Positions 1-64,000 of a DNA stretch of 64,000 nucleotides are shown in pieces. Within the stretch, counting starts at the first letter, position 1, and the number at the start of each line of letters is the position of its first letter. Made by a program: the position numbers and the translations under genes. The stretch is from Solitalea lacus (lineage in GTDB: Bacteria > Bacteroidota > Bacteroidia > Sphingobacteriales > Sphingobacteriaceae): positions 3,522,200-3,586,199 of the forward strand of contig NZ_CP091740.1 in the NCBI RefSeq assembly GCF_022014595.1. The letters run 5' to 3'. The notes under the pieces were generated by a model, which had not been told where the DNA came from, ran no database searches, and worked only from the letters and a program-made list of their open reading frames with translations.

Positions 1-1041
1 GTCTTTAATGGTATGGGAATCTCGCATGACCCGCTTTCTGAACACTCTGTACCCTTTACTTACATCGACTGTATCATCTAGGTCAAATTTCTTATCTTCT
101 AAACCCACCAGGAAAGAAGCAAGTTTAAAAGTAGATCCGGGCTCTGTTGCTGATCCTATGGCCGTATTGTATTTTTCTTCATATTGCCCGGGTGCTACAC
201 GTTGCAAATTGGCGATTGCTCTAATTTCCCCAGTGGCAACTTCCATTAATATAACGGTACCACTACCAGCATTTTGGGCAACCAGCTGTTTAAGCAAAGC
301 ATTTTGGGCAACGTCTTGTATATTAACATTTAAGGTTGATATAATATCACTACCGTCAACGGGAGCAATTTCAACATCATCATTTACCGGCATCCATACA
401 CCACCTGCAATACGTTGCATTAAACGCTTTCCGGTTTTGCCAGAAATGTATTCATTATATGCTCCTTCCAGCCCCACTGGCTTTACGTCTTGCACATAAT
501 ACCCAATCGTCCTTGATGCCAATAACTTAAACGGAAGAATCCTTTTGTTCTTTTGAAGAACAATTAAACCTCCCTTGTACCTACCCATGTTAAAAATCGG
601 GAAGGTTTTCAATTGTTTTAATTCGTTAAAATCGACTTTACGTTGAACTAAAAAGTAACGTTGACCCTCGGCACGGGCCTTTTTCAACGATCTGATGTAT
701 TCATCAGTTGTTTTATCCTGAAATAAATTTGCTAAACTGCGACTTAATGAATCAACTTTATCTTTGAAAATCTCGTCAGTGATTGGATCGGCATTAACAT
801 CCATGCGTATTTCATACTCAGGCATGGACGTGGCAATCAAACTACCATCATCGGAATAAATGCTTCCGCGAACCGCTTCCACATTCATAAATTTAGTGGT
901 AAGACTATCGGCCATTTTTGCCCATTTTCCACCTTGTACAAATTGTAGCTGGCAAATCCTGAACACAATAGCAAAAGCGAAAAGAAACAGGACAGCATAG
1001 GCTACATACACACGAAGCAATATGTCAGTCTTAATTTTCAT
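1..1041 (-). CDS. ftsI: Penicillin-binding protein, FtsI/PBP3-type septal transpeptidase (partial, N-terminal 347 residues)
   Basis: Reading the minus strand from the ATG at 1041 gives an open frame that runs off the left edge of the window. The protein starts with a short cytoplasmic tail and one membrane segment (about residues 9-28). A PBP dimerisation-type region follows, then the start of the transpeptidase domain. The SxxK active-site motif is visible as EPGSTFKLAS, with the nucleophile at Ser303 and Lys306. In this family the enzyme cross-links septal peptidoglycan in the periplasm. The start overlaps the end of the ftsL-like gene by 11 bp, which suggests translational coupling in the mraZ-rsmH-ftsL-ftsI order of dcw clusters. 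The C-terminal KTG motif lies outside the window. Confidence 0.93.
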   Translation of the reverse strand, partial: MKIKTDILLRVYVAYAVLFLFAFAIVFRICQLQFVQGGKWAKMADSLTTKFMNVEAVRGSIYSDDGSLIATSMPEYEIRMDVNADPITDEIFKDKVDSLSRSLANLFQDKTTDEYIRSLKKARAEGQRYFLVQRKVDFNELKQLKTFPIFNMGRYKGGLIVLQKNKRILPFKLLASRTIGYYVQDVKPVGLEGAYNEYISGKTGKRLMQRIAGGVWMPVNDDVEIAPVDGSDIISTLNVNIQDVAQNALLKQLVAQNAGSGTVILMEVATGEIRAIANLQRVAPGQYEEKYNTAIGSATEPGSTFKLASFLVGLEDKKFDLDDTVDVSKGYRVFRKRVMRDSHTIKD

Positions 1042-1432
1042 CCTCTTTAATTACTATTTTTTTGGGTGGCTCTATTGACTCTTTTAATCCTACTTTTTCG
1101 GCACGAGCAGCAACTTCAGTCTGCTTGCTTAAAAACATCAACTCTGCTTTGGTTGTCATATACTCCCATCGCAGCTCTTTCAGCTCTTTGTTAGCCTTAT
1201 CTATCGTTCTTATGTTTCGCTCGGCATAATGACGATTGGTGATATAAAACAAGGCAACAAAACCTAAGAACACAAAATACGGCAACCACGATACTGCTTT
1301 CTCTTCAGAGATATACTCGCCTTTCAGAAGCAAGGTAAAGAAATTACGAGGTAGCGTCCTAGGCTCCTTTGGAGTCTCTTTTAACTTGGGCTCGAGGTCA
1401 TCCCTCAGTGTATTTTGCATTCGTTCGCTCAT
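1031..1432 (-). CDS. ftsL: FtsL-like cell division protein
   Basis: A 133-residue bitopic protein sits between rsmH and ftsI, the usual place of ftsL. It has a hydrophilic N-terminal tail of about 45 residues. One membrane segment follows (about residues 48-64, around FVFLGFVALFYI), then a charged, coiled-coil-like stretch rich in K, E and R. This matches the architecture of the short FtsL/DivIC-type divisome proteins; their sequences diverge strongly, so the call rests on position and topology. The start lies 1 bp after the rsmH stop. Confidence 0.8.
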   Translation of the reverse strand: MSERMQNTLRDDLEPKLKETPKEPRTLPRNFFTLLLKGEYISEEKAVSWLPYFVFLGFVALFYITNRHYAERNIRTIDKANKELKELRWEYMTTKAELMFLSKQTEVAARAEKVGLKESIEPPKKIVIKEDEN

Positions 1433-1433
1433 A

Positions 1434-2330
1434 TTACAACTTCATTCCTATTCTGAGCTTGGCGCTGCGCGCACGATTATTTTCTTTGATCTCTTCTGCC
1501 GTAGGAACAATTGCTTTGCGGGTCAACTGTTCAAAAGGCTTTATTTCATTTCCGAAGAAATCTTTTTCTACGTCACCTTTAAACTTCCCTTTATTGATGA
1601 AATTCTTAACCATGCGATCCTCCAATGAGTGATAAGACATCACTACCAAACGACCACCTGGATTTAATATCTCAACTGACTGTTCCAACATTTCCTGAAG
1701 CGCCTCTAATTCTTGATTTACTTCAATTCGAATCGCCTGAAACAACTGGGCATAATATTGATTTTCTTTCCCACGCTTAACCAAAGGTTTTACAATTTCC
1801 TTTAATTGCGCTATGGTATTAATCGGCTCCCTCAAACGGGCAACTGCAATCGTTTTGGCCAGCGTTTTTGAGTTGATAATTTCTCCGTACATACCAAAAA
1901 TACGGTGCAAATCAGCCTCATCATACTCATTGATAACTTTCTGGGCCGTCAGTTCTGACGACTGATCCATGCGCATATCCAAGTCTGCATCAAACCTGAT
2001 TGAAAAGCCACGCTCTGCACTATCAAACTGATGAGAAGAAACTCCTAGATCAGCCAAAATGCCATCAACCTTAGGAAAGCCGTTTAGCTTGCAAAACTTT
2101 TTTAAGTACCTGAAATTCTGAGGAACAAAGATGAAACGATCGTCCACAGGAGCATTGGCCTCTGCATCAGGATCCTGATCAAAAGAAATCAATGTTCCTT
2201 TATCCAATTTTTCAAGAATAGCCTTTGAATGCCCTCCACCTCCAAATGTAACGTCAACATAAACTCCATTAGGATTGATATTCAATCCATCCAGACATTC
2301 TTGTAGCATTACCGGTTTATGATAACTCAT
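1434..2330 (-). CDS. rsmH: 16S rRNA (cytosine(1402)-N(4))-methyltransferase RsmH
   Basis: 298-residue SAM-dependent methyltransferase that modifies C1402 of 16S rRNA. The SAM-binding glycine loop is seen as VDVTFGGGGHS near the N-terminus, followed by DLGVSSHQFD and the C-terminal motif VVMSYHSLEDR. I chose the ATG at 2330 (MSYHKPVML) rather than the in-frame ATG at 2357. An AAAGGAG ribosome-binding site lies just before it, and this start matches the usual RsmH N-terminus. It overlaps the end of mraZ by 14 bp, as in other dcw clusters. Confidence 0.96.
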   Translation of the reverse strand: MSYHKPVMLQECLDGLNINPNGVYVDVTFGGGGHSKAILEKLDKGTLISFDQDPDAEANAPVDDRFIFVPQNFRYLKKFCKLNGFPKVDGILADLGVSSHQFDSAERGFSIRFDADLDMRMDQSSELTAQKVINEYDEADLHRIFGMYGEIINSKTLAKTIAVARLREPINTIAQLKEIVKPLVKRGKENQYYAQLFQAIRIEVNQELEALQEMLEQSVEILNPGGRLVVMSYHSLEDRMVKNFINKGKFKGDVEKDFFGNEIKPFEQLTRKAIVPTAEEIKENNRARSAKLRIGMKL

Positions 2331-2793
2331 GTTCACTCCTTTCTCCAGTTGCTCCACCCATTACTTCCTCTGCTAACAATGCAAAATCCTCAGGTTCTTC
2401 ATTTAACAGGTCATCATATGCTTCTTTCGACCAAACTTCAATTCTATCGGAATATGGAAACAACACTAAGTCAGTGCTAATACCGGCATATTCCAACAAT
2501 GACTTTGGAAAGAGCACCCGACCGTTCGCATCCAGCGTCAGCTCTGTTGCTCCACGAAAGAAATAACGTGCAAAATTCCTATTCTTTTGATTATACAGAT
2601 TCAGCTTGTTGACTTCAGCACTGATTTTTTGCCAAACATTATACGGATAAAGGACCAAACATTTTTCAAAACCTCTGTTAATCACAAACTTATCCAACGC
2701 CTCCTGAGGAAGCTGCTTTTTGAGCCCAGCAGGTATCATTACCCTTCCTTTGGGATCAACTTTGCAGTCATATTCTCCGATAAATTGCGTCAT
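2317..2793 (-). CDS. mraZ: Transcriptional regulator MraZ
   Basis: 158-residue protein with two SpoVT/AbrB-like MraZ repeats. The first begins at MTQFIGEYDCKVDPKGRVMIP and the second is around ELTLDANGRVLFPKSLLEYA. MraZ is the first gene of dcw clusters and binds DNA upstream of itself. The frame is open further upstream to 2844, but the start at 2793 matches the normal N-terminus and has a purine-rich GGAGAAGGA stretch before it. It is followed with overlap by rsmH. The operator candidates at 2841-2877 support autoregulation. Confidence 0.95.
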   Translation of the reverse strand: MTQFIGEYDCKVDPKGRVMIPAGLKKQLPQEALDKFVINRGFEKCLVLYPYNVWQKISAEVNKLNLYNQKNRNFARYFFRGATELTLDANGRVLFPKSLLEYAGISTDLVLFPYSDRIEVWSKEAYDDLLNEEPEDFALLAEEVMGGATGERSEHELS

Positions 2794-2840
2794 GTAAGTG
2801 GTCCTTCTCCAAAATAGCAATGTAAAGGTAGCTATTATTT

Positions 2841-2877
2841 CCACTTACTCCCACATTTTACCACAAAAGTTTTCCAC
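2841..2877 (-). promoter_or_regulatory. Probable MraZ-box operator array
   Basis: On the minus strand the tetramer GTGG occurs three times with an exact 10-bp period (CCAC on the plus strand at 2841, 2851 and 2861) and a fourth time at 2874. MraZ is known to bind short G-rich direct repeats with about 10-bp spacing upstream of mraZ. The array ends 48 bp before the mraZ start, where the promoter should be. Assignment is by spacing and position. Confidence 0.7.
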
Positions 2878-2982
2878 AGAAACATGGTTTTTCACTGAGT
2901 GTCAAAAACATAGGTTTTCCACATTTAAAGTGTTAAAACGCAGAAAATAAAGATGAGAATTAGTTAAATAGAACTATATAAT

Positions 2983-3028
2983 CTCCAGGCGAAAGCAAGG
3001 GAGTTGCAAAAAATGCTTTCGCGTGGAG
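2983..3028. repeat. Long hairpin between mraZ operator region and pit
   Basis: Arms CTCCAGGCGAAAGCA (2983-2997) and TGCTTTCGCGTGGAG (3014-3028) pair at 14 of 15 positions around a 16-nt loop. It lies 24 bp beyond the pit stop codon and could end the pit transcript, but no clear T-run follows on the minus strand. Confidence 0.6.
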
Positions 3029-3051
3029 AAAAGTGGGGGAAAAAATCAAAT

Positions 3052-4092
3052 CTAGTTGGCAACAATATTTAGTGCCGTTAACAACCAGTAAAAGCCGGCT
3101 GCAAACAAACCTGAAATAGGGATAGTTAGCACCCAAGCCCATAAAAGACTAATGGTTACTCCCCATCTTACTGCAGAAATCCGCTTAGTTAAGCCCACTC
3201 CGATAATTGAACCGGTAATAGTATGAGTAGTACTAACCGGGATACCCAACTCAGCGGTGGTAAAAAGTGTAACTGCACCAGCCATTTCTGCAGCAACACC
3301 TTCAAACGGAGTCATCTTGGTTATTTTAGTACCCATGGTTTTAACGATTTTCCAACCGCCAAACAATGTACCAAAACCAATTGCAGAGTAACAACCGATT
3401 ATCACCCATGAAGGAATATGCTTGATCTTACCGGCCTCGCGAATTACAACCATCCATTGTGGAAGATTATCAGGATGCTGATTAGCATATACAACTAATG
3501 CGGCTGCAATAATACCCATTACCTTTTGCGCATCATTACCTCCATGTCCTAAGCTAAACATAGCCGATGAAAGCAATTGTAAGCCTTTAAATGAATTATT
3601 CAGCTTATATGGATTACCCTTACGACATAACCACAACATAATGACCGAAATGAAATATGAAATAAGCATTCCGATTATTGGAGCAGCAACGATAAATAGC
3701 AGAATTGGCATAATCACATCTATTTTCACTACACCAAAACCAGCATGAGCAATAGCAGCTCCGGCAAAGCCTCCAATTAAGGTATGAGAGGAGCTTGAAG
3801 GAATTCCTGCCCACCAGGTGATAAGATTCCAGATAATAGCAGCAGATAATCCTGCGAATATAACCTCAAGGGTAATGGCATCTGTTTTAACGGTTTTGGC
3901 AATTGTATCAGCAACATGCAGTTCAAATATCCAAAAAGCCATTACGTTAAAAAATGCCGCCCAAATTACTGCCTGAACAGGAGTTAGTACTTTGGTGGAT
4001 ACTATGGTTGCAATTGAGTTTGCAGCATCGTGAAAACCATTGATAAAATCGAATATCAGGGCTAAAACGATGATAATAATCAGCAGAGTCAT
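3052..4092 (-). CDS. pit: PiT-family inorganic phosphate transporter
   Basis: 346-residue integral membrane protein of the PiT family, which moves phosphate across the inner membrane with H+ or Na+. The two inverted family signatures are visible: DFINGFHDAANSIATIVST near the N-terminus and a second one around GIPVSTTHTITGSI. A further GHGGNDAQKVMG motif lies in the middle, and about nine membrane segments can be seen. It lies 14 bp downstream of a DUF47 gene on the same strand, the usual PiT pairing, so the two are probably co-transcribed. Confidence 0.93.
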   Translation of the reverse strand: MTLLIIIIVLALIFDFINGFHDAANSIATIVSTKVLTPVQAVIWAAFFNVMAFWIFELHVADTIAKTVKTDAITLEVIFAGLSAAIIWNLITWWAGIPSSSSHTLIGGFAGAAIAHAGFGVVKIDVIMPILLFIVAAPIIGMLISYFISVIMLWLCRKGNPYKLNNSFKGLQLLSSAMFSLGHGGNDAQKVMGIIAAALVVYANQHPDNLPQWMVVIREAGKIKHIPSWVIIGCYSAIGFGTLFGGWKIVKTMGTKITKMTPFEGVAAEMAGAVTLFTTAELGIPVSTTHTITGSIIGVGLTKRISAVRWGVTISLLWAWVLTIPISGLFAAGFYWLLTALNIVAN

Positions 4093-4106
4093 TCTTTAAA
4101 CGTGCC

Positions 4107-4754
4107 TTATGAGTTCTTTAATACAATTGAAGAAATTACATTGGCAGCGTCTTCACACTTATCTGTTGCCAGTTCAAGCATAGAAAGAACTTCTTTCATC
4201 TTAATCAATTCTTTCACATCTTCCTCATGCTTAAACAAATCAGCCAGTGCCTGATCCAAAACATTATCTGCTTTGTTTTCAAGACTGTGAATCTTAACAA
4301 TAGCCTCATTAATTGCTTTAATATTTTTCAAGCTATTCAGCTCTCTTACTGCAATTTGAAGCTGCTCTGCTCCTTGGTGAATAAGATTTACCAGCTCTTT
4401 AATAGAAGGTGAAAAATCAATAATATCATAAAGCAGGAAATCTTTAGCTGAACCATTTAAGAAGTCAGCCACGTCGTCAATAACCGACGCCAGATCATGA
4501 ATATCTTCACGATCAAAAGGAGTAATGAAATTACTGCTCAACTCTGTTAGGATAGCATGCGTTATGCTATCTCCCACGTGCTCCAAGTCGTCAATTTTAC
4601 GAATCAGAGCATTACGCTCATCTACCGTCTTGGTATTGATTAATTCAACCATAACACCCGACATGGTGGTAAGGTTGGAAGTTGCTTGCTCAAACAGGGG
4701 AAAGAATTTTTTGTCCTTAGGAACAAAAAATTGAAAGATTGAATTTAATGACAT
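4107..4754 (-). CDS. DUF47 family protein, PhoU-like partner of the phosphate transporter
   Basis: 215-residue, all-helical, charged protein without membrane segments, of the DUF47/PhoU-divergent family. The N-terminus FQFFVPKDKKFFPLFEQA and the internal DDLEHVGDSITHAILTEL and FDREDIHDLASVIDDVADF stretches are typical. Family members are encoded beside PiT transporters and are thought to regulate them. It is the first gene of a two-gene unit with pit. Confidence 0.9.
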   Translation of the reverse strand: MSLNSIFQFFVPKDKKFFPLFEQATSNLTTMSGVMVELINTKTVDERNALIRKIDDLEHVGDSITHAILTELSSNFITPFDREDIHDLASVIDDVADFLNGSAKDFLLYDIIDFSPSIKELVNLIHQGAEQLQIAVRELNSLKNIKAINEAIVKIHSLENKADNVLDQALADLFKHEEDVKELIKMKEVLSMLELATDKCEDAANVISSIVLKNS

Positions 4755-4827
4755 AAAACAGCTTGTTAAGTAACAGGCAGTAAAAGTTTATTGAAATATT
4801 AAGTTAATACATTTTTTATGATAAAAA

Positions 4828-4858
4828 ATAAGGAAGACAACAACATTGCCCTCCTTAT
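4828..4858 (-). terminator. Rho-independent terminator of pgk
   Basis: On the minus strand an ATAAGGA...TCCTTAT stem, extended by imperfect pairs, is followed by a T-run. It begins 9 bp after the pgk stop codon and separates pgk from the DUF47-pit unit. Confidence 0.7.
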
Positions 4859-4866
4859 CTTATCAA

Positions 4867-6060
4867 TTATTCTAAAATAGCTTTAATACCTGGAAGTTCT
4901 TTACCTTCTAGTGATTCAAGCATAGCACCGCCACCGGTAGAAACATAGCTAACCTTATTTTGAAAGCCAAATTGTTTCACGGCAGCAACTGAATCACCAC
5001 CGCCAACTAAAGAGAAGGCACCCGAAGCTGTAGCTTCACCTATAGCATCGCCCAAAGCCTTGGTTCCATTGGAAAAATTATCGAACTCAAATACACCCAA
5101 AGGACCATTCCATAAAATGGTTTTTGAACCTTTAACCACCTCTGCAAATTTAACCAGGGTTTTCGGACCTGCGTCCAATCCTTGCCAACCATCCGGAATT
5201 GCATCCACTTCAACTACCTGGGTATGAGCATCATTATTAAATGAGTCAGCAGCAATTACATCCAGTGGAATGTAAATATTTACACCTTTAGCTTCTGCTT
5301 GCTTTAAAATATCCAGCGCTAACTCCATTTTATCATCTTCACAGATTGAAGCACCCACTTTACCGCCTTTCGCTTTCACAAAAGTATAGGTCATACCGCC
5401 ACCAATAATTATATTGTTAACAGTATCAAGCATTTTGTTAATGATGGTGATTTTTGAAGAAACTTTAGAACCGCCCAACACTGCTGTTACCGGTTTTTCT
5501 CCGTTTTTAAGCACTTTATCAATAGCGACAATCTCCTTAGCCATCAAATAACCAAAGCATTTTGCTTTAGGGAAGAACTTTGCAATAATTGCAGTTGAAG
5601 CATGTGCACGATGGGCCGTACCAAAAGCATCATTAACGTAAATATCACCTAGCTTGGCAAGCTTTTGAGCGAAAGCTTCATCACCTGCTTCTTCTTCTTT
5701 ATGGAAACGTAAATTCTCAAGCAATAAAATCTGTCCAGGTTTTAATCCAACAGCTGCATTTTCGGCAACATCTCCCACACAATCAGAAGCAAAGATTACT
5801 TCTGCTCCCATTACCTTTGCCACATGTGCTTGAACATGTTTTAATGAATACTTTTCTTCAACACCTTTCGGCCGTCCTAAGTGCGACATCAAAATCGGCA
5901 TTCCGCCGTCTGCCAAAATCTTTTTAATGGTTGGGGCCGATTCCTGAATGCGGGTATCATCAGTAATCTCAAAGCTTTCGTTTAATGGAACGTTAAAATC
6001 CACTCGGATTAACGCTTTTTTGCCTGAAAAGTTGAAGTTGTCAATAGTGTTCATATTCAT
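4867..6060 (-). CDS. pgk: Phosphoglycerate kinase
   Basis: 397-residue enzyme of normal family length that transfers phosphate between 1,3-bisphosphoglycerate and ADP in glycolysis. The N-terminal [13 protein letters not shown] signature, the SHLGRPKG substrate loop and the C-terminal nucleotide-binding [14 protein letters not shown] motif are all visible. An alternative start two codons downstream (ATG at 6054) is possible; neither has a clear Shine-Dalgarno. gapA follows upstream on the same strand after about 190 bp, so the genes are neighbours in a pathway but may have separate promoters. Confidence 0.97.
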
Positions 6061-6253
6061 TTATGAATTAACAGTGAGCAGTTATTACGTATTGAGCAAA
6101 AGTTAAAAATTACTCTTACGAATCTCTCCCCGACCAGATTCTGAGCGCCGCGAAAATACGATAATCCTGATAGTTTTTCTCATACAATCTAAAATTGATT
6201 AAACTTTGATTTTAATCAACTTAAAACCCTTGTTTATGGCTGTATTGAACTTT

Positions 6254-7255
6254 TTATACCTGATACCATTTTAGTATCAAATCCACCAAACGGCTCGAAT
6301 AACCAAATTCGTTATCGTACCAACCCACTACTTTAACCATCTCTCCTACAACAGAAGTAAGCTGTGAATCAAAAACACAAGAATAAGGATTACCCAAAAC
6401 ATCTACAGAGACAATTGGATCAACTGTATACTCCAGAATTCCTTTTAATTCATTCTGTGAAGCTGCTAAAAAAGCTTCATTTATTTCCTGCACTGAAGGA
6501 ACCGTTCTTAAAACACAGGTAAAATCGGTTAATGAGCCATTAGGAACCGGAACTCTGATACCTGCGCCACCCAACTTCCCTTCTAAATGCGGAAACACAG
6601 AAGTAATGGCTTTGGCAGCACCAGTTGTTGTCGGAATAATAGATTGTGCTGCAGCTCTGGCCCTGCGCAAATCTTTATGCGGAGAATCATGTAACGACTG
6701 ATCTCCTGTATAAGAATGGACAGTAGTAATGTAGCCGCTTTCAACTCCCCATAAATCGTCAAGTATTTTTATCATTGGGGCCAGGTTATTAGTGGTACAT
6801 GAAGCATTGGATATGATCTGCTTCGAAGCGTTAAGCAAATGTTCATTTACTCCCAATACAATAGTTGGCACTTCCTTATCAGGCGATGGAGCAGAAATAA
6901 TAACCCGTTTAGCTCCGGAGTTAATATGCTGTTCAGCTTTCTCCTTAGTGGTAAACTTACCTGTCGATTCAATCACAACGTCAATATTCAATTTTTCCCA
7001 TGGCAAGTGAGCAGGGTCCTTTTCATTGAAAATTTGAATAGCAGCTCCGTTGATATATAAATTTCGTTCATCACAAGTTACTTCACCGGAAAAGGCTCTA
7101 TGGATAGAATCGTATTTAAACAAGTGAGCCATGGTTGATGCATCGGTCAGGTCATTGATCGCAACGACCTCAATTTCCTTTCTTAACAATGCCCTGCGTA
7201 AAAACACTCGACCAATACGGCCGAAACCATTGATAGCTACTCTTATTTTACTCAT
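6254..7255 (-). CDS. gapA: Type I glyceraldehyde-3-phosphate dehydrogenase
   Basis: 333-residue NAD(P)-dependent dehydrogenase of glycolysis. The Rossmann start MSKIRVAINGFGRIGR, the catalytic SNASCTTNNLAP motif with the nucleophilic Cys, and the C-terminal WYDNEFGYSSRLVDL are all seen. The frame is open up to 7312, but the start at 7255 gives the canonical N-terminus. A TATTTTTG -7 element on the minus strand (7277-7284) lies just upstream. It is divergent from the tRNA-Glu cluster. Confidence 0.97.
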   Translation of the reverse strand: MSKIRVAINGFGRIGRVFLRRALLRKEIEVVAINDLTDASTMAHLFKYDSIHRAFSGEVTCDERNLYINGAAIQIFNEKDPAHLPWEKLNIDVVIESTGKFTTKEKAEQHINSGAKRVIISAPSPDKEVPTIVLGVNEHLLNASKQIISNASCTTNNLAPMIKILDDLWGVESGYITTVHSYTGDQSLHDSPHKDLRRARAAAQSIIPTTTGAAKAITSVFPHLEGKLGGAGIRVPVPNGSLTDFTCVLRTVPSVQEINEAFLAASQNELKGILEYTVDPIVSVDVLGNPYSCVFDSQLTSVVGEMVKVVGWYDNEFGYSSRLVDLILKWYQV

Positions 7256-7276
7256 GATGTATGATTTATTGGCCCT

Positions 7277-7284
7277 CAAAAATA
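7277..7284 (-). promoter_or_regulatory. Candidate -7 element of gapA
   Basis: The minus strand reads TATTTTTG, a perfect match to the Bacteroidota TAnnTTTG -7 box, 22 bp before the gapA ATG. The -33 element is not clear. Confidence 0.5.
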
Positions 7285-7333
7285 TCAGTTTCAATATCCA
7301 ATCCAGAGACAAAATGATTTTTTTAAAAAAAAT

Positions 7334-7363
7334 TTTAATCGAATGTTTTTTCTCCTATTTTTG
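7334..7363 (+). promoter_or_regulatory. Promoter of the tRNA-Glu cluster
   Basis: TATTTTTG at 7356-7363 matches TAnnTTTG exactly. A TTTA at 7334-7337, 18 bp upstream, fits a weak -33 element. The first tRNA begins 20 bp after the -7 box. Confidence 0.65.
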
Positions 7364-7383
7364 CAGTCCGTTAAAAAAACGAT

Positions 7384-7455
7384 GGCCCATTCGTCTATCG
7401 GTTAGGACGCAAGATTTTCATTCTTGAAAGAGGGGTTCGACTCCCCTATGGGCTA
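7384..7455 (+). tRNA. tRNA-Glu (UUC), copy 1
   Basis: 72-nt cloverleaf. Acceptor arm GGCCCAT pairs with ATGGGCT, with G1-U72 as the only wobble. The anticodon stem CAAGA/TCTTG carries the loop TTTTCAT with anticodon UUC, and the T-arm is GGGGTTCGACTCCCC. The next three bases happen to be CCA, unlike the other copies. Confidence 0.97.
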
Positions 7456-7523
7456 CCAAAAATTGTATTTTAAACAAGCTTGCAGTAAGCAGTAGTTTAA
7501 AATTTTGAAATAAGACTTTAAAT

Positions 7524-7595
7524 GGCCCGTTCGTCTAGGGGTTAGGACGCAAGATTTTCATTCTTGAAACAGGGGTTCGATTCCCCTACGGGCTA
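7524..7595 (+). tRNA. tRNA-Glu (UUC), copy 2
   Basis: Same fold and anticodon as copy 1. The acceptor pair at position 6 is changed from A-U to G-C in both strands (GGCCCGT/ACGGGCT), a compensated change. The D-loop reads TAGGGG instead of TATCGG. No CCA is encoded. Confidence 0.97.
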
Positions 7596-7657
7596 CTAAG
7601 ATTCAATTAGAAGAATTGAATCCATTGATTTGAAACACTAAACAATGCCAATAACTT

Positions 7658-7729
7658 GGCCCATTCGTCTATCGGTTAGGACGCAAGATTTTCATTCTTG
7701 AAAGAGGGGTTCGATTCCCCTATGGGCTA
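7658..7729 (+). tRNA. tRNA-Glu (UUC), copy 3
   Basis: Identical to copy 1 except for one base in the T-loop (GGTTCGATTCC). No CCA is encoded. It lies 62 bp after copy 2. Confidence 0.97.
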
Positions 7730-7760
7730 CTAAAGTTAAAACAAACTTTTATAAACAATT

Positions 7761-7832
7761 GGCCCATTCGTCTATCGGTTAGGACGTAAGATTTTCATTC
7801 TTGAAAGAGGGGTTCGACTCCCCTATGGGCTA
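7761..7832 (+). tRNA. tRNA-Glu (UUC), copy 4
   Basis: Same as copy 1 except that the first anticodon-stem pair is U-G (GACGTAAGA) instead of C-G. It lies 31 bp after copy 3. A strong terminator follows at 7841. Confidence 0.97.
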
Positions 7833-7840
7833 CAACAACT

Positions 7841-7876
7841 AAGGCTGTCTCCAAAAGGGGCAGCCTTTTATTTTTT
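7841..7876 (+). terminator. Terminator of the tRNA-Glu cluster
   Basis: AAGGCTGTCTC pairs with GGGGCAGCCTT around a short CAAAA-type loop, then a T-rich tail. It begins 9 bp after the last tRNA. The arm AGGCTGTCTCC recurs in hairpins near 9514 and 20643. Confidence 0.85.
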
Positions 7877-8222
7877 ATGTCCCCCCGAATTTACAATCCA
7901 CAACTAATTACGGTGATCAACTTGATGAGTTGGATCGATACGTCAAACATTCACCAAAATAGTACAACATATTAAAATTTAACCTGATTAAATAGTTTTA
8001 TATCTTAATTATCTTCTGACTTTTTGCTTGCTCATCTGGTTGCTTGATAATCAGGTAAAGGATTTTGCGCCCAGATGATAATTATATTAGCAACTAAAGC
8101 AATAAATTTTGAACGCTTTAGCGACCATAGGAATAGGGTATAAAACATAAAACTTCTCCTGAGCGCTATGGAAAGCAGGGTATGATGTTTGCAAACCCCT
8201 GTTTTGTTCAATATATTTGATT
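7877..8222. other. Intergenic stretch, no supported gene
   Basis: 346 bp of AT-rich sequence between the tRNA terminator and the AbiEi-like locus. Short open frames exist on both strands near 8032-8235, but they overlap each other and show no recognisable motif, so none is called. Decayed sequence is possible. Confidence 0.4.
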
Positions 8223-8239
8223 GTTCATGAATCATGAAC
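8223..8239. promoter_or_regulatory. 17-bp palindrome before the AbiEi-like gene, probable operator
   Basis: GTTCATGAATCATGAAC is a perfect inverted repeat around its central base and ends 19 bp before the AbiEi-like start codon. A third half-site TTGAAC follows at 8251. A closely matching palindrome lies beyond the locus at 9445-9461. AbiEi proteins are known to bind inverted repeats and repress their own operon, so an operator role is likely but inferred. Confidence 0.6.
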
Positions 8240-8258
8240 CATTGTAAATTTTGAACAA

Positions 8259-9269
8259 ATGAAAGGTGGTGAAACTTTACAAACTGCTATCCGGAACTTC
8301 AATAGCATAACTGGAATAATGATTAAGGAAAATAAAGATAAAAAGGGTAATACTGTTGCAACGATCAACAACGGACTGAAGGCATGGACATTTGAGGTGT
8401 TGATTAAAAATGAAATCCGCGACATTCATTTGCCCTCTATTTTAGCAGAACTTGGAACTGCTGTTAAAGCTCGTTTATTAGTATGTCAATACATTCCTAA
8501 GCCAGTAAAAGAAAAACTGAAAAATCTCAACATTAATTACCTAGACGCAGCCGGGAACTGTTTCATTAAACAAGCTGAATTGTTTTTTTATATCACTGAT
8601 CAGGCTGTAACCCCTTTCCGGAAAATGGAACAAGGCAAAATATGGAAACAGGCTGGGGTGAAATTTCTTTTCGGAGTTCTTTTGTACCCTGAGTTATTAA
8701 ACAAGCCCTACCGTCAAATAGCGGAGTTAACTAATGTTTCGCTGGGTAACATCGGACCCTTTATAGAGGAATTAAAAGAAGAGGGATTTATTATCAACGG
8801 TAAAAACAATGGAAACGATTGGCTATATCTTGAGCACAAAGAACGTTTGCAAAAAAGATGGATAGAGGCTTATTGCACGACATTGCGGCCCAAATTATTA
8901 AAAGGGAACTTTCGCTTTTTGCGTAATGAAGACCGGAATAATTGGAAAAATCTGCCAATTGACCAGTTCTATTGGGGAGGCGAAGCTGCCGGTGCATTGT
9001 TCACTAATTATTTGCAACCAGAATTGTTCACTATTTACACCAAGCTGCCGGATACAACCATTATGCGAAACTTAAGATTGGTGCCGGATAAAGGTGGTGA
9101 AATTGAATTAGTAGAGCCCTTTTGGAACGATGCTTTACTCTTGCAATTAGGTATTCCTCCCACTATAGTTCCTCCCCTGCTGGCCTACACCGAACTCATT
9201 ACCAGTATAGATAGCCGAAATCAAGAAACTGCAGCACGAATTAAACAACAGTACCATGAGCAATTTTAA
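8259..9269 (+). CDS. AbiEi-family antitoxin/transcriptional regulator (type IV toxin-antitoxin)
   Basis: 336-residue soluble protein. The middle contains LKNLNINYLDAAGNCFIK, a motif typical of Bacteroidota AbiEi-like antitoxins. A winged-helix DNA-binding segment follows around residues 150-185 (PYRQIAELTNVSLGNIG). The C-terminal half resembles the AbiEi C-terminal region. In AbiE systems the antitoxin represses the operon and counteracts a nucleotidyltransferase toxin. Here the partner reading frame begins inside the last codons (ATG at 9256) but is mostly deleted, so the gene looks orphaned. The start is placed at 8259; other in-frame starts downstream are less likely given the operator spacing. 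Confidence 0.75.
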   Translation: MKGGETLQTAIRNFNSITGIMIKENKDKKGNTVATINNGLKAWTFEVLIKNEIRDIHLPSILAELGTAVKARLLVCQYIPKPVKEKLKNLNINYLDAAGNCFIKQAELFFYITDQAVTPFRKMEQGKIWKQAGVKFLFGVLLYPELLNKPYRQIAELTNVSLGNIGPFIEELKEEGFIINGKNNGNDWLYLEHKERLQKRWIEAYCTTLRPKLLKGNFRFLRNEDRNNWKNLPIDQFYWGGEAAGALFTNYLQPELFTIYTKLPDTTIMRNLRLVPDKGGEIELVEPFWNDALLLQLGIPPTIVPPLLAYTELITSIDSRNQETAARIKQQYHEQF

Positions 9270-9419
9270 CCCAGTACTTCATCCGGAGTTTGTACGCTCC
9301 GAAAGGTTAAAAAGATGCTCGACAATGATACATTGCTTATTGATCGCATATCGGCTGTTCTTCAAAAACGACCTTTAGAAACCTGGCAGGCACTATTAGA
9401 AGGGCTTAGGGATGCGTAG
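9256..9419 (+). pseudogene. Remnant of the AbiEii-like toxin partner (large internal deletion)
   Basis: An ATG overlapping the antitoxin stop by 14 bp opens a frame beginning MSNFNPVLHPEFVR. It ends after 40 codons at 9378. A different frame then carries a coherent tail (9315-9419) ending LLEGLRDA before TAG. The arrangement suggests the first ~15 and last ~34 codons of a longer translationally coupled gene joined by a deletion and frame change. The nucleotidyltransferase GS and D-x-D motifs expected for AbiEii are absent. The toxin identity is inferred from position. Confidence 0.5.
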
Positions 9420-9444
9420 TAGCACTAATGTAACTAATAACTCT

Positions 9445-9461
9445 GTTCACGAAACGTGAAC
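9445..9461. promoter_or_regulatory. 17-bp palindrome after the AbiEi-like locus
   Basis: GTTCACGAAACGTGAAC is an inverted repeat. It shares the pattern GTTCAYGAAWCRTGAAC with the site at 8223-8239. The two sites bracket the regulator and its broken partner. Confidence 0.6.
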
Positions 9462-9513
9462 ATTCTGTGTGCATGGAAGGATTGGGCTTTGAAAACAGGA
9501 GAGCAGTAAAAAC

Positions 9514-9556
9514 AAAAGGCCATCTCTTAGTTTTTCAAACATAGGAGACAACCTTT
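9514..9556. terminator. Bidirectional terminator-like hairpin
   Basis: AAAAGG...CTCTTA pairs with TAGGAGACAACCTTTT at 13 of 16 positions, with A- and T-rich flanks on both sides. It lies between the AbiEi-like locus (plus) and norZ (minus, stop at 9658), so it could serve both. It belongs to the AGGCTGTCTCC hairpin family also seen at 7841 and 20643. Confidence 0.65.
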
Positions 9557-9657
9557 TATTTTATTGTTGCGCACCCGGATTTTAATTAACGATCAAAATC
9601 TGAGTGAGTTATTCGTAAGTCGATTTTTGTCAGTAATTTCTCAACAACAATCTAACT

Positions 9658-11979
9658 TTAATTACTCGCTATATCTTGAGTCTCTCTGACTGCTGTTTTA
9701 TATTTTTTACCTTTTAATTCAGTATTATGGAAAGAAGTTTCAGTCTGTGTTTTTTGTTTAAAAATTAATTCTAACACAAACCAGCATAAGGTTAAGGTCC
9801 CTATTCCAAAAATAGAATCGCCAATTGCCCTCATCCATTTTAAGGTTATCATTGTTGGATGTTGCATTAATTCGGCGGAACGTGCATACCACATACCATG
9901 CTCAATGCTTTCAAGGGCCTGCCATACGCCTACTGGAAGTAAACTTAAGATCGCCATTAAAAACAGTCCCATATTTATTGACCAGAAGGTAAATTTCAAT
10001 AACTTGTCATTCCATGCAAGATGGCGATACATACTTCTAAGAACAAATAGCATCAAACCAATACCAAGCATTCCGTATACTCCAAATAAAGCTGTGTGAC
10101 CATGCAATGGAGTTGTATTTAATCCTTGTACATAATAAAGTGCAATTGGAGGATTGATTATAAAACCGAATACTCCGGCTCCTAAGAAATTCCAGAATGC
10201 AACTGCAATCATGAAACGGATTGGCCATTTATAATCAGCAAGCCATTTTGAAGATTTTGACAATCTATAGTTATGGTAAGCCTCAAATCCCATTAATGTC
10301 AATGGAACAACTTCCAAGGCGCTGAAAGTAGCGCCAAGGGCCATCACCGCTGTTGGCGTTCCTGTAAAATATAAATGGTGAAAAGTTCCAATTATCCCTC
10401 CAGACATGAAAACGATCGTTGACATTAACACACTTAAGGTAGCGGTTTTGGTTTTTAACAATCCTAGTCTAACGAAAAGAAACGCAATTACTACAGTGGC
10501 AAAGACCTCAAAAAATCCTTCAACCCATAAATGCACTACCCACCATCTCCAATACTCGGCAATAGCCAGGTTAGTTTGGCGGCCCCACATTAAACCTGCA
10601 CCATAAAACATTGCTATGGCGGTACAAGAAATCAAGAATAAAATAATCATGTTTCTTTCTTCTACCTTCCTTTTCAAGAGTGGTATTAAAGGTCTTATCA
10701 TTAATGCCAGCCATACGAAGAGCCCTACAAATAAGAATAATTGCCAGAATCTTCCCAGGTCCACATATTCATACCCCTGATGCCCGAACCAAAAGTTATC
10801 AATAAGGTTAAGTTTCTGCATCACTCCCATCCACTGGCCTATCATAGATCCTACTACGATAATCAGTAAAGCGATAAACAAGAAGTTAACACCAAAAACC
10901 TGAAATTTAGGGTCCTTCCCTCCAACTGCAGGTGCGATATACAAACCTGTTGCAAGCCATGCAGTAGCAATCCAAAATATAGCTAACTGTGTATGCCATG
11001 TTCTTGTTACCGAATAAGGAATAATCTCTCCGAGCGGGATGCCAAAGAATCCATCTCCTTCAACACCATAATGAGCTGTAATTACGCCTAATACGACTTG
11101 CAAAACAACCAGCAGACTTACTACAAAAAAGTACTTTTTAACAGCAATCATTGAAGGAGTTAGCTTTTCCCTGATAAGTGGATCTTCAGCTGGCACTGGC
11201 AAAGACTCCTCTTCTCCAGACCGAACATGATGGAAAACCATTACGCCTACACAAAATAACAAGAGGATGATACTTACTCCCGACCATGCCAATAAATCTT
11301 TAGTAGGACCATTTCCAACCAAATCATCAGCCGGCCAGTTATGTGTATAAGAAACAGCCGAACCAGGCCTTTCGGTAACTGTAGCCCATGTTGCCCAAAA
11401 TAAAAATGCGTTTAATTTTTTAAGACGCTCCTGATCTTTAATGGAGTTTTTAGGAATCGCGTAATGCTCCCGTAACTTATCAAATTGGGGATCATTCGTA
11501 AATAATCTTGAGTAATAATCGCTTAACGAATTAATTGCCATTTCCCGATCCGAGGAAACAGTTATAGTTTTATTTTCAGGATGGTAAGTGTTCTTCCTTA
11601 AGTCTTTTTGAAGTTTAGCCTTTAAAAAGGCTTTATTCTCCTCGTTTAAGTCGTTATAATTAACTTCATAATACTTTTGAGCCCATTTATCAAGTATAAA
11701 TACGGCCTCACGATGCAACCAATCTGCAGTCCAGTCTGGTGCAACGTACGATCCATGCCCCCAAATAGATCCAACTTCCTGTCCGCCGATACTCTGCCAT
11801 ACATTCTGTCCTTCTTTAATTTCCACACCTGTAAATATCACCTCGCCATTGGTTGTTATGATTTTTTCAGGAATTGGAGGCGCCTCCTGATAAATTTTTA
11901 TACCATAATAACCAAGTACGGCAAAGGAAAGGCCCATTACTATTGCAAATAATAGCCATAATCGTTTTACGTTGTTCAT
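9658..11979 (-). CDS. norZ: Quinol-dependent nitric oxide reductase (single-subunit qNOR)
   Basis: 773-residue inner-membrane enzyme that reduces NO to N2O with quinol electrons. The N-terminal membrane anchor is followed by a soluble cytochrome-c-like fold without heme. That region contains EGQNVWQSIGGQEVGSIWGHGSY and RPGSAVSYTHNWP, as in qNOR. The heme-copper-type NorB core follows with about 12 further membrane segments, including RTWHTQLAIFWIATAW and FHHLYFTGTP with histidine ligands. Full length for the family. No norC or nor accessory gene is adjacent, so this is a stand-alone enzyme, probably for NO detoxification or a partial denitrification step. A promoter with a large palindrome over its -33 element lies upstream. 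Confidence 0.95.
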   Translation of the reverse strand: MNNVKRLWLLFAIVMGLSFAVLGYYGIKIYQEAPPIPEKIITTNGEVIFTGVEIKEGQNVWQSIGGQEVGSIWGHGSYVAPDWTADWLHREAVFILDKWAQKYYEVNYNDLNEENKAFLKAKLQKDLRKNTYHPENKTITVSSDREMAINSLSDYYSRLFTNDPQFDKLREHYAIPKNSIKDQERLKKLNAFLFWATWATVTERPGSAVSYTHNWPADDLVGNGPTKDLLAWSGVSIILLLFCVGVMVFHHVRSGEEESLPVPAEDPLIREKLTPSMIAVKKYFFVVSLLVVLQVVLGVITAHYGVEGDGFFGIPLGEIIPYSVTRTWHTQLAIFWIATAWLATGLYIAPAVGGKDPKFQVFGVNFLFIALLIIVVGSMIGQWMGVMQKLNLIDNFWFGHQGYEYVDLGRFWQLFLFVGLFVWLALMIRPLIPLLKRKVEERNMIILFLISCTAIAMFYGAGLMWGRQTNLAIAEYWRWWVVHLWVEGFFEVFATVVIAFLFVRLGLLKTKTATLSVLMSTIVFMSGGIIGTFHHLYFTGTPTAVMALGATFSALEVVPLTLMGFEAYHNYRLSKSSKWLADYKWPIRFMIAVAFWNFLGAGVFGFIINPPIALYYVQGLNTTPLHGHTALFGVYGMLGIGLMLFVLRSMYRHLAWNDKLLKFTFWSINMGLFLMAILSLLPVGVWQALESIEHGMWYARSAELMQHPTMITLKWMRAIGDSIFGIGTLTLCWFVLELIFKQKTQTETSFHNTELKGKKYKTAVRETQDIASN

Positions 11980-12025
11980 TTTAGTTTTAGTTTATTATTT
12001 CGGATAAAATTGTCCTTTATTGCCT

Positions 12026-12073
12026 CAAATGTATGAACGGAAATAATAAAAGACAAAAATATCTTTTATTATT
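12026..12073 (-). promoter_or_regulatory. norZ promoter with overlapping palindromic operator
   Basis: On the minus strand a TACATTTG -7 box (12026-12033) lies 20 bp downstream of TTTG (12054-12057), a good Bacteroidota promoter about 50 bp before the norZ start. A perfect 12-bp inverted repeat, AATAATAAAAGA (12042-12053) and TCTTTTATTATT (12062-12073), spans the -33 element with an 8-nt spacer. The inner half-sites AAAGAYA resemble the AAGAT-type half-sites of NsrR/Rrf2 regulators. Regulator identity is inferred. Confidence 0.65.
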
Positions 12074-12090
12074 CAGGCGGTCAGAAACAA

Positions 12091-12118
12091 AAACGGCAGC
12101 AATTAATTGCTACCGTTT
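12091..12118 (-). terminator. Terminator of the lipoprotein gene
   Basis: AAACGGCAGCAAT pairs with ATTGCTACCGTTT with one mismatch and almost no loop beyond AATTAATT. On the minus strand a TTTTTG run follows. It lies 49 bp beyond the lipoprotein stop. Confidence 0.75.
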
Positions 12119-12166
12119 AATATTTTAAAATTTCGAGAATTTCAGCTATCAAATTCTGTTGCGGAC

Positions 12167-13207
12167 TTACTTCGTTTGAGTTAGAGGCACTACACGCAAT
12201 GTATCTGTTCTTTGCTCAATCAGTTTGATCATATCTCCTTCAATTCTAAATTTACCCACACCTGCAATTTCCCACCGATCAGCTTTACTCATGTCACAAT
12301 CAAAGTAGGTGTAGTTCACCAAAATCGAATCTCCATTGTACCTTAGATTAATAGAATCGAACTGGCGAAACCAATGAGTCCCATAAGAAACAAAATACCC
12401 GTTATTAATTTGCTTCAACAATTTGGGCTCCTTTCTGAACCAATAATTGAGAAAGCTCAATTGTTTGTTAGATCCCTGGTAACCAAAATCCAAAGCATCA
12501 ATTAACAGGTTTTTAATTCCTGAATAATTGGTATTGGGCTCACCGTCGGCAATTGCATAGTCAGCACCTGCCACTCTGCTGTAATAACCCAAAACGGCTC
12601 TTACCGGCTTAGGACAAGTATATACATATTCTGTATTTACTATAATGGTCATCAACGAGTCTCTCAACTGTGGTACGAAACGGTTTTGCAACCAAAGAAT
12701 TTGTTTAAACCCTTCATTAGTCACACCAGGATCCTTCACCCATTCCAGATCCTTATCCGGCTCTACCTGAGTAAAACTTTCTTTTAAACTTACTGAATCA
12801 ATCCGTTCGGTTTTGGGATCGATAAAACCTCCTTTCAATTCCCCATTCATCAAATCAGCATTCATCTCATGCTTCAACCCCTTTTCTAATAAGACTTTGG
12901 CTTTAAGATGTCCCTTTTCATCAATTTCACCTTCAATAGGAATTCGTTTGCCACTTTTTTTCACAACGGCAATTCCTTTTACTTTGCCCTCTTTAGCTGA
13001 AAGACTAACAAAAACTTCTTCTCGTTTATTGATTTTTCCCGAAAATGATTTTTTAAAGTTTAATTGTTTAGAACCGCTATAGGCAGAAACGTTTTTCTTT
13101 GGCTGTTCTTCTTTTTCATGAATAACAGCGTTAGATTTTTCATTTTTTAAACACGATGAGAGCGAAAAAATTAGAACAACGAGCAAAAATAACCGAGCGT
13201 TCTTCAT
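12167..13207 (-). CDS. Hypothetical lipoprotein
   Basis: 346 residues. The N-terminus is a lipoprotein signal with a lipobox (IFSLSSCLKN), so the mature protein probably begins at Cys19 and is anchored in a membrane. The next 120 residues contain a lysine-rich, beta-prone region. The C-terminal half is rich in aromatic residues (LNYWFRKEPKLLK, FVSYGTHWFRQ). I do not recognise the family. It has its own terminator and is separated by 174 bp, which hold nothing I can identify, from the fucosidase gene upstream. Confidence 0.8.
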   Translation of the reverse strand: MKNARLFLLVVLIFSLSSCLKNEKSNAVIHEKEEQPKKNVSAYSGSKQLNFKKSFSGKINKREEVFVSLSAKEGKVKGIAVVKKSGKRIPIEGEIDEKGHLKAKVLLEKGLKHEMNADLMNGELKGGFIDPKTERIDSVSLKESFTQVEPDKDLEWVKDPGVTNEGFKQILWLQNRFVPQLRDSLMTIIVNTEYVYTCPKPVRAVLGYYSRVAGADYAIADGEPNTNYSGIKNLLIDALDFGYQGSNKQLSFLNYWFRKEPKLLKQINNGYFVSYGTHWFRQFDSINLRYNGDSILVNYTYFDCDMSKADRWEIAGVGKFRIEGDMIKLIEQRTDTLRVVPLTQTK

Positions 13208-13381
13208 AAATGTACCTTATGAACTTATTGTGGCTAAAATAACAAAATATATTAACCAGATACAACAAGTTCATTTAAAATACTTTATCAAGAAGTAAAT
13301 GAAATGAAAATTAGACAAAAATATTTGTCAAACTATAAATTTGAGTTAACAAAAATAACCATTAACAAAACCGTTCTGTAT

Positions 13382-14884
13382 TTAATTAGCCTGCTTATAA
13401 AGCCCAAATTCTGAAAGTGAAGGATTTAACCTTGAAGCCACAATGCGTAAACGAACTTTATCACTCGTTACAGGCTCAAAACGAAGCAAACGCTTATAAC
13501 CAATGGTGGTTCCTTCTGTTATTTTTTCCCAAGCTTTGCCATTCCAGCTTTCAAACACAAATCTTTCAACCCTTTGACCAATTTCAATGTTTTCCTGAAG
13601 GCATAGTACATCAAATGTCTTAGTTCCTTTAAGTTCAAATTCCAAAATAGCCGTTGTATCTCTTACGGGTGCAATCCAAAAAGTATTGTACTTTCCATCA
13701 AGCATTGCGTTTGTGTTTTTATTACTTGAAGCTTTTATAATGGCATTCTGAACCAAATTAAGCTTAAATGTCTGATCGCGAAGCTGCTTCCAACCTCGTA
13801 AAGATTGAACATCGTTCTCATTTATCAATCCTCTTTTATCCGGTGGAATATTCAGTAACAAAACAGAGTTTTTACCTACTGAGTTGTAATAAATATCAAA
13901 TAGTTTTTCAGGCGTTTTTACACTTTTATCTTCTCCTGAATGATAAAACCAACCTGGTCGGATTGAAACATCTGTTTCAGCAGGATACCAAACCAAACCT
14001 TTTGCTTTTAAGATCTTCTCTCTGCTTCCTAAGTCATTACCCATCATATCTCCCTGAGGCTTGAAAGCTATAGCCTGTTGTGAATTTGCGGCAATTGCCG
14101 ATTGATCCAAATTATTGGCAGGTACCACGCTCCACTCTGTTTCTCTGCCATAACCGGTTTCTGTACCCACCCAACGAACATCAGGTCCCATAATAGCAAT
14201 TGTTGCTGCCGGTTGTAATTTCCGAATGAGCTTATACCAACGATCAAAATCATAAACTTGTTTTTTGCCATTGGGCCCTTCTCCATTTGCCCCATCAAAC
14301 CAAACTTCATCCACCCTGCCGTATTGAGTTAACAGTTCGGTTAATTGATTTACGAAGAAATCGTTGTATTCTTCAGAACCGTATAACGGAGAATTCATAT
14401 CCCAAGGTGAAAGATACACTCCAAAACCAACCCCTAATTCTTTACAGGCATTGGCAACTTCCTTTACAACATCTCCTTTACCGTTTTTCCAAGGACTACT
14501 TTTTACAGAATGCGAGGTATACTTACTAGGCCAAAGGCAAAACCCATCATGATGCTTGGCTGTTAAAATTACCTGCTTTATACCAGCTTCCTTAGCCACT
14601 CTTACCCATTGTTTAGCATCCAGTTCAGAGGGATTAAATATTGCAGGATTTTCTTTACCCGTTCCCCATTCTTTACCGGTAAAAGTGTTTACTCCAAAAT
14701 GAAAAAATGCTGTCAACTCCAATTGCTGCCAACGTAACTGCGAAGCCGTAGGAGTAAGCGTTGCTGCTTTTTGAATTATTGTTTTTTCTAAATCGGAAGA
14801 TTCAATTATCGCGAAATTATTCTTTTGTTGAGCTACAACTGTTACACTGATAAACAATGAGAGTAATAAAAATGGTTTCTTCAT
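13382..14884 (-). CDS. Alpha-L-fucosidase, GH29
   Basis: 500 residues with an N-terminal signal peptide ending near VTVVAQQ, so secreted to the periplasm or surface. The GH29 barrel is shown by the N-terminal FFHFGVNTFTGKEWG, the ILTAKHHDGFCLWPS motif and the nucleophile motif DEVWFDGANG. A C-terminal beta-sandwich of about 130 residues resembles a discoidin/F5-8-type domain. The enzyme removes terminal alpha-L-fucose from glycans. It stands alone, without a SusCD pair next to it. A small inverted repeat, AACAACATTAGTTGTT (14904-14919), lies 20 bp upstream and could be an operator. Confidence 0.93.
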   Translation of the reverse strand: MKKPFLLLSLFISVTVVAQQKNNFAIIESSDLEKTIIQKAATLTPTASQLRWQQLELTAFFHFGVNTFTGKEWGTGKENPAIFNPSELDAKQWVRVAKEAGIKQVILTAKHHDGFCLWPSKYTSHSVKSSPWKNGKGDVVKEVANACKELGVGFGVYLSPWDMNSPLYGSEEYNDFFVNQLTELLTQYGRVDEVWFDGANGEGPNGKKQVYDFDRWYKLIRKLQPAATIAIMGPDVRWVGTETGYGRETEWSVVPANNLDQSAIAANSQQAIAFKPQGDMMGNDLGSREKILKAKGLVWYPAETDVSIRPGWFYHSGEDKSVKTPEKLFDIYYNSVGKNSVLLLNIPPDKRGLINENDVQSLRGWKQLRDQTFKLNLVQNAIIKASSNKNTNAMLDGKYNTFWIAPVRDTTAILEFELKGTKTFDVLCLQENIEIGQRVERFVFESWNGKAWEKITEGTTIGYKRLLRFEPVTSDKVRLRIVASRLNPSLSEFGLYKQAN

Positions 14885-15112
14885 TTATTGGATAAATTAT
14901 GATAACAACATTAGTTGTTTAACTTCATTCGAATCGTAATTAGCACATTCCAAGCTGCTTTAAAAACTTCGATATTATCAAACTATTAAAATATTTTGTC
15001 AAGCTTCAGTGATTATCAATATCGCAGAAAATCCTTCCTACCTAAAATACTTTGACCTTAATCCATAAGCCTTTTTACTAAGATCAAATTAATACCTATT
15101 GAAAATCAGAAG
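14885..15112. other. Divergent intergenic region, left part
   Basis: The 415-bp divergent gap between the fucosidase and the outer-membrane receptor gene holds no coding frame I can support. Beyond the small palindrome at 14904-14919 I see nothing in this left half. The right half holds direct repeats and a promoter, listed separately. Confidence 0.5.
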
Positions 15113-15163
15113 TATATTGCATTACAAGGTACATTGCCGTAACATATACATTGCATAACAATT
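15113..15163 (+). repeat. Three direct repeats with exact 17-bp period
   Basis: The octamers TATATTGC (15113), TACATTGC (15130) and TACATTGC (15147) begin exactly 17 bp apart. The following bases are partly conserved (TTACA, GTAACA, ATAACA). The array ends about 40 bp before a perfect TAnnTTTG box, a position typical of activator sites. Confidence 0.6.
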
Positions 15164-15186
15164 TTGTTACCACAAATATTCATTTT

Positions 15187-15211
15187 GCCTGCAACCTCGC
15201 TTATACATTTG
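15187..15211 (+). promoter_or_regulatory. Promoter of the outer-membrane receptor gene
   Basis: TACATTTG at 15204-15211 matches TAnnTTTG exactly. TTTTG ending at 15187 could be the -33 element, with a slightly short spacer of 16 bp. The coding start is at 15300, giving a leader of about 80 nt. Confidence 0.55.
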
Positions 15212-15299
15212 ACGTCAGAAACATCAACACAATACTTACCGGTCGCGAACAGTAAGCAAAAAACAAGAAGAAAGAACTACTAACTAACAACACACAACA

Positions 15300-17798
15300 A
15301 TGAGAACACTATTTACCTTTGCGCTTTTTGTATTAACTATATACAGCATTTCTACCTATGCGCAAACCTCTACCTCCACCACCGGAATTACCCGAATATA
15401 TGGAGCAGTGAAATCATCAGATAATAAACCTGCGGAGTTTGTTACCGTGGCACTTTTACGAGCATCTGATTCTGTATCTGTAAAAGGATTAACGACTGAT
15501 GAATCCGGAACCTTTGAATTTCTAAAAGTAAAAGCAGGAAAATATCTACTTGCAATAAGTTCATTTGATTATCAACGTTATACTTCGCAACCATTTGAAA
15601 TTAAAGCTAACGAAATTGAAAAGGAGCTTAACGACATTGCTTTAACTAAAGCTGTTAAAACTTTAAATGAAGTAACTGTTACCAGCACTCGTCCTCTAAT
15701 TGAGCAAAGGCTAGATAAAACAGTTTTAAATGTTGAAAACAGCATTGTAAGTGAAGGAGGAACTGCTATTGAGGTACTTCAACGGGCTCCAGGCATTACT
15801 GTTGATAACGACGGCAATGTAAGCTTAAAAGGTAAGCAAGGAGTTATGATTTTAATTGATGGCAAACCTAGTTATTTATCAGGCGCTGAACTTACCGAAA
15901 TGCTTAAAAGCATGTCATCAAGCACTATCAGCACGGTTGAAATAATGACTAACCCACCGGCAAAATATGATGCTGCTGGAAATGCCGGCATAATCAATAT
16001 CAAGCTTAAAAAGGGAAGCAATTCAGGCTTTAACGGAACTTTCACAGGCTCGTTTGGCCGTAGCGAATATAGCAAAGGCAACACTGGAATCAACGTTAAC
16101 TTCCGTCAGAAAAAGTTTAACTTATTTGGCAGTTACAACTACAGCAACAGGGTGAACATGCAAAACCTTGAACTAGAGCGTAATTTCTATCAAGAAAACA
16201 GCTCTGATTTGAGTCATATTATCCGTCAACATGCAAGCATGAATAAGCCATCAAACAATAACAGCATCAAGGCTGGTATTGATTTATACTTAAATGCCAA
16301 AAACACCCTTGGTTTTATGGTAAATGGAAGTATTGGTACTTGGGAAAGCAAAAACCCAACATCGGCAATGCAGCTTAATCCAAACTTACAGCTCAACAGC
16401 ACTACTTTTGCACAAAACCGAATTGCAGAAAACTGGAATAATTTTACCTATAATACTAATTACAAATTGAATATCGATTCCAGCGGAAAGGAACTTACTG
16501 CCGATGTAGATTTTGCCCGAAACATTTATGGCTCAAATCAATCTTATAATACCAGCTTTTATGATTCGGAAGGTAAACCTGACCAAGATCGTCCCCAAAT
16601 TATTCAGAAAGGCATTATTCCGTCAAAAGCTACAATTATAGCAGCCAAAACCGATTATATTCATCCACTTAACAAGACCTTAAAATTTGAAGCAGGCTTA
16701 AAAACCAGTTTTGTTACTACAAAAAATGCCATTGATTATTTCAACCAAAATGTTGGTTCAGAATGGGTTCATGACATTAGTACTTCTAACAAATTTGACT
16801 ACAAAGAAAACATCAATGCTGCATACATCAATTTTAACAAAGAGTTTAAAAAACTCAGCATTCAATTAGGATTAAGAGCAGAACAAACTCGCAGCCAGGG
16901 TTATGAAAGGCATATTGAACTTGACGGAACCACTGCCGACTCATTGGTTAAACGCAATTACTTGCAGTTATTCCCTACAACTTTTGTAAAGTACGAACTT
17001 GACAAAAACAACACATTACAAGCTTCATTCAGTCGTCGTGTAGAACGTCCTGATTATGAGAACCTGAATCCGTTCCGTAACCAAATTGACCCATATACTT
17101 ATCAAAAAGGGAACCCATACTTAAAACCTGAGATCAGCCATATTTTTGAAGTAAGCCACGTTTTAAAAGGAAAGTACACCACCACTATTAACTACAACCG
17201 CACTGTGGATGTTATAACTGAATTCACCGGAAAAGGTGATGAAGAAAATTCAGTTTATGTAACCAAGGCGAACTTAAGCACACAAGATAATTACGGAGTT
17301 AGTTTTAGCATACCTGTCACTTTTACAAATTGGTGGAATGCCAATGCTTATGCAAATGCCTTTTATAATAGATTTAAAGGTGTTGATGTTGCCGGAAAAT
17401 TAGACAGAAAAGGAAGTGGATTTAATTTTAATGTGCAAAACAGCTTTACTTTTGGAAATGGTTTTAAAGCCGAATTAAATGGGTTTTATAATTCAAAAAT
17501 GCTATACGGCCAGTTCGACATTGCCCCAATATGGATGATATCTGCCGGTATTCAGAAATCCATTTTGGATAAAAAAGGATCCATCAAGTTAAATGTTAAC
17601 GACATTTTCAACAGCCAGCAATTTCATGCAAAAGTTAAAAACGCTGAAATGGATCTTGACATCATAAACAAACGTGATAGCCGCGTTGCAACCTTGTCAT
17701 TCTCCTATCGATTTGGAAACACCAAAATGAAGACATCACAACGCAACAGCACCAGCAGCGAGGATGAAAAGAACCGTACAAAGCAAGGTCACGACTAA
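15300..17798 (+). CDS. Outer-membrane beta-barrel protein with carboxypeptidase-like domain (TonB-receptor-like, OMP_b-brl_3 type)
   Basis: 832 residues. A signal peptide (cleavage near STYAQTS) is followed by a carboxypeptidase-regulatory-like beta-sandwich (about residues 30-110). A plug-like region follows with LNEVTVTSTRPLIEQRLDKT and the GKQGVMILIDGKPSYLSG motif. The large C-terminal barrel lies in the outer membrane. This matches the 'outer membrane beta-barrel family' receptors of Bacteroidota, which lack a SusD partner. Substrate unknown. Its leader carries an unusual three-copy 17-bp repeat, suggesting a dedicated regulator. A strong terminator follows at 17822. Confidence 0.88.
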   Translation: MRTLFTFALFVLTIYSISTYAQTSTSTTGITRIYGAVKSSDNKPAEFVTVALLRASDSVSVKGLTTDESGTFEFLKVKAGKYLLAISSFDYQRYTSQPFEIKANEIEKELNDIALTKAVKTLNEVTVTSTRPLIEQRLDKTVLNVENSIVSEGGTAIEVLQRAPGITVDNDGNVSLKGKQGVMILIDGKPSYLSGAELTEMLKSMSSSTISTVEIMTNPPAKYDAAGNAGIINIKLKKGSNSGFNGTFTGSFGRSEYSKGNTGINVNFRQKKFNLFGSYNYSNRVNMQNLELERNFYQENSSDLSHIIRQHASMNKPSNNNSIKAGIDLYLNAKNTLGFMVNGSIGTWESKNPTSAMQLNPNLQLNSTTFAQNRIAENWNNFTYNTNYKLNIDSSGKELTADVDFARNIYGSNQSYNTSFYDSEGKPDQDRPQIIQKGIIPSKATIIAAKTDYIHPLNKTLKFEAGLKTSFVTTKNAIDYFNQNVGSEWVHDISTSNKFDYKENINAAYINFNKEFKKLSIQLGLRAEQTRSQGYERHIELDGTTADSLVKRNYLQLFPTTFVKYELDKNNTLQASFSRRVERPDYENLNPFRNQIDPYTYQKGNPYLKPEISHIFEVSHVLKGKYTTTINYNRTVDVITEFTGKGDEENSVYVTKANLSTQDNYGVSFSIPVTFTNWWNANAYANAFYNRFKGVDVAGKLDRKGSGFNFNVQNSFTFGNGFKAELNGFYNSKMLYGQFDIAPIWMISAGIQKSILDKKGSIKLNVNDIFNSQQFHAKVKNAEMDLDIINKRDSRVATLSFSYRFGNTKMKTSQRNSTSSEDEKNRTKQGHD

Positions 17799-17821
17799 CG
17801 GATTTCCTCCCTAAAACCTAC

Positions 17822-17848
17822 AAGGCTACCCTAGGGTGGCCTTTTTTT
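17822..17848 (+). terminator. Rho-independent terminator
   Basis: AAGGCTACCC and GGGTGGCCTT form a 10-bp stem with a 2-nt loop, followed by seven T in a row. It lies 24 bp after the receptor stop codon. Confidence 0.9.
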
Positions 17849-17960
17849 GTAAAGTAAAAAACACAGCTAAGATCACTAAACAGACCATTAACAAACTGAC
17901 TATCTTTACTTTAGAACTTTTTTCTTATATTTTCATAATTAATCAAACAAATCTATAGTT

Positions 17961-20612
17961 ATGAAAAAAGCTCTACTCCTCATTTCCACATTTATCCTTA
18001 TTACCAATCTTGCTTTAGCACAATTTACCTTAAAAGGCAAAGTAACCGATAAACAAGGTAATCCCCTGATCGGCGTAAGCGTTCAAGAAAAAGGCACCTC
18101 TCATGGTGCTAAAACAAATAACGATGGTAATTACTCTTTTAAATGCGGATCGAAAACTGCAGTCATTACATTTTCGTTACTCAGTTATATCACTCGTGAA
18201 GAGTTACTGAACAACAGAGAGACTCTTAACGTCTCATTGGAAGAAAGCACCAGTTCTTTAGCAGAAGTGGAGATTGTAGGCTCACGTAACCTTAAACGTT
18301 CTGTAACAGACACTCCTGTACCGGTTGATTTAATTCCTGTATCCAAACTGGCTAATGCCACAGGTATGATTGATATTAATACGGTATTACAATATGCGGC
18401 ACCCTCTTTCAATGCCAACAGGCAAAGTGGCTCAGATGGCGCCGATCATATTGAACCAGCCACACTAAGAGGCATGGGCCCTGACCAAACATTAGTATTA
18501 ATCAATGGTAAAAGAAGACATCAGTCTTCATTAGTCAACCTATATGGCAGTCGCGGCCGAGGCAATACCGGCACCGATTTAAACGCAATTCCTTCTGCCG
18601 CAATTGAGCGTATTGAAATTTTACGTGATGGAGCTAGCGCACAGTATGGTTCTGATGCAATTGCCGGAGTAATTAACATTGTCTTAAAACAAAACGTTGA
18701 TGAGTTTGATTTCAATTTTATTGCTGGTGCTAACAGCACTGGCTATGGAAATTCTCTTGAATCAGGCTCAGGAAAGATATTAAGCACTGAATGGGATGGC
18801 CAACAATACAATGCCAATGCAAACTACGGATTCAAAATAGGTCAAAAAGGTGGTTTTATGAATATTACAGGGGATATAGATCATAAAGATAAAACCTACC
18901 GTCCTAACTATAATACGCTCTATCCTGATAATTTCCGTGCTCAATTTGGAGATGCATCCTATACCAATTTTGGACTGATGCTTAACAATCGAGTTCCAAT
19001 CAAAACCAAAAGTGAATTCTATTTTTTTGGTGGATTTAACAAACGAAATGGTGATGCATTTGCATGGACACGTGATCCTGAAAGTGAACGGAATGTTATT
19101 TCCATTTATCCCAATGGATTTGATCCACATATTGAATCAACTATTACCGATTATTCAGGCTCTGCCGGCATACGAACAAAACTAGGGCTATGGAATGCTG
19201 ACTTTAATGCTACCTATGGCCGAAATCGCTTTGAGTACGATGTAACAGGGACATTAAATGCATCTCTTGAAGCCGCTTCCCCAACCAGCTTTGAAGCAGG
19301 TGGTTTTGCCCTGGGCCAACTAAATCTCATCGCTAACTTCAACCGTTCGTTTGAAAAGGCCTTAAATGACAACGACATTAACCTGGCCTGGGGTGTTGAA
19401 TACCGAAATGAACAATATAAAATTTTTGCAGGCAATGAAGATTCATGGAGGCAGTATGGTCCTGTGGTGTTCAGGACAGATTCCGTGTTTGACGATAGCA
19501 ATAATTTTGTTCGAGTAGATACAACCTTCCGACCGGGAGGATCACAAGGATTTCCGGGATTTCAGCCGAAAGATGAAATTTCTCAAACCCGAAACAATAT
19601 AGGAGGATACATCGATGCTGAATTTGATCTTACAAAAGCATTAATGATTGCCGCAGCAGTTCGTTTGGAAAACTATAGTGATTTTGGATTTACAGCTAAT
19701 TTTAAAATTGCCAGCCGTTATAAAATACTGGAGCAATTAAATGTACGGGGGTCATTCAGTTCAGGATTCAGGGCTCCCTCTTTACCACAAATTTCTTTCA
19801 GCTCTACATTTACCAACGTTGCCGCCGGTCAAATTGTTGATCAGGTTATAGCCCCCAATAATAGTGAGATTGCCCGTCAGGTTGGTATTCCGGAGTTAAA
19901 AGAGGAAAAGTCTCTGAATGCCAGTTTGGGCTTCACTGCCAAACCACTGAACAACTTATCTTTTACTGTTGATGGTTATTGGGTACAGGTGAAAGACAGA
20001 ATTGTACTAACTGGTTTATTCGGAAGTGACGATGATGTCATTGGTCCTATTCTGGAAAGCCTTAATGTAGGCGCTGCTCAATTTTTCACTAACGCAGTTG
20101 ATACGCGTACTATGGGGCTCGATGTGATTGCAGCGTACACAGCTAACATTGGTAACAGTATATTAAATACAACATTGGCAGCCAACTTTAACGACATGAG
20201 GGTGGACGAAGTTCATACCACTCCTGAATTAGCAGGAAAAGAAGACACCTATTTCGGACCAAGGGAAAGAAGCTTTTTACTTGCTTCTGCACCTCCCTAT
20301 AAAATCAATTTAAGTTTTGATTATCGCGTAAAAAAGTTCAACGCTTTTCTTCGATTTAACCAATTTTCAGGGGTGGATTTAACTAATTGGAATGATGTAA
20401 TTGATAGCTATTCTGCTAAATTAACTACCGACCTATCGTTGGGTTATACCTTTAATAAATATGTGAATATTACCTTTGGGGGAAATAATATTTTTGATGT
20501 CTATCCTTCACACCAAGACCCAGGTCTGACAGAAAGCGGAGGAATGTGGGATGCTGTTCAAATGGGTTTTGGAGGTGCCTATTTCTTTGGCCGGATAGGT
20601 ATTAAATTTTAG
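17961..20612 (+). CDS. TonB-dependent receptor with carboxypeptidase-like domain
   Basis: 883 residues. Signal peptide (cleavage near LALAQF), then a carboxypeptidase-regulatory-like domain starting TLKGKVTDKQGNPLIGVSVQ (about 22-105). A TonB plug follows, with IEPATLRGMGPDQTLVLING and RIEILRDGASAQYGSDAIAG. The barrel extends to the C-terminus and ends in an aromatic-rich strand (YFFGRIGIKF), as outer-membrane proteins do. It imports an unknown ligand with energy from TonB. No SusD-like gene is next to it, so it is more like a siderophore or vitamin-type receptor than a SusC. It is monocistronic, closed by the hairpin at 20643. Confidence 0.92.
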   Translation: MKKALLLISTFILITNLALAQFTLKGKVTDKQGNPLIGVSVQEKGTSHGAKTNNDGNYSFKCGSKTAVITFSLLSYITREELLNNRETLNVSLEESTSSLAEVEIVGSRNLKRSVTDTPVPVDLIPVSKLANATGMIDINTVLQYAAPSFNANRQSGSDGADHIEPATLRGMGPDQTLVLINGKRRHQSSLVNLYGSRGRGNTGTDLNAIPSAAIERIEILRDGASAQYGSDAIAGVINIVLKQNVDEFDFNFIAGANSTGYGNSLESGSGKILSTEWDGQQYNANANYGFKIGQKGGFMNITGDIDHKDKTYRPNYNTLYPDNFRAQFGDASYTNFGLMLNNRVPIKTKSEFYFFGGFNKRNGDAFAWTRDPESERNVISIYPNGFDPHIESTITDYSGSAGIRTKLGLWNADFNATYGRNRFEYDVTGTLNASLEAASPTSFEAGGFALGQLNLIANFNRSFEKALNDNDINLAWGVEYRNEQYKIFAGNEDSWRQYGPVVFRTDSVFDDSNNFVRVDTTFRPGGSQGFPGFQPKDEISQTRNNIGGYIDAEFDLTKALMIAAAVRLENYSDFGFTANFKIASRYKILEQLNVRGSFSSGFRAPSLPQISFSSTFTNVAAGQIVDQVIAPNNSEIARQVGIPELKEEKSLNASLGFTAKPLNNLSFTVDGYWVQVKDRIVLTGLFGSDDDVIGPILESLNVGAAQFFTNAVDTRTMGLDVIAAYTANIGNSILNTTLAANFNDMRVDEVHTTPELAGKEDTYFGPRERSFLLASAPPYKINLSFDYRVKKFNAFLRFNQFSGVDLTNWNDVIDSYSAKLTTDLSLGYTFNKYVNITFGGNNIFDVYPSHQDPGLTESGGMWDAVQMGFGGAYFFGRIGIKF

Positions 20613-20642
20613 CTCCAATTTTCCAAATAATATATCAAGCAG

Positions 20643-20690
20643 AGAGGCTGTCTCCTACATTTGACAAAGCAAACATAGGAGACAGCCTCT
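20643..20690. terminator. Bidirectional terminator, perfect 15-bp stem
   Basis: AGAGGCTGTCTCCTA (20643-20657) is the exact reverse complement of TAGGAGACAGCCTCT (20676-20690), with an 18-nt loop. It lies between two convergent genes, the TonB receptor and prx6, and shares its arm with the hairpins at 7841 and 9514. Confidence 0.75.
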
Positions 20691-20710
20691 TCTGCATTCT
20701 TTACTAGAAT

Positions 20711-21346
20711 TTATTTATTAGGCTGCGGCGTGTATCGCAAATATGGTTTTACAATTCTATGTCCCTTTGGAAAACGGGCAGGAACCTCTTCTGTTGGAAT
20801 TGAATTTACAATGATGCAATCTTCACCATCCTTCCAATCCACTGGAGTTGCCACGCTGTGGTTGGCTGTTAATTGCAATGAATCAATAACACGCAAAATT
20901 TCCTGAAAATTTCTCCCTGTTGATGCAGGGTATGTTAAGGTTAACTTAATTTTTTTATCAGGACCAATAACAAAGACTGATCGCACTGTTAATGTATCAG
21001 AAGCATTAGGGTGAATCATTCCGTATAAATTTGAAATTTCTTTACTCGGATCAGCAATAATTGGAAAGTTGACTTCTGTATTCTGCGTTTCATTGATGTC
21101 TTTAATCCAACTTAAATGTGATTCAAGAGGATCTACGCTAATAGCAATTACCTTAACATTACGCTTGTCAAATTCAGCTTTCAATTGTGCTGTTCTACCC
21201 AGTTCAGTGGTACAAACAGGGGTAAAATCAGCCGGATGAGAATAAAAAACACCCCAACCATTACCTAGGTAATCATGAAAATCGATTTCACCGAAGGTGG
21301 TTTGTGCTTTGAAATTAGGGGCGATATCGCCAAGTTTTAGCTCCAT
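20711..21346 (-). CDS. Peroxiredoxin, Prx6 (1-Cys) type
   Basis: 211 residues counted from the ATG at 21346 (MELKLGDIAPNF). The frame extends to 21391, but the shorter form has the normal family N-terminus. The peroxidatic Cys45 lies in HPADFTPVCTTELG, the Prx6 signature, and the long C-terminal extension with FPKGHRIVKPYLRYTPQP is also typical. The enzyme reduces peroxides in the cytoplasm. It stands alone, divergent from the MgtC-like gene. Confidence 0.93.
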   Translation of the reverse strand: MELKLGDIAPNFKAQTTFGEIDFHDYLGNGWGVFYSHPADFTPVCTTELGRTAQLKAEFDKRNVKVIAISVDPLESHLSWIKDINETQNTEVNFPIIADPSKEISNLYGMIHPNASDTLTVRSVFVIGPDKKIKLTLTYPASTGRNFQEILRVIDSLQLTANHSVATPVDWKDGEDCIIVNSIPTEEVPARFPKGHRIVKPYLRYTPQPNK

Positions 21347-21505
21347 AGTTTTTACGTTTATAGTTATTAATATAAACAAATATATTTTCAATAAACAACA
21401 AATAGTTATTCTATGTTTTAAATAGATTATAAAACATTAAAAAACTCTGAGAAAAGTTTATAAAGCAAAAACTCAGGGATTTCGTAATTTTCAACCAAAT
21501 TAAAA

Positions 21506-22225
21506 ATGACAACATTGAACGAAAATTTCCTTATTCATCAGGTTGAATTACGCTTGTTGGTAGCTTTTTTATTAGGTGCTGTAATTGGCACAGAGCGTCA
21601 GCTTAGGCATAAAATGGCTGGCATGCGTACTAATGCATTAGTTGCGGTTGGATCTTGTCTGTTTGTATTGCTTGGCGTTAAAATTATGGGAGATCAATCA
21701 AGTGCTGCCCGTGTAGCAGCTCAAATTGCATCAGGTATCGGTTTTTTAGGAGCCGGTGTAATTATGAAAGATAATTTTAACATCAGTGGATTAAATACAG
21801 CTGCTACTGTGTGGTGTTCTGGAGCTGTTGGTGCTTTATGCGGAATGGGTTATGGTTACGAGGCTTTTTTAGGCAGCTTTTTTGTATTGTTTTCGCATGT
21901 ATTTTTACGTCCGCTGGGCAAACAAGTGGTCAGCAAATATTCGTCGTATGAGGAAGGCGAAAAACGTTATACCTTAAAAGTAAACTGCACGAACGAGGCT
22001 GAAAAAAGAATTCGGGAAACCGTTTTGGACTATATCAAAAAATACAACATGCGCATTGTAAACATGAACCTTGAGTTCGACAAAGTAAAGAACGAATCAA
22101 TTATCGTATTTGAGGTTTTAAGTTACAAAGCAGGAAACCAAGACGTCATGGAAATGATGCAGACCATTAACGAGGACGAAAGCGTTTCAGCAGCCTTCTG
22201 GGAAGTGGAAGTGGATAACCGTTAG
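21506..22225 (+). CDS. MgtC/SapB family membrane protein
   Basis: 239 residues. The N-terminal half has about four membrane segments with the family motif [22 protein letters not shown] and [11 protein letters not shown]. The C-terminal half is a soluble ACT-like domain with alternating beta and alpha segments. Relatives are linked to magnesium homeostasis and growth in low Mg2+, but the exact role here is unknown. It converges with obgE: its TAG stop overlaps the obgE stop, leaving no room for a terminator between them. Confidence 0.9.
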
Positions 22226-23217
22226 CCGTTTATCGCCTTCCACAATAAATCTTTTAGCTCAGTAATACCTTTTTGCGCAACCGACGAGATAAATTGAGCT
22301 GGAATCCCTTTCGGCAATTCATTTCTCATTTCAGCCATTAACTCATCATCCAACATATCACTTTTGGTAATAGCCAGTACCCGGGGTTTATCTAACAGCT
22401 CAGGGTTGAATTGACGAATTTCATTCAACAAAATTTCGTACTCTTGTTTAATATCTTTACTATCTGCAGGTACCATAAACAATAGTACCGAGTTACGTTC
22501 AATATGACGTAAAAAACGCAAACCAAGTCCCCTGCCTTCAGCAGCACCCTCAATAATACCTGGGATATCAGCCATAACAAACGACTTGTTATTTCGGTAA
22601 GCCACCACCCCAAGGTTAGGAACCATTGTTGTAAAAGGGTAATCTGCAATTTCAGGTTTTGCTGCAGAAACAACCGACAATAAAGTTGATTTACCGGCAT
22701 TTGGAAAGCCAACCAAACCAACATCAGCCAGTAACTTTAGTTCCAACACACGCCACTCTTCACTTCCTGCCTCTCCAGGCTGAGCAAATCGAGGCGTCTG
22801 ATTAGTTGACGATTTGAAATGCCAGTTACCTAGCCCTCCACGACCTCCAGGGGTAATAATTTTGGTTTCACCGTCTTGAGTAATCTCATGTAAAATTTCA
22901 TCCGTTTCGGCATCTTTTATCACAGTACCCAGAGGCACCTCCAAAATCTCATCTTTACCTTGAGCCCCTGTTTGTAAAGCGGCCCTGCCCCCTTCACCGT
23001 TTTCAGCAATAACATGCTTACGGTACTTCAAGTGTAACAAGGTCCAAAGCTGACTGTTCCCTTTCACAATAATATGGCCACCTCGACCGCCATCACCGCC
23101 ATCCGGACCACCCTTTGCTGTTTTTTTATCCCTGTGCAAGTGGGCAGATCCTGCTCCTCCTGCTCCTGAACGACAGCAAATACGTACATAATCAACAAAA
23201 TTGGAACCTTGACTCAT
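22222..23217 (-). CDS. obgE: GTPase Obg/CgtA
   Basis: 331 residues. The N-terminal glycine-rich Obg fold (about 1-160) contains [20 protein letters not shown] and [10 protein letters not shown]. The GTPase domain follows with G1 [11 protein letters not shown]3 DIPGIIEGA and the G4-like AITKSD. The protein acts in 50S ribosome maturation and stress signalling. It lacks the optional C-terminal OCT domain. It is transcribed after adk, separated by 133 bp that hold a long hairpin. Confidence 0.96.
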
Positions 23218-23282
23218 AATTCTTTGGGGCTAAGCGCAATTAAATTACATGAATTGTAAATTTAACTACTGCATTAAAAAGA

Positions 23283-23337
23283 AAGAAGTACGAAATAAGA
23301 AGTAAGAGTCTTTCCTACTTCATAATTCGTACTTCTT
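23283..23337 (-). terminator. Long hairpin with internally repeated arms between adk and obgE
   Basis: Two 25-nt arms (23283-23307 and 23313-23337) pair with three mismatches around a short loop. Each arm itself contains the word AGAAGTA twice. On the minus strand a TTTCTTTTTAA tail follows, so it could terminate or attenuate the adk transcript. Confidence 0.6.
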
Positions 23338-23350
23338 ATACTGAATTTTA

Positions 23351-23923
23351 TTAATAAGCGTCTACTACATCGCAGATGTTATTGAAAATTTCATCAATAG
23401 CACCAATTCCGTAAACGCCGGTAAACTTATTTTGACCTTTGTAGTAGTTAGCTACTGGGGCAGTTTTATTATTGTATTCATCAATACGTTTTTGAATAAT
23501 TTCAGGGTTCTGATCATCCGGACGGCCTGAATCTTTTCCACGTAACAATAAACGTTTTTTCAATTCTTCATTTTCAACCTCTAAAGCAACCATACCTGAG
23601 ATAGAAGTATTCTTTGAAGTCAATAACTGATCTAAAGCTTCTGCCTGAGCAACAGTACGAGGGAAGCCATCAAAAATAAATCCCTTGGCACTTGCGTTCG
23701 CATCAAGTTTATTGCTAATCATTCCAATTACAACCTCATCTGGCACCAAAACTCCCTGATCCATCAACTTCTTTGCCTCTAAACCCAATTCTGTACCGGC
23801 AGCAATTTCAGCACGAAGAATATCTCCGGTTGATAAATGCACCAACTGGTACTTGTCGATTAACTTTTGTGATTGAGTTCCTTTGCCGGCTCCCGGAGGG
23901 CCGAATAAAACTAAGTTCAGCAT
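23351..23923 (-). CDS. adk: Adenylate kinase
   Basis: 190 residues, the short bacterial form without the zinc-binding lid. The P-loop GPPGAGKGTQSQ (about 8-19), the AMP-binding LSTGDILRAE and FIFDGFPRTVAQAEAL, and the lid arginines in RGKDSGRPDDQNPE are present. It interconverts AMP + ATP and 2 ADP in the cytoplasm. It lies between tRNA-Arg and obgE on the same strand. Confidence 0.97.
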   Translation of the reverse strand: MLNLVLFGPPGAGKGTQSQKLIDKYQLVHLSTGDILRAEIAAGTELGLEAKKLMDQGVLVPDEVVIGMISNKLDANASAKGFIFDGFPRTVAQAEALDQLLTSKNTSISGMVALEVENEELKKRLLLRGKDSGRPDDQNPEIIQKRIDEYNNKTAPVANYYKGQNKFTGVYGIGAIDEIFNNICDVVDAY

Positions 23924-23945
23924 GTTTTAAGTTGGTTAAAACTAA

Positions 23946-23974
23946 AATAGCCTGCCATTTGCTGACAGGCTATT
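23946..23974 (-). terminator. Terminator between tRNA-Arg and adk
   Basis: AATAGCCTG (23946-23954) pairs with CAGGCTATT (23966-23974), with two further pairs and a mismatch inside. On the minus strand a TTTTAGTTTT tail follows. It starts 11 bp beyond the tRNA 3' end. Confidence 0.75.
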
Positions 23975-23987
23975 GATTGAATTTTGG

Positions 23988-24061
23988 TGGACCCAAAGGG
24001 AGTCGAACCCCTAACCTTCTGATCCGTAGTCAGATGCTCTATCCAATTAAGCTATGGGTCC
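23988..24061 (-). tRNA. tRNA-Arg (ACG)
   Basis: 74-nt cloverleaf on the minus strand. The acceptor stem GGACCCA/TGGGTCC is perfect. Anticodon stem TCTGA/TCAGA carries the loop CTACGGA with anticodon ACG, and the T-arm is AGGGGTTCGACTCCCT. The discriminator A is followed by an encoded CCA (23985-23987). Confidence 0.97.
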
Positions 24062-24387
24062 TTCTTTTATTGAAGGCCGCTATCGTTGTAACGGGAGTGC
24101 AAATATAAGGAGGTTTTTAAGTTTGCCAAAGGTTTTTAAAAAAAAATCCGCACTATTATTATTTCTACTTCATTATCAGCGAAATAAATTTCAATATTAA
24201 TCTTCCATTGTCATATACAAATAACCTAATGCAGCATTTTAAGAGGTTTTATCATCCTTGACACATCACTTTTTTATTATAAAACATCAATTATGTTAAA
24301 TGAAGTATTTTCAAATGCAATGAATAATGATTAAATTCAAGTTTATCTAGATTAAAAACATTTTCTATAACCTCTAATAAATTCACT
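24062..24387. other. Intergenic stretch, no supported gene
   Basis: 326 bp of AT-rich sequence between tRNA-Arg and the outer-membrane protein gene. I see no open frame, repeat or strong hairpin. It must hold the tRNA-Arg promoter (minus) and that of the next gene (plus). Confidence 0.4.
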
Positions 24388-25047
24388 ATGAAGAAGCTCT
24401 CTATCTTTCTCTTAATTATTATTGGGGCTACATTAAGTTCTTCAGCTCAAAACTTTAGAATAAACGGTTACACAAATTATGTTTTTGACGATGCTGTTGA
24501 TTCTTATTATAGCAACTCTGCCTATTTTAATGGCACCATCAAAGGAGGCTTCCAGTGGGGAGCAGGTGTTGAGTATATGTTACCAACTCAACAACAAAAA
24601 TCCTATGGAATTGAACTTTCTTACCTTCATCAAGACACAAACGCACCGACAGATTATGTATCTGATATTACCGGCCAAATAAGACATGCCGATTTTGACA
24701 TGAAACTTGATTTTATCATGTTAGGTGCAAATGGTTATATGAAAGTTAATCCAAAGGTTGAGCCTTATTTTGGATTAGCGGCGGGTGTTGGTATTTTCAA
24801 TGTTGACAATCCGGTTAGCGGAACCGGCACAAATGCTACAAAATTTTCATGGGCACTAAAAGGAGGCGCAAACATTTATGCCACCCCTAAGGTAGCCATA
24901 AAAGTACAGGCAGCCTTACTTTCGTCAGTTCAGGCCGTGGGAGGAAGTTTATATTTTGGAACAGGGGGAGCAGGTGCTGGTGCTAGTGGCTACTCTTCCA
25001 TGTTACAATTTATTCTAGGTGGAGGTTTGACTTTCAACTTTGAGTAA
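24388..25047 (+). CDS. Outer-membrane beta-barrel protein, function unknown
   Basis: 219 residues. A signal peptide (cleavage near TLSSSAQNF) is followed by alternating amphipathic beta-strands. Glycine-rich segments (FGLAAGVGIFN, YFGTGGAGAGASGYSS) and an aromatic C-terminus (LTFNFE) are typical of small outer-membrane barrels of the porin/OmpW-like kind. I do not recognise the exact family. It is a single-gene unit ended by a bidirectional terminator shared with the thiamine operon. Confidence 0.8.
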   Translation: MKKLSIFLLIIIGATLSSSAQNFRINGYTNYVFDDAVDSYYSNSAYFNGTIKGGFQWGAGVEYMLPTQQQKSYGIELSYLHQDTNAPTDYVSDITGQIRHADFDMKLDFIMLGANGYMKVNPKVEPYFGLAAGVGIFNVDNPVSGTGTNATKFSWALKGGANIYATPKVAIKVQAALLSSVQAVGGSLYFGTGGAGAGASGYSSMLQFILGGGLTFNFE

Positions 25048-25060
25048 TCTAAGCTATTAA

Positions 25061-25098
25061 GAGAGCAGTAATTCCCTTTAACCTGGATTACTGCTCTC
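25061..25098. terminator. Bidirectional terminator overlapping the thiF stop codon
   Basis: GAGAGCAGTAAT (25061-25072) and ATTACTGCTCTC (25087-25098) form a perfect 12-bp stem with a 14-nt loop between convergent genes. The thiF stop codon (25088-25090) and its last codons lie inside the right arm. Confidence 0.75.
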
Positions 25099-26110
25099 CT
25101 ATTCCCTCAGATAAATGAAATGCTTTTACCTGGGGATAATTACTCATTATCCAGTTTAAAGCCGTTTTACTACGCAATCCGGTGGAGCAAACCAATAATA
25201 CCGGACAAGACTCAGACCAATTGCATTCCGTAAAATCTAAAAGCGGAATACTCTCCCCTCCGATATTAAAGGCCTCAAACTCGTAAGGCTCCCTTAGGTC
25301 TATAATTCTTAAATTGGGGTAAGTCGCTTTCAATTCAGGCAAAGTTTCCTTGGTAATTTGCTTCTCAATACCTGAAAAATTGGATTGAGGGCTCTTTTCA
25401 GGCTCCCAATAAGTAAACACCTGTGGATGCATCGTTAATGTATTCCAAACCCAAAGTTTACCTGCCATACTTTCTCCTGCACCGGTAATAATTTTTATTG
25501 CCTCTAACGCTTGCACGCTACCTACCAAGCCGGGCAATGCTCCTACTACTCCTATTTCTGAACATGTTTGATTTTCCATTTCTTCTGGAGGCTCGGGATA
25601 CAGGGCTTCCAACCCTGGAGAACCATGATAATGAAAAACCGATACTTGCCCTTCAAAACGATGAATTGAACCATATACCAATGGTTTTTCAAATTTTTCA
25701 CAGCAGGAATTCAGCAAATAACGGGTAGTAAAATTATCAGAACCATCAATCACCAAATCGGCACATAAAACTAAGGCATCGGCATTATATTCATCCAGTT
25801 TGGCTGTCACTGCCTCAATATCGATTTCAGGATTCAGCTTTCTTAATTTATCAGCAGCAACTATGCTTTTGGCCTTTCCTATATCTTCAACAGAATAAAG
25901 AACTTGCCGTTGCAGATTGGTTAAATCAACCTTATCAAAATCAACAATCACTAATTTCCCCACTCCTGCCGCAGTAAGATATTGCAAAACCGGACAACCC
26001 AAGCCCCCAGCACCAATTACCAAAACATGAGCTTTAGAAAGCTTTTCTTGTCCGTTTAATCCTATTTCAGGCAAAATCCATTGCCGGCGATACCGCTCAA
26101 AGTTTGTCAT
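25088..26110 (-). CDS. thiF: ThiF/MoeB-like E1 adenylyltransferase fused to a rhodanese domain
   Basis: 340 residues. The N-terminal E1-like domain (about 1-240) has the nucleotide-binding VIGAGGLGCPVLQYL and the DGSDNFTTRYL motif. It activates the C-terminal Gly-Gly of ThiS by adenylation. The C-terminal rhodanese domain (about 255-340) ends in VLLVCSTGLRSKTA with the persulfide-carrying Cys. Together they load sulfur onto ThiS for thiazole synthesis. The paired CxxC zinc motifs of many ThiF/MoeB proteins are not evident. It is the last gene of the operon, 25 bp after thiH; a MoeB-like side role is possible. Confidence 0.9.
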   Translation of the reverse strand: MTNFERYRRQWILPEIGLNGQEKLSKAHVLVIGAGGLGCPVLQYLTAAGVGKLVIVDFDKVDLTNLQRQVLYSVEDIGKAKSIVAADKLRKLNPEIDIEAVTAKLDEYNADALVLCADLVIDGSDNFTTRYLLNSCCEKFEKPLVYGSIHRFEGQVSVFHYHGSPGLEALYPEPPEEMENQTCSEIGVVGALPGLVGSVQALEAIKIITGAGESMAGKLWVWNTLTMHPQVFTYWEPEKSPQSNFSGIEKQITKETLPELKATYPNLRIIDLREPYEFEAFNIGGESIPLLDFTECNWSESCPVLLVCSTGLRSKTALNWIMSNYPQVKAFHLSEGIGEQ

Positions 26111-26135
26111 GCAAAATCCTCAAAAATCGTTTATG

Positions 26136-27251
26136 CTAAAAAGTCTTATCCCAATCTTTCCATACAGGTTCATAGCCTTGCGATTTAATAGCCTGAATTA
26201 CATCCGGAACTTTTCTTTCGTCAGAGATCTCAAACTGTTCTAGTGATTGAGAGGCAACCGTATACCCGCCAGGATTAGTTTTGGACCCCGCACTCATGGA
26301 GGTAATTCCCAGGTGAATCAACTGGTCTCTGAATTCAGGTGTTTCACGAGTAGAAAGACTCAATTCAATTTCAGGCTTAAATAAACGGTATGCTGAAATT
26401 ATCTGCACAAAATCACGGTCGCTAACAGGTAATTTAGGCGGCAAACCTCCGCTGCAAGGGCGTAAACGAGGAAAAGAAATTCCATATTGAGTTTTCCAAT
26501 AAGCCTTTTCCAGGTAATTAACATGTAAACCGGTAAAAAAACAGTCAGCCCGCCAATCGTCTAACCCTAACAAAACACCCAAGCCCATTTTTCGCACACC
26601 AGCCCTTCCAATGCGGTCGGGAGTTTCCAATCTATAATCAAAGTTTGATTTTTTGCCTTTAGGATGATGTATTTTATAATCTTCACGATGATAAGTCTCC
26701 TGGTAAACCAGGACATTTTCTAATCCATGTGACATCAACTTTTTATACTCATGTTCGTCTAATGGCTGCACCTCCATTGATACGTGATCAAACACAGGCC
26801 CTATTAGTTTCAGAGCATTCTCGAAATAATCAACCCCTACCGTTTGATTAGCCTCCCCTGAAACTAGCAACACATGCCGGTAACCCATTGACTTTACAAA
26901 TTCAGCTTCAGCTAATAATTCTGCATCTGTAAGCGTTTTCCGCTCTAACTTGTTATCATAACTAAAGCCGCAATAGGTGCAAATGTTTTGGCACTCGTTG
27001 CTTAAGTAAAGCGGAATATAAAGTTGAATAGTTTTTCCAAATCGCTTTAGAGTCAAACGCCTGCTTTCTTCAGCCATCAGCTTAACATACTGAGATGCAG
27101 CAGGAGAAAGTAAAGCTTTAAAATCCTCGAGTGATCGCTTAGGAGTATAAATTGCTCTTAAAACATCATCAGGCGTTTTGCGGTAAATACTATCCAGCGT
27201 TTCTTCCCAGGAATAATTATTAAATACAGTTGTAAAGCTATGCATGCTCAT
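26136..27251 (-). CDS. thiH: 2-iminoacetate synthase ThiH (radical SAM)
   Basis: 371 residues from the ATG at 27251 (MSMHSF), 1 bp after the thiG stop; the frame is open to 27299. The radical-SAM cluster motif CxxxCxxC is seen in NECQNICTYCGFSYDN. ThiH cleaves tyrosine to give dehydroglycine for the ThiG thiazole synthase. Its presence, with no thiO, indicates the tyrosine-dependent, oxygen-sensitive route. Confidence 0.95.
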   Translation of the reverse strand: MSMHSFTTVFNNYSWEETLDSIYRKTPDDVLRAIYTPKRSLEDFKALLSPAASQYVKLMAEESRRLTLKRFGKTIQLYIPLYLSNECQNICTYCGFSYDNKLERKTLTDAELLAEAEFVKSMGYRHVLLVSGEANQTVGVDYFENALKLIGPVFDHVSMEVQPLDEHEYKKLMSHGLENVLVYQETYHREDYKIHHPKGKKSNFDYRLETPDRIGRAGVRKMGLGVLLGLDDWRADCFFTGLHVNYLEKAYWKTQYGISFPRLRPCSGGLPPKLPVSDRDFVQIISAYRLFKPEIELSLSTRETPEFRDQLIHLGITSMSAGSKTNPGGYTVASQSLEQFEISDERKVPDVIQAIKSQGYEPVWKDWDKTF

Positions 27252-27252
27252 C

Positions 27253-28029
27253 TTACAATAAATCAAGAAATTCGGTAAACGGACTACTCGCTTCGGCATG
27301 AGAACGAAGAGTATCTAACCCTGATATATATGCTTCCCTACCAGCTTCAACAGCTTTTTTGAATGCCGAAGCCATTTTTTCAGGGTTAATGGCACCTGCA
27401 ATTGCGGTATTTACCAGCACTGCATCTGCACCTATTTCCATTGCCAGAGCCGCATCTGAAGGACGACCAATTCCGGCATCCACTACTACGGGCACTCTGC
27501 TTTGTTCAATAATGATTTCTAAAAACTTGCGACTCACCAAGCCCTGGTTAGAACCGATTGGAGCCCCTAACGGCATTACAGCTGCCGTTCCAACATCCTC
27601 CAAACGCTTACAAATGACCGGATCGGCATGAATATAAGGTAATACCGTAAAACCCAGTTTCACCAACTCTTCGGCAGCCTTCAGGGTTTCTACAGGATCA
27701 GGCATAAGGTATTTAGGATCAGGATGTATTTCGAGTTTCAAAAAATCTGTTTCAAAAACTTCACGAGCCAACAATGCGCATTGAATAGCCTCTTCGGCAG
27801 TTCGCGCCCCGGAGGTATTAGGCAATAGATTAACCTTAAGTAGCTCTAAAGTACTTAGCAAATTTTCCTGCTCAAGCCCCTTCTCCACCCTCTTTAAAGC
27901 AGCGGTAACCAATTCCGAACCTGAAGATAGAATTGCAGCCTTCATTATTGGGTTAGAACCAAATTTACCGGTCCCCAAAAAAAGGCGGCTAGTAAATGCT
28001 CTGCCTCCGATTATAAGTTGATCATTCAT
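27253..28029 (-). CDS. thiG: Thiazole synthase
   Basis: 258 residues, a TIM-barrel enzyme that builds the thiazole phosphate from deoxyxylulose phosphate, dehydroglycine and ThiS-thiocarboxylate. The N-terminus [19 protein letters not shown], the [12 protein letters not shown] loop and [20 protein letters not shown] are characteristic. It starts 2 bp after the thiE stop and is followed directly by thiH, so translation is probably coupled. Confidence 0.96.
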
Positions 28030-28031
28030 TT

Positions 28032-28676
28032 TCAGATAAGTTGAGATGTTGATGATATTTTATTTTCAAACTCTTGAACCATTACACACGCATCTTCAGC
28101 ATGTGTAATAACTGATGAAACTGCCACTCCATAAACCCCGGCCTCTTTTAACCCTTCAACATCGTCAATGGTCAATCCGCCAATTGCAATTACCGGCAAT
28201 TCCAAAGCTTCTGTTTTCATCTGTTTCAAAATCGCTTGATAACCTTGTAAACCTAACAAAGGGCTTAGGTTTTGTTTTGTAGTTGTAAACCGGTAAGGGC
28301 CCAAACCAATATAATTTACTCCCATTCCAGACAGTGCTCGAATGTCATCAATCGTGTTGGCTGTACCTCCAATAATAAAATCCGAACCTAAAGCTTCACG
28401 TACATCAAGTGGAGACGAGTCTTTTTTACCTAAATGCACGCCATGAGCCCCTATTGCTTTTGCAATATCCGGACGATCATTAATAATTAACACCGCATTT
28501 GCGGCCTTACATACTTGCAAGGCTTGCAGGGCCGATGACAAAATAACATTATCATCATAGTTTTTAAGCCTGAGCTGAATCCAGCGGCAACCTGCATTCA
28601 ATGATTTTTGAATATTTTGAAGATGTTCGGCAGGCGTAGCACCTTGAGAGATATACTGTAAACTAGCTATTTGCAT
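28032..28676 (-). CDS. thiE: Thiamine phosphate synthase
   Basis: 214-residue TIM barrel that joins the pyrimidine and thiazole phosphates to thiamine phosphate. WIQLRLKN near the N-terminus, [22 protein letters not shown] and the phosphate-binding [19 protein letters not shown] are typical. The second pyrophosphate loop is [13 protein letters not shown]. It overlaps thiD by 14 bp. This copy keeps the usual motifs, unlike the paralogue at 29382. Confidence 0.93.
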
Positions 28677-29415
28677 GATAAGCTAACAATGTTTGATTTG
28701 AATGAATTAACCGATACACATATTTTTTTGCCTCTAAGCAGGCGTTTTCCAATGATTGCCCATTGGCAAGTTGAGCTGTGATAGCCGCTGATAAACAGCA
28801 TCCTGTACCATGTTTAGGACTGCCCATTGGCCCTAAGGGGTTTAGTTCTGTTATCTGTCCGTTTACGATGAGTAAGTCGGTTCCCGGAGTTGTCGAAGAA
28901 TGCCCTCCCTTTAAAAGTACAGGGCATTTTGCCGACCACAACACTGCAGCTTCAATTGCATTTTCATTAACCGTCATTTCTTGCATCTCAGGAACGTTAG
29001 GAGTTAACAATGCCAGATGCATCAATGAACTTTCGAGGCCCACTACATTATGAAAAGGGGTTCCCATTGAGGGACCCAAAACCGGATCAACAATAAACTT
29101 CAGATTGGGTCTGATTTTCTTTGCTACCTCTACTATTTCGCTTAAAACTTCCCAATTTTGGATGATACCTACCTTAACATATTCCACAGGGTATCTGCTT
29201 AAAAGGGGGTTAAGCTGATTGATTATTGATTGCGGGCTTAACCAATCTACATTGAAGACTTGCTCTTCGGTTTGCACGGTTACAGCAGTACAAACCGAAA
29301 GTCCCATTACTCCTAGCTGCTCAAATGTTTTGCAGTCTGCAACCAGCCCGGCTCCTCCAGTAGGATCAAAACCGGCAATAGTTAGCACATAAGGGCGGTC
29401 ACACAATTTTTCCAT
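28663..29415 (-). CDS. thiD: Hydroxymethylpyrimidine/phosphomethylpyrimidine kinase
   Basis: 250-residue ribokinase-fold enzyme that makes HMP pyrophosphate. The N-terminal VLTIAGFDPTGGAGLVADCKTF, the middle FIVDPVLGPSMG and the catalytic GTGCCLSAAI motif are present. It overlaps the end of the upstream thiE paralogue by 34 bp and the start of thiE by 14 bp. Confidence 0.94.
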   Translation of the reverse strand: MEKLCDRPYVLTIAGFDPTGGAGLVADCKTFEQLGVMGLSVCTAVTVQTEEQVFNVDWLSPQSIINQLNPLLSRYPVEYVKVGIIQNWEVLSEIVEVAKKIRPNLKFIVDPVLGPSMGTPFHNVVGLESSLMHLALLTPNVPEMQEMTVNENAIEAAVLWSAKCPVLLKGGHSSTTPGTDLLIVNGQITELNPLGPMGSPKHGTGCCLSAAITAQLANGQSLENACLEAKKYVYRLIHSNQTLLAYHANS

Positions 29416-29990
29416 CGTTGCAAAGGATTATGAAAATTCCATATGTAGCCTAAAAGGGCCGCATGCTGAAATCTCCGGTTTATTATTTCGTTAAAATGGG
29501 CAGGTGTTACTCCACCCAGAGCTACAGCCGATTCCAGGTCATGTTGATCTACAATCCAGTTCTCTTCAGCATGATGCCCCACTTTGGAAATACTGTCAAA
29601 GACCGGACTGCACAAAACCCAATCGAATTGACTAAGCTGCTGTAGTTCGAGCAGCGAATGCGCTCCTGATGACGTTTTCAGATTATGCTCACAGCATGTT
29701 TGTTTATAAAACCCGAATTGCTCTATTGTTAGGTTTAATCGAGCATTTTTAGGTAAATGCCATCCAGCAAGTCCTTCAAATGACGGATGCCAATCTGCAG
29801 CATGCACAAACACCTGCTTTCGCAGCATATCCGGCCATTGCTCCAATACATTCCCTAATTCATCAGTCGTCAACATTGGCTTTCTGAAATGAATCAAAAA
29901 AGGATACACTTCTTGCATAGCCAGCAATAAACTGACTTCATTTTCAGAGGGAACTTCCATTGATATAACTCTAATCTTAAGGGGGGGCAT
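29382..29990 (-). CDS. Divergent thiamine phosphate synthase paralogue (ThiE/TenI superfamily)
   Basis: 202 residues, a barrel of the ThiE/TenI superfamily judged from LIHFRKP near the N-terminus, the middle GAHSLLELQQLSQFDWVLCSPVFDS and the C-terminal VALGGVTPAHFNEI. It lacks the INDRPDIA-type substrate loop and several phosphate-binding residues seen in ThiE at 28032. It may therefore have a TenI-like role, such as thiazole tautomer isomerisation, or an altered activity. ATG 29960 is an alternative start. It lies between thiC and thiD in the operon. Confidence 0.7.
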   Translation of the reverse strand: MPPLKIRVISMEVPSENEVSLLLAMQEVYPFLIHFRKPMLTTDELGNVLEQWPDMLRKQVFVHAADWHPSFEGLAGWHLPKNARLNLTIEQFGFYKQTCCEHNLKTSSGAHSLLELQQLSQFDWVLCSPVFDSISKVGHHAEENWIVDQHDLESAVALGGVTPAHFNEIINRRFQHAALLGYIWNFHNPLQRWKNCVTALMC

Positions 29991-30013
29991 CTACCTAACA
30001 ATTTAAAAGCAAC

Positions 30014-31864
<1,851 letters not shown>

Positions 31865-31896
31865 TTAAATCAAATGCTTAAGATTATGGGAATATT

Positions 31897-32103
31897 TTAA
31901 CCACCCTGACTGGCTGTTACTATGGTTATATGAGCTGATTCAGGAACGAGAGTGGTACTCCAGCTACTTCGAGGAATCACACGATTGTTGAGGGCAACAG
32001 CAATTCCACGCTTTTCAAGCAGGTTAAGTACTGAAAGTAAAAAGCTTAGTTTAAGTTCTTGTTCCGAAAACTGATAAGGCGTTTTGTTTACAAACACTTC
32101 CAT
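31897..32103 (-). CDS. thiS: Sulfur carrier protein ThiS
   Basis: 68-residue ubiquitin-like protein. It ends in ASQGG, the Gly-Gly tail that becomes thiocarboxylate, and has the ALNNRVIPRSSW segment typical of ThiS. It gives sulfur to ThiG after activation by ThiF. It is the first gene after the TPP riboswitch, with about 90 nt of leader between the P1 stem and the start codon. Confidence 0.95.
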   Translation of the reverse strand: MEVFVNKTPYQFSEQELKLSFLLSVLNLLEKRGIAVALNNRVIPRSSWSTTLVPESAHITIVTASQGG

Positions 32104-32190
32104 GTAAATAAGTTTTGGGGTAAACTTCAGGAAGTGCTAAAACCAATTAAGGCGAGCAAAATCATGAAAAGGCCAAACCATAAGGTTCCG

Positions 32191-32283
32191 CCGTAAACTT
32201 TTCCCTACGTCAGTATGAACTGCATCAGGTTCAAAGGGTATTATCTCAGTCTGGCTGGTTACAGACACCCCTAAAGTTTACCA
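32191..32283 (-). promoter_or_regulatory. TPP riboswitch (THI element)
   Basis: On the minus strand the conserved THI core is plain: GGGGTGTC, then CTGAGATAATACCC, then GAACCTGATGCAGTTCATAC and GTAGGGAAAAG. P1 is formed by GTAAACTTT near 32281-32273 and AAAGTTTAC near 32201-32193. TPP riboswitches shut off thiamine genes when TPP is abundant. A second copy of the P1 3' strand (AAGTTTACC, plus-strand 32119-32127) lies beside the thiS start and could compete for pairing. Confidence 0.96.
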
Positions 32284-32293
32284 TAGTACGTTG

Positions 32294-32321
32294 CGAATAT
32301 ACGGTTTCTTCTTAAACAAGC
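32294..32321 (-). promoter_or_regulatory. Candidate promoter of the thiamine operon
   Basis: On the minus strand TATATTCG (32294-32301) is one base off TAnnTTTG, and a TTG lies about 18 bp upstream of it. Transcription would start only a few bases before the riboswitch P1 stem. Confidence 0.5.
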
Positions 32322-32489
32322 AACAGGAAGAATGGATCATCCATTCGTATTCTTTCGAACACGTCACAGACGCGCGAGAACAGAGGTTAACTAAAGATCC
32401 ACTTAAACCAACATTTATAACGTAGGGAGAGAAGGTAAACTTGCCATATAAACTTCATTATTACCTAGAGAGTTGATTTCTCTCAAAAG

Positions 32490-32521
32490 AAAAGGTTTCG
32501 ATGGATTAACCGAAACCTTTT
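32490..32521 (-). terminator. Terminator of floA
   Basis: AAAAGGTTTCG (32490-32500) and CGAAACCTTTT (32511-32521) form a perfect 11-bp stem with a 10-nt loop. On the minus strand a CTTTTG tail follows. It starts 28 bp beyond the floA stop. Confidence 0.8.
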
Positions 32522-32548
32522 CTATATCCTTAAATAGTAAGAACTACC

Positions 32549-33526
32549 TTATTTCTTGGTTTCCCCGCCTTTAGGTTTTGAAATGGATTCACGCATTTCT
32601 GTATCGGCTTTCATATTTTGCATGCGGTAATAATCCATAATACCCATATTACCCGCTTTAAAGGCATCAGCCATTGCTTTAGGAACTTCCGCTTCAGCTT
32701 CAATTACCCTTGCACGCGCGTCTTGTGCTTTTGCACGCATTTCTTGCTCTAAAGCAACAGCCATAGCGCGGCGCTCTTCGGCACGGGCGTTTGCCACTTT
32801 TAAATCGGCTTCGGCCTGGTCTGCTTGTAATTTAGCGCCGATGTTTTCACCAATATCAATGTCGGCAATATCAATAGAAAGAATTTCGAAAGCCGTTCCT
32901 GAATCCAGGCCTTTTCCCAATACTACTTTTGAAATTCGATCAGGATTTTCCAATACTTCCTTGTGACTAGAAGCCGAACCGATAGTGGTTACAATTCCTT
33001 CACCAACACGGGCTAAAATAGTTTCCTCACCGGCACCACCTACTAATTGGTTAATGTTAGCACGAACTGTAACACGGGCTTTAGCAACTAACTGAATACC
33101 ATCTTTTGCTACCGCAGCAACCGGTGGCGTATTGATTACGCGGGGATTAACCGATAATTGCACGGCATCAAATACATCGCGTCCAGCAAGGTCTATGGCC
33201 GTAGCCAGTTTAAAATCCAACGGAATGTTTGCTTTATCAGCTGAAATCAATGCTTTAATTACATTATTCACATGCCCTCCGGCAAGGTAGTGTGTTTCAA
33301 TATCATTGCTTGTGATCTTTAATCCGGCTTTGGTCGAAGTGATCATAGCATTTACTACCAGTGCAGGCGGAACTTTTCGCAAGCGCATCAGCACCAAGGT
33401 AATTAAACTTATAGGTGCTCCTGACAGCCAGGCAGTAAACCATAGGTTTACCGGAAAAAGATAAAGAAAAACAAAAAGTGCTATTACAGCCCCTACAACA
33501 GATAGTACAATAGTAAATGGTTCCAT
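32549..33526 (-). CDS. floA: Flotillin-like protein FloA
   Basis: 325 residues. An N-terminal hydrophobic hairpin (about 5-50) inserts into the membrane. It is followed by an SPFH-like domain with [20 protein letters not shown] and a long Ala/Glu-rich coiled-coil region (about 225-300) around [20 protein letters not shown]. This matches the bacterial FloA (UPF0365) family that scaffolds functional membrane microdomains. The NfeD-type partner often found upstream is not present here. Confidence 0.94.
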
Positions 33527-33662
33527 TTTGGCTCAGTATAGTTAATAAACGATAGAATGTTTCTACCGCATAAAGATGAAAAAAAAATAAATTCAAAATA
33601 TAACTTTTAGCCAATAGTTATTAAATCATATTTAGTCATTTAGTAAAGTAGTATTTATAAAC

Positions 33663-33693
33663 AAAAAGAGCTGCTACTTTTCGCAGCAACTCT
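33663..33693 (-). terminator. Terminator of the PrxQ/AhpE-like gene
   Basis: AGAGCTGCTAC (33667-33677) pairs with GCAGCAACTCT (33683-33693) with only G-T wobbles. On the minus strand a TTTTTG run follows. It lies 33 bp beyond the peroxiredoxin stop. Confidence 0.8.
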
Positions 33694-33725
33694 CCTAAGT
33701 AGTTAATATTATGCTAAAAATTGAA

Positions 33726-34190
33726 TTAAGAGTTTACAATAGCATCAATTGCTGTAAAATCCGGTAGTTCACCTGCGTTCTCTAACACTTCTGCATATTT
33801 AATAGTTCCTTGCTCATCAATAACAAAGGCTGCACGTTTGGCAACTCCTTTTAAACCTAATACAAAGGTTTCATATTGCGCATCATATGCATTGGAAACT
33901 TCCTTATTAAAATCAGAAAGCAGGGGAAATTGATAATTATTATCTTCTTTAAACTTTGCCAAAGTAAATGGAGTATCTACTGAAATACCAAGTACTTGAG
34001 CATTCAATTTTTTATAATACCCGAATTTATCACGCATAGTACAAAGTTGCTCGGTACAAATGCTTGTAAATGCCAATGGAAAGAAATGAAGTATCACTTT
34101 TTTACCCTTAAAATCATTAAGCGATACTACTGTGTTATCCGAACTAAACAATTTAAAATCGGGAGCCTGATCTCCAACTTTTAATGCCAT
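33726..34190 (-). CDS. Peroxiredoxin of AhpE/PrxQ type
   Basis: 154 residues, thioredoxin fold, cytoplasmic. The active-site stretch FFPLAFTSICTEQLCTMRD has the AhpE-like FPLAFT core, but with the C-x4-C spacing (Cys45, Cys50) of the 2-Cys PrxQ/BCP group. It reduces hydroperoxides; the second Cys could act as resolving residue. It is a single gene with its own terminator. Confidence 0.88.
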   Translation of the reverse strand: MALKVGDQAPDFKLFSSDNTVVSLNDFKGKKVILHFFPLAFTSICTEQLCTMRDKFGYYKKLNAQVLGISVDTPFTLAKFKEDNNYQFPLLSDFNKEVSNAYDAQYETFVLGLKGVAKRAAFVIDEQGTIKYAEVLENAGELPDFTAIDAIVNS

Positions 34191-34252
34191 AACTATATTG
34201 GTTTTATTTAAATGTAGAGCAATCTATTAAAACATCGATAATCTAACAAAAA

Positions 34253-35161
34253 TTATTTAATCAAAGACAACTGCTCATCAACAATCATCAAACCTTCTTC
34301 AAACGAACGAGGGCTATATCCTAATTCTTTTATCGATTTATCTAAAACAAAACCTGTTTTTACCGGACGTTTCGCCGGTTGATTTAAAGTATCTGCAGAG
34401 ATAGGGTTGATCAATGATTTATCTAATTTCCAGAAATCAGCAATTCGTTCAACAATTTCCAAAATGCTCATAAAATCCTTACCTGAGGCATTAAAAATCC
34501 CCTTCACTCTTTTTTCCATAGCCAGAATACAGGCATCTGCCAAATCCTCGGCTAAAGTAGGATTTCGATATTGATCATTCACCACATTTATATTCTGTCC
34601 CTTTTCTAAAGCAGCTTTGGCCCACAATACAATATTGCTGCGGCTCATATCTTTTACTACACCAAACACGATAATGGTTCGTAAAATAGCGTAATCGATT
34701 TCGCTATCTTTTAATAACTCTTCCGACTCCAGCTTGGTTTGTCCGTAATAACTTAATGGATTAGGAGATGCTTCTTCATCATAAGGCCCGTTCGCCCCGT
34801 CAAAAATAAAATCAGTTGAAAGATGAATAAAGTGAGAGTTGGTTTGCTTGCAGGCATCAATAAAATATTGAACAGCATCAACATTCAATTTTTTACAAAG
34901 TTCACGTTCCGCTTCACAAGCATCAACATTGGTCATTGCTGCTGTGTGAATCAAATGATCAGGACGATGCTTTAACATGACTGATTCTACTTCAACTTGA
35001 TTAGTTATATCTAAGCTCTCATAGACATATCCTGTTTCACGATATCGGTCGGCCCCTTTGGCTGTCGCTATCACCAAATATTCAGGATTATTTCTTAATT
35101 TATCCAGAAGCTTTTGCCCTAACAATCCGTTGCTGCCTGTAATCAGTACTTTTTTTGACAT
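34253..35161 (-). CDS. SDR-family sugar nucleotide reductase, RmlD-like
   Basis: 302 residues from the ATG at 35161 (MSKKVLITGSNGLLGQKL); the frame is open to 35212, but the glycine-rich Rossmann motif fits the shorter form. The catalytic YxxxK is seen in LSYYGQTKLESEELL, and STDFIFDGANGPYDE is typical of dTDP-4-dehydrorhamnose reductase-like proteins. No other rhamnose gene is nearby, so the substrate is uncertain. A decayed gene lies 11 bp upstream. Confidence 0.85.
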   Translation of the reverse strand: MSKKVLITGSNGLLGQKLLDKLRNNPEYLVIATAKGADRYRETGYVYESLDITNQVEVESVMLKHRPDHLIHTAAMTNVDACEAERELCKKLNVDAVQYFIDACKQTNSHFIHLSTDFIFDGANGPYDEEASPNPLSYYGQTKLESEELLKDSEIDYAILRTIIVFGVVKDMSRSNIVLWAKAALEKGQNINVVNDQYRNPTLAEDLADACILAMEKRVKGIFNASGKDFMSILEIVERIADFWKLDKSLINPISADTLNQPAKRPVKTGFVLDKSIKELGYSPRSFEEGLMIVDEQLSLIK

Positions 35162-35171
35162 AAATAGTGAG

Positions 35172-35609
35172 TTATTCAGTGCAAGATGGGACGAAAAACT
35201 CAAAATTACCATTAGTTTTTTTTAACAAACTAGCTTTCAACTCATTCTCATTAAAGTAAATCTCGATGGAAGACATTTCTTGTCTGAATTTTCCCAGATG
35301 AAACTATCCAATCATCAAACCGTTTTCTACATACTTGTCTTTAATATTGCTGTGAACCACATCTAAAATACACGACTCATCATCCGGAATATTATTGAAT
35401 ACAGCCAGTAATGTTTTCTTCATTCTGTCTCCAACAGAAAAGAAGCCATTTTTTAAAAAATCAATAGTAGGATAATAACAATTGTTCCAAATTTTCTACA
35501 CTACGACCGTTTACTTCTGGATGGCATGTGATAAAAAATGAATATTTTCAATGGCTGGCTTCACAAAGGGACACACTTCCTGGGAATGCTTAAAAACAAG
35601 CTTATACAT
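35172..35609 (-). pseudogene. Decayed gene, possibly DUF6875-like
   Basis: On the minus strand an ATG at 35609 opens MYKLVFKHSQEVCPFVKP and stops at 35513. A shifted frame continues with WNNCYYPTIDFLKNGFFSVG and ILDVVHSNIKDKYVENGLMI, where an in-frame TAG interrupts before FHLGKFRQEM. The same frame then runs to a TAA at 35172. The two landmarks, CPFV near the start and ENGLMIG-(stop)-FH, resemble DUF6875 proteins as I remember them. At least one frameshift and one nonsense codon are needed, so it is not functional as read. Confidence 0.5.
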
Positions 35610-35617
35610 CTCTTTTA

Positions 35618-36463
35618 TTAAAAGCTTAACTCAGCCATTACCGGAAAATGATCAGAGGGGAATTTACCATGGTAGGTATCAGTAAGCACGCCCCATTTAA
35701 GTACTTTAATGGCCTTGGATACGAAAATATGATCAATGACCTCATTTTTATCTACCTGCTTCCCGAACCCATTGAATGAGCCATTGTTAACATAGGGATA
35801 GTTAACTTCTTTAAAGGTATCTTTCAGCACACCTGAATTGGCGATATTCTTATAACATTCGCTGTCGGGTGTAGCATTAAAATCGCCGGTTAAAACAACC
35901 GGTTCATTTCCGGCAATTGCTTTGATTTTGGCTAATATCAATTTACTGCCTTCGTTACGAGCCACAACACCCTGATGATCATAATGAGCGTTAAAGAAAT
36001 AAAATTTCCGTTTTGTCTTTATATCCTGTAAATAAACCCATGAGCAAATACGGTTGCAGCAGGTAGCATCCCAGCCCAATGAAGGCTTATCGGGAGTTTG
36101 AGAAAGCCAGAAATCGCCTTTATTTAATAACCTGAACTTATCTTTCTTAAAGAAAATTGCCGAATGCTCACCTTTATCCTTACCATCATCACGGCCAATA
36201 CCATAACGTTCGTATTGCGGCATTGTATTGGTGATATCATCCAATTGGTGCTTTAAAGCTTCCTGGGTTCCAAAAACATCAAAGTCGTGAAAACGGATGA
36301 GAGCGGCAACAATCGGAGCCCTGTCAACCCATAAATTACCGGCATCACCCGGATTATCGAACCGAAGGTTATAGGTACTAACTTTTAAGGCTTGTGCGTA
36401 AGCCAGCCTTGTACAACACGCCAGTACCAGTACCAACGTGAAAAAGAAACGGTTTAATTTCAT
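35618..36463 (-). CDS. Secreted endonuclease/exonuclease/phosphatase (EEP) family protein
   Basis: 281 residues from the ATG at 36463 (MKLNRFFFTLVLVL). A signal peptide with cleavage near LAYAQA is present. The EEP fold is shown by KVSTYNLRFDNPGD, the metal-binding Glu in FGTQEALKHQ, NAHYDHQG, VLTGDFNATPDS and the C-terminal SDHFPVMAELSF. Such enzymes cleave phosphodiester or phosphomonoester bonds with Mg2+. It is the last gene of the ECF-FecR-SusC-SusD locus, after a second EEP gene, so it may act on the ligand taken up by SusCD. Substrate unknown. Confidence 0.88.
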   Translation of the reverse strand: MKLNRFFFTLVLVLACCTRLAYAQALKVSTYNLRFDNPGDAGNLWVDRAPIVAALIRFHDFDVFGTQEALKHQLDDITNTMPQYERYGIGRDDGKDKGEHSAIFFKKDKFRLLNKGDFWLSQTPDKPSLGWDATCCNRICSWVYLQDIKTKRKFYFFNAHYDHQGVVARNEGSKLILAKIKAIAGNEPVVLTGDFNATPDSECYKNIANSGVLKDTFKEVNYPYVNNGSFNGFGKQVDKNEVIDHIFVSKAIKVLKWGVLTDTYHGKFPSDHFPVMAELSF

Positions 36464-36495
36464 TGTAATGTAGTTGGGTTTTCTATATATTTTTC

Positions 36496-36563
36496 GGATT
36501 GTAGATTTCGGATTATAACATATAAGTTGTCTCAATCCAAAATCTAAAATCCAAAATCTAAAA
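36496..36563. repeat. Hairpin with internally repeated arms between the EEP genes
   Basis: The arm GGATTGTAGATTTCGGATT (36496-36514) pairs with AATCCAAAATCTAAAATCC (36534-36552) at 17 of 19 positions. The right arm continues with one more copy of the 7-bp word AAAATCt up to the next gene's stop. Confidence 0.7.
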
Positions 36564-37373
36564 TCATTTTAACTTTAATTCGGCCACTACCGGTAAATGA
36601 TCAGATGCATAGGTTTCAGAGATCACCTGATGCGATAACACCTTAATTATAGAAGGCGTATACATAATAAAGTCGATCTCCCGATCAGGATTAATCACTG
36701 GGATGGTAGGTGCACAATTTTGCATGCAGCTGCGTTTAAAGAACTGATCGGTATAATTAATGGGTTCTGAACCTGGCACGGCATTAAAATCGCCGCATAA
36801 AATTACCGGCTGTTTCTCATTTTTAAACAATTCAGCAATTTTCTGAACCTGCAGCATTCTGTTTTCAGGTTTAAGATCGAGATGGGTTGCGGCAAACTTT
36901 ACTTTCCTTCCATCTTTTAACGCTACCGTAATAACTGCTAAAGCACGCGGTTCTCCACCAGCTCCCTCTTGCATTGGTAAGGCATAAGCAACCGAATCAA
37001 GCACCGGATATTTAGAGAGCACTGCTATACCGTATTCCCCACCCTGAAAATCAATACCTTTAGCAAAGAACGAATACATACCGGTTAAACGGGCCAGCTC
37101 ACGGGCCTGGTGCATCTCTTTACCCGAACGGCTTGTATGCACATCTATCTCCTGTAAAGCAACAAGATCAGGCTTTGCGGCATTAATCACTCTGGCTATT
37201 GCAGCAAGATCTATTTTAGAACCTTCCGAAGGCGGATTGCAATGATGCACATTATACGTCATTACCCTAAGACCGGAATCTTTAGGCTTTTCATTGTTGT
37301 TGGCGGCATTAATATTTTCACCAGCTCCAATTAAAAGGAGCATCAAAAGGACTAATTTATTTATATACTTCAT
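36564..37373 (-). CDS. Secreted endonuclease/exonuclease/phosphatase (EEP) family protein, paralogue
   Basis: 269 residues. Signal peptide (cleavage near GENINAANN). Motifs in order: RVMTYNVHHCNPPSEG, DLVALQEIDVHTSRSG, the ATHLDLKPENR catalytic region, VILCGDFNAVPGSEP and SDHLPVVAELKLK. All metal and catalytic residues of the EEP fold seem present. It differs clearly from the neighbouring EEP protein, so the pair may act on different bonds of one substrate. It lies 74 bp after the SusD-like gene. Confidence 0.9.
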   Translation of the reverse strand: MKYINKLVLLMLLLIGAGENINAANNNEKPKDSGLRVMTYNVHHCNPPSEGSKIDLAAIARVINAAKPDLVALQEIDVHTSRSGKEMHQARELARLTGMYSFFAKGIDFQGGEYGIAVLSKYPVLDSVAYALPMQEGAGGEPRALAVITVALKDGRKVKFAATHLDLKPENRMLQVQKIAELFKNEKQPVILCGDFNAVPGSEPINYTDQFFKRSCMQNCAPTIPVINPDREIDFIMYTPSIIKVLSHQVISETYASDHLPVVAELKLK

Positions 37374-37447
37374 TTTAAATTGAGATTTAAACTAATCACT
37401 TCACTTTGTTAATCAAAAATTTATGTTCGTCGTTGTATGTGTTTTCA

Positions 37448-39205
37448 TTAGTTAACCCCATCCAACCAGCCTGGATTTTGGGTAAGATTTTTATTCAGTA
37501 ATCGTTCCTGAATGGGAATCGGATATAGATAATCTCTCGCTTCATCAAAAGTCTTGGCAATGCTTGGGTTTACAAGTATTAAACCGCCTGATTGATTATT
37601 TTCCAATATTATTTCACTTCCCAATTTTAGGTATTGTGGCCCCTTAGCACTCGGTTTGGTACCAGTATAAATCTCTACATCAACCTGACCATCCTTATCA
37701 AGATCATACTTACCCAGTCCTGTAAAACACATTCCTTTATATTGTTCAGCTAATAAATGCCCCTCTTTCCATCTCAACAAATCATTCCATCTAAAACTTT
37801 CCATTACAAGTTCTATTCTACGCTCCCTGCGAATTTCTAACAATATACCTTTATTGCCACCGCTTACATGCGTGTACTGTCCGGCCAAATATGAATCAGG
37901 GGTTGCATTAGCCATAGCCATATCAAGGTTAGGCATCCCTACCCTGTCGCGTAACAGCTTAACCGATTTATCAATATCAGCCTGGGTTAATTCTCCCAAT
38001 TCTGCTTTAGCCTCCGCATAATTCAACAACACCTCGCCATAACGAAACAACGGCATATCATTCGAAGATCGGTTAAACGAATCGTAGGTTTCTTCAGTTA
38101 CAAACTTAATCAACTGGTATCCGGTTACTGAAGCCCCGAATGAAGGAACCAACTTATTTGTATTGCCAATCCGGGTGTATCCGGGTGTACGTATTGTTTG
38201 CGACAAGCGGGGATCACGATTTTGTGTCTCGTCATAAAACTGCATCTTATCATAACCGGCTATATCTGTGAAGCGAGTCCCGTCTTTCATTAAATAGCTA
38301 TTTACCAGTTTCTTTTCAAGACCCGGTTTACCGTAAGATGCTGTAATTGTATAGTAGTTAAGATTATGCCATATCTGCAACTCATTACTAAAGCGTCTTG
38401 CTAGAATTATTTCCTGATCTATTGCCTTTGCTGATGAAAAAAGCTGTAAGTAGGCTTTATCAGGAGTACTTTTATAAATGCTGTATTGTTTACTATTGAT
38501 TAATTCTTCAGCAGCGGAAGCTGATTCTCTAAGAAACTTATCAGCCTCCGGTAAATTAAACTCTGTATGATATTTTCTGAATGTTCCTTCAAAAAGGCAG
38601 ATTCTTGATTTCAGCGCCAGGGCTGTCCATTTGGTTACCTGCTCTACACTCCTTGTAGTACCCAAGTTTGCAACGGCATAATTTATATCGGCAAGTACTG
38701 AGTCCATCACCAGTGTCCGTGGATCCCTGGCTTTCTGCAAAGCAGCTTCATCATTAATGTTTATCACACCCGAATACCAGGGTACATCACCAAACTTTGA
38801 TACTTTATCAAAATAAAAATAGGCGCGGAACAATCGGGCTATGGCCACGTATTTCTTCACTGAAGGACCATTGATAAACTTATTATAATTTGCCAGGAAG
38901 TAGTTTATCTTCCTTAATTCGCCCCAGGTCCATGAACCGCCCGATACTGGCACCGTACGTTTACCGGTAAGCATGTCCCCAAGATCTGTTTTCACAATAT
39001 TATCCACGTCTTCATTGTAAACTCCTTCGGCGCTTGGAAAAAGACTGTAAAAAGAATTTGTATAAAGCTGCATATCCTTCTCCGTTTTAAAGAAGTTATC
39101 CGGCGATATATCGGAAAGTGGCTGGCGGTCCAGGTAATCTTTTTTACACGCTGCTACCGACAATAGTATAGTGGCTATGATGATATATAAATTAACTTTT
39201 TTCAT
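37448..39205 (-). CDS. susD: SusD/RagB-like surface nutrient-binding lipoprotein
   Basis: 585 residues. A lipoprotein signal (LLSVAACKKDYLD) places it on the outer-membrane surface. The N-terminal SusD-like and C-terminal RagB/SusD domains are shown by LDRQPLSDISPDNFFKT, the helical TPR-like middle and LLEIRRERRIELVMESFRWN. It forms the lid over the SusC channel and binds ligand. It follows susC by 33 bp. Confidence 0.94.
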   Translation of the reverse strand: MKKVNLYIIIATILLSVAACKKDYLDRQPLSDISPDNFFKTEKDMQLYTNSFYSLFPSAEGVYNEDVDNIVKTDLGDMLTGKRTVPVSGGSWTWGELRKINYFLANYNKFINGPSVKKYVAIARLFRAYFYFDKVSKFGDVPWYSGVININDEAALQKARDPRTLVMDSVLADINYAVANLGTTRSVEQVTKWTALALKSRICLFEGTFRKYHTEFNLPEADKFLRESASAAEELINSKQYSIYKSTPDKAYLQLFSSAKAIDQEIILARRFSNELQIWHNLNYYTITASYGKPGLEKKLVNSYLMKDGTRFTDIAGYDKMQFYDETQNRDPRLSQTIRTPGYTRIGNTNKLVPSFGASVTGYQLIKFVTEETYDSFNRSSNDMPLFRYGEVLLNYAEAKAELGELTQADIDKSVKLLRDRVGMPNLDMAMANATPDSYLAGQYTHVSGGNKGILLEIRRERRIELVMESFRWNDLLRWKEGHLLAEQYKGMCFTGLGKYDLDKDGQVDVEIYTGTKPSAKGPQYLKLGSEIILENNQSGGLILVNPSIAKTFDEARDYLYPIPIQERLLNKNLTQNPGWLDGVN

Positions 39206-39238
39206 GTCTAAGCTATATTTTCAATTTATTTATTTGAG

Positions 39239-42200
39239 TTAGAATGACAAATCAATACCCAGTGAATACACTTTGCTGAAAGGATATACCCTGGCGTTGC
39301 CATCAACCGTACGCCCGTTATAATCTGAAGCGGCTTGTTCAGGATCAATATAATCGTTGTTCAACTTTGAGAACGTGAACAGATTATCGCCGCTTAGGTA
39401 TAGCCGGCATCTTGAAACCTTCAATTTATTAAGCAAAGAAGGAGGTATAGTATAACCTACTGTAAGATTCTTCATCCGGATATAGGCTAGATCCTGTATG
39501 TACCTATCATTCTTAACTTGCAGTTCTCCTCTGTCATTAAGCGCCTCATATCCCCTTAAGAGCGGGAAATAAGCATTCGGATTTTCTGGCGACCATACCT
39601 TATCCTGAAAATCTTTAGGAATAAACGAATAATATGGACGTGAATAAGGCCCCCAGAATTTATCAGCATTAGTACCCGGATACCAATTTTGACGACCAAT
39701 TCCCTGGAAGAAAACCGATAGATCAAAACCTCCCCAGTTTGCATCTGCGGTAATCCCGAACGAATAACGCGGTAAAGAATTGCCTATAACTTTAAGATCG
39801 CCATGGTCGTCAAGGGTATTTTTACCGGCATTTACCATGTTATCGCCATTCAGGTCTTTAAACTTCATATCACCGGCTAATAATTTTGACCATTGTCCCG
39901 GTGCTCTAAGCCGCTGCTGATTTACGTACGATTGATCAATCTTGTAAGCGGCCGCCTCTTCATCCGTTCTAAAATAACCGTCGATGCTGTAGCCCCAAAT
40001 CTCCCCTAATTGCTGCCCCACATAGTAATTGCTCAACAGGTTACCCGGATTATCGAAACGGGTGATCGTAGCTGTATAATCCGACAAACCTATACCGAAA
40101 TTGTACGAGAACGGTTTATTAGCAAGGGTAGTCCTGTTTTTCCAATTCAGGGCAAGTTCCCATCCTTTGGTACGCATATCGGCCGCATTTTCTCGCGGTG
40201 ATGAAGCGCCGAAAACTGCCGGCAATGTTTTTCCGGGGATCAGCATATCCTTAGTGTTTCGGATATACCAATCAAACGAAGCCGTTAACCTGTTATTAAA
40301 CATGCCTATATCGGCTCCAATGTTTGTAGAGGTCGATTTCTCCCAGGTTAGATTAGGTGATATAGGTGCTGGAACCGTTAAATATTCCAGTTTCTTTCCA
40401 TCCATAATATAATCGAGTGTTCCCCTGCCCAATAAAGGAATATAACCATAAATACCCGCTTCCTGCTGGTTGCCAAGTGAACCATAAGAAGCCCTGATTT
40501 TAAGGTCATTCATAACTTTTCTGAATTGGGTAAAGAACTGTTCTTCACTCACGCGCCATCCACCTGAAATTGAAGGAAAGAATCCAAACCTGTTTCCTTT
40601 GGGAAATTTGGAAGTACCATCATACCTGCCGTTAAACTCCAAAAGGTATTTATCGGCAAATACATAATTTACCCTTGAAAAAACACCCTGCAAGGCCCAC
40701 TCGTTAGCATTACCGCTCACCTGCTGATCACCTGAACCCAGCGTAAGATCATTTAAATCTTCCGACAACAGGTCCTTTCTGAGTCCATACATGCGTTTGT
40801 AGCTTTGCAGCTCCTGATTATAGCCGGCCATAAATTTCAACAAATGTTTTCCGACTTGTTTATCATAGCTGGCGTAAGCATTTAGAACATGACTCTGACG
40901 GGTATAATTAGTCACTCCTAATTGATCAAAGCCTATATAATCAACCACTCCCGGATAGATGGACCATGGAGCGCGCGTTCTCCGCTGAAAATCGCTGGAT
41001 GGATTATAAGTAAAGCTGTAATTACCTAATAACTCTAGTCCTTTGGCAAGCTTTGCTGAAAAACCTATGGTATTCACAAATTCGTTATTCTCCTCCCCGC
41101 CTTTTGATTTCCCATGTAACAGATCTGCATAAATTCCATCTCCTACGGTATAATTATTTAACTCCGTACGATAAGTTGCCGTACCATCAGGATTAACCGG
41201 TAGATAGGAAGGAAGTGCATGTACCGTAACCGATACGAAATTGCTGTTCACCCCCCATCCCGGATAGGTATATTTTGAAGCATTATATTGAGTGTTATTA
41301 TTTACGGTTAACCAATCAGTTAACCGACCGGTGATTTTGGACCTTAGATTATAGGTATTATATCTATCCTGATTCACTCTCATAATACCATTCTTCTCAT
41401 ACATACGTCCCGAGAGGAAAAAGTCAATTTTTTCACTTCCTCCGGATAAGTTCAGTGAATGCTCAATAGAGTTTTGGGTGTTGCGGAACATGGTATTCCA
41501 CCAATCCGTACTTCCATAGTAGACATATTGATCTTTTCCTTTACGGTTATCAATAATTACAGATGGCAGTGACTTATCGGTTTTCCTTTTTTTAAGTTCT
41601 GCGTAATCCTCATCAGTATAGCCGGTATAAGTATTACCCACTGCCCGCAAAAAAGCCTGATCGTTCAACATGGCAGCATCATAACCATCGGTGATAAAGT
41701 CTGTACGTACGGTAGGCGCTGTCCAACCAAAATTATTGCTGTAGTTTATACTGAGCTTTCCCTTCTTAGGCTGCTTAGTAGTTACTAGTACTACCCCAAA
41801 GGCTCCGCGGGCTCCATAAATGGCAGCCGAAGCAGCATCTTTTAATACCGAAATATTCTCAACATCCTTAGGATTGATGGTATTAATTGAGCCCGGTACA
41901 CCGTCAATCAGCACCAGGGGCTCTCCTCCGCCGTTTATTGAAGTATTTCCGCGGACGTTGATTTTACCCTGTGAACCGGGTCGACCATCACCAAAGGATA
42001 CGTTTACATTGGGAGCTGCTCCCTGCAGGGCCTGGGTGATATTAGCCACTGGCCGGTCTTCTATTCCTTTTGCATCAATCTGACTAATGGCTCCGGTTAA
42101 ATTCACTTTTTTCTGCGTTCCGTAACCTACCACTACTACTTCCTTCAGCTGGCTCGCACTCTCTTTCATTTTAACCATTAAGGAGATTTTCTCTCCTGCC

Positions 42201-42574
42201 TTAACCTGATAGTTATTAAAAGTTTGTGATTCAAGACCTATAAAAGTGAAGGTGAAGCTGTAAGGACCTCCTGAAGGTAACTCAGCAAATGCAAACAGTC
42301 CATTTTCATTGGTAGCAACCGCACTCGAATAGCCGGTTGCTTTATTCTCCGCCTTAACAACTACGCCTGGGAGCACCTCTCCTTTTTCATCCTGTACAAT
42401 CCCTGTAACTTTTGGGCCACCCTTTTGTGCGTAAACATTTATGCAGAGAACGCATAGTATTAAAAACATCAAACTTGCACTACACCTTTTTAAGAGCCTA
42501 CTTTTCAGACCATTACACGTCCGGATTTTCATTTTACTAAGACAAAGTATTTCCATTACATCATTTTTTAACAT
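39239..42574 (-). CDS. susC: SusC/RagA-like TonB-dependent outer-membrane transporter
   Basis: Up to 1111 residues; ATG 42532 (MKIRTCNG) is a likely alternative start, since the signal peptide (MFLILCVLCINVYAQ) comes after it. A carboxypeptidase-like domain follows directly (GIVQDEKGEVLPGVVVKAEN), then the SusC signature VVVVGYGTQKKVNLTGAISQ. The plug has VLIDGVPGSI and VLKDAASAAIYGARGAFGVV, and the C-terminal barrel ends in YSLGIDLSF. No STN domain is seen, although FecR-coupled receptors often have one. Together with SusD it imports an unknown ligand. Confidence 0.94.
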   Translation of the reverse strand: MLKNDVMEILCLSKMKIRTCNGLKSRLLKRCSASLMFLILCVLCINVYAQKGGPKVTGIVQDEKGEVLPGVVVKAENKATGYSSAVATNENGLFAFAELPSGGPYSFTFTFIGLESQTFNNYQVKAGEKISLMVKMKESASQLKEVVVVGYGTQKKVNLTGAISQIDAKGIEDRPVANITQALQGAAPNVNVSFGDGRPGSQGKINVRGNTSINGGGEPLVLIDGVPGSINTINPKDVENISVLKDAASAAIYGARGAFGVVLVTTKQPKKGKLSINYSNNFGWTAPTVRTDFITDGYDAAMLNDQAFLRAVGNTYTGYTDEDYAELKKRKTDKSLPSVIIDNRKGKDQYVYYGSTDWWNTMFRNTQNSIEHSLNLSGGSEKIDFFLSGRMYEKNGIMRVNQDRYNTYNLRSKITGRLTDWLTVNNNTQYNASKYTYPGWGVNSNFVSVTVHALPSYLPVNPDGTATYRTELNNYTVGDGIYADLLHGKSKGGEENNEFVNTIGFSAKLAKGLELLGNYSFTYNPSSDFQRRTRAPWSIYPGVVDYIGFDQLGVTNYTRQSHVLNAYASYDKQVGKHLLKFMAGYNQELQSYKRMYGLRKDLLSEDLNDLTLGSGDQQVSGNANEWALQGVFSRVNYVFADKYLLEFNGRYDGTSKFPKGNRFGFFPSISGGWRVSEEQFFTQFRKVMNDLKIRASYGSLGNQQEAGIYGYIPLLGRGTLDYIMDGKKLEYLTVPAPISPNLTWEKSTSTNIGADIGMFNNRLTASFDWYIRNTKDMLIPGKTLPAVFGASSPRENAADMRTKGWELALNWKNRTTLANKPFSYNFGIGLSDYTATITRFDNPGNLLSNYYVGQQLGEIWGYSIDGYFRTDEEAAAYKIDQSYVNQQRLRAPGQWSKLLAGDMKFKDLNGDNMVNAGKNTLDDHGDLKVIGNSLPRYSFGITADANWGGFDLSVFFQGIGRQNWYPGTNADKFWGPYSRPYYSFIPKDFQDKVWSPENPNAYFPLLRGYEALNDRGELQVKNDRYIQDLAYIRMKNLTVGYTIPPSLLNKLKVSRCRLYLSGDNLFTFSKLNNDYIDPEQAASDYNGRTVDGNARVYPFSKVYSLGIDLSF

Positions 42575-42619
42575 GTTTCATTTGCCAACAGGCAAAGCGC
42601 TGGTTTTATTTAGTTATGA

Positions 42620-43702
42620 TTATTTACTTATTGTATAGCCTTTTTTTTCATCTGTAATGACTTTCAGGTTATTCATAAGGCTAATGGCATTCAGAATCTT
42701 TATTATTGAATCTGTTTTATTTACTTCTCCGGTAAACCTGGTGGTTTTCAATAAAGGATCACATTTGATGGAAACCTGATAGATTTCGGAAAGCTGGGCA
42801 AAGACTGAAGGCAGAGGCGCTTTACTGAACAAAATCTCCTCTCCATTAATTATTATTTCTGATCTTAAATCTTCGGATACTGGAATATTTATCTTACGCG
42901 GCTTTATGGCAGATACAAGTACCTTCATCCCATTCATATCCAACTGCTGGCCTGGGTTAAGGAAAACAGCCTGCTTACTATTATTAAATGCTCCGGTAAT
43001 AGGTTTAATCACTACTTTTCCGGTAAACAATTTTACATTTACACGGGAAGTTCCTTCTACAGCGTTTATTCTAAAAGAAGTACCTAAGGCTGTGGTTGCC
43101 ACACCACCTGCAAATACAGTAAATGGTCTGCTTTTATCCTTTGCTACTTTAAATGTTGCACATCCTTTTAGTTCAATATTCCGCTGCTTATTGGTAAATG
43201 GTTGATTATACCTTACCTCGCTACCCGAAGAAAGAATAATCACCGACCCGTCATCAAGCCTGATCCGCTCATCTTCAGCTGAATTATTGGACTTAACAAT
43301 CTGTACATATTGAACAGTCTGCTTCTTCAACATATGCTGTTCAGTAATTTCAGCTACGTATTCGGCCTTATGAGGTAATGGCTTACTGAAAAAATAAGCG
43401 CTTAATGACACCAGAACAACCGATGCTGCTACTGCCGTACGTACAAGCCAGATTCTGGCGATTGACACCTGAACAGTTTGTAGGATATTTTTTAGCATCT
43501 TTTTTGACAGTTCAGTTGATACTGGATATTCCTGGATTTGTACCCATGTTTTCTCAGGAAAAAACCGATCCAGTTCAGCAGGATTATTGGCAAAATAAGC
43601 TACCAAAAGCTCAGCCTCTTCTGCTGTACACTTGTTTTCAGTGAAACGTTTAATTAATTCCTGATCAATCATCTTATTAAAATCACTTGTAATACGATTC
43701 AT
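42620..43702 (-). CDS. FecR-type anti-sigma factor
   Basis: 360 residues. The cytoplasmic N-terminal region (about 1-85) would bind the sigma factor. One membrane segment follows (about 90-105, AAVASVVLVSLSAYFF), then the periplasmic FecR domain (VQIVKSNNSAEDERIRLDDGSVIIL and the following stretch). A C-terminal DUF4974-type domain is seen in FSKAPLPSVFAQLSEIYQV. It passes the state of the outer-membrane receptor to the ECF sigma factor. It lies between the sigma gene and susC. Confidence 0.92.
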   Translation of the reverse strand: MNRITSDFNKMIDQELIKRFTENKCTAEEAELLVAYFANNPAELDRFFPEKTWVQIQEYPVSTELSKKMLKNILQTVQVSIARIWLVRTAVAASVVLVSLSAYFFSKPLPHKAEYVAEITEQHMLKKQTVQYVQIVKSNNSAEDERIRLDDGSVIILSSGSEVRYNQPFTNKQRNIELKGCATFKVAKDKSRPFTVFAGGVATTALGTSFRINAVEGTSRVNVKLFTGKVVIKPITGAFNNSKQAVFLNPGQQLDMNGMKVLVSAIKPRKINIPVSEDLRSEIIINGEEILFSKAPLPSVFAQLSEIYQVSIKCDPLLKTTRFTGEVNKTDSIIKILNAISLMNNLKVITDEKKGYTISK

Positions 43703-43829
43703 ATGAATAGTTCCCCTGCTCTTAATAATTATTTAATGGAAACTGAATAAATTGGTAATGTTATGGGGAGGAAACTAAAACTTATCAGTAGCAGCTAAGA
43801 ACCGTGCTATCTCAACCAGGGATTCGAAA

Positions 43830-44405
43830 TTAAAATATGAACAAACTGTATTTTAAAATCTTACGTAGCTGTTTTACTGCTTTTGAAATATGGTCTTCAA
43901 CAGTTTTAGAAGAAATGGAGAGTTCTGCTGCAATTTCTTTATGAGAATGCCCGTTCATTCGGCTTAACTGAAACACTTTTTTACGAATCGGTGGCAAATC
44001 ATTGATAGCCTCATTGATCTCCTCTTGCAAATACTTGCTGAAAACCAAATTCTCAGATTCCTTTATTATTTGCGAGGATTGAGTGAATTCCTCTAAAGCT
44101 TTCCTTTCATTTGCCAGCCGCCTCAGTTCATCAATCATTACCGATCTGGCAATACGGAACAATTGCACTGAAACCGGATAATCATCAGATAATTTATGGG
44201 TATTGCGCCAAAGTTTAATAAAACTCTGCTGAACTAACTCTTGGGATAGATCGTCAGATTTAGTTCGCTGAAGAAAATAAGCATATAAACGCTTGTGATA
44301 ACTTTCGTAAAGTTCTTCAAAACTTCTTACGGAGCCGCTCTTAAGACGATGTATATTCTCTTGTTCTGCCACTATTATTAACGTTGCGCAAAGCAAGCGA
44401 AACAA
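43830..44405 (-). CDS. ECF-type RNA polymerase sigma factor of the SusCD locus
   Basis: Up to 191 residues with sigma-70 region 2 (SFEELYESYHKRLYAYFLQR, then LSQELVQQSFIKLWRN) and region 4 (KKVFQLSRMNGHSHKEIAAE followed by an HTH). A GTG at 44372 (VAEQENIHRL) is a plausible true start, since this is where related sigma factors begin. It probably drives the susCD genes and is held by the FecR-type protein encoded 127 bp downstream. Confidence 0.92.
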   Translation of the reverse strand: MFRLLCATLIIVAEQENIHRLKSGSVRSFEELYESYHKRLYAYFLQRTKSDDLSQELVQQSFIKLWRNTHKLSDDYPVSVQLFRIARSVMIDELRRLANERKALEEFTQSSQIIKESENLVFSKYLQEEINEAINDLPPIRKKVFQLSRMNGHSHKEIAAELSISSKTVEDHISKAVKQLRKILKYSLFIF

Positions 44406-44652
44406 GATTGCCCAATAATTACATGAATGTTAACAAAAGATTAAGTTCAATCTGTCATATTCACAAACTTTGACTTTATGTAGTCCGATATTAGAAGCCG
44501 CACAACTACTACGTAGATGTAGATAATGTACGGATAGTGCACGGAGAATGCACTAAACTTACTCAAAGCTTTAAAAACAAATTGCTTTTTCGTTTTCAAC
44601 CGATCAATCTGGTAGACAATAAAAGGATATTAAAAATGATTAAAAAAAGGGG
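44406..44652. other. Divergent intergenic region before atpD
   Basis: Upstream region of the ECF sigma gene (minus) and of atpD (plus). It holds a small AGTGCA/TGCACT inverted repeat (44536-44554) and AT-rich sequence. I see no gene. Confidence 0.4.
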
Positions 44653-44682
44653 TTTGAAATTCTTTAAAATAATTTATCTTTG
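44653..44682 (+). promoter_or_regulatory. Promoter of atpD
   Basis: TTTG at 44653-44656 and TATCTTTG at 44675-44682, separated by 18 bp, match the Bacteroidota -33/-7 consensus well. The leader to the atpD start is about 50 nt. Confidence 0.75.
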
Positions 44683-44717
44683 CGACACTTAAAATTCAGC
44701 CTTAAAAGGCTTAATAA

Positions 44718-46244
<1,527 letters not shown>

Positions 46245-46251
46245 TCATATT

Positions 46252-46328
46252 AATTTGAGGATTTGAAAATTTGGGAGTTTGAAAATTATTCATGCTCAAA
46301 TCTTCAAATTCTCAGATTCTCAAATTTG
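46252..46328 (+). repeat. Hairpin with internally repeated arms between atpD and atpC
   Basis: The left arm (46252-46287) is built of ATTTGA-like words and pairs imperfectly with the right arm (46297-46328), built of TCAAAT/CTCAGATT words. The right arm ends only 4 bp before the atpC start, so it covers the ribosome entry region. Confidence 0.7.
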
Positions 46329-46332
46329 ACTT

Positions 46333-46584
46333 ATGACTTTAGATATTTTAACACCTGATAAAAAAGTTTTTTCTGGCGAAGTTATATCGGTAACAGTACC
46401 GGGCAAAGGTGGTTCTTTTCAAATTTGGGAAAATCACGCAGCCATCATTTCTACTTTAGAAAATGGTTTAGTAGAAATTCGTTTACCAAACAAAAATCAG
46501 GAATTATTCAACATTAAAGGTGGTGTAGTAGAGGTACTTAAAAACAAAGTGGTTTTACTTGCTGATGGTGTTGTAGAAGATTAA
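46333..46584 (+). CDS. atpC: F1Fo ATP synthase subunit epsilon (short form)
   Basis: 83 residues forming only the N-terminal beta-sandwich domain (LDILTPDKKVFSGEVISVTV, then GSFQIWENHAAIISTL). The C-terminal two-helix domain that inhibits ATPase activity in longer homologues is missing, which is common in Bacteroidota. It lies 88 bp after atpD with an intervening hairpin, and a strong terminator follows. Confidence 0.95.
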   Translation: MTLDILTPDKKVFSGEVISVTVPGKGGSFQIWENHAAIISTLENGLVEIRLPNKNQELFNIKGGVVEVLKNKVVLLADGVVED

Positions 46585-46601
46585 CATTTTAAAATGTTAT
46601 T

Positions 46602-46641
46602 AAAAATCCCGTAAGTGAAAACTTACGGGATTTTTATTTTT
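46602..46641 (+). terminator. Terminator of atpDC
   Basis: AAAAATCCCGTAAGT and ACTTACGGGATTTTT form a perfect 15-bp stem closed by a GAAA tetraloop, followed by a T-rich tail. It lies 17 bp after the atpC stop. Confidence 0.95.
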
Positions 46642-46730
46642 TACTGAGAATTGATTCGCTTTGAATCATGACAATATTGAATTCTTCGACTATTCTCGCA
46701 TTATGCATCAGTCAACCTCCCTTTATTTAA

Positions 46731-46738
46731 TATTTTTG
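46731..46738 (+). promoter_or_regulatory. -7 element just before the VF530 gene
   Basis: TATTTTTG is a perfect TAnnTTTG box only 5 bp before the ATG at 46744. If used, transcription would start at or next to the start codon, giving a leaderless or nearly leaderless mRNA. The -33 element is not clear. Confidence 0.4.
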
Positions 46739-46743
46739 TATCT

Positions 46744-46962
46744 ATGTCTGAGCAAAAAAAAAACGACCCTTTACACGGCAAAACACTTGAAACGATTTTG
46801 AATGAATTGGTAGCCCATTTTGGTTGGGCCGAACTTGGGTATAAAATCAGAATTAATTGTTTTGTTAGTGACCCAAGTATAAAATCAAGCCTAAAGTTCT
46901 TAAGAAAAACTCCTTGGGCAAGAAAGAAAGTCGAAGACCTTTATATCACTATCTGCAAATAG
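46744..46962 (+). CDS. VF530-family DNA-binding protein (DUF2132)
   Basis: 72 residues, basic, soluble. The sequence [20 protein letters not shown] and the later [16 protein letters not shown] are characteristic of the VF530/DUF2132 family, small helical proteins with predicted DNA-binding activity. Stand-alone gene; the biological role is not established. Confidence 0.9.
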
Positions 46963-46980
46963 TAAATAAATGAATAAGGC

Positions 46981-47976
46981 CTAGTTTTCAACTTCAAAGT
47001 AATCCATTACATTAATATATACTTCATCGCCCTTGCTAAAACGCCCTACGAATGGATAATTAACCTGCAATTTTCTATCAAATCCGGAAACTTCCATTAT
47101 TAATAAATCAAATCCTCCGTTATATTCAACCTTTAAAACTTTTGCAGCAGTACCAGATGTCTTTGAAATAGCGATTTCATGTGAATGAATTAATACTTTC
47201 CCTTTACCGTTCAGTTCACGATTAAAAGTACGGGAGAATGCCATTCCATCTACAATATTTACCGCCCCAAATAAACGGGCTACATATGTATTCTTTGGTT
47301 GATTATAAACCTCATAAGGAGCTCCTTCTTGTACAATTTGCCCGTTCTCCATTACAATTATCCGATTAGAGAGAGAAAGAGCATCGGTAGAGTCGTGAGT
47401 AACCATTAATATAGATACACCCGTTTTTTGAACCAAAACCTCCAAATCACGTTTTAAATGATTTTTAAGAATTGTATCCAAATTACTGAATGGTTCGTCT
47501 AATAATAACAAATCAGGATTTGAAGCCAGAGCTCTTGCAATAGCCACCCGTTGCTGTTGCCCACCACTTAAGTTTACAGCCTGTTTATCTTTTAAATCCC
47601 CAATATTAAGTAACTCCAGTACCTCCATAATCCGACGGTGTTTATAATCCAAATCGGTATTAGGCAACACAGGTGAAATATTATCATAGACCTTGGCGTA
47701 AGGATTCAGATTATAATCTTGTTGAACAAAGTGGATACCCTTCGTACCGGGAAGCAGGTTTACGGTCGGTCCAAAAATACGTTTTTCATTAAACCAGATT
47801 TCTCCGCTATTGGCATCCAATATTCCATAAATCAACTTTAGTAAAGTACTTTTTCCACTTCCACTGGCGCCAACTAAACTGACAATTTCACCTTTATTAA
47901 TTCGAAAAGAGATATCTTCTAATGCAAATTGTTCGTTTCCCGGATAGTTTTTCCGGAGCTTTTGGATGGTTAACAT
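46981..47976 (-). CDS. ABC transporter ATP-binding protein with TOBE-like C-terminus
   Basis: 331 residues from the ATG at 47976 (MLTIQKLRKNYPG); the frame is open to 48039. Walker A GASGSGKST, Q-loop VQQDYNLNP, signature LSGGQQQRVAIARALAS, Walker B LLLLDEPFSNLD and the H-loop MVTHDSTDAL are all present. The last 100 residues form a TOBE-like domain (GKGKVLIHSHEIAISKTSG), as in Fe3+, sulfate or polyamine importers. No permease gene is adjacent, so the substrate is unknown. Confidence 0.9.
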   Translation of the reverse strand: MLTIQKLRKNYPGNEQFALEDISFRINKGEIVSLVGASGSGKSTLLKLIYGILDANSGEIWFNEKRIFGPTVNLLPGTKGIHFVQQDYNLNPYAKVYDNISPVLPNTDLDYKHRRIMEVLELLNIGDLKDKQAVNLSGGQQQRVAIARALASNPDLLLLDEPFSNLDTILKNHLKRDLEVLVQKTGVSILMVTHDSTDALSLSNRIIVMENGQIVQEGAPYEVYNQPKNTYVARLFGAVNIVDGMAFSRTFNRELNGKGKVLIHSHEIAISKTSGTAAKVLKVEYNGGFDLLIMEVSGFDRKLQVNYPFVGRFSKGDEVYINVMDYFEVEN

Positions 47977-48012
47977 ATGGGTTAAAAATAAGAACTGAAT
48001 ACGACACAAACT

Positions 48013-48047
48013 AAAAATGCTTGCTAGAATTCCTAACAAGCATTTTT
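48013..48047 (-). terminator. Terminator of the ECF/anti-sigma/OMP unit
   Basis: AAAAATGCTTG (48013-48023) and CAAGCATTTTT (48037-48047) form an 11-bp stem that can extend inward. On the minus strand a TTTTTAG tail follows. It starts 21 bp beyond the OMP stop. Confidence 0.8.
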
Positions 48048-48068
48048 GGAAGGCGGGTTTACCTCCTC

Positions 48069-48881
48069 CTAATAAAACCCACTCAACGAAATACCGAATG
48101 AAATGTTATTTAACTCAGGCCCTTGATTAGGGGCAAATACATCATTAAAATAGTATTTACAATAAAGGGATGCATAATCATAGCCAATTCGGCCAATAAC
48201 CCCATACCTGAATGGTTTAAAATTAAAGTCATCTTCTACTTTCACTTTACCATATTCCTCACTAATCTGTTTGGTTTTACCACTTAGCAGGTATCCAAAA
48301 TCCATTCCACCTTCAATAAAGAAACCTTTATTCCGGTTTGATGATTTAGGTTGAAAATGAATCATAACAGGCATAACAATGTACTTTGACATGATCTTAT
48401 TTTTGCTAAGCTGTACATTGGATTGCGTATAAGTGAACTCAGGTTGATTTGGCAATGGAGTAATGTCGTTTTTAAAGCGATAGTTTTGCCAGTCAATACC
48501 TAATGCGGTATTCAGCTTCCATTTCTTTTTATAAATATTCAAACTTCCTGAAAATAAATTCAAAGTAAAGTTCGACGACTTATTAGTTTTCAACTCAAGA
48601 TTCTCATCAGTGGGTGTAAAGCTTCCATTGTCAAGCCAATTGGTAAATCCCCAATCTACTCCTCCCAAAAATGTAAACCTAAAAGGGCTCTTATCCTTAT
48701 GCTTCTCAGTATCCTCTCCACTCCTGATAATCACTGTAACATTATCTCGAGGTCCCATTTTGATGATCGTCGAATCAGCTTTGACTTTTGTTGTATCCGT
48801 GGTATCCTCCTGTATTTTGGCCTGTACTCCATGAGTACAGATTACAATAAACAATCCTGCAAATAGAAATAAACGTTTCAT
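48069..48881 (-). CDS. Outer-membrane beta-barrel protein (porin-like, PF13568 type)
   Basis: 270 residues. Signal peptide (cleavage near HGVQAKIQ), a short linker rich in D, T and K, then about eight amphipathic beta-strands (RFTFLGGVDWGFTNWLDNGS to ISFGISLSGFY). This fits the outer-membrane beta-barrel family common in Bacteroidota. It lies 98 bp after an anti-sigma gene and is probably a target of that sigma unit. Function unknown. Confidence 0.82.
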   Translation of the reverse strand: MKRLFLFAGLFIVICTHGVQAKIQEDTTDTTKVKADSTIIKMGPRDNVTVIIRSGEDTEKHKDKSPFRFTFLGGVDWGFTNWLDNGSFTPTDENLELKTNKSSNFTLNLFSGSLNIYKKKWKLNTALGIDWQNYRFKNDITPLPNQPEFTYTQSNVQLSKNKIMSKYIVMPVMIHFQPKSSNRNKGFFIEGGMDFGYLLSGKTKQISEEYGKVKVEDDFNFKPFRYGVIGRIGYDYASLYCKYYFNDVFAPNQGPELNNISFGISLSGFY

Positions 48882-48979
48882 TATAGTTTAAGTAGTTAAA
48901 ATATTGACAAATAATTCCCTTCCGGTCAAAAATTGACCGATAAACTTTATACCAATTACTTTTTTAATGCTGAATCTTA

Positions 48980-49741
48980 TTAGCGTCCTGCAGCTTCTTC
49001 AACCTTCTCCTCTTCTTCCGACTGAAGTTTGCGTTCAATTTTTACCACACCAAGATTTACTGAAAATCCACTGCTTTTCTTGAAAGCCATAAATTTCTTA
49101 TCTCGTTTATCAACTTTAGCGGCTATGTAATTCAATGCATCTCCGATGGTTGGAATTTCTTTACTTCCTTCAGGATTTTCAGATGCAATTAGGGCCTGAT
49201 GCAATAATTTAGGCTGCAAATCCGGCACACAGTTATCAGTAGGCAATGTACCTGCCTTGTGTGGACGCAATGTTTCTGTATTTGACACTTGAGCAATCCG
49301 GGTATCACCATCAACTACAGCTTGTGAAGCTTTAGCCTTTTCTTTTGAATTCAATCCACTTTTCTTTTGAGCTGGCTTACTATCCTTCACTTCAGATTTA
49401 ACAGGACTTGGCTCTGCTGTATGGGTTTTAGGCGACAAAATAGTTACTGCCCTATTTCTAGTCTCTTTTTCAGGATTGGGATCTTTATTGTCAATTACAC
49501 CAGCTACTTCCTGACCATTAAGCTGATGCTTATCCGAAAAATATAACCCCGCCGATATCAGACATAAAACCACTGATGCCGCAATTGACCATTGAGCCAA
49601 TCGCATTTTCTTTCCGGCTACACGTTGACGGTCCAGATCGTTTTCAATGGCCATCCACACTTTAGTCGATGGTTCTTCTGTGAAACCTTCAAAAGCATCA
49701 CTAAGAAGTTTGTCAAAATCCTTATCTGATAGTTGCGACAT
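48980..49741 (-). CDS. Putative membrane anti-sigma factor
   Basis: 253 residues. The N-terminal cytoplasmic part (about 1-45, with DKDFDKLLSDAFEGFTEEPS) precedes one membrane segment (about 48-66). A long, low-complexity, charged periplasmic part follows, rich in K, E, S and P. It overlaps the ECF sigma gene by 20 bp, which is the main basis for the anti-sigma call. It does not look like a FecR protein. Confidence 0.78.
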   Translation of the reverse strand: MSQLSDKDFDKLLSDAFEGFTEEPSTKVWMAIENDLDRQRVAGKKMRLAQWSIAASVVLCLISAGLYFSDKHQLNGQEVAGVIDNKDPNPEKETRNRAVTILSPKTHTAEPSPVKSEVKDSKPAQKKSGLNSKEKAKASQAVVDGDTRIAQVSNTETLRPHKAGTLPTDNCVPDLQPKLLHQALIASENPEGSKEIPTIGDALNYIAAKVDKRDKKFMAFKKSSGFSVNLGVVKIERKLQSEEEEKVEEAAGR

Positions 49742-50291
49742 TACTGCCTCCTTCCATAGTTAAAATCCATTCTTTTAATAAATTCCTTGCTCTGGCCAAT
49801 TGAGATTTTGACGTTCCTTCGTTAATTCCCAACTGTTCGGCAATCTCCTTGTGCCCGTAGCCTTCAATTGCATACATGTTAAATACCATCCTGTAGCCGG
49901 GTGGTAACTTTTGTACCAGTTTTAAAATTTCCTGTACATTCAGGTTGCTTAAGGCCAAATCATAGCTTGTTTCATTTACGGCTTCTTCGATATCCACCAC
50001 AGGATACATTCTTGCATTTCTGCGGTAAAACTCAATAGCGGTATTGACCATAATTCGTCGCACCCAACCTTCAAATGAGCCCTCTCCTTTGTATAAATGC
50101 AGTTTCTCAAACATTCTAACAAAACCCACCTGCAATACATCTTCTGCTTCATCCCTATCGCGGGTATAACGCATACACACCGCCATCATTTTAGACGAAA
50201 ACATTTTATAGAGGTTCTCCTGCGCCTTGCGGTTCCCTGCCCGGCAAGCGGCTACTAATTCATCCACCCCTATTTTGTGCATCAGTTTCAT
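49722..50291 (-). CDS. ECF-type RNA polymerase sigma factor
   Basis: 189 residues with sigma region 2 (AVCMRYTRDRDEAEDVLQVG, then FVRMFEKL) and region 4 (PPGYRMVFNMYAIEGYGHKE followed by IAEQLGINEGTSKSQL). Unlike the SusCD-linked sigma at 43830 it belongs with a non-FecR membrane partner. It is the first gene of the unit sigma, anti-sigma, outer-membrane protein, which suggests a cell-envelope response. Confidence 0.92.
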   Translation of the reverse strand: MKLMHKIGVDELVAACRAGNRKAQENLYKMFSSKMMAVCMRYTRDRDEAEDVLQVGFVRMFEKLHLYKGEGSFEGWVRRIMVNTAIEFYRRNARMYPVVDIEEAVNETSYDLALSNLNVQEILKLVQKLPPGYRMVFNMYAIEGYGHKEIAEQLGINEGTSKSQLARARNLLKEWILTMEGGSNVATIR

Positions 50292-50371
50292 TTGGTTTCA
50301 ACAAGTAGATGCCCTCCATTAGCAATTGGTTGCATGACTTGTAAATAATTTCTCATTTTTTCACTAAAGTG

Positions 50372-50520
50372 AACTACCCATTTGCTAAAGACAAATGGGC
50401 TTCGGACTTCAACGCCTTGTGCTTCTTTTCAGAAGTCTTATTTAAGGCTCTGCCCGTGTTATCGGAGAGTTCCGCCCCGATTATTCTTAATCCTTCTTCA
50501 AGGATATTTTTACTTGCATT
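50372..50520 (-). ncRNA. Candidate omega RNA (reRNA) at the tnpB 3' end
   Basis: In TnpB elements the guide RNA scaffold comes from the tnpB 3' end and the element end, with the guide taken from flanking DNA. Here the hairpin 50377-50399 lies within the last tnpB codons, followed by a small TTCACT/AGTGAA palindrome. The 5' boundary is a guess; the guide would lie below about 50370 on the minus strand. Confidence 0.35.
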
Positions 50521-51567
50521 TATGTCCCTGTCTAAAGTATGCCCATTTGGACAAGTCCATATTCTTTCAGAAAGATTTAAGTCCTGATGGATATATCCAC
50601 ATTCGTTGCAAGTCTTTGACGATGGATAGAAGCGATTGATTTTAACTATTCGCTTATCATTCCAGCTTGCTTTATATGCTAAAAGCTTGACGAATGTTCC
50701 CCAACTTGCATCCGCTATATGCTTTGCAAGTTTATGGTTGGTCATCATTCCCTTTACGTTCAAATCTTCCAAACATATAATATCGTACTCATTGGTTATC
50801 TGTGTAGATACTTTATGCAACAAGTCAAGTCTTGCATTTGCAATCTTTTCATGTATTGCAGCTACTTTTAGTCTTTGCCTGTTTCGACTGTTTGAACCTT
50901 TTACCTTTCTTGAAAGATGTTTTTGTGCTTTTGCTAATTGCCTTTCATATCTTTTTAAATGATAGTTATTTTTAAACCTTGTACCATCGGAAGTAACAGC
51001 AACATCTTTAATTCCTAAATCAATACCAACTTGTTTTTTCGTTGGTTTAATTTGCTTATGCTGCACTTCACAAAGAATAGAAGCAAAATACTTACCTGTC
51101 GGTGTTTTTGAAACTGTGCAATGTTTCACTTGGCCTCTTAATTCCCTGTGTTCAATTATTTGGATACCCTCTTTGAATTTAGGGAAAACCAATTTGCCAT
51201 GTTCAACCTCAACAAATTGCGGAACAGTGAAACTATTCTTTTTGCGTTTGCTTTTAAAGCGTGGAAATTTAGCATTGCCCCTGAAAAAGTTTACAAAGGC
51301 GGTATCTAAACTTCGTAATGCCGTTTGCAAGGTTTGGCTATTGACCGCTTTTAACCACTCCGTTTCTTCTTGCTTCTTTAGCAATGTCAATGAGCCTGCT
51401 TGTTTATGGTAATTGTCGGATTTTTTACGTTCCTTATATTGTTCAATTCGTTCATTAAAAAAATGATTGAATACAAAGCGGACACACCCAAAATGCTTAT
51501 TCAAAAGAACTTCCTGTTCCTTTGTCGGTAACAACGCAAAACGATAGGTCTTATATATTGTTTTCAT
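50374..51567 (-). CDS. tnpB: TnpB, RNA-guided nuclease of an IS200/IS605 element
   Basis: 397 residues. N-terminal OrfB HTH-like region (KTYRFALLPTKEQEVLLNKH), wedge-like middle, then the RuvC-type nuclease core with Asp183 (GIDLGIKDVAV), Glu267 (ICLEDLNVKGM) and Asp348 in LDRDINASKNIL. The zinc finger has Cys320 and Cys323 (KTCNECG), but the second half reads TCPNGH (Cys339, His343) rather than CxxC. No stop or frameshift, so it looks active. Family members cut DNA guided by an RNA from the element end. The stop codon lies beside the terminal hairpin, as usual. Confidence 0.92.
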   Translation of the reverse strand: MKTIYKTYRFALLPTKEQEVLLNKHFGCVRFVFNHFFNERIEQYKERKKSDNYHKQAGSLTLLKKQEETEWLKAVNSQTLQTALRSLDTAFVNFFRGNAKFPRFKSKRKKNSFTVPQFVEVEHGKLVFPKFKEGIQIIEHRELRGQVKHCTVSKTPTGKYFASILCEVQHKQIKPTKKQVGIDLGIKDVAVTSDGTRFKNNYHLKRYERQLAKAQKHLSRKVKGSNSRNRQRLKVAAIHEKIANARLDLLHKVSTQITNEYDIICLEDLNVKGMMTNHKLAKHIADASWGTFVKLLAYKASWNDKRIVKINRFYPSSKTCNECGYIHQDLNLSERIWTCPNGHTLDRDINASKNILEEGLRIIGAELSDNTGRALNKTSEKKHKALKSEAHLSLANG

Positions 51568-51648
51568 TTTCGGTGTAATGATAATACTTTTTTTACAATC
51601 CCGATAAGGGTAAAGATTGTTTCACCAAAACTTCGCTACCAGGTCTAA

Positions 51649-52050
51649 AAAAGTAATTACGTTTCCACAAATCGTTCAAAGCATTATCTTAAAGGCCATC
51701 TCATTTTTGTTTGCAAATACCCCTAAAATGCTACTTGTAGGTGATTGGATAATGATATGAAGTCTATCTTGCTTTCAATTACTTCTACATCTGATTTTGA
51801 ACTTGAAGTATTTGAATCTGACATAGACCATATCCATTTCCTTATGCGCTACATTCCACCTCTTTCGGTTACTTCCATTGTTCGTAAATTGAAGCAGGAA
51901 CGCACCCTTGCAATTTGGCAAAAGTACAAAAACGTATTGTCAAAGAACTTTTGGAAAGAACACACCTTTTGGAGCGATGGATATTTTGTTTGCTCTATCG
52001 GTGAGGCTTCTCCTGAAACAGTTCGTCAGTACATCCTTTCACAAGGTTAG
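51649..52050 (+). pseudogene. tnpA: Frameshifted Y1 transposase TnpA of the IS200/IS605 element
   Basis: The N-terminal part is read without a start codon as SNYVSTNRSKHYLKGHLIFV and CKYP up to about 51723. A one-base shift is needed to read KMLLVGD, and a second compensating shift near 51744 to read DNDMKSILLSI. From there the frame is open to 52050 with the HUH motif DHIHFLM and the C-terminal WSDGYFVCSIGEASPETVRQ. Both shifts sit in short homopolymers (CCCC, TT), so sequencing error is possible. The lost start codon argues for decay. Confidence 0.8.
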
Positions 52051-52196
52051 CGTTTGTCGCTTACATCCCATCGGCTAAAGACTGATGGGTTTTACGCTCC
52101 TTTTTATAAAAACTAGAAATTAAGATTAATAAAAAGATGTTTTCTCATTAACAGTTAAGCATTCTATCTTTAACCTCTTAAACGCCTGCTCATAGA

Positions 52197-53213
52197 ATGA
52201 AAAAAACATCATTAAAAGATATTGCCAAATTAACTGGGGTTTCACCTTCTACCGTCTCTTTTGTTTTAAATGGCAAAGCAAAAGAAATGCGTATTAGTGA
52301 AGAACTAACTAATAAAATAATAACTATAGCTCAGGAAGTTGGCTACCAACCTAACCAGGTTGCAGTTTCATTACGAACAGGAAAATCAAAAATGTTGGGA
52401 GTGCTCGTTGAAACCATTACCAGTGACTTTTTTAGCTCATTGGCCAAAACAATTGAAAACGAAGCAGGGCAGTATGGCTACAAAGTAGTACTAAGTAGCA
52501 CTGATAACGACAGCCAGAAAGGCAGCGAAATTATAAGCATGTTGTCGCAACGACAAATTGATGGTTATTTAATAACACCGGCATTAGGCATGGAGAATGC
52601 AATTAACGATTTAATAAATCATAAAAAGCCGGTGGTTTTCGTTGATAGTAATTTACCTGATTTTTCCGTTCCTTATGTTGCCGTAGATAATTTTTCAGGC
52701 GTCCAAATGGGAATGAACCATTTAATTGAAAAGGGACGTAAGAACATTGGCTTTGTGACAATTGATATCGAGCTTGAGCATATGCAACAAAGAACAAAGG
52801 CCTATATCAACACTTTAAAAGAAAATCAAATTGAATTAAGAGAAGAGCTGATCTTACAACTCCCCTATGATTATAATAAGGAAGGTGCATTAACGATGAT
52901 TCAGAATTGGATTGGCAATCTGACAGATTTAGATGCAATCTTTTTTGCAACAAACTACTTAGGTATTATCGGCCTTGAAAGCATTTTAAACCTGGGCCTA
53001 AGAATCCCACAAGACATTGCTATGATTTGCTTCGATGATCATGACCTTTTCAGATTATATCCCCCAGGCATTACTTGTATCCAGCAACCGGTAGAAGACA
53101 TTGCTAAAACCGCCACAAATATTTTAATGGAGATGATTGAATCAACCAATTATTCCTCAACAGCTATACAGAAAAGACTCCCATTAAAATTAATTATAAG
53201 GGGTTCTGCGTAA
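52197..53213 (+). CDS. LacI-family transcriptional regulator
   Basis: 338 residues. N-terminal LacI HTH (SLKDIAKLTGVSPSTVSFVL) with hinge, then a periplasmic-binding-protein-like sensor domain (GVLVETITSDFFSSLAKTIE, then FFATNYLGIIGLE). It should bind a sugar effector and control the mannosidase genes that follow. A TGCTAAAACGTTATAGCA palindrome of LacI-operator form lies upstream of GH125. Confidence 0.93.
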   Translation: MKKTSLKDIAKLTGVSPSTVSFVLNGKAKEMRISEELTNKIITIAQEVGYQPNQVAVSLRTGKSKMLGVLVETITSDFFSSLAKTIENEAGQYGYKVVLSSTDNDSQKGSEIISMLSQRQIDGYLITPALGMENAINDLINHKKPVVFVDSNLPDFSVPYVAVDNFSGVQMGMNHLIEKGRKNIGFVTIDIELEHMQQRTKAYINTLKENQIELREELILQLPYDYNKEGALTMIQNWIGNLTDLDAIFFATNYLGIIGLESILNLGLRIPQDIAMICFDDHDLFRLYPPGITCIQQPVEDIAKTATNILMEMIESTNYSSTAIQKRLPLKLIIRGSA

Positions 53214-53401
53214 TAAAGTTTAAAAAAAATAAAAAACTTGTAAAATCGATTTATCCTAATTAATATTGGAATCGTATTCGGTTTGTTTTTTTGTGTGCAA
53301 TTTTCTATTGTGAAGTTGGTTATTCAAAGCATGCAGGTAAACAAGTATTTTTTAGAATGATTTAAAGCAATTAGTTACTAATTGTTTTTTTTGAATTGAA
53401 A
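53214..53401. other. Intergenic region after the LacI-type gene
   Basis: The 424-bp gap between the regulator and GH125 has no coding frame I can support. The first 190 bp are AT-rich without clear signals. The rest holds an operator, a GC-rich hairpin and a palindrome listed separately. Confidence 0.4.
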
Positions 53402-53419
53402 TGCTAAAACGTTATAGCA
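53402..53419. promoter_or_regulatory. LacI-type operator upstream of GH125
   Basis: TGCTAAAACGTTATAGCA is an 18-bp palindrome centred on CG with one mismatched pair, the usual form of LacI-family operators. The half-site GCTAAAACGT recurs upstream of GH92 (55671-55686 reversed, and 55830-55839). Confidence 0.65.
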
Positions 53420-53510
53420 AATAAAAAAACAACAGATAATCATCATAAAAACTATTTAAGACACCCGTGTAGGGTAATACATTTTTCATACAAACTATTG
53501 GTTGATTGCA

Positions 53511-53534
53511 ATACCTCCGTTTCGGCGGAGGTAT
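53511..53534 (+). terminator. GC-rich hairpin upstream of GH125
   Basis: ATACCTCCG (53511-53519) and CGGAGGTAT (53526-53534) form a perfect 9-bp stem with a 6-nt loop. The tail TATTTG is only weakly T-rich. It may end the regulator transcript or fold in the GH125 leader. Confidence 0.5.
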
Positions 53535-53582
53535 TATTTGAAAAATGGAGCTCCTTACATTTTTATTAGCATTCTAATAATT

Positions 53583-53614
53583 AAATTGAGCTTATAAAAT
53601 TATAAGCTCAATTT
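53583..53614. promoter_or_regulatory. Perfect 15-bp palindrome just before GH125
   Basis: AAATTGAGCTTATAA and TTATAAGCTCAATTT are exact reverse complements separated by AA, followed by TTTTT-like sequence. It ends 23 bp before the GH125 start. It could be an operator, an attenuator or a terminator. Confidence 0.55.
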
Positions 53615-53637
53615 TTAACCTTTAAACACATTTTCAC

Positions 53638-55071
53638 ATGCTTTCTCGTAGAAAATTCATACAAACAACAGGAATAATTGGAGCTGGATTAGCCATTCAA
53701 CCTAATCAGTTATTTGCATTGGCTGATTCATCTTTTGAAAGCAAACGCCCACCCCTATCTGAACGAAAATTTACAAGTAAATCAGTAGAAGAGCTGATTA
53801 AATCAATTAAGGCTGATTTACCTAATAAAGAACTTGGGTGGCTATTCGAAAACTGTTTCCCAAACACTTTAGATACTACGATTGACTTTGAAATTATTAA
53901 TGGGAAGCCTGATACTTATGTTATTACAGGTGATATTGATGCAATGTGGCTAAGAGACAGTACGGCACAAGTATGGCCTTATTTATCATTAATAAAAAAG
54001 GATGAGCCGTTAAAACAGTTAATTGCTGGTGTAATTAACCGACAAACCAAGTGCATTCACAAAGACCCTTATGCTAATGCTTTTTATAAAGACGAATCCA
54101 AGGTAAGTGAATGGAAACACACTGATATAACAGTAATGAAACCAGGTGTGCATGAACGTAAATGGGAAATTGACTCTTTATGTTATCCTATACGATTAGC
54201 TCACCAGTACTGGAAGCTTACCGGAGATACAACGCCATTTGACAACAGTTGGAAAGAAGCTATAAAATTAACTGTAAAAACCTTTAAGGAACAGCAACGT
54301 AAAGAAGGCAACGGACCTTATACTTTCCAACGTACAACAGCATGGGCAACCGACGGAGTTCCCTTAGCTGGCTATGGTTATCCTGTTAAACCAGTTGGGT
54401 TGATTTGTTCAGTCTTTCGCCCGAGCGATGATGCTACTATTTTCCTGTTTTTAATTCCATCTAACTTCTTTGCCGTAGCTTCATTGAAACAGGCAGCAGA
54501 AATGGTTCAAAAAATCAGTGGAGATACCGCATTGGCCACTGAATGCAATCAATTGGCTGATGAAGTTAGTAATGCATTAAAACAATATGCAACAACTGTT
54601 CATCCACAAATGGGTAAAGTTTATGCCTATGAAGTTAACGGTTTTGGAAGCTTCAATTTAATGGACGATGCCAATGTTCCTGGGCTATTATCACTACCCT
54701 ACTTAAATGGCGTAGCCCAAAACGACCCCACTTATCAGAATACAAGAAAGCTACTTTTATCGTCAAATAACCCTTTCTTTTACAAAGGAAAAGCGGCAGA
54801 AGGAATTGGAGGGCCACACGCCGGAATTAATATGATTTGGCCATTAAGCATCATCATGCGTGGACTCACCTCCTCAAACGATGCAGAGATTAAACAGTGT
54901 ATAAAGTCGCTGATACAGACTCATGCAGGCACCGGCTTTATGCATGAATCCTTTCATAAAGATGACCCAACTAATTTTACCCGTAAATGGTTCGCCTGGG
55001 CAAACACAATATTTGGTGAGCTGATTTACGAAACCTGGCAGAAAAAACCAGCATTACTTAAACAGCTTTAA
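53638..55071 (+). CDS. GH125 exo-alpha-1,6-mannosidase
   Basis: 477 residues. The N-terminus SRRKFIQTTGIIGAGLA looks like a twin-arginine signal, so export to the periplasm in folded form is likely. The metal-independent mannosidase family (former DUF1237) is shown by DIDAMWLRDSTAQVWPYL, KWEIDSLCYPIRLAHQYW and GGPHAGINMIWPLSIIMRGL. It removes alpha-1,6-linked mannose from alpha-mannan or N-glycan fragments. First structural gene after the LacI-type regulator. Confidence 0.93.
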   Translation: MLSRRKFIQTTGIIGAGLAIQPNQLFALADSSFESKRPPLSERKFTSKSVEELIKSIKADLPNKELGWLFENCFPNTLDTTIDFEIINGKPDTYVITGDIDAMWLRDSTAQVWPYLSLIKKDEPLKQLIAGVINRQTKCIHKDPYANAFYKDESKVSEWKHTDITVMKPGVHERKWEIDSLCYPIRLAHQYWKLTGDTTPFDNSWKEAIKLTVKTFKEQQRKEGNGPYTFQRTTAWATDGVPLAGYGYPVKPVGLICSVFRPSDDATIFLFLIPSNFFAVASLKQAAEMVQKISGDTALATECNQLADEVSNALKQYATTVHPQMGKVYAYEVNGFGSFNLMDDANVPGLLSLPYLNGVAQNDPTYQNTRKLLLSSNNPFFYKGKAAEGIGGPHAGINMIWPLSIIMRGLTSSNDAEIKQCIKSLIQTHAGTGFMHESFHKDDPTNFTRKWFAWANTIFGELIYETWQKKPALLKQL

Positions 55072-55122
55072 CAATCATCATAATCAAAACGATATACTAT
55101 TAAATTTTAAACTAATAAACCA

Positions 55123-55635
55123 ATGTTACCAGAAGAGCAAACACAAACTACAAACATATTTGAATCAGTTGCAAAACAACTGAAAGAGCAGGGCTTTACT
55201 ATTGTTGCCAAAGATGAAACACGACCTTGGGGGGGATTCTTTGTACTGGATGAGAATGATGCAGAAAAGTTCATTGAGCAGTACTTTCCGGGTTATAGTA
55301 AGGAGCAATTACTGATTGGCAATAAGTTAAGTCCAAAAATTTTACTGGTTGCTCCTAACAAGCGTTTATCATGGCAATATCATTTCCGCAGAGCTGAAAT
55401 TTGGAGAGTTGTGAGTGGCAAAGTAGCCGTTGCTACAAGTTTTACCGATGAAGAAACACAAACTGATAATTATGAGCCAGGTCAAATTATTGTGCTTCAA
55501 AAAGGCCAAAGACATAGACTTATCGGCTTAGATGGATGGGGTTCTGTAGCGGAAATCTGGCAACATACCGACATCAACTCCCCTTCTGACGAAGACGATA
55601 TTGTTAGATTACAAGATGATTTCGGAAGAAACTAA
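55123..55635 (+). CDS. Cupin protein like mannose-6-phosphate isomerase type II C-terminal domain
   Basis: 170 residues, no signal peptide, cytoplasmic single-domain cupin. RPWGGFFVLDENDAEKF, SWQYHFRRAEIWRVVSGKVA and EDDIVRLQDDFGR match the isomerase domain of type II phosphomannose isomerases, with metal-binding His and Glu residues in the HFRRAEIW region. It may convert mannose-6-phosphate, or another aldose released by the neighbouring mannosidases, to the ketose. It lies 51 bp after GH125, so the two are probably co-transcribed. Confidence 0.75.
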   Translation: MLPEEQTQTTNIFESVAKQLKEQGFTIVAKDETRPWGGFFVLDENDAEKFIEQYFPGYSKEQLLIGNKLSPKILLVAPNKRLSWQYHFRRAEIWRVVSGKVAVATSFTDEETQTDNYEPGQIIVLQKGQRHRLIGLDGWGSVAEIWQHTDINSPSDEDDIVRLQDDFGRN

Positions 55636-55668
55636 GATAATCTTAGTCCGTAACTATATTATTCTATT

Positions 55669-55850
55669 TTAGTTAACGTTTTAGCATTGTTTAATGAAAC
55701 AGCTAAACTAGTAATTGGATGTTTTTAGAATTGGAAATATTAATACATCCGGGGGCTACTCCGCCTAATTAAAATTACTAAGTTTTTTAAGCAGCAGTGT
55801 ATTAATCATTAGTACTATTTAATACACTGGCTAAAACGTCTTTTAACTAA
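55669..55850. promoter_or_regulatory. Paired LacI-type half-operators before GH92
   Basis: TTAGTTAACGTTTTAGCA (55669-55686) and GGCTAAAACGTC (55829-55840, followed by TTTTAACTAA) face each other as inverted half-sites about 145 bp apart. Both carry the GCTAAAACGT word of the palindrome at 53402-53419. The 271-bp gap between the cupin and GH92 genes otherwise holds no gene. Confidence 0.5.
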
Positions 55851-55906
55851 ATATTACCTCTCAAGTTTCCGCTCAAACGGTTTCCTTTATCCCCTGCCAC
55901 TGATTT

Positions 55907-58198
55907 ATGAAAAGAACAATCATTATACTTTTAGTTCTCATTTATTGCTCCAAAGCATTTGCACAACAGGTAGCTAAAATAACTGATCCTGTAGAATGGG
56001 TAAACCCTCTAATGGGTACCGATTCAAAACACAGTTTATCCAACGGAAACACTTACCCGGCTATAGCAGTTCCTTGGGGAATGAATTTCTGGGTACCACA
56101 ATCAAATGTTATGGGCAACGGTTGGGCTTATCAGTATTCTGCAGATAAAATCAGAGGATTTAAGCAAACCCACCAGCCTTCACCCTGGATGAATGACTAC
56201 GGTCAGTTTTCAATTATGCCCGTTACCGGAAAATTAAAATTTGACCAGGACGAGCGGGCAAGTTGGTTTTCGCACAAAGCCGAAACCGCTAAACCCTACT
56301 ACTATAGCGTCTACCTGGCAGATGCTGATGTAACTACTGAAATTACGCCAACAGAACGTGCGGCACAGTTCCGATTCACTTTCCCGCAAACCAATGATGG
56401 TTATATTATTATAGATGCTTTTGACAAAGGATCTTACATTAAAATTATCCCAAAAGAGAAAAAGATAATTGGTTATACCACCAAAAACAGTGGTGGAGTA
56501 ACCGATAACTTCAAAAACTATTTTGTCATCTACTCCAACAAGCCATTTGCATTTGCGCATACCTTTCACGGAAAACAGCTTGCTAAAGATACCATTGAAC
56601 TGACAGGAAATCATGTAGGAGCCATTGTTGGGTTCAAAACAGCAAAAGGTGAAAAAGTGGAATTGAAAGTAGCTTCTTCCTTTATCAGTTTTGAACAAGC
56701 CGAACTAAATCTTCATCGGGAAATAGGCAACAAAACATTTGAAACTACCCAATCGGAGGCCAAAAAAGCATGGAATAAAGAATTAAGTAAAATTGAAGTA
56801 GAAGGTGGAAGTATTGATCAGATTCGAACGTTTTATTCATGCATGTACCGTACGCTCCAATTCCCACAAAAGCATTATGAATTGGATGCAAATGGCAAAG
56901 TAATTCATTACAGCCCATACAATGGAAAAGTACTTCCCGGGTATTTATTTGCCGGCACAGGTTTTTGGGATACATTCCGCGCCCTCTATCCTTTTCTTAA
57001 CCTTGTCTATCCTTCTATCAACAAAGAAATGCAGGAAGGTTTGATCAATGCTTATAAGGAAGGTGGATTTTTGCCTGAATGGTCAAGTCCCGGATTCAGA
57101 AACGTAATGGTTGGCAATAATTCAGCTTCAATTGTTGCTGATGCTTATTTAAAAGGATTAAGAGGATACGACATCAATATTCTTTACCAAGCATTGAAAC
57201 ACGGTGCCAATAATGAAGGCCCTATGGATGCTGTTGGGCGCAAAGGTGTTGAATACTACAATACGCTTGGATATGTTCCTTATGATGTAAAAATCAATGA
57301 AAATGCTGCCAGGACTCTTGAATATGCTTTTGATGACTTTAGCATCTATAAACTGGCAAAGGCTTTAAATCGTCCTAAGGAAGAACAGGATCTTTATGCA
57401 AAACGCTCCCAAAACTTCCGCAATCTATTCGACCCTGAAACTAAGTTAATGCGAGGCAAGAATAAAGATGGTTCCTTTCAATCTCCGTTCAACCCCTACA
57501 AATGGGGAGATGCTTTTACCGAAGGAAACAGCTGGCATTATTCATGGAGTGTTTTCCATGATGTTAAAAACCTGGCTGAGTTAATGGGAGGAAAAGCTCA
57601 ATTTGCCAAAATGCTTGACTCTGTTTTTACTACTCCGCCCATTTTTGACGATAGTTATTATGGTGGTGTAATTCACGAAATCAGAGAAATGCAGATTATG
57701 AATATGGGACAATATGCCCACGGCAATCAGCCAATTCAACATATGATCTATTTATACAATTATGCCGCTCAACCATGGAAGACCCAATATTGGGTTCGAC
57801 AAGTGTTAGATCGTTTTTATAAAGCTACACCAGATGGTTATTGCGGAGACGAAGACAATGGTCAAACATCAGCATGGTATGTATTTTCATCCATGGGCTT
57901 CTATCCTGTTTGTCCCGGAAGTAATCAATATGTTTTGGGAGCACCATTATTTAAAAAGGTAACAATTCAACTTGAAAACGGAAAAACCTTTACTATTCAG
58001 GCGCCTGAAAACAGTGACAAAAATCTTTATATAAAGAACGCCTTGTTTAACGGTAATTCTTATACAAAAAACTGGATTAATCATTTTGAAGTAATGAAAG
58101 GCGGAAATTTGTTATTTGAAATGAACGCAGCCCCTAATCTGCAGAAAGGAACAAAACCTGAAGACGAGCCTTATTCATTTAGTAAAGATGAAAAGTAA
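55907..58198 (+). CDS. GH92 exo-alpha-mannosidase
   Basis: 763 residues. Signal peptide (cleavage near KAFAQQ). The N-terminal beta-sandwich begins DPVEWVNPLMGTDSKHSLSN and contains GNTYPAIAVPWGMNFW. The alpha/alpha barrel has GTGFWDTFRALYPFLNLVYP, the FTEGNSWHYSWSVFHD motif and, near the end, DEDNGQTSAWYVFSSMGFYP with catalytic acidic residues. GH92 enzymes are calcium-dependent inverting alpha-mannosidases, often alpha-1,2. With GH125 it would strip mannose from alpha-mannan or high-mannose glycans. A terminator follows. Confidence 0.95.
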   Translation: MKRTIIILLVLIYCSKAFAQQVAKITDPVEWVNPLMGTDSKHSLSNGNTYPAIAVPWGMNFWVPQSNVMGNGWAYQYSADKIRGFKQTHQPSPWMNDYGQFSIMPVTGKLKFDQDERASWFSHKAETAKPYYYSVYLADADVTTEITPTERAAQFRFTFPQTNDGYIIIDAFDKGSYIKIIPKEKKIIGYTTKNSGGVTDNFKNYFVIYSNKPFAFAHTFHGKQLAKDTIELTGNHVGAIVGFKTAKGEKVELKVASSFISFEQAELNLHREIGNKTFETTQSEAKKAWNKELSKIEVEGGSIDQIRTFYSCMYRTLQFPQKHYELDANGKVIHYSPYNGKVLPGYLFAGTGFWDTFRALYPFLNLVYPSINKEMQEGLINAYKEGGFLPEWSSPGFRNVMVGNNSASIVADAYLKGLRGYDINILYQALKHGANNEGPMDAVGRKGVEYYNTLGYVPYDVKINENAARTLEYAFDDFSIYKLAKALNRPKEEQDLYAKRSQNFRNLFDPETKLMRGKNKDGSFQSPFNPYKWGDAFTEGNSWHYSWSVFHDVKNLAELMGGKAQFAKMLDSVFTTPPIFDDSYYGGVIHEIREMQIMNMGQYAHGNQPIQHMIYLYNYAAQPWKTQYWVRQVLDRFYKATPDGYCGDEDNGQTSAWYVFSSMGFYPVCPGSNQYVLGAPLFKKVTIQLENGKTFTIQAPENSDKNLYIKNALFNGNSYTKNWINHFEVMKGGNLLFEMNAAPNLQKGTKPEDEPYSFSKDEK

Positions 58199-58211
58199 TT
58201 AATAGCAACCA

Positions 58212-58257
58212 CTAAAAAAGCGACTTTGGAAGTACTTAATTCAAAGTCGCTTTTTAG
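58212..58257 (+). terminator. Terminator between GH92 and GH13
   Basis: AAAAAGCGACTTTG and CAAAGTCGCTTTTT form a perfect 14-bp stem with a 13-nt loop, with A- and T-runs on the flanks. It lies 14 bp after the GH92 stop and only 12 bp before the GH13 start. Confidence 0.8.
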
Positions 58258-58269
58258 CATAAACTGACT

Positions 58270-59934
58270 ATGAAAAAGTTCATTATAACAGCCACTTTAC
58301 TGCTTTCTGGCTTTATATCCATTAAAGCTCAGAATCAATATCCAGAATGGTTAAAAAGTGCTGTTTTCTATCAGTTGTATCCGCAAAGTTTTAAAGATTC
58401 TGACGGAGACGGAATTGGTGATTTAAAAGGTATTGAATCAAAACTCGATTACCTTCATAACCTAGGGGTTACAGCCATTTGGATGAACCCAATTTTTGAA
58501 TCTCCTTTTCGGGATGCAGGATATGATGTTAGTGACTTTTATAAAATAGCACCCCGATACGGCAACAACAACGATTTACTAGCGTTGCTAAATGCGGCCC
58601 ACAAACGGGGAATAAAAATTTGCCTTGATTTAGTAGCGGGTCATACTTCCGATAAACATCCCTGGTTTAAAGCATCAGCACAAGCTGATTCAAATGAATT
58701 CACCCATCGTTATATCTGGACATCTTCCAAAGACATCCTTCCCGGAAGTTTTTTCATTAAAAACGACTTCCCCAGAAACGGCAATTACCTTAAAAATTTC
58801 TTTGATTACCAGCCTGCATTAAATTACGGTTATGCACAACCTGATCCGGCTAAAAACTGGCAAGAACCAGTGACTGCTCCAGGACCTACAGCAACAAGGG
58901 AAGAACTTAAAAAGATTATCGCTTTCTGGATGGACAAAGGGGTTGACGGTTTTAGGGTTGATATGGCCTTTTCATTGATCAAAGACGACGAAAACCTTGT
59001 GGAAACTAAAAAACTTTGGACAGAAGTAAGAGCTTGGTTTGAACAAAAATATCCCCAAGGAGTGTTAATTGCCGAATGGAGCAAACCTGAATATTCAATT
59101 AACGCTGGCTTCCATATTGATTTTATGATGCATTTTGGTGTTCCAGGATATCCCTCATTGTTTTTTAATAAATGGGGAACTTTTAAATCCCAAAATCCTT
59201 TTTTTGATAAAAGAGGCGACGGAGACTTTTCGGATTTTTGGAACAATTACAAAAAACAATTAGAGCTCACTCAGGGCAAAGGCTATATCTCAATACCTTC
59301 AGCCAATCATGATTTCCAACGACCCAATTGCGGCAATCGTAATTCAACTCAGGAATTAAAAACCGTAATGGCCTTTTTACTTACCTGGCCCGGCATCCCG
59401 TTTATTTATTACGGCGATGAAATTGGAATGCGTTTTATCGAAAACTTACCCGATATCGAAGGAAGCATTCTACCGGATGGAAATAACCGCGCAGGTACCC
59501 GGACACCCATGCAATGGGATAAAACCGCAAATGCAGGATTTTCCATAGCCCAAAAGATTTATATACCAATTGATCCAGCACCTAACCGACCTATAGTTGA
59601 GCAGGAAGATGCAGACAAAAATTCCTTGCTAAACTTCGTTAAAGCCTTAATTAAACTGAGAAAAGACAATCCTGCTTTAGGTAACGACGGAAAAGTTGAG
59701 GCACTATAAATCAATAAAAAAGCATACCCCATTGTTTACTTAAGTTCCGATGGACGTCAACAGTTTATAATTGTCATCAACCCAAAAGAAAAATCTGTTT
59801 CTGCTAACTTCAACTTGCCAAATGCCCAATCATTATTGCCGATTTATTCATCTAAATGCAAAATTAAGTTGAAACATAATAAATGTTCTCTACAAATAAA
59901 TGGTATTGGATATGGTATTTACAAGGTTAAATAG
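58270..59934 (+). pseudogene. GH13 alpha-amylase-family glucosidase with one in-frame stop codon
   Basis: The frame starts with a signal peptide (cleavage near ISIKAQ). The catalytic barrel is complete: GVTAIWMNPIFESPFRDAGY, DLVAGHTSDKHPWF, nucleophile region GFRVDMAF, acid/base region VLIAEWSKPE and PSANHDFQRP. A TAA at 59707-59709 stops translation after 479 residues. The same frame then continues for 74 more codons to a TAG at 59934, with a beta-strand-rich tail (AYPIVYLSSDGRQQFIIVIN). Total length 554 codons fits an intact GH13. A truncated but folded product, or sequencing error, cannot be excluded. Confidence 0.85.
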
Positions 59935-59984
59935 TAATTAAAACAGTTATAGGAGCTTGAACGAAAAGAAGTAAAAAGGCATTA

Positions 59985-60010
59985 AAAAAGGGCGAGATGT
60001 TCATCGCCCC
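59985..60010 (-). terminator. Minus-strand terminator, probably the original hemE-hemJ terminator
   Basis: GGGCGA (59990-59995) and TCGCCC (60004-60009) form the core stem. On the minus strand six T follow directly. Without the IS66-type insertion it would lie about 50 bp after the hemJ stop codon. Confidence 0.65.
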
Positions 60011-60090
60011 TAAAAATCTTGAGATAGTGATCTATCTAAATTGTAAATCTTAATATCAATTATTTGTATCCGCCCGACGAACCCCGTCTT

Positions 60091-61632
60091 TTAAAGTTCA
60101 GTTAATTTCTTAAAGTTCTGGGGATAGAGGTCCCGGATATTCTTGTGGTTGATGGTCATGATGTTTTCCAGTGCGTATTTTAACCACCCGAAAGGATTGA
60201 CCTCATTTTTCTTGCAGATGGCAAAGAACGAATAGATCATCCCCGCCCGCGCAGCAGCCTCATGCGTTCCTGCAAATAGAAAGTTTTTCCGTCCAAGTGC
60301 GATTGGGCGTATTGCATTCTCGATGGCATTATTATCGATATGAAGGCTACCATCCTGTAGGTAGGCGCTTAGCTTATCCCATCGTGCCATGGCATAGCGC
60401 ATCGCCTTTCCGATCTGGCTTTTGGGCAAGGTGTTTTTTACCTCGGCGAAGATCCATTTACCGAGCTCGTTGAGTACCGGAAGTGCTTCATCCAGACGTA
60501 ATTGCTTGCGTTGATCGGCCGGCAGCTGTGCTTCTTTAGCTTTGCGCTCCACCGCGTAGAGCTGCTGGATCAACTCGAGTGCTTTAGCGGCCCTGACCTT
60601 ATCGTTTTCCAGTGCCCGTTCAAATTCCCTTCGGGCATGCGCCCAGCAGGCTACCGGGATGACCTCGGGCCGCTGGCCTATTTTTTCGTATACGCCGTAG
60701 CCATCACTTTGGAGATACCCCTTAAAGTGCGCCAGCATTTCTTTGGTAGCTACTGCACCGCGAGTAGGCTGATAGTCCATCAGGACCAGTCCGTCCAGTG
60801 GAGCATGATACACCCAATACCAGCCTAGGTGACAAGCTCCTTTCTTATCACTTTCTAGCACCTTGATGGTCGTTTCATCGACCTGCAAATAACCCTTGGC
60901 TTTGATGTCGAACTTGAGTTGCTCAAAGAGCGGTTCGAGTCGTTCCAGCCCTTGTTTGACCCAGCCTTCGAGCGTAGAGGAGGCAATGGGGATGTTTTCC
61001 CGGGCAAACCGCTGCTTTTGTCGGTACAGCGGCAAGTGATCCACATATTTATCGGTCAGGATCATGGCCAGCAGGCCTGCGCCCGGAATGCCCTTGTCGA
61101 TTACTCGTTCGGGAAGCTCTCCGGTGGTGACCCCTTCACCGCTTTTGGCAGCATATTTATAGCGGATATAACGGCGGATGAAGAACCGGGCAGGTTCACA
61201 CTCCAGCTCTTCAGTAACTTCTTTGCCGATGCATACCATTTCCGACAGATCACCCTGGGGATAGATCTCCACTTCCTCTACCGGTAAATGAGCCGGAAGG
61301 GCGGCGCGGCCTTTATGGGCAGACTGTCTTTTACGGGTATAGGTAATCTGTTCTTTGATGGTTTCTTCCTGAAGGGCCACTTCTTCTGCCGGAGCTTCAA
61401 ATGGCAACACACCTTGTGCGGGATCGCCTTCGAAGCGTTCACGCTTCTGACCGAATTGCATTCGCTTGAAAAGCTCAACCTGCTGTTTAAGGTAGTCGAC
61501 CTCTTCCTGAAGGGAAGAGTTGATTTTTTGGTAGGATTCAATGGCGGCATCTCTCCTTTCAATGGAGGTATCTTTCTCCTTCAAAAGAGCAATCAGGTTC
61601 TCTTTTGAGAGGTTTTCCAGTGCCATATCCAT
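60091..61632 (-). CDS. tnpC: IS66 family DDE transposase (TnpC)
   Basis: 513 residues. N-terminal coiled coil with leucine repeats (about 5-55), an HTH/zinc-finger-like region, then the DDE transposase core with YLQVDETTIKVLE, LQSDGYGVYEKIG and the C-terminal HIDNNAIENAIRPIALGRKN. It catalyses transposition of the element. Full length, no disruption. Confidence 0.96.
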   Translation of the reverse strand: MDMALENLSKENLIALLKEKDTSIERRDAAIESYQKINSSLQEEVDYLKQQVELFKRMQFGQKRERFEGDPAQGVLPFEAPAEEVALQEETIKEQITYTRKRQSAHKGRAALPAHLPVEEVEIYPQGDLSEMVCIGKEVTEELECEPARFFIRRYIRYKYAAKSGEGVTTGELPERVIDKGIPGAGLLAMILTDKYVDHLPLYRQKQRFARENIPIASSTLEGWVKQGLERLEPLFEQLKFDIKAKGYLQVDETTIKVLESDKKGACHLGWYWVYHAPLDGLVLMDYQPTRGAVATKEMLAHFKGYLQSDGYGVYEKIGQRPEVIPVACWAHARREFERALENDKVRAAKALELIQQLYAVERKAKEAQLPADQRKQLRLDEALPVLNELGKWIFAEVKNTLPKSQIGKAMRYAMARWDKLSAYLQDGSLHIDNNAIENAIRPIALGRKNFLFAGTHEAAARAGMIYSFFAICKKNEVNPFGWLKYALENIMTINHKNIRDLYPQNFKKLTEL

Positions 61633-61683
61633 GACGTGAAAATAAGCAAAAAACCGCGTTTAGGCAAATAAAAAGGCACTTTT

Positions 61684-62013
61684 TTATACTTGGTAGCGGC
61701 GTAACTGTCGACTCTTTTGCACCTCGACCCCTTCGATCATCAGCACCAGATCCGCCCAGCTCAGCTGCCCTTTGGACGATGCCGGGAAGGTCCCCTCTTC
61801 CAGGCGCTTATAGTACAACACAAAGCCTCCGTGTTCCCAATGCAGCAGCTTGATATGGGTGCGCTGCCGGTTTAGAAAGACGAAGACGTCCCCACTGGTA
61901 GCATTCCCCTTGAGCTCCGAAGCAACCAAGCCACACAAGCCGTCGAATGATTTGCGCATATCGCAGTGTCCCTGGTACAGCAAATACCGATGAGAAGAGT
62001 TCAGGCTAAACAT
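61684..62013 (-). CDS. tnpB: IS66 family accessory protein TnpB (Orf2)
   Basis: 109 residues with the IS66 Orf2 signature YLLYQGHCDMRKSFDGLCGL and FVFLNRQRTHIKLLHWE. Required with TnpA and TnpC for transposition of IS66 elements; biochemical role unclear. Despite the name it is unrelated to the RNA-guided TnpB at 50374. It shares its first base position with the end of tnpA. Confidence 0.95.
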   Translation of the reverse strand: MFSLNSSHRYLLYQGHCDMRKSFDGLCGLVASELKGNATSGDVFVFLNRQRTHIKLLHWEHGGFVLYYKRLEEGTFPASSKGQLSWADLVLMIEGVEVQKSRQLRRYQV

Positions 62014-62288
62014 CAGTAGAGGCGGATCAGTTCAGCAAGGAGATGCACAGGAGCGGAACTTGCGTTAAGCCGTACGCCATTAGGATAGATGATCTCAAGG
62101 GTTGCTGAGACCGCTTCAGTTGGGGGAGTGATGGCAATAAAACCTGTTTCAGTCCTTGCTTTACATCGTGCCACCCAGTTGGCAAACGTAGTTCGCTTTA
62201 CCCCGATCATTTCACAATAAGCTTGCTGGGTTAACCCGCTTTCTTTCCATTGCTGCACGGCTAGGCGCATTTGCTCTATTTTTTTCAT
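62013..62288 (-). CDS. tnpA: IS66 family accessory protein TnpA (Orf1)
   Basis: 91 residues. The N-terminal helix-turn-helix MRLAVQQWKESGLTQQAYCE and FANWVARCK are typical of the IS66 TnpA-like DNA-binding protein. It is the first gene of the element, starting about 58 bp inside the right inverted repeat. Confidence 0.93.
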   Translation of the reverse strand: MKKIEQMRLAVQQWKESGLTQQAYCEMIGVKRTTFANWVARCKARTETGFIAITPPTEAVSATLEIIYPNGVRLNASSAPVHLLAELIRLY

Positions 62289-62348
62289 CCAACAAAGAAA
62301 AGATACCAGGAGGAAACTGTAAAGATGGGGTTGGTCGGGTGCTTACAA

Positions 62349-62876
62349 TTATTTCGTTCTATATCGCTTATAAATCTTTACAGCCATCATAATGATTATA
62401 CTGAAAAGAATCAATCCGGCAAAGCCCCATAGCCATGAAACTGCATTTTTTAACACAACCAGAAAAACAATGGCAAAAAGGAAAATAGTTGCAACCTCAT
62501 TCCAAACTCTCAATTGGGTTGAAGTCCATTTAAATATACCTTGGCGCAACTGCTTCATAATGGCCTGGCATTTAAAATGATACCAAAGCAAACCTGCAAC
62601 AAACACCAACTTAACAATCATCCAAGGATGATTATACCATTGATATTCAATCATTAACCATAAGCCGGCACAAACAGTTAGAATCATCGATGGGGTTGTA
62701 ATAATGTTCCATAATTTGGACTCCATCACTTCAAACTGAGCTTGCAATACCTTTCGTTCTGTTTCTGCGCGTTCGTTGGCCTCAGTATGGTAAATAAATA
62801 ATCGGACCATGTAAAATAAGCCGGCGAACCAGCTTACTACAAAAATGATATGAACGGCTTTGATGTATAAATACAC
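62349..62876 (-). CDS. hemJ: HemJ-like protoporphyrinogen IX oxidase (CopD-related membrane protein)
   Basis: 175 residues with four or five membrane segments. The N-terminus IKAVHIIFVVSWFAGLFYMV and LFIYHTEAN, with a conserved His in the first helix, and the later HPWMIVKLVFVAGLLWYHFK match HemJ. HemJ oxidises protoporphyrinogen IX in haem synthesis. It starts 8 bp after hemE, which supports the haem role. Its stop codon lies inside the IS66 target duplication, so the coding sequence is kept intact. Confidence 0.88.
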   Translation of the reverse strand: MYLYIKAVHIIFVVSWFAGLFYMVRLFIYHTEANERAETERKVLQAQFEVMESKLWNIITTPSMILTVCAGLWLMIEYQWYNHPWMIVKLVFVAGLLWYHFKCQAIMKQLRQGIFKWTSTQLRVWNEVATIFLFAIVFLVVLKNAVSWLWGFAGLILFSIIIMMAVKIYKRYRTK

Positions 62877-62884
62877 GATGCTTA

Positions 62885-63916
62885 TTAATATTTAAACTCT
62901 TTAATTACATCGATTGCATACTTCACATTATCAAACGGAAGATCAGGCATAATACCATGACCTAAGTTGAAAATAAAGCCATTTTCGCCACGCATACGCT
63001 CTAATAAGCGTAGTACACGCTCTTTAATTACTTTTTTATCGGCATATAAGATATGCGGATCAAAATTACCCTGAACGGCAATATTTGAAGGCAAACGCTT
63101 TTTAATATCAAGCAAATCAATATTCCAATCGATAGAAATCACATCCGGTTTAGCTTCAGCCATTAAAGGGGCAAATACAGAGCTTCCTTTACAGAAAGAA
63201 ATTACCGGAATATCTTTTCTGTTGAGCTTTGAAATAATTTCTGCAATATAGAAATGTGAAAATTCCTTATAGTCATCCCAAGCCAAAGCTTGCGCCCAAC
63301 TGTCAAAAATTTGGATGGCATCAACCCCTGCCTCAATTTGCATATTCAAATAGTCTGCAGTGATAATTGCCAGCTTCGACAAAAGAGCTTTAGCAGTTTC
63401 AGGTTCGTTATGCAACATTAATTTGGTTAGCTTAAAATCTTTGGATGATTTTCCTTCTACCAAATAGCTCATAACTGTAAACGGAGCACCTGCAAAACCA
63501 ATTAAAGGTGTTTTATGCGGAGCTAATCGTTCCTTGACAATTTTAATTGCATCAGCAACATATTTCAAAGCCTCTTTTGCAGGAGGTACTTCCAAAGCCT
63601 CCACATCCTTCATGGTACGTACCGGGTTAGCAAATTGAGGACCAACACCTTGCTCAAATGAAAGTTGTCCACCCATTGCTTGGGCAGTTACCAAAATATC
63701 TGAAAACAAAATGGCTGCATCAATTCCCAAAAGATCAACTGGAAGCATTGTTACATCGGCCGCAATTTCAGGAGTTTGGCACATCTCAAGAAATGTATAT
63801 TTATTCTTGATCTCCCAATATTCTTTCATAAATCGTCCTGCCTGGCGCATCATCCAAACTGGTGGACGTTCTGTTGGCCGCGAAAACGCAGCATTTATAA
63901 ATAGAGAATTTTGCAT
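62885..63916 (-). CDS. hemE: Uroporphyrinogen decarboxylase
   Basis: 343 residues, normal length, TIM barrel. The N-terminal signature RPPVWMMRQAGRFMKEYWEI, the SDILVTAQAMG region, GFAGAPFTVMSYLVEGKSSK and the C-terminal FIFNLGHGIMPDLPFDNV are all present. It decarboxylates uroporphyrinogen III to coproporphyrinogen III in the cytoplasm. Co-transcribed with hemJ. Confidence 0.97.
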   Translation of the reverse strand: MQNSLFINAAFSRPTERPPVWMMRQAGRFMKEYWEIKNKYTFLEMCQTPEIAADVTMLPVDLLGIDAAILFSDILVTAQAMGGQLSFEQGVGPQFANPVRTMKDVEALEVPPAKEALKYVADAIKIVKERLAPHKTPLIGFAGAPFTVMSYLVEGKSSKDFKLTKLMLHNEPETAKALLSKLAIITADYLNMQIEAGVDAIQIFDSWAQALAWDDYKEFSHFYIAEIISKLNRKDIPVISFCKGSSVFAPLMAEAKPDVISIDWNIDLLDIKKRLPSNIAVQGNFDPHILYADKKVIKERVLRLLERMRGENGFIFNLGHGIMPDLPFDNVKYAIDVIKEFKY

Positions 63917-63966
63917 ACAAAATATAGAGTCATTCCTAGGCGGATGACAAGTTTATGTTAGTTTCC

Positions 63967-64000
63967 TTAATCGGTAAATTTATATCCTACGCCACGCACA
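63967..64000 (-). CDS. OmpR/PhoB-type response regulator (partial, last codons only)
   Basis: On the minus strand the window edge gives VRGVGYKFTD then TAA at 63967. VRGVGYKF is the hallmark end of the winged-helix output domain of OmpR-family response regulators. The rest lies outside the window. Confidence 0.8.
   Translation of the reverse strand, partial: VRGVGYKFTD

Follow-up and report, generated by a model that had tools for sequence, protein, structure and literature searches.

A predicted pair of Rrf2-type operators at the nitric oxide reductase promoter of Solitalea lacus and its candidate regulator

Introduction

Which regulator reads the large palindrome over the promoter of norZ, the nitric oxide reductase gene of Solitalea lacus, and where is that regulator encoded? 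An earlier note on this DNA had likened the palindrome to NsrR/Rrf2 sites and had suggested repression relieved by NO. Bacteroidota account for a large share of the clade II N2O reductase present in soils and sediments. In the open-access PMC literature searched, no description of the control of this enzyme in Bacteroidota was found, nor was an Rrf2 NO regulon or motif for the phylum.

NsrR has been described in proteobacteria and Gram-positives with the motif gATGyAT-N5-ATrCATc, and HcpR has been described for Bacteroides (Rodionov et al. 2005, PMC1274295). Elsewhere, nirK and ric-type genes are among the targets of NsrR (PMC1274295, PMC9268430), and a review of RIC regulation, in the portion used here, names NsrR outside Bacteroidota only (PMC9268430). 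Rrf2 genes occur in clade II nos scaffolds, including those of Bacteroidota, and their role was called difficult to predict (PMC6264515). Rrf2 is not named in the available part of a CRP/FNR study with a Flavobacteriales genome (PMC8510549). The cluster ligands of ScNsrR are three cysteines and Asp8, and those of IscR are three cysteines and His107; IscR senses Fe-S status and can also activate (PMC5411485).

Sequences and site models

The window is the whole stretch of 64,000 nucleotides analysed here. Its genome (G000, 4.40 Mb in one contig) was compared with the genomes of three Solitalea congeners (G001, G002 and G003). A 28-bp position weight matrix (PWM) was trained on 41 regions around rrf2 genes, exclusively non-Solitalea, which hold 50 cores of the form GAY-N6-RTC against 3.4 expected. 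Because this core pattern was picked after inspection of the window, only the positions flanking it count as independent PWM evidence. Two further sequence-only models were used, R1 (29 sites, mainly from rrf2-norZ loci) and R2 (24 sites, mainly from ric, nos and rrf2 loci). No member sequence of either model is present in the Solitalea loci examined.

Two predicted operators at norZ

Promoters of the Bacteroidota sigma-A type have a TTTG element at N19/20 spacing from TAnnTTTG. The norZ promoter, TTTG-N20-TACATTTG on the minus strand, fits this form, with a predicted start (TAnnTTTG box: PMC9723704). The TAnnTTTG box of F. psychrophilum stands at -12 to -5 (PMC9723704), and the same spacing would place +1 at 12021 and the palindrome centre at -36.5 (Table 1). 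The earlier note had described a perfect 12-bp inverted repeat overlapping this promoter, with half-sites AAAGAYA, and both parts of the description hold. The arms AATAATAAAAGA and TCTTTTATTATT (12042-12053 and 12062-12073) are 100% complementary across an 8-nt spacer, AAAGATA and AAAGACA are both present, and the repeat spans the -33 element. The G of the -7 box lies 31.5 bp from the palindrome centre.

Table 1. Features of the norZ region, in window coordinates.
Feature	Positions	Strand	Basis
norZ, quinol-type nitric oxide reductase, 773 aa	9658..11979	-	PF22085 + PF00115 (COX1)
Proximal operator (predicted), about +27 to -1, core GGACAATTTTATCC at 12002-12015	11995..12022	.	outside PWM 24.7; best R1 match in genome; equivalent in rrf2-norZ gap of G002, G003
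Predicted transcription start (inferred)	12021	-	F. psychrophilum spacing, TAnnTTTG at -12 to -5 (PMC9723704)
-7 element TACATTTG, Bacteroidota TAnnTTTG box	12026..12033 (read 12033-12026)	-	sequence; TAnnTTTG at like distance in relatives
Distal operator (predicted), perfect 12-bp inverted repeat, centre -36.5 from predicted start	12042..12073	.	sequence, PWM, R1/R2 scans
-33 element TTTG, at centre of distal operator	12054..12057 (read 12057-12054)	-	sequence; operator-to--7-box spacing in relatives
Intrinsic terminator of upstream gene	12091..12118 (read 12118-12091)	-	separates upstream gene from norZ promoter
Gene upstream of norZ promoter, lipoprotein-like by eye	12167-13207	-	own terminator at 3' end

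Chance is an unlikely source of the palindrome. In the 64 kb it is one of four perfect repeats with an arm of at least 12 and a loop of at most 12, where eight Markov-1 versions average 0.125; with Markov-1 versions of just the 187-bp intergenic region, the chance of such a repeat is 0.003. If up to three mismatches are allowed, the full palindrome pattern has a single match in the window, and none of 100 shuffles contains it.

The palindrome is thus real, and the earlier note had missed a second operator at norZ. The second dyad, GGACAATTTTATCC (12015-12002 on the minus strand), lies over the predicted transcription start, and the two operators are 49 bp apart. Over the 64-kb window the PWM scored 24.7 at this proximal site, 19.6 at the distal one (12044-12071) and 5.1 at the next best place; the maximum across 40 Markov-1 windows was 18.5. 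A recurring GGAYAA-N2-TTRTCC-like dyad is found in other Bacteroidota norZ upstream regions, and the loci that have it often also contain an Rrf2 gene. The first degenerate patterns tried gave no signal over a backward control (0 matches; then 21 in G000 versus 19 in the control). A convergent gene for an AbiEi_2 family protein (PF09952, window 8259-9269) adjoins norZ.

Sites at other denitrification genes of Solitalea

Over the 4.4 Mb of G000, R1 ranked the proximal norZ site first and the distal site second among distinct places. With R2 the distal palindrome came first (E 3.3e-5), followed by the nosD promoter (7.8e-5), the promoter of ric...rrf2-cytc-nosZ (0.026) and the proximal norZ site (0.055); the place after these four had 0.58. 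The sites at rrf2-norZ or norZ, at ric-nos and at nosD were found again in all four Solitalea genomes. In addition, nirK (TIGR02376) is present in G000 and G002, and was not found in G001 and G003. The site at nirK in G000, TTCGGACAGTTTTGTCCGA, scores 20.1 and its core ends 36 bp 5' of the likely start codon; no exact TAnnTTTG lies within 60 bp of it. The nirK gene of G002 has no site (score 7.8).

In G000 the denitrification genes nirK, norZ, ric-rrf2-nosZ and nosD thus carry one common predicted operator. Such a genome scan had been proposed in the earlier note for nos and hcp, among others. It led to the promoters of the nos genes, including the one that drives rrf2, and to nirK; hcp was not found in the four Solitalea genomes. 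Weaker R2 matches at G002 3380010 (0.049), G001 384602 (0.18) and G002 1879713 (0.16) have no adjoining gene of the reference set. Symmetric matches at G000 325774 and 571120 were rejected, lying within ORFs with scores below 9, and a site within the cytochrome c gene of the nos operon (G000 1671592) was set aside as an apparent coding coincidence.

The candidate regulator

Two Rrf2 genes in G000 score over the Pfam cut-off; the nos operon contains the first, and the second is of a different type. The nos-operon gene lies at G000:C1:1671665-1672105, 1.86 Mb from norZ, and its product belongs to the Rrf2 superfamily (PF02082, 89.3 bits, cut-off 30; TIGR00738, 86.6 bits, cut-off 73.3). The proposal of a regulator not encoded next to norZ was therefore borne out. 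The sole close Rrf2 homologue found in G000 lies in the nos operon, and repression in trans is for this reason the best reading. The nos operon starts, in locus L139, with a DUF2249-ScdA_N-hemerythrin fusion (RIC, 7453-8718) and a DUF2249 protein (8735-9289); a COX1-like membrane protein below the Pfam cut-off precedes rrf2 (L139:9271-10269).

Relatives of the nos-encoded protein at E 1e-20 or better were found in 82 of 247 genomes of the class. An alignment of 64 sequences of this subfamily was used, which includes two duplicate pairs and leaves out the non-Bacteroidota rows L050, L055 and L075 (without the second Cys) and the other-type Rrf2 of G000. All 64 have C92, C99, C105 and H108 (C-x6-C-x5-C-x2-H). 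Glu7 occupies the NsrR Asp8 position in 56, all with Arg or Lys four residues later, and Lys stands at that position in 6. An Fe-S cluster is likely, because the subfamily has candidates for both ScNsrR-type and IscR-type ligands.

The recognition helix SPxxFTAKILQ, with Thr, is present in 51 of the 64. The nos-encoded protein shares 41% identity with the nor-linked Rrf2 of the sister species, and the helices read SPEHFTAKILQ and SPEAFTAKVLQ, respectively. From this likeness of the helices and from the similar sites, we infer that the nos-encoded protein would recognise the norZ operators. The nor-linked copies of G002 and G003 (L145:6797-7279 and L146:3606-4037) have Lys at the NsrR Asp8 position, where the nos and ric paralogues keep Glu. 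Paralogues with Lys and with Glu may differ in cluster or signal.

Conservation and history of the norZ locus

The earlier note had also called for comparison with the norZ promoters of related species. G001, which has the least similar NorZ of the congeners (80%), has 31 of the 32 palindrome bases before norZ, and the flanks are identical at 18/60 and 19/60 positions without gaps; the refuting case named in that note, a repeat not conserved in related norZ promoters, was thus not found. No rrf2 adjoins norZ in G001, where the palindrome is kept, and no second operator was seen in the norZ region of that genome. G002 and G003 each have an rrf2-norZ operon with this same palindrome as its promoter and a second operator between rrf2 and norZ. 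The rrf2-norZ arrangement is also found in several Flavobacteriaceae, for example Aquimarina.

The distal half of the window promoter is identical to the rrf2 promoter of G002 and G003 in 45 of 48 columns, a stretch that includes the palindrome, and the proximal half aligns to the gap between rrf2 and norZ in the same two genomes. No rrf2 is found beside norZ in the window. The simplest account would be that rrf2 was lost in the window's species and both operators were retained. The neighbours of norZ in G000 are GAPDH-like and lipoprotein-like genes (by eye), and they differ in the three congeners, which indicates that a move also took place. G003 has three Rrf2 paralogues. One of them belongs to a ric-rrf2 operon with its own operator (L147:5947-7362) between GAPDH-like and lipoprotein-like genes; this operon fills the interval that holds norZ in the window, in the opposite orientation relative to the neighbours.

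Association of the operator with Rrf2 genes in Bacteroidota

The 30 best-match Rrf2-anchored loci hold 29 sites scoring at least 9 against 1.2 expected, although some of these loci could come from genomes near the training species. The sites fall in 19 of the 30 loci and the other 11 have none with this score. Most of the sites precede ric, rrf2, norZ or cytc-nosZ; exceptions include L203 and L176. The latter is the G000 locus, with one site inside the cytochrome c gene and one just 5' of nosZ, and neither was taken as an operator. Of twenty further loci, which take in L228 (other Rrf2 type) and three Solitalea loci, ten have sites, 14 in all where 0.7 would be expected. No site was found at the other-type Rrf2 loci L125-L128, L140 and L228. 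The dyad with the core GAY-N6-RTC is enriched in Bacteroidota around one Rrf2 subfamily.

At E 1e-3, a class-wide R2 scan had matches in 11 of 119 genomes, at 16 distinct places, and eight of these places are training sites. Seven of the remaining eight have a gene of denitrification type or an Rrf2 gene next to them. Of these seven, two belong to G000 and two stand at rrf2 in G040; one precedes cytc-nosZ, and two lie in front of genes for a Cu-oxidase and cytochrome c that resemble nirK. One of the 16, in G038:C34 (L266:1501-1522), is a strong site at an unrelated ORF with no known NO link; this ORF has PKD and weak peptidase C25 matches.

Among 78 scored norZ loci, a site occurs in 23 of 31 with Rrf2 versus 3 of 47 without. 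Many of these loci had served to train the PWM, which makes the contrast partly circular, and no weight is placed on it here. The converse expectation, that a norZ without a site marks a genome without Rrf2, was wrong: in the further Rrf2 set, norZ lacks a site within 700 bp in 13 of 20 genomes, and 12 of these 13 have Rrf2. Thus, the regulator would not always control norZ. In an exploratory comparison (Fisher test, counts by hand), a site was present with Thr in the recognition helix in 18 of 20 cases and with another residue in 1 of 10; against this rule, the FIAK Rrf2 proteins of G002 and G003 likewise have sites.

TAnnTTTG with its G 20-40 bp from the operator centre was found in 44 of 202 site orientations (deduplicated, both directions) versus 2.6 expected; the 44 cannot be counted as independent, since some come from related species. 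Thirty-nine of the matches lie at 29.5-34.5 bp, where 0.125 is expected per distance. This distance is 31.5 in the window, 33.5 at ric-nos and 34.5 at nosD of G000, 30.5 at rrf2 of G002 and of G003, and 34.5 at ric of G002. At norZ of G001 there is no exact TAnnTTTG within 60 bp, only the inexact box TAATATTG. The predicted operator commonly sits on the -33 element, which argues for repression by occlusion.

Comparison with known regulators

The candidate regulator resembles NsrR of S. coelicolor and E. coli in its Rrf2 fold, its three cysteines and a dyad operator on promoters. It also shares sites at promoters of NO metabolism (here norZ, ric-nosZ, nosD and nirK). Where NsrR has Asp8 as fourth ligand and Arg12, 56 of the 64 have Glu and, four residues on, Arg or Lys, which would be a partial likeness. 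However, it differs from NsrR in sequence, candidate ligands and operator. The NCBIfam NsrR model (NF008240, cut-off 182) gave 39.9-50.0 bits, with 39.9 for the nos-encoded protein, and 23.6-24.1 for the nor-linked copies; none of the four Solitalea genomes has a protein over the cut-off. The operator is GAY-N6-RTC instead of gATGyAT-N5-ATrCATc. The spacing C-x6-C replaces the C-x5-C of ScNsrR (C93/C99, PMC5411485), and an extra His is present as in IscR. With IscR the candidate shares the ligand pattern C...C-x5-C-x2-H (His107 in E. coli), but TIGR02010 gave 47-56 bits (47 for the nos-encoded protein) against a cut-off of 207.55, and the neighbours and targets differ.

A canonical NsrR site at norZ was rejected, as the best match in the intergenic region has 6 mismatches in 14, and none of 11 window matches with up to three mismatches falls in that region. 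Of the NsrR/Rrf2 label in the earlier note, the Rrf2 part agrees with the enrichment at Rrf2 loci and the canonical NsrR motif had to be dropped. The predicted regulator is NsrR-like in role, and outside NsrR by the NCBIfam cut-off and the canonical motif.

The Rrf2 genes of clade II nos clusters are alike in their place within the cluster; the part of that study consulted gives no operator or targets for them, unlike here (PMC6264515). HcpR and other Crp-Fnr NO regulators of Bacteroidota are alike in NO-related regulation and belong to a different, FNR-like protein family (PMC1274295). Upstream of norZ in Flavobacterium sp. TAB 87 (L019), Flavobacterium sp. CF136 (L021) and Pedobacter ginsengisoli (L006), a TTTATGA-N6-TCATAAA-like dyad replaces the Rrf2 operator, and it looks like a Crp/Fnr site.

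Proposed explanation and alternatives

Judged from sequence, the palindrome is most probably (about 0.77) the distal of two operators of an NsrR-like Rrf2 repressor of denitrification genes, most likely the nos-encoded one, which would act in trans and be released by NO. A repressor dimer at the distal operator would cover the -33 element and a second dimer at the proximal operator the start site, and both would jointly keep norZ silent. NO, the presumed signal by analogy, would react with an Fe-S cluster of the regulator, as suggested by the three conserved cysteines and by NsrR, whose [4Fe-4S] cluster is destroyed by NO with loss of DNA binding. The repressor would then leave, and norZ would be transcribed along with nirK, ric-rrf2-nosZ and nosDFY, which have the same predicted operator. 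In the sister species an rrf2 gene lies between the two operators, ahead of norZ. In the window that gene is absent and norZ stands directly behind sequence aligning to the rrf2 promoter, where its site would be read from the distant nos operon.

The same operator and protein could instead answer to another signal (Fe-S status, O2, redox or nitrite), or the protein could also activate. This is unlikely, and has some backing in His108 at the fourth IscR ligand position, in Glu for Asp at the NsrR ligand position, and in what is known of IscR (PMC5411485). The targets, however, are nitrite, NO and N2O reductases together with the RIC repair protein, and a site over the -33 element fits repression. 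It is very improbable that the palindrome is the remnant of a lost rrf2 gene and is now bound by nothing. The absence of rrf2 beside norZ in the window and in G001 would fit such a remnant, but the repeat has kept 31 of 32 bases against G001 with flanks near random identity, and the same genome has like sites at nos promoters plus an Rrf2 gene.

We give as little credence to a different regulator on the palindrome, be it Crp/Fnr, HcpR, NorR or another dimer. Other systems do exist, as some Bacteroidota norZ promoters have TTATGA-N6-TCATAA-like dyads instead, and the NorR four-base half-site pattern GT-N7-AC is matched with one mismatch, which is uninformative. However, the dyad tracks Rrf2 genes, and in the norZ intergenic region the FNR, HcpR, CRP and TTATGA-type consensuses are 3-4 mismatches off versus 0 for RRGAYA-N4-TRTCYY (the TTATGA one was taken from other Bacteroidota norZ upstream regions); FNR, HcpR and CRP sites were rejected for this distance. 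That the repeat acts as a transcription terminator or RNA hairpin is scarcely credible. Its RNA would fold at -13.1 kcal/mol and symmetric positions outside the core covary, but a separate terminator closes the upstream gene, and the repeat precedes the predicted start, with an almost constant spacing to the -7 box across relatives. Nor does the GA/TC core vary, though the sites were partly selected on that core.

If the reading of an Rrf2 repressor acting in trans is right, the gain is an operator sequence, together with a candidate regulator and a set of targets in several lineages, and the control of NO and N2O reduction in Bacteroidota becomes testable with one protein and a few DNA fragments. 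The locus also suggests that an autoregulated repressor gene can disappear with its operators staying conserved. A broader proposal, whose chances of being right or wrong seem to us evenly balanced, is that a phylum-wide Rrf2 subfamily, apart from NsrR in sequence, ligands and operator, is the master NO-responsive denitrification repressor of Bacteroidota and couples nirK, norZ and nos via one -33 operator. Solitalea would then present regulator turnover under way, from G003 with three paralogues to the window's species with a single survivor on the operators of the lost one. Outside Bacteroidota, the Planctomycetota locus L075 holds norZ and an Rrf2 gene, with a site scoring 10.6.
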